A stretch of 33,909 bases of DNA from a virus. The number at the start of each line of letters is the position of its first letter. The stretch's first letter is position 1. Shown here piece by piece: positions 1 to 33,909 of the stretch. The notes beneath the pieces are model-generated. The model was given only the letters and a program-made list of their open reading frames with translations. It searched no databases and was not told the origin of the DNA. The position numbers were made by a program, and so were the translations under genes. The stretch is taken from the IMG/VR virus record IMGVR_UViG_3300021438_000047, positions 1 through 33,909 of that record, one strand, 5' to 3'.

Positions 1-149
1 CTCGTAAATTGATACCGTTGCCACCAACTTTTTGTTGACAGCTTCTGTGAATTTAGTAGTGCCGGAAGTAAAGCCTGAGATGGTTGCGCGAGTTTTTGCA
101 TCAGCCATAAGTACATCAGCAGAACCACCAGCAAGATATGCGTTCTGCA
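1..149. repeat. Terminal direct repeat, left copy (contig closure)
   Basis: Bases 1-149 are repeated at 33761-33909 with one difference: T at 36 against C at 33796. The repeat lies inside the major capsid gene and joining the two ends keeps the reading frame open. It is therefore the overlap of a circular or terminally redundant assembly, not a biological duplication of a gene fragment. The non-redundant genome is about 33,760 bp. This suits a circularly permuted, headful-packaged phage, but an assembler overlap alone cannot show the packaging mode. Confidence 0.95.
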
Positions 150-747
150 GGATAGTTGTTACGTTAGCTTCGGTTAATGCAGCCCAAGCAGAGGTAGCTG
201 CTGTCCGCGCTGTGTTAGCGGTGAATAGTGGCTGGTTGCCGCCTGCACCTGTGGAAATTACCGAGCCAGCGCCGCCAAAAGCAACGCCTCCATCAACCCA
301 TCCAACTAAGCCCATTGCAGTACGGGCAGTGGTTGTGTTGCCTGTGGTTTGTACGTTGTTTGTTAATAGCGCAACTTCCACGTCACGTTTTATTTCCTTG
401 GTCTTTTTGCTTAACTGATATGCCAGCTCTGATGCTCTACCGGCTTTATCTGTAGCCTCAACCGTTCCTGAGGTAGTTACCTGTTTAGCTGAAATTTGGC
501 ATCTGTTGGTTGCGCGAACAGTTGCCGCAAAAGCCGCGTTAGGAGCTACGTCACCCTCAAGTTGAGCGTTAGTTGCTGCTGCTGCCAGTGAGTCTATTTG
601 CCATTCTACCAATGTCGACTTAGCTCGCCCTTTTCGGCACATTGCCGTAAACGGGGTATCGGTTGGTGAAATGTTGGATATTAAATCGGACAGGTCTTCC
701 CGTGTGCCGATTACGTTATATGTGTGATCTGCTGCTTGAATAGCCAT
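1..747 (-). CDS. Major capsid protein, N-terminal 249 residues (cut by window edge)
   Basis: The gene starts at ATG 747, with AGG about 7 bases upstream, and reads leftward off the window start. It continues in frame at 33760 and stops at 33530, giving 325 codons of protein. The N-terminus MAIQAADHTYNVIGTREDL and the following ISPTDTPF segment are typical of the DUF5309/SU10-type major head protein found in many short-tailed phages (HK97 fold by family knowledge). An alanine-rich middle follows, ending in VLMADAKTRATISGF near the edge. It is preceded by the scaffold gene and an unusually long untranslated leader, which fits its need for high expression. Residue identity at base 36 is Asn here but Asp in the right-hand copy. 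Confidence 0.9.
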   Translation of the reverse strand, partial: MAIQAADHTYNVIGTREDLSDLISNISPTDTPFTAMCRKGRAKSTLVEWQIDSLAAAATNAQLEGDVAPNAAFAATVRATNRCQISAKQVTTSGTVEATDKAGRASELAYQLSKKTKEIKRDVEVALLTNNVQTTGNTTTARTAMGLVGWVDGGVAFGGAGSVISTGAGGNQPLFTANTARTAATSAWAALTEANVTTILQNAYLAGGSADVLMADAKTRATISGFTSGTTKFTEAVNKKLVATVSIYE

Positions 748-974
748 TGTGTAACCTATAAAAAAATGATATGCACTAAATCATCATTATGTCGCTTATA
801 GGGTGCGTTTCCGCTTATCCGTCGATGTTCTGTTGCTTTCCCCTGACGGGGCGCTCTGAAGTTTGTGCGATAGCTTCAGGGCGCTTTGGCTCTCCTGTTA
901 TCCTTGCGGGTCATTTGAGCCGGTTTTTCTGATTATAGCGTAACTAATTGCTAATTGTTAGTTTCGATTAAATA
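748..974 (-). promoter_or_regulatory. Capsid gene leader: candidate promoter and two hairpins
   Basis: This 227-base gap is the longest non-coding stretch in the leftward array. Read leftward it holds a -10-like TATAAT (937-932, preceded by CGC) with no convincing -35. Then comes a stem-loop (884-874 pairing with 861-851, 12-base loop, one C-A mismatch on this strand), a second compact stem CCCC/GGGG with a GTCA loop (851-840), and finally the capsid ribosome site. Neither hairpin has a U-tract, so they look more like RNA stability, processing or translation elements than terminators. On the opposite strand the first stem pairs fully with one G-U. The function is inferred, not shown. Confidence 0.5.
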
Positions 975-1931
975 TTACATTCTTGAGGCCAGCGCCTCAG
1001 CCAATAAGCTTTCAATCTTTGCAGGGTCTCCACGTTTAATAGCCTGCTGCTTTCTTGCTTGAAAACTGGCATCCTGCGCAATGTCAGCGCTACTGGTAAC
1101 TACCCGTTGTGGGGCATCTTTAACGCGCTTAGTTGCAAGTGAACTGTTTTTGACCATCTCATCATAAAGCCTTGCTTTGTTCAGAGTTTTGATAAATCTA
1201 TGGTCAATAGTATTGTTAATTTCTTCAGGCAGATAGCCGTCACTTAAGGCATAAGCGGATATTGCCTGTTTAACTTCCGGCTTGCTCCACTCCGGCATCT
1301 CAGCCAGCAATTTTGCGTTTGACTCGGCTATCATAGCTGCCCTTGCGGATTGCGCCGCCTGCTGCCGCTGCTGATCGAATTCTGTATATTGCCTGTCCAT
1401 CTGCTGCAATGCCATAACATTTTCGGCATAGAACGCTTCAGCCTTGGCCTTGTTAGCGATATATTCAGCCGGGTCATTCTGCGCAAGCTCAATCATTTCC
1501 TGAGAGTTGATAAACGCTTGCGCTTGCTGGATATTATTTTGAGCCTGACTTGCCAATAGCGGTATTGATTGCAAGTATTCAGTATATTGAGCCTGTGCCG
1601 CCTCAACCTGCTTTCTTTCGGCGCTTAATTCTTGCGTTTTCCGTGTGTAGTCTGCCTGTCTTAAATAGCTTGCCTTAAGTTCATCTACCGTTAATTCCTT
1701 TTCCTGACCGTCAACTACAACCTTAACCTTTTCAGGCTCCACAATAACAGGCTTTACTGTCTCCGGTTCATTCTTGCCTGAGTGCTCATTTTCATCCATT
1801 AATGCCGCTGTCAGGGCGTCAAGCTCTCCTTCATCCCCGCCTTCATTTTCTTCGTCTAAGTCCTGGTCACCATCGTCATTCCCTTCATACCCTGCTTCTT
1901 CTCTGTATTTTCTTGCGCTAAAGTTAAACAT
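975..1931 (-). CDS. Capsid scaffolding protein
   Basis: This is a predicted head-assembly scaffold of 318 residues. The N-terminus is very acidic (runs of D/E around residues 10-50). The centre contains the VDGQEKELTVDELKASYLRQ type segment that is common in phage scaffolds. The rest is a Gln/Ala/Glu-rich predicted coiled coil, ending in a short basic-acidic tail, ALASRM. I prefer ATG 1931 to ATG 1937: AAGGA lies 6 bases before 1931 but directly abuts 1937. It sits immediately before the major capsid gene, the usual place for a scaffold. No protease motif is visible, so maturation cleavage is not indicated here. Confidence 0.85.
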   Translation of the reverse strand: MFNFSARKYREEAGYEGNDDGDQDLDEENEGGDEGELDALTAALMDENEHSGKNEPETVKPVIVEPEKVKVVVDGQEKELTVDELKASYLRQADYTRKTQELSAERKQVEAAQAQYTEYLQSIPLLASQAQNNIQQAQAFINSQEMIELAQNDPAEYIANKAKAEAFYAENVMALQQMDRQYTEFDQQRQQAAQSARAAMIAESNAKLLAEMPEWSKPEVKQAISAYALSDGYLPEEINNTIDHRFIKTLNKARLYDEMVKNSSLATKRVKDAPQRVVTSSADIAQDASFQARKQQAIKRGDPAKIESLLAEALASRM

Positions 1932-1970
1932 TTTCATTCCTTATCATTATTGAGTGGCAATATGCCGTGT

Positions 1971-2327
1971 TCAGTTGATTTTTTGTACTTCTATTCTTCC
2001 GCTTTGATACTTGAAGTCTATTTTATCCTGCGGAACCGATAAAATCAGACAACCAATGCCTTGAGAGTTTTTAAAATACTCTGGCGAGTTTATAAAAGGC
2101 CCCGTCACCTCAACCAGATAATCTCCGGTCAAGAAAGCTTCATCACTAATGTATATCAGCCTATCTACATAGGATGACCATTCAATAGTCGGGATTAATC
2201 CTGCATCTGGTTCATCATAACTTGTGCCGTGTCTAATGGGCGTCTCAATTCCTGCAGTATCTCCCTCAAGCCTTGCATTTTGTACCACTGGTGCTCCCTT
2301 GCCTCTGTCGTTACTGATTGCTGCCAT
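1971..2327 (-). CDS. Hypothetical protein in the head-gene block, long overlap with upstream gene
   Basis: The maximal frame is 118 residues (ATG 2327) and I do not recognise the protein. Its C-terminal two thirds (from about LIPTIEWSSYVDRLIYIS) read like a compact globular domain. The first 44 codons lie inside the gene ending at 2195, in the -1 frame relative to it. No ATG exists after 2327 in this frame. A GTG at codon 14 or another weak start is possible, and the weak spacing of GGA to ATG 2327 leaves the start open. A -1 fusion with the upstream product cannot be excluded, although I saw no clear slippery heptamer. The position before the scaffold suggests a virion or assembly role. Confidence 0.6.
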   Translation of the reverse strand: MAAISNDRGKGAPVVQNARLEGDTAGIETPIRHGTSYDEPDAGLIPTIEWSSYVDRLIYISDEAFLTGDYLVEVTGPFINSPEYFKNSQGIGCLILSVPQDKIDFKYQSGRIEVQKIN

Positions 2328-2443
2328 TGTGCTTTTATCCTTTCGTTTAGCGTTGTTACCGCTGAGATGAAAAAAGGGTCTTCAAGGAAAGCCTTCGCTT
2401 GATTCGCTTCTTCGTTAATTCTGTCTATATCGTTTTCTATCAT
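2195..2443 (-). CDS. Small hypothetical helical protein
   Basis: An 82-residue protein with alternating charged and hydrophobic residues, predicted almost wholly helical (for example LREILQELRRPL near residue 60). It has no cysteines or membrane segment. Its ATG overlaps the stop of the gene ending at 2440 as ATGA, so translation is probably coupled. Its last 44 codons overlap the next gene in another frame. It lies between the putative decoration protein and the scaffold, where small assembly factors are often found. I do not recognise the family. Confidence 0.7.
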   Translation of the reverse strand: MIENDIDRINEEANQAKAFLEDPFFISAVTTLNERIKAQWQQSVTTEAREHQWYKMQGLREILQELRRPLDTAQVMMNQMQD

Positions 2444-2922
2444 GGGTCTATCATTACTCCCTGGATGTTAAATGTGGTATTTGCCGCTGGGGTAAATCCA
2501 CCTACGGTAACAAGATAAGCAAAAACGCTGGTGTCTTGCGGGGTAAAGTGAGCATTTAGATTGTTGGATTGCACATAAATAGCTGCTCCAACATCAACTG
2601 GAGTTCCAAGCGATACAAAGCCAAGATAAAATGGCTGGTCGCCAGAAGGCAAGTCCCAGGCTACATTATCCCCAAGAACGGATGGCGGCGCTTTGCTATA
2701 AAAATGCAGGTTAAATGTTGTCATCCCTGCCAGCACTGTTGCTGAGTTTATCAATAGCTTGGTGTTGACAAGGTTAAACGGCCGCCCAGGCATAAAGCCT
2801 GTTATTTCAATCGCTCCTGTTGAACCTGTAGCCGCTCCAATTACGTCATTTGCTGCGTAAGCAACTACGTCATTCGGGCGGGTTATTGTTTTGTTGAAAC
2901 TTTTTGCATTGGATTGTGACAT
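2440..2922 (-). CDS. Putative capsid accessory/decoration protein
   Basis: 160 residues, rich in Gly, Ala, Thr, Asn and aromatics in alternating patterns that suggest beta structure. A central NLHFYSKAPPSVLGDNVAWDL stretch and a VGGFTPAANTTFNIQGVMIDP end are typical of small phage structural proteins. ATG 2922 has AGG 6 bases upstream. The gene lies between portal and scaffold in the head block. Assignment as decoration or head accessory is inferred from composition and position only, because I cannot name a domain from sequence. Confidence 0.65.
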   Translation of the reverse strand: MSQSNAKSFNKTITRPNDVVAYAANDVIGAATGSTGAIEITGFMPGRPFNLVNTKLLINSATVLAGMTTFNLHFYSKAPPSVLGDNVAWDLPSGDQPFYLGFVSLGTPVDVGAAIYVQSNNLNAHFTPQDTSVFAYLVTVGGFTPAANTTFNIQGVMIDP

Positions 2923-2934
2923 TTTTTACCTCGG

Positions 2935-3015
2935 TTATAAAAGCATTAAAAGAGCAAGCTCATCGTCTATTTCATCCTCTATTTCTTTTTGCATCCTTGC
3001 ATACTCAGCCTCCAT
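2935..3015 (-). CDS. Very short ORF between portal and accessory genes (26 aa)
   Basis: ATG 3015 follows directly on the TAA of the 53-residue gene (TAAATG) and the frame ends at 2935, just before the ribosome site of the next gene. The product is a strongly acidic single helix (EIEDEIDDELALLMLL). The tight fit between neighbours is the main argument that it is translated. At this length chance is a real alternative. Confidence 0.4.
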   Translation of the reverse strand: MEAEYARMQKEIEDEIDDELALLMLL

Positions 3016-3177
3016 TTACTTGACCATTGCTTGATCGGCAATGGCATCATACTGTGCTGTTAGCGGCTTAATATCAGCAATATCAAGACTTTTATGCCTA
3101 ATTTGCTCAGGAATTGCTTGCGTAGTTATTGCATCGAGACGAGCGTTCTTTGTTGCAGTTAAAAATGACCAAGCCAT
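3016..3177 (-). CDS. Small hypothetical protein downstream of portal (53 aa)
   Basis: ATG 3177 lies 15 bases after the portal stop and the frame ends TAA at 3016, giving 53 residues. The sequence has a polar middle (IPEQIRHKSLDIADIKPLT) and fills an otherwise empty gap in a densely packed operon. It resembles small proteins often found between portal and head genes, but I recognise no family. It has no cysteines or membrane segment. Confidence 0.6.
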   Translation of the reverse strand: MAWSFLTATKNARLDAITTQAIPEQIRHKSLDIADIKPLTAQYDAIADQAMVK

Positions 3178-3191
3178 TGTATTTTTCCTAT

Positions 3192-5654
3192 TTAAAGTGT
3201 TTGAATTCCAGAAATTTTACCGTTTTCATCACGTATGACCTGCTTTGGACGGGCCATATGATTATGTAATTGCTCAAGCTGTGCGGCCAGGGCATCAAGC
3301 CTGCTATGCGTTGCAGTAGCCGCCTGTTCATGCGGCTCAAGAATTTTCTTTAACATTCCTTCCTGTCCGTTAAATTTTGTTGGTTTCATTGGCGCTTCCC
3401 CATCCATGTTATCGGGGTTTGAGTCAGTTTGCTCAAGGTCAGACTTAATATCACCGAAAATATCATTGAAGGCTTGCTGATTAATCTTTGCGACTTCTAT
3501 TTCATTCTCAAGATGAACCTTTGTTCTATCAAGTTCTGCTTTTGCTGTTTCAACAGCTTTTTTAAGCTCGAATTCCTGTTGTTTAAGCGACAGCTCGCCC
3601 TGCTTAATACTTAGTTCTGCTTGTGCTTTTTGCGCGTCATTACCGGCTTGTTGCGCCTTTATTTGCGTTTCGTGCTCTTTAACCTGGCTCAGCGCCATTT
3701 GAGCTTGAGCAAGAAGCATATTTGGGTCTGGTTGTAGTGGTTGTGGCTGAGTTCTTTGCTGCAATATGGCTTGGTATTCCTGGCTATTCGGGTCGTTGAA
3801 ATAAGCCGCAGGATTGTTTGAACCCAATGCTCTAACGGCCTTGCTAAGCGCGTTATGCACTTTTTCAGGGTCAATCATGCTATTGATTGCCGGGTCAGGT
3901 ATTGCGCCTACGGTTTGTTGTAAGTTCAGAATTGACTGTATATTTGCCGATTCACTTTGCTTGTCCAATCCCTGCAAGGTAATTGTTTCAAGTTCTGACC
4001 ACTTGCTCGGGTCTATCTGCTTAAATTCTTGTCGAAGTTTGATGTTTTCGGGCTCTTTCAGGTATTCAGCTGCAAGCTTTATTATTTTCTTGTAAATGTC
4101 TCCAAGCCCAGTATTCGCAATGATCGCCGTTACCAGCATCATTTTTTCTTGTGCGGCGCTCATTACTGCTGCTGTGCCAAAAGCGGTTTGAGTGAAGGCG
4201 TTAGCGTTAATGCCCTGGCTCATCTTGCTTGTGCCGGTACGAGATTCGACAACGTTGTCTATGTACTCGAAGAACGGCAGGGTTTCTGTACCTATACCGG
4301 ATGACGGCATGACGGATACCGCAGCATTAACATCCCCACGACAACGTATAAAGCTCCCCGGAGCGGTATCAAGCAGGTCATTAACATCGACTATTGCCTC
4401 AACATTAATTGCCTTCGGTGGCGAGATATTAAAGGCAAACGAGTCAAGGCTTGCACGGGTCAGCATTGACTTTACGCGCTGCAAGTCTTTGACCAGGTCA
4501 GTCATTGAGTTTCCATTATGCTTGTGCGGGATAGGGTAAGGACTGGTTGATGTAAATGGCTGGCAAATTACCTCCACATTCTCAAGAATCTTGTTACCAA
4601 CCTTTTTAACGCACCGTAGCTGGGATATTCCAGAGCCGTCATAATCGACCAAAAAATAAGCATCAATCAGGGTAACTTCACGTTGAGACGGGTCATTCTT
4701 GCCGGTATCTTCGGACGGGAAATAGCTGCCATCCGCATAATCTCTTGCAACGTGCTCTGAACTGAAATCTGATGTATTCCCTATTGAGTCGTTGATGTCA
4801 TCTTCAACGTCATATCCTTGGCTTCTGAGCCATGAGATCGTCTTTTTAACCTGCCTTGCTACGAATGGAGACTTATCAAGATCAAGGCCACGGCATGACC
4901 TGGGTATAATCATTTCTTCTGGGGGTACATTTTCAACGATGATTCGACCGTTACCGCCTTTTTTGCGCTTGATCGTTACATCGTATGTTTCCTCATTTGA
5001 CTGTATCTTTCCCTGCAAGGCCAGCATTACTTCTGGTGGCAGTGTCCTGGGGTCCAGAGTGCCATCCTTGATCTGTTCAATCATCCCGTCCAGGTGCTGA
5101 CAGTATTCTTCGTTTACTTCTTTTTCAGCATCGGCCTTGTTTATTTTTTGGCTGACTATATCAACCGAAGGGTCATCAAGCAGCTGCGCTAATTCGTACT
5201 TAGTCAGCCCCTCGTAATTTTCCTTTTTGTAAATCGGCGATGCGTCAACCGCCGTCATCACGTACCCATTTTTGTTTAACAGGGCATCATGGCACAGGTT
5301 ATACAGAATCATGAACCCGTTGTTTTTCTTGTGTAAGATGTGATGAGCGTATAGGCTTGCATCCTCGGCATCACCCTTTGTTTCTTCGCTAGTTTCGTCA
5401 AAAACTATGACATCATCAGCAGTAAGAATCTTGATTAAATTTGGTAGCGCCCATCCGATTACGTCACGAACATCGCTGGATACATACGTTGACCGTCCAC
5501 GCTTCTCATTGCCTAACGGGTCGCAATTATAGAGTTTTAATGCCTCAGCCCGGCTCGATGAAAGCTTAGAGCTGTAATTTTGAGACTGATTTATGTTGTC
5601 GTCGATAATTGCGACTAAATCATCATCTGTTAATTTTTTGCGCTTAACTGCCAT
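3192..5654 (-). CDS. Portal protein (head-tail connector)
   Basis: This protein forms the dodecameric DNA channel at the capsid vertex and docks the terminase and tail. At 820 residues it matches the large portals of short-tailed phages (SU10/phiEco32/P22-like size class). Recognisable features are the N-terminal RGRSTYVSSDVRDVIGWALPN segment (about 54-74), the NVPPEEMIIPRSCRGL segment near 245-260, and the TGTSKMSQGINANAF region near 470-485. From about residue 640 there is a long Gln/Lys/Glu coiled coil, as in portals with an extended C-terminal barrel. It follows the large terminase after a 77-base gap in which I see no convincing gene. Confidence 0.9.
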   Translation of the reverse strand: MAVKRKKLTDDDLVAIIDDNINQSQNYSSKLSSSRAEALKLYNCDPLGNEKRGRSTYVSSDVRDVIGWALPNLIKILTADDVIVFDETSEETKGDAEDASLYAHHILHKKNNGFMILYNLCHDALLNKNGYVMTAVDASPIYKKENYEGLTKYELAQLLDDPSVDIVSQKINKADAEKEVNEEYCQHLDGMIEQIKDGTLDPRTLPPEVMLALQGKIQSNEETYDVTIKRKKGGNGRIIVENVPPEEMIIPRSCRGLDLDKSPFVARQVKKTISWLRSQGYDVEDDINDSIGNTSDFSSEHVARDYADGSYFPSEDTGKNDPSQREVTLIDAYFLVDYDGSGISQLRCVKKVGNKILENVEVICQPFTSTSPYPIPHKHNGNSMTDLVKDLQRVKSMLTRASLDSFAFNISPPKAINVEAIVDVNDLLDTAPGSFIRCRGDVNAAVSVMPSSGIGTETLPFFEYIDNVVESRTGTSKMSQGINANAFTQTAFGTAAVMSAAQEKMMLVTAIIANTGLGDIYKKIIKLAAEYLKEPENIKLRQEFKQIDPSKWSELETITLQGLDKQSESANIQSILNLQQTVGAIPDPAINSMIDPEKVHNALSKAVRALGSNNPAAYFNDPNSQEYQAILQQRTQPQPLQPDPNMLLAQAQMALSQVKEHETQIKAQQAGNDAQKAQAELSIKQGELSLKQQEFELKKAVETAKAELDRTKVHLENEIEVAKINQQAFNDIFGDIKSDLEQTDSNPDNMDGEAPMKPTKFNGQEGMLKKILEPHEQAATATHSRLDALAAQLEQLHNHMARPKQVIRDENGKISGIQTL

Positions 5655-5731
5655 TTATATTCCATTTGGTTATATGTGGGCGTATTTTGTTGCAGTATAG
5701 TCATAAATGAGATTTAACAAAGAGATAACTA

Positions 5732-7246
5732 TTACCACGCATAAACGGGCTCACGATTGATGACTTGCTGCCAATTACTATTATTTGCTACGGTATTCAT
5801 GCTTGAGCCAAGTTCTTCTGCAAATGTCAGCGCTATGGCGTCTCCCGTGTCAGGTGAGCGCTTTAGCCGCTTCTTTACCGCTTCCTTGTCTTCAAGCAAT
5901 AATTTGTTGTTTCTGTGGGTGAAGCTGAAACCTGTTAAATCCTGCTCTATGTCGTCCTCATCAGGTAACTGCCCATCTGGAAGCCACACTTTAAGCCTGT
6001 GATACATCTCAGCCCTGCGGTTAAAAAAATCTTCCTTGTTTATCGGTGCAGAACTGAAGTTAATCTCGGTTGAGTCATAACCTATCATGCGCAAGCAGTC
6101 CACCACTGCCCCGCCATAACCGCCCGTACCATCAATGTACACTTTAAGCGGCTTATCCTTTTGGATGATAGGAATCAGTATGTCCGCTATATCTTGCCCA
6201 CTCATTTTACTAAGCTTGAGAGTTTTTAATACTATCCTTCCCCGCCTCCAGGCTATGCAGGTGCGATCTGTACCGTACCTTGCAACATCAACTCCCAGAA
6301 CTAACGGCATAGATGGGTTAATGTCCAGATTACGCTTTCTGGCCTGTAGCACTGCCGTGGCATCAATAAACTCTTTGCCAGCTGACGTCCTGAACGCCTC
6401 TGCTACTGTTGCCGGATATTCTCGCCTGAACCTGTCGTCACCCAGGCTTAGTATTTTAAGTCGCCTCCAATACACCTGCGCCATGGTTAAGCCCATAAGC
6501 TCTTTATATTCGCGCTCGTCATCGTCCAGCTTAAAATCTTCTGGTGGCAAGGTAGCACAATCGGGGTCGCTCATCCACGGCAGGAAAATACAGATAAACT
6601 CGGAGCGTCCCTGCTCGGCATCCACCCACATGTCGTAAAAGTAGTTGCCGATATTGTTTGATGTTGACTCGATGATAATCTCAGAGTCCGGGGTATTACT
6701 GATCGCTTCGATGTAGCCAGCTGCGATCTCCCGGTCATTTGGGAAGAATGCGCACTCCGACAAGTGACCACGCTGTAAAGTGTCGCCACGTCCAGTCTGT
6801 GCACTTCCTGCGGTACTTACTGCGATACTTGATTCAGCTCCAGTTAGTAGCAACTCTCTCGAATTACTCGCCCCAAGCTTAGTCTCAAGCCATGGATGCA
6901 AATGCTTGTGCATGAGCTTGTAAATCTTAAACAGGGCAGAAGTTGAGCTGGCAAGGTGGGTCATTACCCCGGAACGCTGGTATTTGTTAAATCTTGCCTT
7001 CCAGATAAACCTTCCAGCGACGAAGGTAGATATACCAAGGCGGCGTGATTTAAGTATGATAACCCTAACCTTTCCTGTTTCCTGTAACTGCTGCTCAATG
7101 CGCCGATGAACCTCTAGCTGCTGAGTATTCAGGATTAATGGAACCAGCTTGCCGGCTTTGTTGAGAATTTTTAGCGAGTTTCTGGAAAAGAACTCGAAGT
7201 CCCTGTGTGACCGCTGAATAAATTCTTCTCTAGTTATGCCTGACAT
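5732..7246 (-). CDS. terL: Terminase large subunit
   Basis: The ATPase-nuclease motor that pumps DNA through the portal. The 504 residues show a Walker-A variant KSRRLGIST (66-74), a Walker-B/Glu region RGHLSECAFF (159-168), and the adenine/coupling area around IIIESTSNN (190-198). The RNase H-like nuclease has acidic residues in LGVDVARYGTDRT (Asp320), VYIDGTGG (Asp372) and SPDTGDAIAL (Asp466/Asp469). ATG 7246 overlaps the upstream stop as TAATG. Length and motif spacing indicate an intact enzyme. Which packaging type (headful or cos) applies cannot be read from the gene alone. Confidence 0.95.
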   Translation of the reverse strand: MSGITREEFIQRSHRDFEFFSRNSLKILNKAGKLVPLILNTQQLEVHRRIEQQLQETGKVRVIILKSRRLGISTFVAGRFIWKARFNKYQRSGVMTHLASSTSALFKIYKLMHKHLHPWLETKLGASNSRELLLTGAESSIAVSTAGSAQTGRGDTLQRGHLSECAFFPNDREIAAGYIEAISNTPDSEIIIESTSNNIGNYFYDMWVDAEQGRSEFICIFLPWMSDPDCATLPPEDFKLDDDEREYKELMGLTMAQVYWRRLKILSLGDDRFRREYPATVAEAFRTSAGKEFIDATAVLQARKRNLDINPSMPLVLGVDVARYGTDRTCIAWRRGRIVLKTLKLSKMSGQDIADILIPIIQKDKPLKVYIDGTGGYGGAVVDCLRMIGYDSTEINFSSAPINKEDFFNRRAEMYHRLKVWLPDGQLPDEDDIEQDLTGFSFTHRNNKLLLEDKEAVKKRLKRSPDTGDAIALTFAEELGSSMNTVANNSNWQQVINREPVYAW

Positions 7247-7638
7247 TAAATGTCTAGCTCATAAAGCCATTCTTTTACCCTAGCTCCTTCCACTGCCCTG
7301 GTGTACATTCTTGGACTTTGCCATTGTATTGTTGAACAGCCAAGTTCTTTAGCCAATGTCATTACCTGCTGCCGATACATTTCCAGCGCATCCCCATTGA
7401 CGGAATAAGCTAGAATAATGAACATGATCTTTTTTGATCCTACATCATAATTATCTATCCGAACAATCAATAAAGTATCGTTGCTCATATATAGGCCAAT
7501 TTTACCAGCAAATAAATCCGCTCCTAACTGTTTTAGCGTATATGACAACGGCGCTTTTAAATTAACTGCGTCATAGGCGTTCTGAATTGTTTTAAAGTTA
7601 TATTCTGGCTGATAAAGCTGCAGTAATGATATGCTCAT
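7246..7638 (-). CDS. GNAT-like small protein upstream of terminase
   Basis: 130 residues. The order of a central beta stretch (KKIMFIILAYSV, about 68-79), a following helix (EMYRQQVMTLAKELG) and a late beta-containing segment (STIQWQSPR) recalls the GNAT-type proteins often encoded beside phage terminases. The usual acetyl-CoA loop Q/RxxGxG/A is not evident, so catalysis is doubtful. It overlaps the upstream gene by 4 bases and terL by 1, so it is co-translated with the packaging genes. The fold assignment is inference. Confidence 0.55.
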   Translation of the reverse strand: MSISLLQLYQPEYNFKTIQNAYDAVNLKAPLSYTLKQLGADLFAGKIGLYMSNDTLLIVRIDNYDVGSKKIMFIILAYSVNGDALEMYRQQVMTLAKELGCSTIQWQSPRMYTRAVEGARVKEWLYELDI

Positions 7639-7901
7639 TTGTCCCCCAAAATATCAAAGAAAACCTCGTCAGAATTACTGGTGGCTGCCTCTGCTTTTGC
7701 CAATGCTTCAAGAGTCGTCATTAATTTAACACTTAATTCAACATTCTTGTCATCGTCCATCATTCCATTCATGAGTAAGTCCATAGCGTTAAATGACAGT
7801 ATTGGCCGTAAACCCTCTATTAACTCCTTATTGGTTTTACCGGCAAACCATTCAAATGGCGGCAATGCGCGCGGGTCTTTACTAAGTATCTCTACTGGCA
7901 T
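7635..7901 (-). CDS. Hypothetical protein, possible small terminase candidate by position
   Basis: 88 residues, mostly helical by composition, with a basic N-terminal part and an acidic C-terminus (DEVFFDILGDK). It has no obvious DNA-binding HTH. It lies two genes upstream of terL and is coupled to the GNAT-like gene through an ATGA overlap. No other gene here looks like a small terminase, so position makes this the best of weak candidates. The gene is well supported, the function is not. Confidence 0.6.
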   Translation of the reverse strand: MPVEILSKDPRALPPFEWFAGKTNKELIEGLRPILSFNAMDLLMNGMMDDDKNVELSVKLMTTLEALAKAEAATSNSDEVFFDILGDK

Positions 7902-7902
7902 A

Positions 7903-8103
7903 TTAACTCCTGCTTGGTGAGCTTAAGCGTTGACTATGGCACCCGCCACCATTAGCAAAGCTAAAGGCGAACTCGTGGGTTTGAATCTTCATTAATTCGC
8001 CGCCACACTTTTCGCATGGCGGTAATTCTTCGCTGTTTTTTGCAATCCTGTCGTCCCTGTGTCCACACTCATTATTGGTGCATTTTGTTTGAAATATTGG
8101 CAT
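7903..8103 (-). CDS. Small zinc-ribbon protein (FmdB-like)
   Basis: 66 residues with two cysteine pairs: CTNNECG (C8 and C13) and PPCEKCG (C30 and C33). This is the arrangement of FmdB-type regulatory zinc ribbons that occur in many phages. The tail is Gly/Ser/His rich and probably unstructured. It starts at ATG 8103, directly after an 88-base gap. Its role in the phage is unknown. Metal binding follows from the cysteine pattern, and regulation is only a guess from the family name. Confidence 0.7.
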   Translation of the reverse strand: MPIFQTKCTNNECGHRDDRIAKNSEELPPCEKCGGELMKIQTHEFAFSFANGGGCHSQRLSSPSRS

Positions 8104-8171
8104 AACTTATCTCTTTTAGTGATATAACTTGGTTTATATATCTGATTTATTTCTTTAGCTTAGGAAAATCT

Positions 8172-8193
8172 ACAACAACCTGTTGTTTTTTTT
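8172..8193 (+). terminator. Possible rightward (antisense) terminator
   Basis: ACAACA and TGTTGT form a 6-bp stem (8172-8177, 8181-8186) with an ACC loop, followed by a run of eight T up to 8193 on the plus strand. It lies at the 3' end of a leftward gene, so it would stop antisense rather than sense transcription. The stem is AT-rich and weak. The rest of the 88-base gap holds nothing I can identify. Confidence 0.3.
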
Positions 8194-8563
8194 ACTTGAA
8201 CAAATTTTTATCGTTCCGCTCATAATCCCCACTTCTAAGCGCCTTTTGTTTCTCAACCTCCTTAATATCAAGCAACATCTTCGGAGTTGCCTTATTCTCC
8301 GCTAAAGCCCTTAACATCCCTAACCCCATGCTTACCGGGTCTTTTTCCAAAAGCCTTACCATCCTTTGCCTTTGCACATTTGCGTCCTTAATTGTCTCAG
8401 AAGATTTAAATTTGCTTACATTCGTCTTAAGGTGACACGCTTTGCAATAATCGAACTTGGTTGTTTGAACCATATCAACGCTTCTTACAAACTTTTTGCA
8501 CTGTTTGCAATAACATACCCTGCAAATTGTATTGCCCTCTGATCTTTTATTCTTGCTAATCAT
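8192..8563 (-). CDS. Cysteine-rich hypothetical protein
   Basis: 123 residues. The N-terminal third carries three cysteine pairs, CRVC, CKQC and CKAC (roughly residues 14-44), then a CxxC-less helical C-terminal part rich in Lys and Glu. The paired cysteines suggest one or two zinc sites as in small phage nucleic-acid-binding or HNH-associated proteins, but no His-Asn-His core is present. It lies between the endolysin and the FmdB-like gene. The function is unknown. Confidence 0.65.
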   Translation of the reverse strand: MISKNKRSEGNTICRVCYCKQCKKFVRSVDMVQTTKFDYCKACHLKTNVSKFKSSETIKDANVQRQRMVRLLEKDPVSMGLGMLRALAENKATPKMLLDIKEVEKQKALRSGDYERNDKNLFK

Positions 8564-8572
8564 AGAGATTTA

Positions 8573-9046
8573 TTAAGCCATCGAAACAGTCGCATACTCC
8601 CCCCTAATCATTTGTGCTGACAGCGTTATTGCACGTTGCCCTATATCACTATGCCACTTTGAGTCAAGCATCTCACCTGCTGCACCTTGCCAGTCCTCGC
8701 TCTCCAAGCATTTTAGCATTTTCTTGAACTTAAGCAGTTTTACTATCCCAAGGTTAAAGCACATGTTAATTAATGCGTCCTGCCTTGTCTTTGATAACGA
8801 ATGAAACCATTCAAACTTTAATTCAAGTTCTTCTCTGGTCTTATTTATACAAAGCTTAAGAACCCTCATCGCTTCTGTTTTTGACATTCCCTCTCTATAA
8901 AAATAAGCCAACTCAATAGACGAAAACCTTGCCATATTACTGCTCAAATTATACCCGTAACCGATAGTATCAATTCCTTTGCCGTCCTTATAAACGTGTT
9001 TTCTGTAGCCCTCATGCTGCATTAATTGCTCAATTAATCTGTCCAC
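8573..9046 (-). CDS. Endolysin, T4-type lysozyme (GH24)
   Basis: Hydrolyses the MurNAc-GlcNAc bonds of peptidoglycan at the end of infection. The 157 residues carry the GH24 triad with T4 spacing: Glu12 in HEG, Asp21 in YKDG and Thr27 in DTIGYG. There is no signal peptide or N-terminal anchor, so it should need a holin to reach the wall. It begins at GTG 9046, with AAGGG 7 bases upstream, inside the end of the preceding 57-codon gene. It is unusually far from the lysis-like genes near 20 kb and lies upstream of terminase in the same leftward array. Confidence 0.92.
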   Translation of the reverse strand: MDRLIEQLMQHEGYRKHVYKDGKGIDTIGYGYNLSSNMARFSSIELAYFYREGMSKTEAMRVLKLCINKTREELELKFEWFHSLSKTRQDALINMCFNLGIVKLLKFKKMLKCLESEDWQGAAGEMLDSKWHSDIGQRAITLSAQMIRGEYATVSMA

Positions 9047-9203
9047 TTATAATCCCTTCAATTTGAGTTTTTACTGTTGCCAAAAGTGCTTCCGCATCTT
9101 TTTCGTTAATTGCCATCCTGGTTACGTGGGTTTTTTCGTCACCAGGATTAAACTTAAAATGCACCTGACTTAATCCGGAAATGCCTATGCTAACTGTTAT
9201 CAT
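9030..9203 (-). CDS. Small hypothetical protein upstream of endolysin (57 aa)
   Basis: ATG 9203 overlaps the stop of the secreted 92-residue gene (ATGA) and the frame ends TGA 9030, 17 bases inside the endolysin. The product has an alternating beta-like first half (VSIGISGLSQVHFKF) and a helical end (DAEALLATVKTQIEGII). No family is recognised. Overlaps on both sides strongly suggest a real, coupled gene, possibly a lysis accessory given its neighbours. Confidence 0.65.
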   Translation of the reverse strand: MITVSIGISGLSQVHFKFNPGDEKTHVTRMAINEKDAEALLATVKTQIEGIISGQIN

Positions 9204-9478
9204 TCTGGCCTGTAAATTATGACTTTTGGAGGCAATCCACCGCCAAACTGCAATGTTGTTGAGTTATGTTGCTGTGCTGCCCAGGCGTTAAACCTGGCAT
9301 TGAACAACTGCTGGTTAAGTGTCATATCATTTTGCATGGTTTCATGATACCGTTGAATCCTTACCTGATCTTGCTGGTGAACATCGTTCATAAATTCCTG
9401 TACTACTGCAGAATACTCCCCGGCATTTGCGGTCACTGTTGCCAGCAATAAAGCCAGCGTTAAAATTTTAATGTACAT
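9200..9478 (-). CDS. Small secreted protein
   Basis: 92 residues with an N-terminal signal peptide: MYIK, then a hydrophobic core LTLALLLATVTANA and a likely cleavage after ANA (about residue 19). The mature part is helical and rich in Gln, Asn and His, ending in a short GGGLPPKVIIYRPE tail. There is no lipobox cysteine. It is probably periplasmic and placed just before the endolysin cluster. It could assist lysis or modify the envelope, but I recognise no family. Confidence 0.65.
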   Translation of the reverse strand: MYIKILTLALLLATVTANAGEYSAVVQEFMNDVHQQDQVRIQRYHETMQNDMTLNQQLFNARFNAWAAQQHNSTTLQFGGGLPPKVIIYRPE

Positions 9479-9821
9479 TTTTGTCTGCCCCTATGGTTAT
9501 TTCTTTCGCCCCATCCGTTAAAATATCGAACGGCCTTATTGATAAAACATACTTGGTTCCATCTCTATTTTGTCCAACTATCGAATTCCTTTTAACCCGC
9601 TTTAAGAACTCTGCTACTGCGATAATACAATCTACAGTAACATATTCGTAGGGTTGAAAATAGAAGCCATCTGTCATGCCCTCTGATTTCTCGGTATCAT
9701 ATCTGCCAACGTAGATTTCATTGCGGTCTGGCGCAATTAAAACCTGATACCTATGAAAATCTTCCACATCTGCATTATCTTTTATTGGGTCTAAGCCTTC
9801 TTCTCCAATTATTTTGCTCAT
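9468..9821 (-). CDS. Hypothetical protein (117 aa)
   Basis: A soluble 117-residue protein with an acidic N-terminus and mixed alpha/beta composition (RYQVLIAPDRNEIYVGRYD, VDCIIAVAEFLKRVKRN). It has no cysteine pairs, signal or membrane segment. It overlaps the following secreted-protein gene by 11 bases, so the two are probably co-translated. I cannot assign a function. Confidence 0.65.
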   Translation of the reverse strand: MSKIIGEEGLDPIKDNADVEDFHRYQVLIAPDRNEIYVGRYDTEKSEGMTDGFYFQPYEYVTVDCIIAVAEFLKRVKRNSIVGQNRDGTKYVLSIRPFDILTDGAKEITIGADKNVH

Positions 9822-9825
9822 AAAT

Positions 9826-10152
9826 TTATTTACAATTAAAGACTTGTCTAGTCTTGGTTGAATTACTCGAATTACACGTTAATGCACATCCTTCCTTTGT
9901 TCTTTCCCATCGATCTTTCAGAAGTGAATCCGCCTGATCTTGGTATTGCATGTTAACGATTGCATCAAGGCCGCCACACTCAAGAGCGCAGATATGATCG
10001 ACCACAAAACCCTTTCTACCATGCGGATACCCCTTATAAATATCAAAACTGTGTTTTACTTTTGCTGACCTGCAAGTATCAGCGTCAACGTCTCCAAAAA
10101 TAAAAAAAGACGTATATAAAATTACAAATAAAATTACGGATAGTTTTCTCAT
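9826..10152 (-). CDS. Secreted HNH-nuclease-like protein
   Basis: 108 residues. The N-terminus is a typical signal peptide (MRKLSVILFVILYTSFFIFG, cleavage near residue 24). The mature part carries the HNH-type core VVDHICALECGGLD followed by NMQYQ (about 50-70), the pattern of small exported HNH proteins in which Asp-His, the later Asn and a trailing Lys-Asp/Glu form the metal site. Four or five cysteines suggest disulfides in the periplasm. A nuclease sent to the periplasm could degrade incoming rival DNA or host debris, and that is inference. It is flanked by genes of the replication-to-lysis part of the leftward array. Confidence 0.7.
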   Translation of the reverse strand: MRKLSVILFVILYTSFFIFGDVDADTCRSAKVKHSFDIYKGYPHGRKGFVVDHICALECGGLDAIVNMQYQDQADSLLKDRWERTKEGCALTCNSSNSTKTRQVFNCK

Positions 10153-10161
10153 ATAATTTCT

Positions 10162-10644
10162 TTAAACCTTTCCTTCACCATTTATTTTATGCCATTTTGT
10201 ATGGCATATTGGACAAAGCCACCTGACAGATAAAGGGTAGGCATAGTCATCATGATGACCATGTATTTTCCCAGCTTTCCCACACTCTGAACAATTTGAC
10301 ATTTTTGTTATTTTTCCAGCCCTAATCGCGTTTCCTACAATTATTTGAGCCGCTCGCTTTACAACATTTTCGGCTATCCACTTTTCTTTAGCCTTTTTAA
10401 GCGCCTTTTTCCCTTCTTCTGTTTGCGAATACATTAACCTTGCATATACCCTTTTTGGTAAATTTGCACGCTGTTGATCGTATTCCCGATAATATTCAAT
10501 ATTTTTAGCTGTATTTTCTTTTGTATCTTTTTTTGTACACTCAATACATTTGTTCAAGTGTCCGTCAGCCATTTGTTTATGTTTATAAAACTTGGTCAAT
10601 GGCTGATTTATATTGCATTTAAAACATCTTTTTGAATCATACAT
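10162..10644 (-). CDS. HNH-type zinc-binding endonuclease-like protein
   Basis: About 160 residues. An N-terminal zinc site (CFKC, then CIEC), a lysine-rich helical middle, then CSECG, a GHHDDY segment and CPICHTKWHK form the pattern of phage HNH/recombination-endonuclease-VII-like proteins (HxD/H core between two CxxC pairs). The frame opens at ATG 10674, but that ATG lies within a -10-like TGCTATAAT, so I prefer ATG 10644 (MYDSKRCF). It could be a free-standing homing endonuclease or a packaging/recombination nuclease. Family knowledge does not decide which. Confidence 0.7.
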   Translation of the reverse strand: MYDSKRCFKCNINQPLTKFYKHKQMADGHLNKCIECTKKDTKENTAKNIEYYREYDQQRANLPKRVYARLMYSQTEEGKKALKKAKEKWIAENVVKRAAQIIVGNAIRAGKITKMSNCSECGKAGKIHGHHDDYAYPLSVRWLCPICHTKWHKINGEGKV

Positions 10645-10672
10645 GGCATTATCTCGCAATAAAATATTACCC

Positions 10673-10681
10673 ATTATAGCA
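10673..10681 (-). promoter_or_regulatory. Candidate extended -10 promoter
   Basis: On the leftward strand the sequence TGCTATAAT (10681-10673) is a perfect extended -10 element, placed between the SSB stop and the HNH gene. The -35 region shows no good match, which extended -10 promoters tolerate. If used, transcription would start near 10666 and favour ATG 10644 as the HNH gene start. Confidence 0.4.
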
Positions 10682-10686
10682 TGATT

Positions 10687-11112
10687 CTAATTAAAAGGTA
10701 TGTCATCATCGAAGACATCCGCTTCCGCCGGCTTCGATCTGCCAGCCGACCTATCCTGCTGGCTTGGCTGAGCCTGTCTTTTAGGCTCTGAAGAATCCGG
10801 TTTTTTATCTGTTAAATCGACGATATTACATGCAACATTCAGTGATTTTTTGGTAATACCATCATTGCCTGTGTATTCGTGTTCGCTCAACTCTCCCGAC
10901 ACGAATACACCAGCCCCTTTTTTCAAATAATCCACTAGCGAACCCTCTGCCCGTTTACCGAACACCGAGCATTGCAACCAGACTGTTTTCTGGTTGTCGC
11001 CATAGCCAACATTATTTGCGACAGTGAAATTAAGTATTGCACTACCACTCGGAAGATGCCTAACCTCTGCATCCCTGCCGATTCTCCCTGTAAAACTGAA
11101 TACATTGCTCAT
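10687..11112 (-). CDS. ssb: Single-stranded DNA-binding protein
   Basis: Coats single-stranded DNA during replication and recombination. The 141 residues show a standard OB-fold SSB start (MSNVFSFTGRIGRDAEVRH), the ILNFTVANN strand, WLQCSVFGKRA near residue 47 and a GELSEHEYTG region. A Gln/Ser-rich linker follows, and the acidic tip DDDIPF matches the conserved C-terminal partner-binding tail of bacterial SSBs. It is encoded in the replication part of the leftward array and is coupled by an ATGA overlap to a small membrane-protein gene. Confidence 0.93.
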   Translation of the reverse strand: MSNVFSFTGRIGRDAEVRHLPSGSAILNFTVANNVGYGDNQKTVWLQCSVFGKRAEGSLVDYLKKGAGVFVSGELSEHEYTGNDGITKKSLNVACNIVDLTDKKPDSSEPKRQAQPSQQDRSAGRSKPAEADVFDDDIPFN

Positions 11113-11249
11113 TTTTTTTCTAATAATTTAAGTAAGTGAAGTGAAATTTCATAGCAGATTCTTATTGCGCCTACCAAGGCGATTAAGGTAAAAACAACCA
11201 GCTTGGCTATAGGGTAAAGCCCGTAAAGTATGCTTGACAAGACTGTCAT
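11109..11249 (-). CDS. Small membrane protein (46 aa)
   Basis: ATG 11249 has GGAG about 9 bases upstream and the stop TGA overlaps the SSB ATG (ATGA). The product has one hydrophobic segment (about residues 12-32, PIAKLVVFTLIALVGAI) and a Leu/Lys-rich amphipathic tail. It should sit in the inner membrane with a basic C-terminus. The role is unknown. A small single-span protein beside replication genes could anchor or signal, but nothing in the sequence says so. Confidence 0.6.
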   Translation of the reverse strand: MTVLSSILYGLYPIAKLVVFTLIALVGAIRICYEISLHLLKLLEKK

Positions 11250-11308
11250 TTAGTTTTCTCCATTTTGTTATTTGCCTGTATATATTATTTATCCATAGGC
11301 TAATAATG

Positions 11309-11476
11309 TCAAGCTTTATTTGCATTAAAAATAAAATTATATGCCATAATTTGCGCGTCTTTTTCCTCGACAACGCCATCATTCATGATTATACCTACCT
11401 TCTCAACAAAGCTGTAAATATCCTCGTCACTCCAATCCATGGGGCGCATAAATTCAATAAATTCACGATCTGTCAT
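11309..11476 (-). CDS. Small acidic hypothetical protein (55 aa)
   Basis: ATG 11476 overlaps the RusA stop (ATGA) and the frame ends TGA 11309. The 55 residues are acidic and helical (MTDREFIEFMRPMDWSDEDI), without cysteines or membrane segments. Coupling to rusA suggests a shared transcript. Between this gene and the next lies a 59-base AT-rich spacer with nothing I can identify beyond a ribosome site. Confidence 0.6.
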   Translation of the reverse strand: MTDREFIEFMRPMDWSDEDIYSFVEKVGIIMNDGVVEEKDAQIMAYNFIFNANKA

Positions 11477-11856
11477 AACTGCTGTACCTGGACGATGATC
11501 TTTCCATCTTTAACGTTAGGCATCCTAATCAGAGTTAGCCGGTCGATCTGACTATCGTCATCCCACACCCTGGCCTTGGTTAACGAGTCGCACAAAAGCT
11601 TTTCACAATTAGCTATATCTCGCTTTCTCCGGTCTGGTGGAAAGATTTGCATACAAACTGCTATACGCCCCATGATAGGATTGACCGATCTAGCTCCCTG
11701 AGCATATGTAGACACTGCGATAACATCAATGTAGGCTCTAGCTATTGCTGACAGAATAACTCGTCCAGAAACGGCTCTATAGGCCCTATTTAGAGATGGC
11801 GGGTAAGGTAGCGTAAATTCTTTAACTGTTTTGTTTTCCATAATTTCAGATTTCAT
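11473..11856 (-). CDS. rusA: RusA-family Holliday junction resolvase
   Basis: Cuts four-way junctions left by recombination and replication before packaging. The 127 residues carry the RusA hallmarks: an early LPYPPSLNRAYR segment (about 16-27), then RRKRDIANCEKLLCDSL (about 77-93) with the Asp/Asn/Lys/Asp metal-binding pattern, and VWDDDSQID (about 97-105). The frame starts at ATG 11856, and ATG 11841 (MENKTV) is also possible. It sits directly behind the P-like gene and belongs functionally with the ERF/exonuclease pair on the other strand. Confidence 0.9.
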   Translation of the reverse strand: MKSEIMENKTVKEFTLPYPPSLNRAYRAVSGRVILSAIARAYIDVIAVSTYAQGARSVNPIMGRIAVCMQIFPPDRRKRDIANCEKLLCDSLTKARVWDDDSQIDRLTLIRMPNVKDGKIIVQVQQL

Positions 11857-12486
11857 TTATCCCGCCCTTCTGTAATGTTCCTGGCAATAATAGTTTCCAC
11901 CCCCAGAAGTGCTGTGACTTATCGAGCCAGGATTTCCGCAAAAAGAAGCTTCACAGATATGGTCTGCCGGAACTGTCTTGAATTTTTGCTCATGCTCGTA
12001 TATTAAAAACTCGTGATCTTTAAGCCGCTCAAGGTGCTTTGTCCATTTTTCAGCTTTAGTAAGCCCGGCCTCATCTGCTTCGATCTTGAGTATTGCTTCT
12101 CTGAGCATTTCGATTGGATTACAAGTTATTTTTGGCTTAGGCAAGTATCCAACACGCTCGGCTTCAAGACGGTTTTTTTCTTTTCTCCTGTCTTCTTTTT
12201 GAATCAAAATTACTTGTGCAAGAATCTCGATTACAGAGGGGGGGAACTTTGGGCTTAATTCTGCTGCTTTTCCATATCCGCTTATGATTTGCTCGTTAGA
12301 AAAACCTTTCAACTTTTCGAGCATCCTGTTTTTAAAGTCTCTAAGCGCCTCGTCCTCATGGAAAACAGATTTAAACGAGTGCCCGTAATCAGCCTGCATT
12401 GCTTTGACCAAAGAGATGATTATCTCCTTTAGCGAAATATCCTTTCTTTGATTCTCTGGCTGAGCTTGTATTAATGTATTTTTCAT
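11857..12486 (-). CDS. Putative replication protein, helicase-loader-like (lambda P position)
   Basis: 209 residues. The N-terminal half contains FKNRMLEKLKGFSNEQIISG followed by a SPKFPPSVIEIL motif (about 53-90). This is the F/W...G(f)...I..G...(l)...FPPS pattern seen in lambda P-like and related phage helicase loaders. The C-terminus has a Cys/His cluster (HICEASFCG ... YYCQEHY) that could bind zinc. It follows the O-like initiator directly, as P follows O in lambdoid phages. No phage helicase is encoded, so recruitment of the host DnaB is the likely role. The family assignment is by pattern and synteny. Confidence 0.65.
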   Translation of the reverse strand: MKNTLIQAQPENQRKDISLKEIIISLVKAMQADYGHSFKSVFHEDEALRDFKNRMLEKLKGFSNEQIISGYGKAAELSPKFPPSVIEILAQVILIQKEDRRKEKNRLEAERVGYLPKPKITCNPIEMLREAILKIEADEAGLTKAEKWTKHLERLKDHEFLIYEHEQKFKTVPADHICEASFCGNPGSISHSTSGGGNYYCQEHYRRAG

Positions 12487-12513
12487 AACCGCTGCCTTGT
12501 GACTTGTTAATTT

Positions 12514-13257
12514 TTAAAAATCCATCGACTCAATTGCTTCCTGGAAAGATACCTTTCCATTCCAGCCTCGATGAGATGATGCAACTTTGTTATTTTTTGT
12601 TTTATTAAATTCACTGTGCTGCCATTTCGCAATTGTAGATTTCCAACATTTCATTTTTACCCTTCCTACCATCCATCCATTTGCGTTGTAATGAGCAAAA
12701 AAAGAATCGGGATTAATTGAGTAATTCATAGTCGAAATATAGGCCGCAATTTCGCCTATTGTTGGTATCTCAAATTTATATATATTTTTCGTTTTTTTAT
12801 CTGTTTTCCCCTTACTGGTTAAATTACTGGTTAATATTACTGGTTCTATTACTGGTTTATGTGAACGTGGTTCACTACCATATGGAACCACGTTCACTAC
12901 CCCTAGTGAATCTGGTGCACTACCCTGGTGAATGTAATTCACTACTAAATCATTTTTTTCATATGGTAGTGAATTATATTCACTATTGAATTTGCTAGTG
13001 CTTAGCTTATAAACATTTGCCTGATTAATGCCATTTAATGCCGTTCTTTTTACCTGAATATATCCGTGTTTTTCTAATAATTGGAGTTGATTAATTAAAG
13101 CCCTCCCTGTCATTCCACACTCAGAAGAAAGTCTTGAAATTGACGGGTAACATTCTCCTGTATCGCCATTAATTCTGTTAGCCAGCATCAATAAAACTAT
13201 CTTTTGCATTGCTGGGATTTTTTGCTGAGTAGCCCACGTCATAGCTTGAAAGCTCAT
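12514..13257 (-). CDS. Replication initiator, lambda O-like
   Basis: 247 residues. The N-terminal domain (about 5-80) is a winged helix-turn-helix of the HTH_36/phage-replication type: MTWATQQKIPAMQKIVLLML, then a DTGECYPSISRLS recognition region and LLEKHGYI. A polar linker (about 90-150) is encoded by the repeat-rich DNA described at 12760-12986. The C-terminal part (about 160-247) has aromatic-rich helices including FFAHYNANGWMVGR, typical of O-like and DnaD-like initiators. ATG 13257 overlaps the RHH stop. Initiator gene, internal iterons and the following P-like gene together recall the lambda O-ori-P arrangement. Confidence 0.85.
   Translation of the reverse strand: MSFQAMTWATQQKIPAMQKIVLLMLANRINGDTGECYPSISRLSSECGMTGRALINQLQLLEKHGYIQVKRTALNGINQANVYKLSTSKFNSEYNSLPYEKNDLVVNYIHQGSAPDSLGVVNVVPYGSEPRSHKPVIEPVILTSNLTSKGKTDKKTKNIYKFEIPTIGEIAAYISTMNYSINPDSFFAHYNANGWMVGRVKMKCWKSTIAKWQHSEFNKTKNNKVASSHRGWNGKVSFQEAIESMDF
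12760..12986. other. Probable replication origin inside the initiator gene
   Basis: Four exact copies of TTACTGGTT lie at 12812, 12824, 12837 and 12849, spaced 12, 13 and 12 bases, close to one helical turn apart. On their left is an AT-rich tract (about 12760-12800, with runs of T and TATATATA). On their right is a second family: TTCACTAC at 12871, 12893 and 12938, TTCACTAT at 12979, and inverted GTAGTGAA at 12966 and CTAGTGAA at 12903. There is also a GTGGTTC/GAACCAC inverted pair. Iterons next to an AT-rich unwinding tract inside the initiator gene is the lambda layout. Codon repetition in a linker is the alternative. Confidence 0.7.
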
Positions 13258-13430
13258 AACACTCCCCTTGAGTCATTATCTTTAACACGGCTATATTCGA
13301 CCTTAATAAGCTTTTCTATAACGCTGGTCATGCTGCGATCTGATTTATCTGCCAACTCATCAAGCATTTGTCGGCACTCCTCACGCACATAAAAATTTAT
13401 TCTGCTTAACTTTCTTTTCTTCTTTTCCAT
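13254..13430 (-). CDS. Ribbon-helix-helix (Arc/CopG-like) regulator (58 aa)
   Basis: ATG 13430 has AGGT 8 bases upstream, and the stop overlaps the initiator ATG as ATGA. The 58 residues begin with a basic MEKKKRK, then a beta strand RINFYVRE and two helices (CRQMLDELADKSD and SMTSVIEKLIKVEY). This is the classic RHH pattern of dimeric repressors. It is the first gene of the leftward replication operon, and a symmetrical site lies over its promoter, so autorepression of replication is likely. The function is inferred from fold pattern and position. Confidence 0.8.
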   Translation of the reverse strand: MEKKKRKLSRINFYVREECRQMLDELADKSDRSMTSVIEKLIKVEYSRVKDNDSRGVL

Positions 13431-13457
13431 TTTTTTACCTAGTTGTTAGTTTGTGTA

Positions 13458-13502
13458 ATTATATTGCAAAATTTGCGAAAAGAAAATATTTTTTGCAAAA
13501 AA
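13458..13502 (-). promoter_or_regulatory. Replication operon promoter and operator-like palindromes
   Basis: On the leftward strand a perfect TATAAT lies at 13463-13458, which would put the start about 20 bases before the RHH ATG. The -35 (TTTTCT region) is poor. The palindrome GCAAAATTTGC (13466-13476) sits between the -10 and -35, where a repressor would block it. A second perfect 14-base palindrome TTTTTTGCAAAAAA is at 13489-13502. The RHH protein or the HTH protein could bind these. The left end of the IS lies immediately beyond. Confidence 0.55.
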
Positions 13503-13503
13503 C
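13496..13503. repeat. Target-site duplication of the ISL3 element, left copy
   Basis: CAAAAAAC occurs directly outside the left inverted repeat and again at 15379-15386 directly outside the right one. Eight bases is the usual duplication length for the ISL3 family. The exact match argues for a fairly recent insertion. Confidence 0.9.
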
Positions 13504-13566
13504 GGGTCTACGTAAAATCGTGTAGAAATCAGAAATAAATTTCTTTGCTGAAATCGTAAATTCATG

Positions 13567-13594
13567 TTGACAACTTCGTAGAATCGTGTAGAAT
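13567..13594 (+). promoter_or_regulatory. IS promoter overlapping a subterminal copy of the inverted repeat
   Basis: TTGACA (13567-13572) and TAGAAT (13589-13594) with a 16-base spacer form a near-consensus sigma70 promoter pointing into the IS genes. The segment 13577-13594 matches the left inverted repeat core (13511-13528) at 16 of 18 positions. Transposase binding to this copy could repress its own promoter, which is inference. A ribosome site GGGGA precedes the first gene at 13639. Confidence 0.65.
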
Positions 13595-13638
13595 ATAATC
13601 ATGCTTTCGGATTGACCTGATTCAAATGGGGAATCGAT

Positions 13639-13875
13639 ATGAATGAATTATATGTATCAAATCTTGTTTTATTTTTAATTAACAAAACCAACTCAGTATG
13701 GGGAGTTTGGACAGGAAAAATGACAGCCAAAGAACAAAGAAATCTATTTGGTCGGTTTATTGGTAAAGGAAAAATTGTCATCAACGGTGAGGATGAGACA
13801 GTATGTAACCGTGTAAAAGTGTGTTTTGGTCTTGATTATGATGATAGAAATATTGTTCATTGGAGAGACTTATGA
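13639..13875 (+). CDS. IS passenger gene 1, unknown (78 aa)
   Basis: First gene inside the ISL3 element. ATG 13639 has GGGGA 6 bases upstream. The protein is 78 residues: a hydrophobic start (LYVSNLVLFLI), a W-GVWTGKMT segment, a basic helix (EQRNLFGRFIGKGK) and a beta-like end with CFGLDYDD. It could be a small DNA- or RNA-binding protein, but I recognise no family. It overlaps passenger gene 2 as ATGA, so it is co-expressed with it and then with the transposase. It might regulate transposition or be carried as cargo. Confidence 0.6.
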   Translation: MNELYVSNLVLFLINKTNSVWGVWTGKMTAKEQRNLFGRFIGKGKIVINGEDETVCNRVKVCFGLDYDDRNIVHWRDL

Positions 13876-14075
13876 AATGCGTCAAATTTAATAAAGGAAA
13901 AATTCATAAAACAATCACTAAATCTAGGACTTACTGCGGAAAAGAAGTCCCTAGAAATGTTGAAGAAATGGGGCTTGCTGATGCTCGTCAATTCGTATTG
14001 ACTGAAAAAGTTTGCAATATTTGTTTCTCAATCTACGAAGTCCCCAGAAGATACTGGAGACACGATGCTTCTTAA
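13872..14075 (+). CDS. IS passenger gene 2, small zinc-finger-like protein (67 aa)
   Basis: Second gene inside the ISL3 element. ATG 13872 overlaps the stop of gene 1, and its own stop lies 11 bases inside the transposase gene. The 67 residues show HKTITKSRTYCGKEV followed about 25 residues later by VCNIC. This matches the spacing of small phage/actinobacterial-type zinc-binding domains (H ... TxCG ... CxxC). Coupling to the transposase suggests a common function or shared control. No ISL3 passenger of this kind is known to me, but that is recollection and not a search. Confidence 0.6.
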   Translation: MKCVKFNKGKIHKTITKSRTYCGKEVPRNVEEMGLADARQFVLTEKVCNICFSIYEVPRRYWRHDAS

Positions 14076-15345
14076 ATTGTCTGCAATATCAGTCGTTAAA
14101 ACAGTAGAAAATGGCGAGCATGATTATCATGTTTATGCTATCGCCAATTCTGAACCGTCGGCCTGTCCTGAGTGCGCCAATGATGCGATTTATGGCCACG
14201 GTAAAAAAGTGCAGTTATTCATGGACACGCCGATCCATGGCAGACGTGTAGGCATATTTCTGGAGAGAAAACGTTACCGGTGCCGCCAGTGTCAAAAAAC
14301 GTTTTTCCAGACCTGCGCCGATATAGACGATAGCCATAGGGCCACAAAACGCTTGGTTGCCTTTATTGAACGAACAGCTATCGTCAATACGTGCGTCAGC
14401 GTTGCTCACGATGTTGGGTTGTCTGAAGGCTCTATTCGAGGGATATTGAAAAACTACACTGAAAAACTGGATAAACAATACAGATTCGAAACGCCTGAAA
14501 TATTGGGGATCGATGAGGTTCATCTTAATCGCGAAATGCGGCTTGTGTTGACCAATATTGCCGAAAGAACCATTGTAGATATGATTGACAACCGGAGCAA
14601 AAAAACAGTTATCAATGCGCTATATCGATTCAAAAATCCGAAAAATATTAGGATCGTAACAATGGATATGTGGCGGCCTTACCGTGATGCGGTAGCCGCC
14701 GTAATACCTCATGCCGTAGTGGTTATCGATAAATTCCACATCGTTAAAATGGCAAATGAAGCCGTTGAATCCGGTCGAAAAGATTTACGGTCAAAACTCA
14801 CTAAAGAGCAGTCCTTACAGTTAAAGCGGGACCGCTGGTTGTTGCTAAAGCGTCAACGTGATTTAGAGCCAATGGATGAGGCCATGCTGAATGGCTGGAT
14901 TGAAAACTATCCAGAATTGTATGCACTCCATAAAGCTAAAGAGGGGTTTTGCGATATTTGGGATCAACATTGCAGTCGAAATGAGGCGATTACCCTATTC
15001 AACACATGGATTGACTCAATACCTGAGTCAGTTTTCCACTATTTTGATGGCATGATTTCAACCGTCAGAAACTGGCACCTTGAGGCGTTCAATTATTTCG
15101 ACCATCGCGTAACTAACGCCTACACGGAATCGGCCAACAATCATATTAAATCGATAGCTAAGCAAGGTCGCGGCTACAGCTTTGAGGTTTTGCGGGCCAG
15201 AGTGCTTTTCATCGGTGCAAAACATAAAATTAGACCAAAACCATTTAAACAGGGGGTAGCTGAAAAAACGATTGGTTATGCTCTGCCGGATTATCTTTTT
15301 GACAACTATGGCGTTGAGATTCCACATGATGATGATAATTCGTAA
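14065..15345 (+). CDS. ISL3-family DDE transposase
   Basis: Catalyses cut-and-paste or copy movement of the element. The 426 residues fit the family length. The N-terminal zinc finger has CPEC (34-37) and CRQC (73-76), followed by an HTH region (VAHDVGLSEGSIRGIL, about 113-128). The DDE catalytic triad is Asp150 (LGIDEVHLN), Asp201 (TMDMWRPYRDAV) and Glu355 (NAYTESANNH), with the family signature IDKFHIVKMAN at 221-231. No frameshift or stop is visible, so it is probably active. ATG 14065 is inside the end of passenger gene 2, implying translational coupling. Confidence 0.95.
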   Translation: MLLKLSAISVVKTVENGEHDYHVYAIANSEPSACPECANDAIYGHGKKVQLFMDTPIHGRRVGIFLERKRYRCRQCQKTFFQTCADIDDSHRATKRLVAFIERTAIVNTCVSVAHDVGLSEGSIRGILKNYTEKLDKQYRFETPEILGIDEVHLNREMRLVLTNIAERTIVDMIDNRSKKTVINALYRFKNPKNIRIVTMDMWRPYRDAVAAVIPHAVVVIDKFHIVKMANEAVESGRKDLRSKLTKEQSLQLKRDRWLLLKRQRDLEPMDEAMLNGWIENYPELYALHKAKEGFCDIWDQHCSRNEAITLFNTWIDSIPESVFHYFDGMISTVRNWHLEAFNYFDHRVTNAYTESANNHIKSIAKQGRGYSFEVLRARVLFIGAKHKIRPKPFKQGVAEKTIGYALPDYLFDNYGVEIPHDDDNS

Positions 15346-15378
15346 AGGTACATTTTCAACACGATTTTACGAATACCC

Positions 15379-15386
15379 CAAAAAAC
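15379..15386. repeat. Target-site duplication of the ISL3 element, right copy
   Basis: CAAAAAAC, identical to 13496-13503. The six A are the T-run, on the opposite strand, of a terminator-like hairpin at 15390-15418, so the element appears to have landed in a terminator tail. Removing the IS and one copy restores a continuous phage sequence. Confidence 0.9.
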
Positions 15387-15418
15387 CGGCGATAACCCAT
15401 GGAGATCGGGGCTTATCG
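15380..15418 (-). terminator. Probable leftward terminator of the HTH operon
   Basis: Read leftward, CGATAAGCCC (15418-15409) pairs with GGGTTATCG (15398-15390) leaving one bulged G and a loop of about 10 bases. CCGG and then six T (15385-15380) follow. The 4-base gap before the T-run makes it imperfect. It would end transcription of the HTH and Cys-rich genes before the replication operon. The IS now also lies between the two. Confidence 0.5.
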
Positions 15419-15450
15419 GTAAGCTTACCGGCAATCTTGCCGGTAATTTT
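15417..15450 (+). terminator. Overlapping palindromes and rightward terminator
   Basis: TTACCGGCAA and TTGCCGGTAA (15425-15434, 15437-15446) form a strong 10-bp stem with a TC gap (8-bp stem if a larger loop forms), followed by TTTTATT. This would stop rightward transcripts leaving the transposase. It shares TTACCG with the perfect palindrome CGGTAAGCTTACCG at 15417-15430, so the two stems exclude one another. The palindromes could also be protein-binding sites. Confidence 0.55.
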
Positions 15451-15457
15451 ATTGGGA

Positions 15458-15700
15458 TTAAGATAGCTCAAAGCGATTGCATTTCCGAATGGTATCCCTC
15501 ATAAAAACATGCCTGTAGTCGATCACATAGGGATTTGCTCCAAGTTCTACCATAACTCTGTTTAGAGCCTGGACAGATGGTGATTTATTTTTTGCGTGCT
15601 TCATCATCCAGTCATCAAATAACTGGCATGAGCCTATTGAGTTTTCTTCATAATTTGAAGCTGGTTTATTCCAGTGCTTACAGTCTCCGCATTTTTTCAT
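15458..15700 (-). CDS. Cysteine-rich small protein (80 aa)
   Basis: 80 residues opening with CGDCKHW (C4 and C7), with a further SCQLF (C25) and a late RKCNRF (C74). This resembles the short CxxCxxW proteins scattered through phage early regions. Four cysteines could bind one zinc. The start overlaps the stop of the HTH gene, so both are one leftward operon. The function is unknown. Confidence 0.7.
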   Translation of the reverse strand: MKKCGDCKHWNKPASNYEENSIGSCQLFDDWMMKHAKNKSPSVQALNRVMVELGANPYVIDYRHVFMRDTIRKCNRFELS

Positions 15701-15924
15701 TCTGGATAGATGTCTGGTCTGATTTTATGGCGCGGTACGCCGGTTATACGCTCCAATAATAGCGCATTTTTATAGCTTGGGCGCTTCAATCCGCTGAGCC
15801 AGTGCGATACTGTTACCTCGGATACATTTAAAGCCTTGGCAAGCTCTCGCTGGGTTTCAAATTTACCGAAACACTGAAATATTCCAGGCATAGATTTATT
15901 TAATTTATTTCTCATGATAGTCAT
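15697..15924 (-). CDS. Cro/CI-like helix-turn-helix regulator
   Basis: A 75-residue (or 72 from ATG 15915) DNA-binding protein. The helix-turn-helix is clear: TQRELAKALNVSEVTVSHWL (about 25-44), followed by SGLKRPSYKNALLLERITGV. This is the single-domain form of Cro and YdaS-like repressors, without the C-terminal cleavage domain of a CI repressor. It is divergent from the rightward early genes and so probably controls the early promoter, its own promoter or both. With no integrase in the genome, a lysogeny role is uncertain. Confidence 0.85.
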   Translation of the reverse strand: MTIMRNKLNKSMPGIFQCFGKFETQRELAKALNVSEVTVSHWLSGLKRPSYKNALLLERITGVPRHKIRPDIYPE

Positions 15925-15983
15925 AAAGTAGGGTAAAATTACATTATTAGCTAAAAGATAACATTAATCAATGGACAGGTGTA
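15925..15983. promoter_or_regulatory. Divergent control region between HTH gene and rightward genes
   Basis: 59 bases, strongly AT-rich, between two divergent genes. I see no consensus -35/-10 pair, but near-palindromic TTAGCTAA (about 15947-15954) lies in the middle and could be an operator for the HTH protein. The rightward gene has GGACAGG just before its GTG. Confidence 0.35.
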
Positions 15984-16262
15984 GTGGAAAGAAAAATAAA
16001 TAATTTCAAAAAAACTGGAAAACAATTTTATTTTATCGGGAAGGATTCAAAATTAAGAGATCACGGCATGGCGATCTTGTATGGCCAGGCACAAACGGCA
16101 AGCAATGACTTTGTTTTTTTCGCAATTTGCCACAATACTGTGTCCGGGAAAAGCCGCAGCAAAAGAACTTATGTTGCTGATACGCAAGAAGATTTAATTA
16201 AACAGCTGCAAGCTCAAATAAAAAAAAGAAGACTTGAATGGAAACATATGAAATTTATTTGA
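15984..16262 (+). CDS. Hypothetical early protein (92 aa)
   Basis: First rightward gene, beginning at GTG 15984 with a GGACAGG ribosome site. The protein is basic (many Lys, KKRRLEWKHMKF end) with a beta-like core (AILYGQAQTASNDFVFFAICHN). This suggests a small nucleic-acid-binding early protein. It is separated from the recombination operon by its own promoter region. I recognise no family. Confidence 0.65.
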   Translation: MERKINNFKKTGKQFYFIGKDSKLRDHGMAILYGQAQTASNDFVFFAICHNTVSGKSRSKRTYVADTQEDLIKQLQAQIKKRRLEWKHMKFI

Positions 16263-16271
16263 TCCTGCCTA

Positions 16272-16299
16272 TTGACATTACTTAGCCAATTGCTAAACT
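16272..16299 (+). promoter_or_regulatory. Sigma70-like promoter of the recombination operon
   Basis: A perfect TTGACA (16272-16277) is followed after 16 bases by TAAACT (16294-16299), a 4/6 match to the -10. The predicted start near 16306 leaves about 100 bases of leader before the gene at 16408. Confidence 0.6.
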
Positions 16300-16306
16300 G
16301 TAATCA

Positions 16307-16378
16307 AGCCCAACTCCCTTAGACGATATGTTCAGGGCTAAAAAGAACGTCGAACGTCCAACCCGGTGCGAGGCCGGG
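16307..16378 (+). ncRNA. Structured leader or small RNA candidate
   Basis: After the promoter the transcript would contain AGCCC pairing with GGGCT (16307-16311 and 16335-16339), then a direct repeat GAACGTCGAACGTCC. A tight hairpin CCCGG/CCGGG (16362-16366, 16374-16378, loop TGCGAGG) follows, and then an unpaired stretch to the ribosome site AAGGA. The order of hairpins recalls c4-type antisense leaders of phages, but I am not sure of that match. It may regulate the downstream exonuclease/ERF genes. Confidence 0.4.
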
Positions 16379-16407
16379 ACTTTAACAACTCCTATAAGGA
16401 CTCAAAA

Positions 16408-16614
16408 ATGAAAGCACAAATAGAAAGCAACAAATCAACCATCGAGCAAATAGAAGATTTACTCGACACACTAGCGCAACAGCCCAACATGGACAGATCA
16501 TCTGTACACGCAATAATTTATAAAATGCGCCTGAGCCTAAACGAATTAAAACGCATCCAAGCCAGGGCAGACGCCCAATCAAGGCCTGTCGTAAAATGGG
16601 GCATAAACTTATGA
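16408..16614 (+). CDS. Small helical early protein (68 aa)
   Basis: ATG 16408 has ATAAGGA 7 bases upstream, which decides this start over a GTG further up inside the hairpin. The 68 residues form long amphipathic helices (KSTIEQIEDLLDTLAQQ, HAIIYKMRLSLNELKRI) suggesting a dimeric coiled protein. It overlaps the exonuclease gene as ATGA and so is translated with it. It could be a partner or inhibitor in recombination. No family is recognised. Confidence 0.65.
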   Translation: MKAQIESNKSTIEQIEDLLDTLAQQPNMDRSSVHAIIYKMRLSLNELKRIQARADAQSRPVVKWGINL

Positions 16615-17396
16615 AATCTGGAATTTATCATAATTTGCCATTTGCTGAATATCTGGATTCCGAACAAATCAACGCTTCTGACCTAAAACTAATAAATTCA
16701 CGAACGCCAGCGCATTATCTTGCAAGCTTGAGCAAACCAAAGGAAGAAAACCAGGCAATGAAAATAGGTTCAGCAATACATTGCGCTGTTTTAGAGCCTG
16801 ATTTTTTTGATGAAAGGCACATAATTTTGCCTGATGGCGTAGACGGCCGAACCAAAGAAGGGAAAACAATTATTTCAGAAGCAAAGCAATCTGGAAAAGT
16901 GATCCTATCAAAATCAGATTATGACTTATGCCATGCGGTATCTGCATCAGTTATGTCACACAAAGACTTGAACCACTCCCTTAAAAGTGGAGACTCAGAG
17001 CTTTCGGTATTTACTAACGATAGAAAATGCCGTCTAGATAACTACAATTTTGGATATATTTTTGATCTGAAAACTTGCAATGATGCAAGCCCTAATGGGT
17101 TTTCTCGCCAGATTTATAATTTTGGCTATCACATCCAAGCCGCATGGTATCTGGATACTTGCAAAATGGCTGGATTAGCAACAGACGGATTCATTTTTAT
17201 AGCTGTTGAAAAAGAGCCGCCCTATGCAATCGGATTGTATGAGCTTGGTACTGATAGTCTGGAAGCAGGAAGGTCGGCTTACCAATCAGCACTGGATAAG
17301 CTTGAGCGCGCAAAAAGTACTGGAGAATGGCCTGGATACTCAGAATACTTGCAAACTATCGAATTGCCCTATTGGGCATTAAAGCAGGAATTTTAA
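16611..17396 (+). CDS. PDDEXK exonuclease (RecE C-terminal/DUF3799-like)
   Basis: A 5'-3' double-strand exonuclease that makes single-strand tails for annealing. From ATG 16611 (overlapping the upstream stop) it has 261 residues. Motifs seen: an N-terminal segment ending in SDLKLI, KIGSAIHCAVLEP with His57, Glu130, RLDNY with Asp143, the core DLKTC with Asp152 and Lys154, and QAAWYLD (Gln175 to Tyr180). This order is that of the PF12684-type domain of RecE and phage exonucleases. It is followed directly by the ERF annealing gene, its usual partner. Confidence 0.9.
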   Translation: MKSGIYHNLPFAEYLDSEQINASDLKLINSRTPAHYLASLSKPKEENQAMKIGSAIHCAVLEPDFFDERHIILPDGVDGRTKEGKTIISEAKQSGKVILSKSDYDLCHAVSASVMSHKDLNHSLKSGDSELSVFTNDRKCRLDNYNFGYIFDLKTCNDASPNGFSRQIYNFGYHIQAAWYLDTCKMAGLATDGFIFIAVEKEPPYAIGLYELGTDSLEAGRSAYQSALDKLERAKSTGEWPGYSEYLQTIELPYWALKQEF

Positions 17397-17397
17397 A

Positions 17398-17916
17398 ATG
17401 AACAAATCAGAGCAAATAAACGAATTAGCTGCGGCTTTAGCCAAAGCGCAAAGCGAACTATCTAATCCTAAGAAAACAAGCACAAACCCATTCTTTAAGT
17501 CCAAATACGCGGACTTAAGCGAGGTAATAAACGTATCCAAGCCTATTTTAGCAGAACATGGATTAAGCATATTGCAGCTCATGACTTTTAATGACGGCTG
17601 TGTCGGAATTGAAACAATACTTTTGCACATTTCAGGGCAATTCATTAGCGAAACTTTTGCAGCGCCAGCCGATAAAATTGATGCTCAGAGCCTGGGAAAA
17701 TGTGTGACATATTTTAGGCGTTATGGTTGGGCTGCTATTTGCGGACTTGCACAGGAAGATGATGACGGGAATAACGAGACAGGAATCGTAAAACAACTCG
17801 AATCAGCGCGAAATATAAAAGAATTGTCCGAAGCATGGGCATTAATACCAAAGCATAAGCAGCCATTTTTCTTTGATCTAAAAGAAAAGATGAAAGAAGC
17901 CTTAGCTCAAAATTAG
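17398..17916 (+). CDS. erf: ERF-family single-strand annealing recombinase
   Basis: Anneals complementary strands exposed by the exonuclease, allowing circularisation of terminally redundant DNA and recombination. The 172 residues show the ERF pattern: a helical start, then NPFFKSKYADLSEVINVSKPIL (about 26-47) and HGLSILQL (about 50-57). The YFRRYGWAAICGL segment (about 100-112) and an acidic EDDDGN follow. It lies 1 base after the exonuclease stop, with AGGA as ribosome site. The SSB and RusA genes on the other strand complete the pathway. Confidence 0.93.
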   Translation: MNKSEQINELAAALAKAQSELSNPKKTSTNPFFKSKYADLSEVINVSKPILAEHGLSILQLMTFNDGCVGIETILLHISGQFISETFAAPADKIDAQSLGKCVTYFRRYGWAAICGLAQEDDDGNNETGIVKQLESARNIKELSEAWALIPKHKQPFFFDLKEKMKEALAQN

Positions 17917-17926
17917 GAGAATAAAA

Positions 17927-18160
17927 ATGGAACAATTAGAAAATTTACAGGAACTTGAAAGATTAAAAGAATTCGCAAGATTTATGTTATCTAATAAAAC
18001 ATGCGGCTTTATATCTATAGATTCCATCCGCTATAAAGCTATGGAGCTTGGGATACTAAAAGCAAGAATCGCTTATGAGCCATGCTGTGAAAAATGCTCT
18101 TGCGCGGAAAGATTCAGTGAATATGAGTTCGATCATGGAGTGATGTGCTATGAACGTTAA
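17927..18160 (+). CDS. Small cysteine-containing early protein (77 aa)
   Basis: 77 residues with an acidic helical N-terminus and a C-terminal CCEKCSCAERF cluster (about 53-63), a likely metal site. It has a good ribosome site AGGAG before ATG 17927. Its end overlaps the next gene by 11 bases. No function can be assigned. Confidence 0.65.
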   Translation: MEQLENLQELERLKEFARFMLSNKTCGFISIDSIRYKAMELGILKARIAYEPCCEKCSCAERFSEYEFDHGVMCYER

Positions 18161-18494
18161 GCACCGAATAGGCATAACTCAGCGCAATAAAGACTATGTC
18201 ACAAGAAAAGATATAGTCGATATGATAGGTGATGATTATAAGAAATTAATATACCAAATATCAACAAATATGGAGCTTAACTGGCCTGAGCCAGCGCCAA
18301 GTAAAACGGCAGTAAAACTTTATCTTAAGTCATCCGTATTGAAATGGCTTGATAAAAATAATATCAATGTGCTTTTACTTACCCATAGGTCTAAACCAAC
18401 CGTATCAGCTAATAAACTTGAGGAGGGAATGTCCACACTTGACAACGTTATGGCTCAAAAATATATTAGAACTTTTCCTGTGGCTAATGTATAA
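18150..18494 (+). CDS. Hypothetical early protein (114 aa)
   Basis: 114 basic residues with a helical N-terminus containing YVTRKDIVDMIGDDYKKLI and a central segment (TAVKLYLKSSVLKWLDKN), compatible with a small DNA-binding or regulator fold. It overlaps the upstream gene and closes the recombination operon before an AT-rich gap. I recognise no family. Confidence 0.65.
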   Translation: MNVKHRIGITQRNKDYVTRKDIVDMIGDDYKKLIYQISTNMELNWPEPAPSKTAVKLYLKSSVLKWLDKNNINVLLLTHRSKPTVSANKLEEGMSTLDNVMAQKYIRTFPVANV

Positions 18495-18553
18495 TGTGCT
18501 TGTTTTAAAAATAATTATGCTTTAAATCCCATTTAAACTTAAAAGAGTATTAT
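18495..18553 (+). promoter_or_regulatory. Possible promoter of the secreted-protein gene
   Basis: A 59-base AT-rich spacer with TTGTTT near 18502 and TTTAAAT about 17 bases later, a modest sigma70-like pair, then AAAAGAG before ATG 18554. Together with the terminator after the gene it would make an independent transcription unit. Confidence 0.35.
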
Positions 18554-18955
18554 ATGAAATCAATAATTAAATCCATCGCTTTAACAATCCTTATATCATT
18601 TGCCGGTATCGCATCCGCACATGGCATAAGCCCTGAATGTATTACGGCATCAATCGAAGGCGGCATTAATCTGAATAAACCTGCGTTCACAATAAACTCT
18701 CTGGATAGCTTTTCCGACCAGGTTAATGCAATCGGCCTTCCAGGTAAGCTGTCAGCCGCTGCTCCAGACAATCAAATTCCAGGGTTAGCATCAGCTACTA
18801 CCGGAGAGGTTTATACTTGTCATGTGTCAGACGTAGGCTGCACAGTACAATCAAAGCTGTACCCGCTGGTGCAAGAGATTGCTGCATTTACTTACAAAGG
18901 TAAAAGTGTAAAAACCGTTAAAGTTAAGTTTGAATGGCTAACCTGCCCTTTATAA
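18554..18955 (+). CDS. Secreted protein of unknown function, moron candidate
   Basis: 133 residues. The N-terminus is a clear Sec signal (MKSIIKSIALTILISFAGIASA, cleavage near residue 22). The mature part has four cysteines (Cys31, then TCHVSDVGC and WLTC), probably forming disulfides in the periplasm, and no lipobox. It has its own upstream AT-rich spacer and a strong terminator right behind, the structure of a moron. Superinfection exclusion or envelope modification is plausible for a secreted early phage protein but not shown by the sequence. Confidence 0.7.
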   Translation: MKSIIKSIALTILISFAGIASAHGISPECITASIEGGINLNKPAFTINSLDSFSDQVNAIGLPGKLSAAAPDNQIPGLASATTGEVYTCHVSDVGCTVQSKLYPLVQEIAAFTYKGKSVKTVKVKFEWLTCPL

Positions 18956-18972
18956 TTTAATATACAATACAT

Positions 18973-18998
18973 AAGCCCTGCCTTTTGCAGGGCTTTTT
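18973..18998 (+). terminator. Intrinsic terminator of the rightward operon
   Basis: AAGCCCTGC (18973-18981) pairs perfectly with GCAGGGCTT (18987-18995) around a 5-base loop, and TTTT runs to 18998. The stem is 9 bp, GC-rich and followed by a T-tract, so this is a strong Rho-independent terminator. It ends transcription from the secreted-protein gene. Confidence 0.9.
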
Positions 18999-19010
18999 AA
19001 AAGGTATAAT

Positions 19011-19163
19011 ATGTTGGAACTAAGTCGAAAAGAAAAGATTGTATTACTACTAGCCATTGAAAACTATCTGCTTTATATGGGTGATGATGATAAAGAAGAT
19101 ATTTTGAATGGCATTGCTGATAAATTAAGAGAATTTGTAAGGGAACGAATTTTAGATAAATAA
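19011..19163 (+). CDS. Small acidic protein after the terminator (50 aa)
   Basis: ATG 19011 has AAAGG 7 bases upstream and the frame ends TAA 19163, one base before the stop of the convergent gene. The 50 residues are helical with an acidic middle (YMGDDDKEDILNG). A TATAAT abuts the ATG, but no -35 is convincing, so it may be read by terminator read-through. Fit to the gap is good evidence for a gene, but the length keeps confidence low. Confidence 0.5.
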   Translation: MLELSRKEKIVLLLAIENYLLYMGDDDKEDILNGIADKLREFVRERILDK

Positions 19164-19164
19164 A

Positions 19165-19416
19165 TTAAGCCTTAATTTTTTCTTCAAGATAGCTCAAGGC
19201 CAACTCAATCAATAAATTTATAACGCGCTCAGCAATTGGCTTTAGGTCATCAAAAATTATTGAAAGATTTGTTTTAACATACTCTCTTTTATCTTTTCCT
19301 TCCATATTGGGCTTAGTAATATCAACCCTATTTACTTCGTCCAAAACCCTTGGGAATGTTTGGGAATGTCCAATAATGAACACCAGTGATTTAATTGCTG
19401 CTGTTTTTAAACTCAT
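19165..19416 (-). CDS. Hypothetical protein at the end of the leftward array (83 aa)
   Basis: The best start is ATG 19416, which overlaps the stop of the preceding gene (ATGA). Upstream GTG/TTG codons in frame are less likely. The 83 residues include a basic-hydrophobic N-terminus, a polar middle (NMEGKDKREYVKTNLS) and a helical end. No signal or clear membrane span is seen. It is the last gene of the leftward array and converges with the rightward array. The function is unknown. Confidence 0.6.
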   Translation of the reverse strand: MSLKTAAIKSLVFIIGHSQTFPRVLDEVNRVDITKPNMEGKDKREYVKTNLSIIFDDLKPIAERVINLLIELALSYLEEKIKA

Positions 19417-19574
19417 GCCCACGCCCACCTGTCCCAATTTTCTATGTTGAGCTCCCTATTTAAAATCATTGCTAATAATTTTTCCTGAGCTGAATCTTTA
19501 CTGCAGGCGATAATATTTTTTCGTTTTATTATTTCGTTTTTATAAAAAAACAGAGCCGTGAATTCCAGACTCAT
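19413..19574 (-). CDS. Small hypothetical protein (53 aa)
   Basis: ATG 19574 overlaps the upstream stop and TGA 19413 overlaps the downstream start, both as ATGA. The 53 residues start with a hydrophobic-aromatic stretch (LEFTALFFYKNEIIKRKN) and end in a Trp-rich WDRWAWA. It may be membrane-associated. The double overlap strongly supports translation. No function is recognised. Confidence 0.6.
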   Translation of the reverse strand: MSLEFTALFFYKNEIIKRKNIIACSKDSAQEKLLAMILNRELNIENWDRWAWA

Positions 19575-19792
19575 GCTTCACCACCACAAAACCTGATAAA
19601 CCGCATCCACCAAGACAAGCTATTTGCAAAATCATTATAAATTGCATTGCTTTTTTCAAGCTTTTCAAGTGCGGCCTCTATTTCTACCTTATGCCTGTGG
19701 CCTATAATTTTAATATTTTCAAGGTCATTTTTTACCCTTAAATCAAGGTAATTTAAGTAAGCATATTCTTCTTCTGATATTGATTTACTCAT
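19571..19792 (-). CDS. Small helical protein (73 aa)
   Basis: 73 residues, mostly charged helix (SEEEYAYLNYLDLRVKNDLE ... KVEIEAALEKLEKS), then an aromatic end LSWWMRFIRFCGGEA that could touch the membrane. It lies in the holin/spanin-like cluster between the lipoprotein frame and a 53-residue gene. ATG 19792 overlaps the stop of the lipoprotein frame. The function is unknown, and a lysis accessory is possible by position. Confidence 0.6.
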   Translation of the reverse strand: MSKSISEEEYAYLNYLDLRVKNDLENIKIIGHRHKVEIEAALEKLEKSNAIYNDFANSLSWWMRFIRFCGGEA

Positions 19793-19935
19793 AATGTTTT
19801 ACATGAATAGGATAATAAAATGTATCTATAGACTGTTCCATTTTCCATAACCGTTATTACAGGCGAACATGCCTTTTTAACTTGCAATGGTATAGCGCAG
19901 CCATTTAGCACCAGGATAATTATAGCACAGTTAAT
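19789..19935 (-). CDS. Lipoprotein-like ORF, possible o-spanin, start unclear
   Basis: This frame ends TGA 19789, overlapping the next ATG (ATGA). It encodes a hydrophobic stretch with a lipobox-like LVLNGCAI (Cys codon 19899-19897) and a short tail with two further cysteines. This is the form of a small outer-membrane spanin. No ATG, GTG or TTG gives a signal peptide of normal length. The listed start is a rare ATT, and the internal GTG at 19911 is too close to the Cys. Alternatively it is joined to the holin-like gene by -1 slippage at the T7 run (about 19951-19957). The frame is seen, the function is inferred. Confidence 0.45.
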   Translation of the reverse strand: MNCAIIILVLNGCAIPLQVKKACSPVITVMENGTVYRYILLSYSCKTL

Positions 19936-20123
19936 GGCTTTGCTTCTTTGACAAAAAAACCAAGGCCACCAAAAATTACCGATAGTGCGACAAGGGCATC
20001 ATGAACAGCCCCAGTATCAATATTAACTCCTGCTACCATTAGCAATGAAGATATGCTGGCATGAGTTGAAGGCTCAGCAAGTCTTGCAACTACGTATAAA
20101 TAAGCGCCTAATATTTTATCCAT
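19920..20123 (-). CDS. Holin-like small membrane protein (67 aa)
   Basis: 67 residues: an amphipathic start (MDKILGAYLYVVARLAEPST) and hydrophobic stretches at about 24-33 and 41-57 (DALVALSVIFGGLGFFV) separated by a short polar loop. This is the size and layout of a class II-type phage holin or a related small membrane protein. It precedes a lipoprotein-like frame and follows a single-span coiled protein, so a lysis cassette is likely. If it is the holin, it would release the endolysin encoded at 8573-9046. Confidence 0.55.
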   Translation of the reverse strand: MDKILGAYLYVVARLAEPSTHASISSLLMVAGVNIDTGAVHDALVALSVIFGGLGFFVKEAKPLTVL

Positions 20124-20124
20124 T

Positions 20125-20388
20125 TTATCTGCTCTCTAGTATGCTTCTGGCATCATCTGGGTAATGACGTTGCATGATTAAATTTACTTTGGTTTCTGTT
20201 ACCGTTTGTCTGCGATCAAGCGTTGTAAGCTCCCCTCGCATGTCTCGCTCAAGTCCACTAAGAGTACCGGTTATATTCTCCAATTTACAATCTATTTTAT
20301 TCCCAATCCAGCCAATAATTCCCATTAACATTAAGACTAAGCCGCCAGTAATAGGGAGAATTATAGTATTAATTACGTCCATCTTCAC
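20125..20388 (-). CDS. Single-span coiled-coil membrane protein (i-spanin or holin candidate)
   Basis: 87 residues. One strong membrane segment near the N-terminus (IILPITGGLVLMLMGIIGWI, about 9-28), then a charged coiled coil (ENITGTLSGLERDMRGELTT) and a basic end. N-in, C-out topology with a periplasmic coiled coil matches an inner-membrane spanin, and XhlA-like haemolysin enhancers have a similar plan. It overlaps the end of the tail-lysozyme gene by 20 bases. ATG 20382 is an alternative start. Confidence 0.6.
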   Translation of the reverse strand: MKMDVINTIILPITGGLVLMLMGIIGWIGNKIDCKLENITGTLSGLERDMRGELTTLDRRQTVTETKVNLIMQRHYPDDARSILESR

Positions 20389-22783
20389 GCTTCCTCATCG
20401 CTTCAGTTTTAATAAAAAGTTTTACCATTTCATCTGCATACCTTTTAGTTGCAGCCCCACCTCTGGCGAGCCCTGCGCGGATAAAATGCCCTGTGTATTT
20501 TGGGTCAGTTAAAAACTTATTAAGGATAATCCCTGCCGCTACACCCGGCAATATTCCTGTTGCCCCGGTTGCCGCAATGCCTCCACCTCCAACCAACAGC
20601 CTGACAAGCTTGTTGCCGTTAGTCGGGTCAGCCATAGCTTTCGATACTGACAGGCCAATAACCCTGGATACATCCCTCATGCCTTTTACTTCTGCTTGAA
20701 TCTTCGCCGCTTCTGACTGCGATCTTCCACCAACATTATTAAAGATTATGTCGCTTTTTTCGCTGCCAATTTTATCTAATGCTGCGGCAAACTTTATCGG
20801 GTGAAAATTACCATCGGCATCAATAGCCTTTGATCTGGCGTCTGCTACTATCTGATGCTTTACATAGTCAACACCGCTTTTCCCGTCACTGGCCTTGCCC
20901 ATCGCATTGGTAAATGTTTTGGTCTGTAGTGGCCCTACAGCATCGCCACCAACTACCTTTTTCATAACTTTGTCGCTGTTGATCTTTCCGGAATTAAATT
21001 GCTTTAAAAATTCGTTTTCCTTGTACGGAACAACCTTTTCAATGTTAGCCTTGTCAGCTTTTCTTAGCGCATCCAACAATTTAGTATTGCCGCTATCTGT
21101 AGCCCATTTGTTAATATCCTGATTAACTGAATTTTGAACCTGGGTGAGCAATCTGTAATCATTGTCACCTAACATGCCGGATGATTTCTTAGCCCGGCGT
21201 GAATACTGGCCTACCATAGATTTTAAGGCCCTTGCGTCATCAAAAGTCAAAGCTTCGTTAGCGCCGCCATCCTGAATCCTTTTAAAAAATGATTCTATTT
21301 TTGAGTCAGGGAACCTTTTTAAAAAGTCTGTTTTGTCCAACAATTCACTGACAGAAGCCTTGGTATTAACCGGTATTATCGGCGCTATATTTGGCGTGTT
21401 ATCAGCAATAACCTTAACTTTGTCATAAAGCGCCTTAACGTGACTTTTGCCTTCCTTCATTTTTTGAGACATTGACTCAAGCACCGCGGGGCCGGTATCC
21501 AAGCCGCCGGGTTTAATGTTTGTCTCTAACTTTGCTGCTGCTTTTCCCAGCGCTTCAGCCTGGCCGATTCTTGCCTCTTTGTTGTGAATAAACGGCAGGT
21601 TATCAACAGTATCATTAACCATGTTTCCGAAGCCGCGCACTCTTGGACTTGCCGAGTTCATCCATCTGTCGATGTTAGTTACCGGGATCCCAAGGCTTGC
21701 CGCCTTATCCAGTGTTGGTGTATTTTTCCCCGCCACACTTGCCATCATATCAGCAATTCCACCACCAGCTTTCGCCAACCCTCTGCCTGCCGCGCCAAGG
21801 CCAAAGCCAATAGCGGATGACTCCCCAGCCCCACCAAGCGTATCGGTTAAAATTCCTGGCAAATCTTCCTTTGTTGACGCGCCAAGAGCCGAAGCGCCGC
21901 CAATCAGGGCGCTTGCCTTCATAAGTCCAGGAATATTTTTTAAGCTCGCACCAGGCATTGGTACAGCGAAAGAACCTGCTACATTACCGATCGAGTAGGA
22001 TGATGGGTTAGCTGTTTCCGCTTCTGTATTCGCCTGCCTTGCTCTGTCACGATAAAATTTGTAATTGGTGTTAAAGTCGCCCTGCCCGCCTTTTAATAAA
22101 TCTCTGAGCGCATAGGTGGCAGCGTCTATCTCGTCTCCGGAATTAAGTGTTGCTCCACTTACTATGCCTTTTAATAAGGATTTTGTAGGGCTTATGTCAG
22201 GCTCATCTGCCGGGCCGCTTTCTGACGGCGTCTCGGCATCCGCAGTAACCCCTTCTTTTATGAAAACCTTGGCGCTAGGGTTGTCTGTTTGCGCTTTTAC
22301 CGCTTCGGCATAGGTATCCGCGTAAATTATCTCACCAGCGTTAGCCGGGATAGTTTCGTCAGCTTGCGCCGTTGGGATAATGAGATTAAGTGCTTTCTCG
22401 GCAAGGCTTGTCCGCTTGGCGTAATCAGGCGCTTTCGGGCGCTCGAACTTGTCAGTAAACGCTTGTGTAGCTGTAGCCACGTCAGGTGCAGACTTTAGCG
22501 CATCCAGGGCCGATTTATGGGTAGTATTAAGCTCGTGCCATAGATAGTCAGCTTGCGTGCTTATATCGTTAGCATCTGAGTTATTTTTAAAAGCAAACTT
22601 GTTAAGTCCCGCTAATCTGGTATTATGCCATTGGGCGAGTCCTCCCGATGTACCGCCATCACCTATAGCGGATGGGTCTAGGCTGGACTCGCCTTCCAAG
22701 TTTCCGACAATACCAGCCGCTTGGTGCGGTTCAAGTCCTTTAGCAGTAAAAAAATCAAGTAAAAATCTTCGCTTATTGTCCAT
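20369..22783 (-). CDS. Large ejection protein with N-terminal tail-lysozyme domain
   Basis: 804 residues. Residues about 5-135 match the phage tail lysozyme domain (PF18013 type): AAGIVGNLEGESSLDPSAIG with the likely catalytic Glu at 30 or 32, GGTSGGLAQWH and a helical remainder. The long middle is helical and the C-terminal part contains a Gly-rich hydrophobic segment (LVGGGGIAATGATGILPGV, about 725-745). A virion protein that cuts peptidoglycan and inserts into membranes fits the injected inner proteins of short-tailed phages (T7 gp16 is the functional analogue). It ends the structural block. Confidence 0.8.
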   Translation of the reverse strand: MDNKRRFLLDFFTAKGLEPHQAAGIVGNLEGESSLDPSAIGDGGTSGGLAQWHNTRLAGLNKFAFKNNSDANDISTQADYLWHELNTTHKSALDALKSAPDVATATQAFTDKFERPKAPDYAKRTSLAEKALNLIIPTAQADETIPANAGEIIYADTYAEAVKAQTDNPSAKVFIKEGVTADAETPSESGPADEPDISPTKSLLKGIVSGATLNSGDEIDAATYALRDLLKGGQGDFNTNYKFYRDRARQANTEAETANPSSYSIGNVAGSFAVPMPGASLKNIPGLMKASALIGGASALGASTKEDLPGILTDTLGGAGESSAIGFGLGAAGRGLAKAGGGIADMMASVAGKNTPTLDKAASLGIPVTNIDRWMNSASPRVRGFGNMVNDTVDNLPFIHNKEARIGQAEALGKAAAKLETNIKPGGLDTGPAVLESMSQKMKEGKSHVKALYDKVKVIADNTPNIAPIIPVNTKASVSELLDKTDFLKRFPDSKIESFFKRIQDGGANEALTFDDARALKSMVGQYSRRAKKSSGMLGDNDYRLLTQVQNSVNQDINKWATDSGNTKLLDALRKADKANIEKVVPYKENEFLKQFNSGKINSDKVMKKVVGGDAVGPLQTKTFTNAMGKASDGKSGVDYVKHQIVADARSKAIDADGNFHPIKFAAALDKIGSEKSDIIFNNVGGRSQSEAAKIQAEVKGMRDVSRVIGLSVSKAMADPTNGNKLVRLLVGGGGIAATGATGILPGVAAGIILNKFLTDPKYTGHFIRAGLARGGAATKRYADEMVKLFIKTEAMRKREDGRN

Positions 22784-23920
22784 TTATTTACCCATTCTGA
22801 ATGGTACGTAACCAGGGCGTGTGCCGCTTGAATCCGACACAGGAACAGCTAAATTATAGTTTGACATACGGTCTTTTATTCTTTTTATGCGAGCGTCATT
22901 TAATGCCTTAGCTTGAGCCAGCAAATCAAGGTTAGGCCCTTCATTGTTGGTTATGTTGGCCTTTGCCTTCTCCATAAACCGGCGCTCATCCGGGGTCGGG
23001 TTTCCTTTCCATAGTTCCATCATTTTAGCCAATTGAGTGTTATACCCAGCTTCAAGCTTTGTTATATTGTCACCACCAGGAAGGATTTTCCGCAAAGTTA
23101 CAGCTGTGTCCGTTCCCATAATTGGGCCGGTTGACGTCACTTTTTGCAGTTTCGCCAGCCCTTCAATCTGATTATTGGTATCGCTTAAGGTGTCAATTTC
23201 TGCTTGGTCAGAGATAGCCCTCTCTTTGCCAGCATCGCTTAATTTATCGGCTCTGGCTTGGTCATGGGTTATTTTGTTCTGTCCTAAAAACATTTCCATT
23301 TGAGTTTTCTGTTTTTCACGCTCAAGGTCTTGCTGCTGCTGACTGGTTATATTGTTGCGAGCCGACCATATCTGTTGCTCCCTTGCCGCTTTTTGCTCAG
23401 GGGTTTCAATGCCACCAGGATTCTGCATGGAAAACCTGCGGTCAAACTCATAACTGTCAGCTGCTCTATCCATGCCTTTAACTGTTACGTCAATCTTAGC
23501 TTTTTCGTTCCGGTCGATGGCATCTTGCCCGGACTTTATTGCTGTTTCGTCACCAGCCTCCAAAGCTGCTTTAAATAGCGGGCTAAATTGCACACCGCTT
23601 GCTTCGGCTTGAGCCGCTATTGCAGAGCCAGCGATTTTTAACCGTTCCTGTTTGCTGCTCGCCTCATCCTGAGCGGCTTGGTTTTTATAGCCGTATTCAG
23701 TGTTAAGCAATGACATACGCCCCTGCTGCTCATCTTTTAAAAGCTGCTGCTGGTGTTTGCGTTTTTCTTCATCGGTCATATCATTCATATATGACATAAC
23801 TCCCGCTTGCATCCCGCTAGTCAAGCCCTTGCCAAGTGTAGGCTGTCCCATCATGCCAGCGCCCATGCTCATAAGGAAACGGGCGAAAGCAGGGTCTCGA
23901 AAAATATTGTCGCTCATCAT
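22784..23920 (-). CDS. Putative internal virion/ejection protein
   Basis: 378 residues, Gln/Ala/Lys-rich and largely predicted coiled coil (EEKRKHQQQLLKDEQQGRMS near 50-70). The N-terminus FARFLMSMGAGMMGQPTLGKG is Gly/Met-rich and could be membrane-active. ATG 23920 overlaps the previous stop (ATGA). The composition resembles internal-core proteins ejected with DNA, and the gene lies just before the tail-lysozyme gene. The role is inferred from position and composition. Confidence 0.65.
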   Translation of the reverse strand: MMSDNIFRDPAFARFLMSMGAGMMGQPTLGKGLTSGMQAGVMSYMNDMTDEEKRKHQQQLLKDEQQGRMSLLNTEYGYKNQAAQDEASSKQERLKIAGSAIAAQAEASGVQFSPLFKAALEAGDETAIKSGQDAIDRNEKAKIDVTVKGMDRAADSYEFDRRFSMQNPGGIETPEQKAAREQQIWSARNNITSQQQQDLEREKQKTQMEMFLGQNKITHDQARADKLSDAGKERAISDQAEIDTLSDTNNQIEGLAKLQKVTSTGPIMGTDTAVTLRKILPGGDNITKLEAGYNTQLAKMMELWKGNPTPDERRFMEKAKANITNNEGPNLDLLAQAKALNDARIKRIKDRMSNYNLAVPVSDSSGTRPGYVPFRMGK

Positions 23921-25020
23921 TTAACTCCAAAAATGCTTGCTTGTTGAACTGCTGAATTTACCGGAGCAACGGGAGTGCTAAAAAGGCCGCTAAATTGTGG
24001 AGCATTAACTGGAACTATTGGCGCTTGTTGCGTAGTAGTCACTGGCAATAAGGTTTTAGGGAATAATCCAGGCTGATTACCTGTGCCAAGAAATGTTTTA
24101 GCATTATTAATAGACTGAATCAGAACATCTTGAGGGATAGGGCCTTTATACTGCGATATGTCAAAATTACTGGCCGATTCAGCTATTTTTGCCGCCATGT
24201 TTTGCGGAGTAATATTGCCCTGTTGAAGCTGAGACTCCCAAAAAGCCTTTCCTTCCGCATCCGGCTCCCTGCCTAAAATCTGCCGGTATACGCCATCAAT
24301 AGTGGTAGGCAGAGATAAGTTTGAGTTTTGCGGATTAAGGCCGTGGATAGCCCCCCAATTCGCTGAATTGACGGGTGCAGAAACTGTCTTGCCAAGCTGG
24401 TCAATAATAGCCTTTTGCTGTGCCGGTAAATTTTTTGCTGTAGTCGCGTCTGGACGTGCGCTTGCTATCTCGGACTGCACAAACTCGGCAAATTTATCTG
24501 CAATCTCATTTCCAAATTGACGCCTGACGGAATCAATTGAATCCCTAGCTTGGGCAATATTGACCGACTGCAAGGCATCCCCTGGCAAATAAGTGTTGCC
24601 CTTCATGCCCTGGTCATAAATGTTTTGCGGATTAAGGAATTGACCCACAAGCTGGCTGCCATTTGCCGCCTTGCTATGTTCTGCCGAACCCTTGTAATAA
24701 TCAATAAGCTTTTGTAACATTTGCTGCTTGTAAGCATCTGTGTACTGACCGCCATAATTAAGCCAGTTTGTACCCGTTACATTCGCATCGCCGCCCGCCT
24801 CAGCCGCGCCTTTCATGTAGACTAAGTCCTGGTTTTGCCCAAGAATCTTAAGTAATTCTGGCGTTACCGGGATATTCCATCCGGTCGAATCAGAATTGAT
24901 GAATTTATCCCATCCCTGATAAGTCCCCCCATTTCCTTTGGCATTACTCGCCAAAACATCGGCCATTGATGGAGCCCATCCTGGCTTTGTTGCAGTTGTC
25001 ATATTGCTAAAGTCTGGCAT
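23917..25020 (-). CDS. Putative ejection protein with a DUF4214-like segment
   Basis: 367 residues, soluble and Gln/Asn/Ala-rich. Residues about 241-270 read IDGVYRQILGREPDAEGKAF followed by WESQL. This is the signature of DUF4214, normally found in secreted bacterial surface proteins, and it is unexpected in a virion protein. The C-terminus is Pro/Val-rich and probably disordered. It sits between the paralogous Gly-zipper proteins and the coiled-coil protein. A virion role is inferred. Confidence 0.7.
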   Translation of the reverse strand: MPDFSNMTTATKPGWAPSMADVLASNAKGNGGTYQGWDKFINSDSTGWNIPVTPELLKILGQNQDLVYMKGAAEAGGDANVTGTNWLNYGGQYTDAYKQQMLQKLIDYYKGSAEHSKAANGSQLVGQFLNPQNIYDQGMKGNTYLPGDALQSVNIAQARDSIDSVRRQFGNEIADKFAEFVQSEIASARPDATTAKNLPAQQKAIIDQLGKTVSAPVNSANWGAIHGLNPQNSNLSLPTTIDGVYRQILGREPDAEGKAFWESQLQQGNITPQNMAAKIAESASNFDISQYKGPIPQDVLIQSINNAKTFLGTGNQPGLFPKTLLPVTTTQQAPIVPVNAPQFSGLFSTPVAPVNSAVQQASIFGVK

Positions 25021-25029
25021 TTTTGTTCC

Positions 25030-26079
25030 TTATTTTGAAAAGTAGCCCATTGCCGCACCAGCAGCGCCGCCTATTACCGCGCCATACACGCCGCCTACGC
25101 TTGCACCTGCACCTGCGCCTGCCATTAACCCGCCTGCCGCCCCCATTAATTTATTGCCCTGCTGAACCGGTGGGGAAGTGTTAATATTGGTAATTGTTTT
25201 CCCCATAGATGCGATTGGCGAAACTAAATCACTGTATCTAGCTAAATTTTGCCACGGCTGCGCTTGGTCAAAGTTAAATCTATTCGTTGCGTCCGTTAAT
25301 TGCGCCTGATCGTATGCCTGCTGCTGATCTCCAGCTGCGCCTTGTACACCAAGTAATGATAGCGGAGTTTTTAATGCTGAATCGAATCCGTTTAACCCCT
25401 GTTCTACCGATTGCAGTTTGTTTCTATCCCCGGCATTAAGAAGGTCTGCTATTATTCCAGCTTGGTTATTTTGCCAGTTATTGCCGAGTTGGATGCCTTT
25501 TAATTTGTTTGTTTGTTGAGTATCATACGCATGACCAAACAAAGAATTGACGGCATTATTTTGGTTAAGGGTATGCGCGTTGTCAGCTATTTGTGCGCCA
25601 AAGCCCTGCACGCCATGTGCGCTTGCAAGATTTTTGCCCACTGAATCTAAAGCCTGTCCGATATTTGCCACTAATGACGGGTCGGTCGTGTTCTGGTACA
25701 TCAGCCGGGTTATCCCAGATGTTGGGTCGGCAAGCGCATTATTGCCAACATAACCGGCAAGCTTCGGCGCTCCCATCTCTCCTATCTGCATTTGAGGGTT
25801 ATAGCCAGCATTACCGCTCAATAATCCGCTAACAAGCCCTGATTGAAACTGAAGCAAGCCTTGAGTGCCGGGTGCGTTTACATAATCGCGTATACCCTTT
25901 AATGCCGCAATCTGATCTGGTGTCTGGTCAGCTACCTGCCCCCATGGGGTGTAGGCTTGATTGCCCAGATTATAAAGCCGCTGAGCCTCGCTCATGTTCG
26001 AGCCAAGGTACGGAATTAATCCCGCCCATGGAGCCTGCTGAACTGTGCTGCTTGTTGTTACCGGGACTTGCGCGGTCAT
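25030..26079 (-). CDS. Structural/ejection protein, paralogue B of a tandem pair
   Basis: 349 residues. The N-terminal part (about 14-75: SEAQRLYNLGNQAYTPWGQV ... DYVNAPGTQ) and a later block with DATNRFNFDQAQPWQNLARY (about 265-285) match the next gene. The C-terminus is an Ala/Gly-rich glycine-zipper stretch (about 310-345) suited to membrane insertion. It starts at ATG 26079, overlapping the paralogue's stop. I read it as an injected or tail-tip protein. The family name is unknown to me. Confidence 0.75.
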   Translation of the reverse strand: MTAQVPVTTSSTVQQAPWAGLIPYLGSNMSEAQRLYNLGNQAYTPWGQVADQTPDQIAALKGIRDYVNAPGTQGLLQFQSGLVSGLLSGNAGYNPQMQIGEMGAPKLAGYVGNNALADPTSGITRLMYQNTTDPSLVANIGQALDSVGKNLASAHGVQGFGAQIADNAHTLNQNNAVNSLFGHAYDTQQTNKLKGIQLGNNWQNNQAGIIADLLNAGDRNKLQSVEQGLNGFDSALKTPLSLLGVQGAAGDQQQAYDQAQLTDATNRFNFDQAQPWQNLARYSDLVSPIASMGKTITNINTSPPVQQGNKLMGAAGGLMAGAGAGASVGGVYGAVIGGAAGAAMGYFSK

Positions 26080-27251
26080 ACACTTGCACCTTTAAAGGTT
26101 GGGGTTATTGAATTACTGATCGCTTGCTTTGTGGTTACATTGTAGTTCGGGTTTATATTTCCTCCACCGCTACCTGTTGAACTGCCTTTTCCGTACAAGC
26201 TAAGCAATAATCCAAGCGCGCTGGTGCCAAGCCCTGCCGCGTTAGCCGCCCCGGATACTTGCGGCATCGTGGAAAATCCCGACTGAACGCTTGAGCCGCC
26301 AAGACCTGCCTGTGAATTTATGATCGCAGCAAATTTGGCTAAAGAATCCCAAGGCTGAGTCTGGTCAAAATTAAATCGGTTAGTAGCATCATCAAGCTGT
26401 GCCTGATTCTGATTGAACTGCTGGCCTCCAGCCGTATTCTGAGCCGCCAAAAGGTCAAGTGGGGCGTTAATAATTCCTGGCAGATGCGATATGGAAGTTC
26501 CTGAAGAAGCTAGGCTGTTAGCACTCGCATTATCCATAATTTGCTGAATAAGTTTTGCTTGGGTAATTGATTGATCTGAACCAATCCCCAATGCGTTAAT
26601 TCGGTTCCCCTCTGCTGTATTGTAGGCATCCTGATACATGCCCCCGGCAGTGTCCGTCATTTGCTTGTCTAAAGCACCTGCGGCCATGCCTTCTGTTTGC
26701 ATGTTTCGAGTAGAACCATACGACCCATCACCTATGGCCTCACGCCTAAGTCCTGGTAAAGTATTGATATTAAATCCCTGTACCTGAGATTGCAGGGCAG
26801 CATCAACATTTTTCCCAAGGTACGGATTAATAATGTCACCGTACATCATCTGGTTAGTTGCTTGCCCAGGGTCATAAAGATTGTTGTTTGTCACCAATCC
26901 GGCCAGCTTGCCAGCCCCTGCATTACCAACCTGCCCAAGAGCGCCCCCGCTGCCAACTTGAGTCATCAGGTTTTTAATGGCATCACTTCCGCTGCTCATG
27001 AATTTTTGAGTGCCCGGCGCGTTTACGTAGTCTCTAACGCCAGTTTGATAGACTATTTGGTCAGGGGTTTGGTTAGCAACTTGACCCCAAGGCGTGTAAG
27101 ATTGCCCACCCAGCGTATTTAAGCGCTGAGCCTCGCTTAATATGTCGCCAAGATATGGAATTGATGAGCCCCACGGAGTATTTGTTTGCGTTTCCGTTCC
27201 CGCTTGCTGCGTTCGTCCGGATACAGTTCCGCTATTTCCTAAGCTGCTCAT
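26076..27251 (-). CDS. Structural/ejection protein, paralogue A of a tandem pair
   Basis: 391 residues. Near the N-terminus SEAQRLNTLGGQSYTPWGQV and DYVNAPGTQ, and later DDATNRFNFDQTQPWDSLAK, match the following gene, so the two arose by duplication. It is longer in the middle (QVQGFNINTLPGLRREAIGD area) and has a shorter, Ser/Gly-rich C-terminus without the strong glycine zipper. Position among the tail and ejection genes indicates a virion protein. The function is inferred. Confidence 0.75.
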   Translation of the reverse strand: MSSLGNSGTVSGRTQQAGTETQTNTPWGSSIPYLGDILSEAQRLNTLGGQSYTPWGQVANQTPDQIVYQTGVRDYVNAPGTQKFMSSGSDAIKNLMTQVGSGGALGQVGNAGAGKLAGLVTNNNLYDPGQATNQMMYGDIINPYLGKNVDAALQSQVQGFNINTLPGLRREAIGDGSYGSTRNMQTEGMAAGALDKQMTDTAGGMYQDAYNTAEGNRINALGIGSDQSITQAKLIQQIMDNASANSLASSGTSISHLPGIINAPLDLLAAQNTAGGQQFNQNQAQLDDATNRFNFDQTQPWDSLAKFAAIINSQAGLGGSSVQSGFSTMPQVSGAANAAGLGTSALGLLLSLYGKGSSTGSGGGNINPNYNVTTKQAISNSITPTFKGASV

Positions 27252-28012
27252 GAAAATAATCCTCGTTGTAGTTCGGCTACTGGCTGCTGTCCAGGAACTA
27301 TTGGCCTTCCGTTTGCAGCCATTGCGTTTTCTTGGGCGGATAAATAACGCTGCAACTGGGTAATCCTTGTTGGGATCTCACTGTTTACGCCAAAGTCTGT
27401 ATTTACCCTCATTGAACCTCCACTATGCTTTGCCGCCCCATCATATCCAAGTCCTTGTCTAAAAATATCGTTGTTAAGCCCACCAAAGCCAACTCCCGCA
27501 TCCCGCTCTGCTTTATATAAATTAGATGTTGCGTTTTTAGGTGCGTTTCTCATGTTGCTTGCCATCGTATCTTGTGACAGCCAAGGCGTGTAATTTTGAT
27601 AAATTCCATTCATCCAATCAGGTAAATTTTGAAAATTTCCAGCATTGCTTTCTTGCTGCATTTGACCAATTGTTATTGGCGACAATCGATTGTAGCCATT
27701 GCCCGTATTAAAAGTCTTCCCTCTGATTTGTCCATTATTGCGCGGCATTCCTGGATTAATTGGTACTCCGAATTTCATTTCAGGAACATAAGGGTCTTTT
27801 GACTCTAAAAGTTGCTGATAATCGAATGGCGAAAAACCATTCTGTTGATTTAAATTTTGATTTGCGCGCTGAACAGTCCCACGTACACCGCCAATTTTAT
27901 TTGTCCCCATGTTTATCTGAGCATCTGAGCCTCCCATATATCCTGGCACAACACCGCCAAAATTACCTTGTTGTTGTGAGCCATTTACACCCATTTGCCC
28001 CATGCTTGACAT
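27248..28012 (-). CDS. Structural/ejection protein (254 aa)
   Basis: The chosen start is ATG 28012, which shares one base with the upstream stop (TAATG). A frame opening further up at 28057 would overlap the neighbour by 46 bases. The 254 residues are Gly/Asn/Gln-rich with little charge, and a PWLSQDTMASNMRNAPKNAT segment near 155-175. Low-complexity composition is shared with the next two genes. No family is recognised. Virion location is inferred from position. Confidence 0.6.
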   Translation of the reverse strand: MSSMGQMGVNGSQQQGNFGGVVPGYMGGSDAQINMGTNKIGGVRGTVQRANQNLNQQNGFSPFDYQQLLESKDPYVPEMKFGVPINPGMPRNNGQIRGKTFNTGNGYNRLSPITIGQMQQESNAGNFQNLPDWMNGIYQNYTPWLSQDTMASNMRNAPKNATSNLYKAERDAGVGFGGLNNDIFRQGLGYDGAAKHSGGSMRVNTDFGVNSEIPTRITQLQRYLSAQENAMAANGRPIVPGQQPVAELQRGLFS

Positions 28013-28917
28013 TAGCCTACCCTCAATGGTTGCGTTACAATGCGTTGCCCTGACCAAACGTTAGCGGGATTATTGATTGCGCCGCCTACTGGTGTTGGAG
28101 CTAATCGGGGTAATGCCGGGTTAAATTCCACCATTGCAGGGGTAGGATTACTTGCGGCGTTGTAGGGTGTTCCGTAAGACTTGTTCCAAGCGCCATTCTG
28201 GCCTGGTATCATTGTCATGGGCGAACCGTTTTGCATATAGATATTGTCTGCAGGGCCGCTGCCAGTACCCAATCGTGGCGTAAAAGCATGATTCATCGCA
28301 CCATTGCCTGATTGTGCATATTGGGCGAAAAGTCTAGCTAGAAGTTGGTTTTGATTTAAAGAGCCTTTGCTGTAGTTAAACGTTGACGTTGATTGCTGAT
28401 TTTGGACATTACCGCCAACATCTTGCCTCATTAAGCTTTGTAAAGGAAAAGGCAATGGTATATTAGGATTATAATTTTGCGCTATTTTCAGATTTGTGGA
28501 CTGCTTAAGCCACGGTGAACCGTCATTTCCTCCACGATATGAATATCCGTTATTTTTTGCCAACGCGTCTAAAAAGTCATTGGTTTTTATGTGGCTCATT
28601 GCTCCAGTCAGGCCTTCTTTTTGAAAGCGCCGTGAACTGCCACCAATGCCTAATGATCGAATGTAGTTTTGAAGCTGCTGACGCTGTAATTCTTGCGGAG
28701 ATATTTGCCCAGGTAGAATTGTTTTAGCCATTGTCGATGGGTTAGTGGGGTCATATGTTCTGCCGAATGTCCCGTCAGCTTGTTTGAATACCTGCCCATC
28801 TCTTAAATTGTACTGACCACCGGCATTCGGCGTGGTAGGCATTCGATTCCATTCTCCAGTATTTGGGTTCTGAGAAAAGCCCCCTGGCGCTGTTGGTGTT
28901 GCTTGTAATAATGCCAT
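28012..28917 (-). CDS. Structural/ejection protein (301 aa)
   Basis: 301 residues, Pro/Asn/Gln/Gly-rich, with repeated short aromatic-Gly phrases (PGGFSQNPNTGEWNRMPTTP at about 10-30; YSYRGGNDGSPWLKQS near 125-140). It has no membrane segment or catalytic motif. It lies directly after the duplicated-domain tail protein. Composition resembles that of other flexible virion proteins. The assignment is by context only. Confidence 0.6.
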   Translation of the reverse strand: MALLQATPTAPGGFSQNPNTGEWNRMPTTPNAGGQYNLRDGQVFKQADGTFGRTYDPTNPSTMAKTILPGQISPQELQRQQLQNYIRSLGIGGSSRRFQKEGLTGAMSHIKTNDFLDALAKNNGYSYRGGNDGSPWLKQSTNLKIAQNYNPNIPLPFPLQSLMRQDVGGNVQNQQSTSTFNYSKGSLNQNQLLARLFAQYAQSGNGAMNHAFTPRLGTGSGPADNIYMQNGSPMTMIPGQNGAWNKSYGTPYNAASNPTPAMVEFNPALPRLAPTPVGGAINNPANVWSGQRIVTQPLRVG

Positions 28918-28921
28918 AATC

Positions 28922-29335
28922 TTATCCTAGAAATTTCCAAGTGGTTGAAACACCTTCGTAATAATAAACGCCGACGCCGGAGCCGGGGTTCCAGTCGGTA
29001 CCGTTTGCGTATCTGACCTCACCGTTTTGGGGAGTGGTGGGCGCTGACGACTGCATCCATAGAGTGACAGAACCTATTGGGTCCCAGGCGTTTTGCAAGG
29101 GCGTCCATTGACTATCCCTGTAGATATATACGCCTTTCCCCCAGGAAGGGTTCCAGTTCTCACCGTCCGCATAGGCAAGATCGCCGTCTCGCGGCTTTGC
29201 CGGTGCAACATGGGTTTGTTCCAGATTATCGCTAGTATGCTGCAAGGCTAACGCAATTTTGTTAAATTCGCTGGTCAGATAGGCAGGGATCGCCGCTGTA
29301 TCAGTTGGCGCCGGTGCAGGTGTGTAATCAACCAT
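28922..29335 (-). CDS. Tail-associated protein with two copies of a small repeat domain
   Basis: 137 residues. Two copies of a roughly 35-residue unit occur: GDLAYADGENWNPSWGKGVY (about 51-70) and GEVRYANGTDWNPGSGVGVY (about 105-124), each preceded by Pro-rich turns and followed by a Trp-containing strand. This aromatic/Gly unit is common in phage tail and fibre accessory proteins. The gene overlaps the nozzle gene by one base (TAATG), so it may attach to the nozzle or fibre. The repeats are seen, the role is inferred. Confidence 0.75.
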   Translation of the reverse strand: MVDYTPAPAPTDTAAIPAYLTSEFNKIALALQHTSDNLEQTHVAPAKPRDGDLAYADGENWNPSWGKGVYIYRDSQWTPLQNAWDPIGSVTLWMQSSAPTTPQNGEVRYANGTDWNPGSGVGVYYYEGVSTTWKFLG

Positions 29336-31593
29336 TAAAAACGTCCTTTCAAATCGTATTCCAGGTCAAACCCTTGCAGAGTCCAGTCAGTATCGACCGA
29401 GGTTTTAAACCGAACGGAAATGTAGCGTCCAGTTGAAAAACAACAAATGTAAGAATCGCTTAATATGCTAAACGGAAACGGCCCATCCCATGTTATCGGG
29501 TCAGTTTTTCTCATGGCATGACCAACATAAACCTGTATCGGCGCTGGCGTTGCATTTCTCGATGCTGCTCGTATCCAAACCCTTTTCACAGTCTTAACCA
29601 ATTCTTCTGGTTCCAGTGGCAAGTTCGTCCGCTCTACCATTGCCGCCATTGGGGCAGAATTGTCGGTATCGGTGTTATCTGAGTCGAAAACGCATACTTT
29701 TGACAGCCCTGGAATACCGGCAAATAGCCTTCTCGTCGCCGCGCCCCCGCTTTGATAGTCGATAATCCTATCAGCTGAGCCGATTAATTCTGTTGAAAAG
29801 CTGTTGTATGTTGGAGCTGCGCCAATATCCAGGGTGGTAGAAAACATTGAATAGATAGAGGGAAGCTGGCGTTTGCTCCAGGTGTTTGTCCGGTAATTGT
29901 AAATAAACGCGCTGTCAATAGTTTGACTTGTCGTGGATGGATAGCATACCCAAACCTCAGTCTTTAGATAGTTTACAACACATTTAGTCCTATAAGCGTA
30001 AGCTTGATTTATCTGATTGAAAAACCAAGTACGATTATTGCCATCGACCAGAGATTTTATCTCTGATCCATTGTGCATAATGATGTCTTCTGGTGTTACT
30101 ACAAAATGCTGGTTACCAACCTGTACGGCGCAATCCCTAGCAAGTATTCCTGAATCCACAAACAGGCCTTGTACGGAAAAAATCTTTGAGCCGCCAACAT
30201 ACGTCATCCGGTACGTTGCCCGTTTTTTGTACAGCAAAAAGCTGTCCCCAAGCTGCAAACCATCAATAATGGCATCAAGAGTATCGCTTAAAGACTGCTC
30301 TCCGGCATCTGCTGTTACATCCGTAATATCCCAAGTTGTAGGCAAGGCTCCAGGTAATGCTGCACCGCTCCATTTAACCTTTGTTGGCTCCCGTACCCCC
30401 GCTGGCGTAGTGATGTCCATTGCAATCAGATAGGCTTTATATGCTCGCATGACGGCGCATTTTGTACCCGTAACCCAGTTCTGCAAGGGTAACAACATAG
30501 TCGTAACAGCGCGCGGAGACGGCCAGTATTGCGGATCGTCATAGCCGTTGTTAAAAACTGGAATATTATTTAATAAAGCCACCTGCCAACTGTTTGTCGT
30601 TGGTGTTGAATAGGGGATATCCGCGGTCGCCGTGTTGGTTATTGAGGTATAGCCTACCAATGAACTAAATAAATTAGTGTCAGATATTGACACGCTTGCT
30701 GTTCGTAACATTCCTGTTGTTGTTATGCGCAGGTTTCCACCATTAATCGACCACGTTGAGCCTGCTACAAGCGCCTGAAATGCTGCAATCATGTCTGTGT
30801 ATGTTGCATACTGTAGCGATTGCGTGGCAATGTTTACAGGTGTTCCGCCATCTATTGTGACTGTTGCCGTCAAATTATGTGTTGTCGCTGAGCCAATTGA
30901 CACGTATCCTGTCAATAGCGCCCATGACCGCGTTACGCCTGAGCCAGTGTCAGTTAAAATCATGCTGGTGGCATTGGCTGTGCTGACATTACACGTAAAC
31001 AGTAAATTACCGTTACCATCAATAGATGCTGTAGCTACGGCGCCAATGTCTGTATTTATTTGTGAAAGAAGGTTTGTATATGTTTGCGCCGTGCTACCCG
31101 TTATCGAAATCGGATAATCAACACCGTCAATGTTAAGGTTCCCGAGATGGTTGGTTGTGTTATTTAGCCACCCTGTAGAACTTCCTCCGGTCTTGCCGCC
31201 CCCAACGTTAACAACTAAAGTTGCTTGATTTGCGGCAAACGGCAAATCACTGCCTGTTTTGTTGCTGCCAACATTTACGGTATTCCATCCAGCCAGTATC
31301 CGCGTCATATTGTAGTGAGTGGAGTTTTTGAAAAGGTAAATTTGTGTCCCACTCATGTAAAAATATACGGGAGAATCGCCATCCATTACCTGCGACACAT
31401 ACCACGGCTGAATAGTCGTGTCGAATACCGAGGCATATCCCGGTATTTTTGCGATACTGCCAGCCTGTGTCCTGCAATTGGACATGTTTGACCATGCAAA
31501 ACCGTTTTGATCGTCGGCTGGCAATATTGTGCTATCTGGGTCTTGGCTAACCCCTATGCTGCCAAGCGCATTAAATGAGGCAAGTTTGGACAT
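29335..31593 (-). CDS. Tail nozzle protein with inserted repeat domains
   Basis: 752 residues. The N-terminus (GVSQDPDSTILPADDQNGFA, NCRTQAGSIAKIPGYASVF) and the body from about 335 on (VALLNNIPVFNNGYDDPQYW, GVREPTKVKWSG, FLLYKKRATYRMTYVGG, DCAVQVGNQHFVVTPEDI) are typical of podovirus tail nozzle/tubular B-like proteins. Between them (about 105-330) is a Thr/Ser/Gly-rich insertion of two similar units ending LLTGYVSI and LVGYTSI, resembling flagellar-hook/Ig-like repeats. It closes the tail end and opens on infection. Confidence 0.85.
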   Translation of the reverse strand: MSKLASFNALGSIGVSQDPDSTILPADDQNGFAWSNMSNCRTQAGSIAKIPGYASVFDTTIQPWYVSQVMDGDSPVYFYMSGTQIYLFKNSTHYNMTRILAGWNTVNVGSNKTGSDLPFAANQATLVVNVGGGKTGGSSTGWLNNTTNHLGNLNIDGVDYPISITGSTAQTYTNLLSQINTDIGAVATASIDGNGNLLFTCNVSTANATSMILTDTGSGVTRSWALLTGYVSIGSATTHNLTATVTIDGGTPVNIATQSLQYATYTDMIAAFQALVAGSTWSINGGNLRITTTGMLRTASVSISDTNLFSSLVGYTSITNTATADIPYSTPTTNSWQVALLNNIPVFNNGYDDPQYWPSPRAVTTMLLPLQNWVTGTKCAVMRAYKAYLIAMDITTPAGVREPTKVKWSGAALPGALPTTWDITDVTADAGEQSLSDTLDAIIDGLQLGDSFLLYKKRATYRMTYVGGSKIFSVQGLFVDSGILARDCAVQVGNQHFVVTPEDIIMHNGSEIKSLVDGNNRTWFFNQINQAYAYRTKCVVNYLKTEVWVCYPSTTSQTIDSAFIYNYRTNTWSKRQLPSIYSMFSTTLDIGAAPTYNSFSTELIGSADRIIDYQSGGAATRRLFAGIPGLSKVCVFDSDNTDTDNSAPMAAMVERTNLPLEPEELVKTVKRVWIRAASRNATPAPIQVYVGHAMRKTDPITWDGPFPFSILSDSYICCFSTGRYISVRFKTSVDTDWTLQGFDLEYDLKGRF

Positions 31594-32484
31594 TTATATG
31601 CCTATTGCAATGTAAAAAACATCAACACCGTTAGCATTTGCTCCTGAGCCCGTTCTTGCATAGATTGACGCCACATTGTTTGATATTTGGCTTGCAAATA
31701 TATTATAGTCAATAGCTGCATTCCCAGACTTTACTCCGGCAATAGTAACAAATGTTGTTGAAAATGATATTGCATGGCTTATTGTTGCTAAAGCATTCCC
31801 GCCTGATGTCGTACCACTGCCCCACTGAATAATCAGCCCCCCTGCCCAGGTTGGAAACTTAAAATATCCCGGTGTTGCTACCAGAGAATACGCAAGGCCG
31901 AGCTTATTCCATGCTGAGTTAACGATCTTGGTAGAGTCGTCAGAAACTCCAGGGGTAGTGACTGTTGGGGCGCCTGTGAAGGAAACATTATTTGTTATAT
32001 GCCCTGCGCCATCGCCCTTAATGTCGGCGCTGGTCATTGCGCCATAGCCCCTGTTAGCCATAAAAAATGATGTGCCGTTATAGCGCAAAGTGTAAATGCT
32101 GCCGGAGACCAATTCTCCACCCACCAAGTCAAGCCCTGCGGCATCTTTAATGGCGATAGCTCCAAGCCCAGATACGTTGATTGTTGCAGCACCGTTATTT
32201 GTATAAGCAACTTTAACTGTTATCCCTGTGCCAGCAATATATGAAGTATATGCTGATGTTGGAGTGCATACAAGAGTGTTTACCGAACCGGTATCAACTA
32301 CGTAAGTTAATGCACTTAAGCTGGCATGGCTTGCCGATACGATACCTGAAACTTGCGGGAATGAATTTTGCAAGGTTGATTTAATCAGCCGCAAATGATC
32401 GTCTACCGTTGACAGATAGTCTGTCGCCCCGTCAGGATTAGTAGTGACCAATTGATTGATGTAAGTAGCGCTTTCGAGGCTCAT
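31594..32484 (-). CDS. Tail fibre protein with gp53-like C-terminal domain
   Basis: 296 residues. The N-terminal part (INQLVTTNPDGATDYLSTVD DHLRLIK region, about 9-35) is the particle-binding segment seen in many phage fibres. A beta-rich middle follows. From about 205 the GYFKFPTWAGGLIIQWGSGT block and an FxxTFVTIAGV region match the gp53-like fibre C-terminal domain. It likely recognises the host surface. It is short for a fibre, so the receptor domain is compact. It lies between the adaptor and nozzle genes. Confidence 0.85.
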   Translation of the reverse strand: MSLESATYINQLVTTNPDGATDYLSTVDDHLRLIKSTLQNSFPQVSGIVSASHASLSALTYVVDTGSVNTLVCTPTSAYTSYIAGTGITVKVAYTNNGAATINVSGLGAIAIKDAAGLDLVGGELVSGSIYTLRYNGTSFFMANRGYGAMTSADIKGDGAGHITNNVSFTGAPTVTTPGVSDDSTKIVNSAWNKLGLAYSLVATPGYFKFPTWAGGLIIQWGSGTTSGGNALATISHAISFSTTFVTIAGVKSGNAAIDYNIFASQISNNVASIYARTGSGANANGVDVFYIAIGI

Positions 32485-32493
32485 TTTTATTCC

Positions 32494-33117
32494 TTAGCAA
32501 ACATAATCTGAAACGGCGCGTAATGGTGCGCCGCTGTAACTTTCAATATTGGAACTTGCAATAACGCCATTTAGCGCAACGTCGAATAATCCGGCGTAAA
32601 GCTGTAATCTTTCGTCGTCCTGAACGTAAAGCATAGCCTCAACTAATGCGCCATAAAGATAAAGCTGCGGGGCCTTGGTAAGCAGCCAGTTTGTTTGTGC
32701 TGCGCCGGATAGCGCCGGTACTTTTGCATAATAAATAACTTCCAAGGTATAAACGGCATCTGGGCATCGGCTCAACCTTAAATTGCTGCCTTGAATAGTG
32801 TAATATTCCGGCTGTGCGAGTGTGTTGGTTTCTTTGTAGCGCAATGCCGCATCGTCTGGCATAAGTCGCAATACTGAATTAAAACTGGATACGATCTGGA
32901 TGCTTTTAAGGGAATGGTAGTCGGTTGGCAGGGTCACTGTTTCAACACCTGCTACTGTAACAAGGTGGGTTGATGTTTCCTGTTCACGCGATCTAAAGCC
33001 AGAACCTATTTTGCTCTCGGCAAGGGCGATAAAACTGGGAATGATGGTGTCTAAATCGGAGCGGTGCAGCCATGAAGCTATGGCCGTTTTAAGTTCGTCA
33101 TACGTAGTGATAGCCAT
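32494..33117 (-). CDS. Head-tail adaptor protein (SU10 adaptor/gp11-like)
   Basis: Forms the ring joining portal and nozzle. The 207 residues match the adaptor type of SU10-like podoviruses: MAITTYDELKTAIASWLHRS at the start, IIPSFIALAESKIGSGFRSR (about 25-44), VTLPTDYHSLKSI (about 60-72), QPEYYTIQGSNLRLSR (about 100-115), LEVIYYAKVPAL and a helical C-terminal block. Its stop lies 9 bases before the fibre gene and its ATG overlaps the upstream gene. Position and pattern agree. Confidence 0.88.
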   Translation of the reverse strand: MAITTYDELKTAIASWLHRSDLDTIIPSFIALAESKIGSGFRSREQETSTHLVTVAGVETVTLPTDYHSLKSIQIVSSFNSVLRLMPDDAALRYKETNTLAQPEYYTIQGSNLRLSRCPDAVYTLEVIYYAKVPALSGAAQTNWLLTKAPQLYLYGALVEAMLYVQDDERLQLYAGLFDVALNGVIASSNIESYSGAPLRAVSDYVC

Positions 33118-33446
33118 TATATAGCCCCACTACATGTTTTAAAAAATCTGTTGTCTGGATTTCTCAACCACTTAACTATCCCTTTTTTGTCGTCCGCGTT
33201 CCATCGGTTTAGGTCTATATTGTGATCTTGCAACAATTTTAATTGCGTTACCGGGTCAATCCTGGCGATCTCTCGCATATTGCCCGATTGGCTAAAGCCA
33301 TTATGTCCGGAGTTAGCTATTATCCGGTTATTCCGAATCATTTCATCATTGTTAAGGATAAATCGCTCTACCATCTTATCTCTGTCAAGAAAGGTTTGGG
33401 TAAAGCCGCCGCCAACTTCCGCTTGTACTGCTCTTAATCTTGACAT
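33117..33446 (-). CDS. Neck-region small protein (109 aa)
   Basis: 109 residues, Asn/Arg/Ile-rich, with a MREIARIDPVTQLKLLQDHN segment (about 57-76) and WLRNPDNRFFKT near the end. The I-DPVT--KL---GID pattern recurs in small proteins encoded between capsid and adaptor genes of similar phages. It overlaps the adaptor start (ATG 33117). The biochemical role is unknown, and a neck or assembly role is inferred from its place. Confidence 0.7.
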   Translation of the reverse strand: MSRLRAVQAEVGGGFTQTFLDRDKMVERFILNNDEMIRNNRIIANSGHNGFSQSGNMREIARIDPVTQLKLLQDHNIDLNRWNADDKKGIVKWLRNPDNRFFKTCSGAI

Positions 33447-33470
33447 TTTTAATATCTCTAATCTGGTGAT

Positions 33471-33498
33471 GTGGAGGCCGGTATTACTTGGCCTCCAC
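33471..33498 (-). other. Strong hairpin after the capsid gene
   Basis: GTGGAGGCC and GGCCTCCAC (33471-33479, 33490-33498) form a perfect 9-bp GC-rich stem with a 10-base loop, in the 83-base gap behind the capsid stop. On the leftward strand no T-tract follows, and on the plus strand GTTTATT does so weakly. It may be a transcript-end or RNA-protecting element that makes the capsid message more stable than its neighbours. Confidence 0.6.
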
Positions 33499-33529
33499 GT
33501 TTATTAGTTAAAAATTATCTTGAATGGGA

Positions 33530-33909
33530 TTAAAGAATATCTCTAACAGCTCCATGACTGGCATTGTTGTCAACTTTCAAAGTCCACTCAGCAGTAATTG
33601 ATTTTGCCTCATAGTCACCTGTAGAAGCCAAGTCTTTGACGAAGTAAGGGCGCAAGAACGCCAGTTCAAAACCATCTGATTGCAGAGCATAAAGAACTTT
33701 TGTCTGTGCAGTTACTGGTAAGAATCTGTTTGCGACGATCTTGAGAACGCCGTAATCAGACTCGTAAATTGATACCGTTGCCACCAACTTTTTGTCGACA
33801 GCTTCTGTGAATTTAGTAGTGCCGGAAGTAAAGCCTGAGATGGTTGCGCGAGTTTTTGCATCAGCCATAAGTACATCAGCAGAACCACCAGCAAGATATG
33901 CGTTCTGCA
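33530..33909 (-). CDS. Major capsid protein, C-terminal part (continues at window start)
   Basis: This is the end of the 325-residue capsid gene whose start is at 747. The in-frame reading continues from base 1 to 33760. Bases 33761-33909 repeat 1-149, so the part unique to this end is 33530-33760, 76 codons plus stop. The C-terminal region reads GFELAFLRPYFVKDLASTGD and ends NNASHGAVRDIL, matching the C-termini of DUF5309/SU10-type capsids. An internal ATG at 33868 is not the true start. The codon covering 33796 gives Asp, where the left copy gives Asn. Confidence 0.9.
   Translation of the reverse strand, partial: QNAYLAGGSADVLMADAKTRATISGFTSGTTKFTEAVDKKLVATVSIYESDYGVLKIVANRFLPVTAQTKVLYALQSDGFELAFLRPYFVKDLASTGDYEAKSITAEWTLKVDNNASHGAVRDIL
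33761..33909. repeat. Terminal direct repeat, right copy (contig closure)
   Basis: Matches bases 1-149 at 148 of 149 positions. The single difference, C at 33796 for T at 36, changes one capsid codon from Asn to Asp. It is either a population variant sampled at the assembly junction or a read error. Confidence 0.95.

Follow-up and report, generated by a model that had tools for sequence, protein, structure and literature searches.

A predicted lambda-style replication origin inside a phage initiator gene, with a conserved AACC repeat that probably marks the point of DNA opening

We analysed a 33,909-nt viral sequence from IMG/VR (IMGVR_UViG_3300021438_000047, positions 1 to 33,909), hereafter the window, which carries an O-like replication initiator gene on the minus strand (12514..13257). 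Its 247-aa product matches Pfam HTH_36 (E-value of 4.6e-11) and several PHROGs families named replication initiation or O-like (best E-value of 1.7e-17). An AlphaFold2 model built from 31 sequences has a confident winged-helix N-domain at residues 1-90 (pLDDT >90), a disordered linker at residues 91-165 whose coding sequence holds the predicted origin, and a small C-terminal domain that is uncertain in the model. Most of residues 94-165 are of low confidence, with pLDDT <50 at residues 94-128 and 140-165. The fold neighbours found in the PDB, including the initiator N-domains 4pql and 4pt7 and the Rep-DNA complex 5kbj, were weak (E-values of about 0.004-0.009), and searching solved structures by sequence gave no convincing relative. 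Two families of repeats are located within this ORF at codons about 91-149, the part that encodes the mostly disordered linker, as had been noted in the first-pass annotation.

The gene downstream of the initiator gene (11857..12486, minus strand) encodes a 209-aa protein that is possibly a P-type helicase loader. It had been called P-like; a gene indeed follows, but the label has only weak matches behind it, to phrog_1524 (E-value of 4e-4) and phrog_109, 'P-like helicase loader' (E-value of 0.067), and a single-sequence AlphaFold2 model of the protein was too poor for use (pLDDT 52.5). In a sister phage, L325, the protein at the same place matches phrog_1524 and phrog_109 with E-values of 1e-12 and 8e-7. 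The downstream genes of L325 are closely similar to those of the window phage, and the 3' part of its P-like gene is 90% identical, while its initiator is of a different, DUF1376/YdaU type and the front part of the P-like gene also differs. By comparison of the two sequences, this is a replication-module swap. On the other side, a small gene (13254-13430, 58 aa) with weak matches to Arc-like repressors has a 4-bp overlap with the initiator gene start. Beyond it are two 20-nt direct repeats at 13508-13593, CTACGTAAAATCGTGTAGAA and CTTCGTAGAATCGTGTAGAA, which are 66 bp apart and possibly represent early operators; the second overlaps a promoter-like TTGACA-16-TAGAAT on the plus strand (13567-13594). 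An ISL3-family transposase gene (14065-15345, Pfam DDE_Tnp_ISL3 E-value of 4e-61) adjoins the phage early region, and a search of its surroundings showed no long terminal inverted repeats. The GC skew changes sign near 13.5 kb; since it follows gene orientation, it was set aside as evidence for an origin.

The first of the two repeat families, built from TTCACTAC and GTAGTGAA, occupies 12859-12985. It had been described as loose direct and inverted sites in mixed orientation. A second set of sites is present at this position, but it consists of five 19-bp palindromes of the form TAGTGAAT-N3-ATTCACTA, with zero to several mismatches, so that the apparent mixture of orientations reflects the two halves of each palindrome. 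The most distant from the AT-rich tract described below is iteron 1 (TAGTGAATTATATTCACTA, 12967..12985), followed by iterons 2 (TGGTGAATGTAATTCACTA, 12926..12944), 3 (TAGTGAATCTGGTGCACTA, 12904..12922), 4 (TATGGAACCACGTTCACTA, 12881..12899) and 5 (ATGTGAACGTGGTTCACTA, 12859..12877). Their centres at 12868, 12890, 12913, 12935 and 12976 are separated by 22, 23, 22 and 41 bp. A family of five such palindromic sites arose by chance in one of 500 codon permutations of the gene. In lambda, an initiator dimer binds a palindromic site of this style (PMC5043065).

Iteron 5 adjoins the second family, an array spanning 12812-12857. The window as a whole contains only four exact copies of TTACTGGTT, all of them in the array, at 12812, 12824, 12837 and 12849 (spacings of 12, 13 and 12 bp). 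These exact copies and the AT-rich tract beside them were correctly described in the first-pass annotation. On the coding strand the array reads AACCAGTAA. Copy 1 (12849..12857, minus strand) starts 11 nt from the centre of iteron 5 and shares its reading frame with copy 2 (12837..12845, minus strand), while copies 3 (12824..12832, minus strand) and 4 (12812..12820, minus strand) share a different one, so that the array encodes PVI twice and then TSN and TSK. Four copies of any 9-mer were found in the initiator gene in one of 5000 synonymous resamplings. A near-identical phage, with one mismatch in 4040 bp (L001), has the same array. The AT-rich tract on the other side of the array (about 12770..12811) was delimited from the sequence and from nearest-neighbour stability. 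It contains the least stable 40-nt stretch of the initiator gene and is probably where the strands first open; the array itself lies at the 51st stability percentile and is therefore not the least stable part of the gene, the AT-rich tract being weaker.

To see how this arrangement varies, we compared it among relatives. A protein scan of IMG/VR identified 69 loci, one of which is the near-identical L001; for the others, identity in the best matching segment is 32-61%. Once GTDB hits and named phages were added, these loci formed 41 clusters that are non-redundant over the linker. The MSFQAMTW start is invariant in the viral set, which is partly a product of the search patterns. In most of the 41 clusters, the same place is occupied by three to six palindromic iterons, but their half-sites diverge (TAGTGAA, GGTGCTG, GGTCAGA and GGCCGCC, for example). 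Directly behind the last iteron, tandem AACC-type 9-mers are found in 31 of the 41 clusters under a strict definition and in 39 if AAAC is allowed. The expectation that relatives would have the same repeats at the same place thus held for the AACC array and for the layout of the iterons, but not for the iteron sequences. Among all 256 tetramers, AACC ranks first for tandem copies at a spacing of 11-16 bp (median tetramer: one of 41 clusters), and its reverse complement GGTT was found on the coding strand in none of the 41 clusters, versus 31 for AACC. Copies are most often 12-13 bp apart, and about a quarter of the relatives have degenerate copies. At least three copies are present in 23 of the 41 clusters, compared to a mean of 6.5 and a maximum of 13 in 300 codon permutations. 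The excess is weaker for at least two copies (31 clusters, versus a mean of 17 and a maximum of 26 in 300 permutations), where the null expectation is high because the peptide itself follows the repeats.

The reading frames of the copies bear on whether DNA or peptide is conserved. In 16 of the 31 clusters, array copies are spread over two or more reading frames. Placed in frame 0, AACCAGTAA becomes AAC CAG TAA, which ends in a stop codon; this 9-mer was never found there, though it is common in the other frames, and frame 0 instead carries AACCAGGAA and AACCAGTCA, with GAA or TCA endings. The linker peptides of the relatives are not conserved. A conserved peptide linker without conserved DNA repeats had been named as the pattern that would speak against an origin, and the opposite was found, with the DNA arrangement conserved and the linker not. 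Judging from these comparisons, the array is under selection as DNA and not as peptide. It seems to us hardly credible that what is repeated is the peptide, as a flexible repetitive linker, with the DNA repeats as a by-product. The linkers are indeed of low complexity, and spacings of 12 and 15 bp keep part of the copies in frame, yet copies fall in different frames both between phages and within one gene, as with PVI and TSN/TSK in the window, and neither the palindromes nor the register of the array to the iterons can be peptide effects.

This register is tight. In 30 of the 34 clusters with at least three iterons, the first array copy begins 10-12 nt from the centre of the last iteron, and where the register reads 10, the match is the AAAC of AAACC, with AACC itself beginning at 11. 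It is constant despite varying iteron sequence, iteron number and copy spacing. Records outside the pattern definition, namely SfV, mEp013, a Microbulbifer plasmid and Vibrio 236O40-1, again gave a register of 11-12. Of the records viewed afterwards, a Klebsiella plasmid and a Morganella phage have AATC variants of the array, and Vibrio phage 1.061.O is without AACC; Arsenophonus and Sulfitobacter records contain arrays whose register has no clean reading. Four 'plasmids' of roughly 40 kb (L453-L456, from Klebsiella, Arsenophonus, Microbulbifer and Sulfitobacter) encode the same phage-type initiator and may be phage-plasmids. Low duplex stability near the array is also shared by most relatives: the least stable 40-nt stretch of the gene starts at most 40 nt from the array in 24 of 31 clusters, and the mean G+C content is 39% in the arrays versus 52% in the genes. 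Pairs of close relatives such as L008/L010 and L011/L010 have 96-97% identity as far as the array end and 37% over the following 150 nt. As these pairs share the array and then continue into unrelated C-terminal parts, a reading role of the C-terminal domain is improbable, which leaves the N-domain, a common partner or a host factor as candidate readers.

We also queried IMG/VR for the paired motif alone, using no protein information. Of the 129 places listed, 66 were in ORFs that encode this N-domain, always in the sense orientation, versus one of 129 listed for a scrambled control pattern; these fractions among the matches listed can be compared, the total numbers of matches cannot. Nine of the remaining motif-containing ORFs scanned encode DUF1376 proteins. 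Initiator genes of the DUF1376 type (L197-L234) have AACCARG repeats every 7 bp at the matching place, organized in 14-bp double units with changing frames. Whether these are related to the AACC array or convergent is a lead only, because the query that collected them was chosen through the motif and because the relative L325 has no AACC chain. Another group matched by the motif, Bacillus DnaD-like genes (L099 group), was rejected, as the AACCA letters are part of other repeats there (CCACT/AGTGG, 16-bp spacing). Some Bacillus-type DnaD-like initiator genes (L235-L314) have CCACT/AGTGG repeats of their own inside the gene, at a spacing of about 16 bp.

Much of this anatomy is familiar from lambda and the Stx phages, where the origin is likewise located inside the initiator gene (gene O), with an AT-rich unwinding region on its 3' side and with the loader gene following (PMC5043065, PMC7466680), and where four to six palindromic iterons of 18-19 bp have a pitch of about 20-24 bp. 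The window shares the O-like initiator, the palindromic iterons at a pitch of about two helical turns and the adjacent AT-rich region of low stability, although the iteron sequence differs from that of lambda. In lambda, O dimers bind 19-bp inverted repeats and an adjacent AT-rich region of 40 bp opens (PMC5043065), and O binds AT-rich single-stranded DNA (PMC7466680). No AACC arrays of this kind were found in lambda, P22 or phi80. Behind the last iteron, lambda (L191) has the A-rich ACAAAAGA twice, 15 bp apart, and P22 (L326) has ACAAAAGACAATA twice, 14 bp apart; these pairs may be functional counterparts of the AACC array.

The opening regions of E. coli oriC and of plasmid RK2, too, have short tandem repeats (about 13 bp) next to the initiator sites, and the window has such repeats, spaced 12, 13 and 12 bp, between the iterons and the AT-rich tract. 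For the RK2 13-mers, both sequence and position are described as critical (Kowalczyk 2005, as cited in PMC10797057). Repeats in the origin of lambda have been noted before, and the sequences of opening-region repeats are reported to differ between replicons and organisms (PMC10797057). Unlike in those systems, one AACC-type core is kept here across many phages, in coding sequence and in several reading frames. A further parallel is with the DnaA-trio and the DnaD recognition element of bacterial oriC, strand-specific motifs next to double-stranded initiator sites, of which the DnaD element was proposed to orient helicase loading (PMC10797057, PMC10201434). Those elements differ in motif and spacing and belong to chromosomal origins, and recognition of a single strand is putative in our case. 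The oriL of phage P1 is also within its initiator gene, repL, where synonymous changes in the AT-rich block AT2 impair replication (PMC9948254), but repL has no AACC chain.

An iteron-type origin in an O-like gene, as the first-pass annotation had proposed, is thus well supported as a prediction by the PHROGs matches, the winged helix, the palindromic iterons, the AT-rich neighbour and dozens of relatives with the same arrangement. Its two repeat families do correspond to two elements, but the phased TTACTGGTT set is a second element, common in sequence to relatives whose iterons differ, and not a set of initiator-specific iterons. By analogy with lambda O, we propose a lambda-style theta origin in the initiator linker, with the iterons providing specificity and the AACC array and AT-rich tract serving in unwinding, a model that we regard as likely. 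Each of the five phage-specific 19-bp iterons, set about two helical turns apart, would be the site of one initiator dimer, bound through its winged-helix N-domain, while the directional array of AACCAGTAA 9-mers every 12-13 bp and the AT-rich tract behind it would form the DNA-unwinding element. Initiator dimers would fill the iterons and wrap the DNA, and the resulting strain would open the array and the AT-rich tract. One strand would then be captured at the repeats by a surface that the dimer on the last iteron keeps in register, and this capture would set the orientation in which the C-terminal domain and the downstream loader load the helicase. The array would function as an opening or docking element, a conserved docking repeat with a strand orientation whose probable reader is the initiator or the machinery of helicase loading.

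A different possibility, which we hold to be on the unlikely side but worth serious consideration, is that the initiator or a host DNA-bending protein binds the array as a second double-stranded site, and that the array does not act as a single strand. Short direct repeats in fixed register to the iterons would suit any bound protein, and conservation despite different iterons and C-terminal domains could reflect a host factor. Against this, no DnaA-box or IHF consensus was found in the region (DnaA boxes, TTWTNCACA, were absent from the initiator gene, and four matches elsewhere equal the chance expectation), and 12-15 bp is not a helical repeat. Strand-specific capture agrees better with the strict strand orientation and with the location of the array where the DNA is least stable. 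We see little probability in the array being mainly a recombination junction at which phages swap the C-terminal part of their initiators. The abrupt loss of identity at the array end in the pairs above is what such a junction would leave behind, but it would predict neither several frames, nor variable copy number with fixed orientation, nor the 11-bp register, and divergent phages have the array in common without common flanks. Action in the mRNA or in transcriptional control, and not as an origin, appears less probable still. A role in RNA or as operators is conceivable for palindromes located downstream of an early start, yet the region contained no Rfam match and no terminator-like site, and across many phages it is replication initiator genes that carry the arrangement.

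Under the preferred reading, strand capture at the repeats of an otherwise lambda-style origin, the locus belongs to a known kind of phage origin and has, in addition, a second, conserved element that has apparently not been described before. We found no account in the literature of phages that differ in their iterons but keep an AACC-type array, and the motif letters matched nothing there beyond primers and unrelated text; as coverage was incomplete, novelty is unproven. A bolder version, which we consider doubtful, would make the array a general code for unwinding and helicase docking. It would be read as a single strand by a surface or partner that stays unchanged while iterons, DNA-binding domains and C-terminal domains are swapped, and a second initiator class, the DUF1376/YdaU type, would share it as well. 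Where duplex opening starts, and how the helicase is placed on the right strand, are open questions even for lambda. Should the array be that signal, it would be a short, testable and widely conserved sequence that separates iteron recognition from a common opening and loading step. A second short repeat, common to many distantly related phages, probably marks the point of DNA opening, and if this is true, a simple rule, palindromic iterons followed by AACC 11 bp from the last centre, would find the origins of phages and phage-plasmids by sequence.
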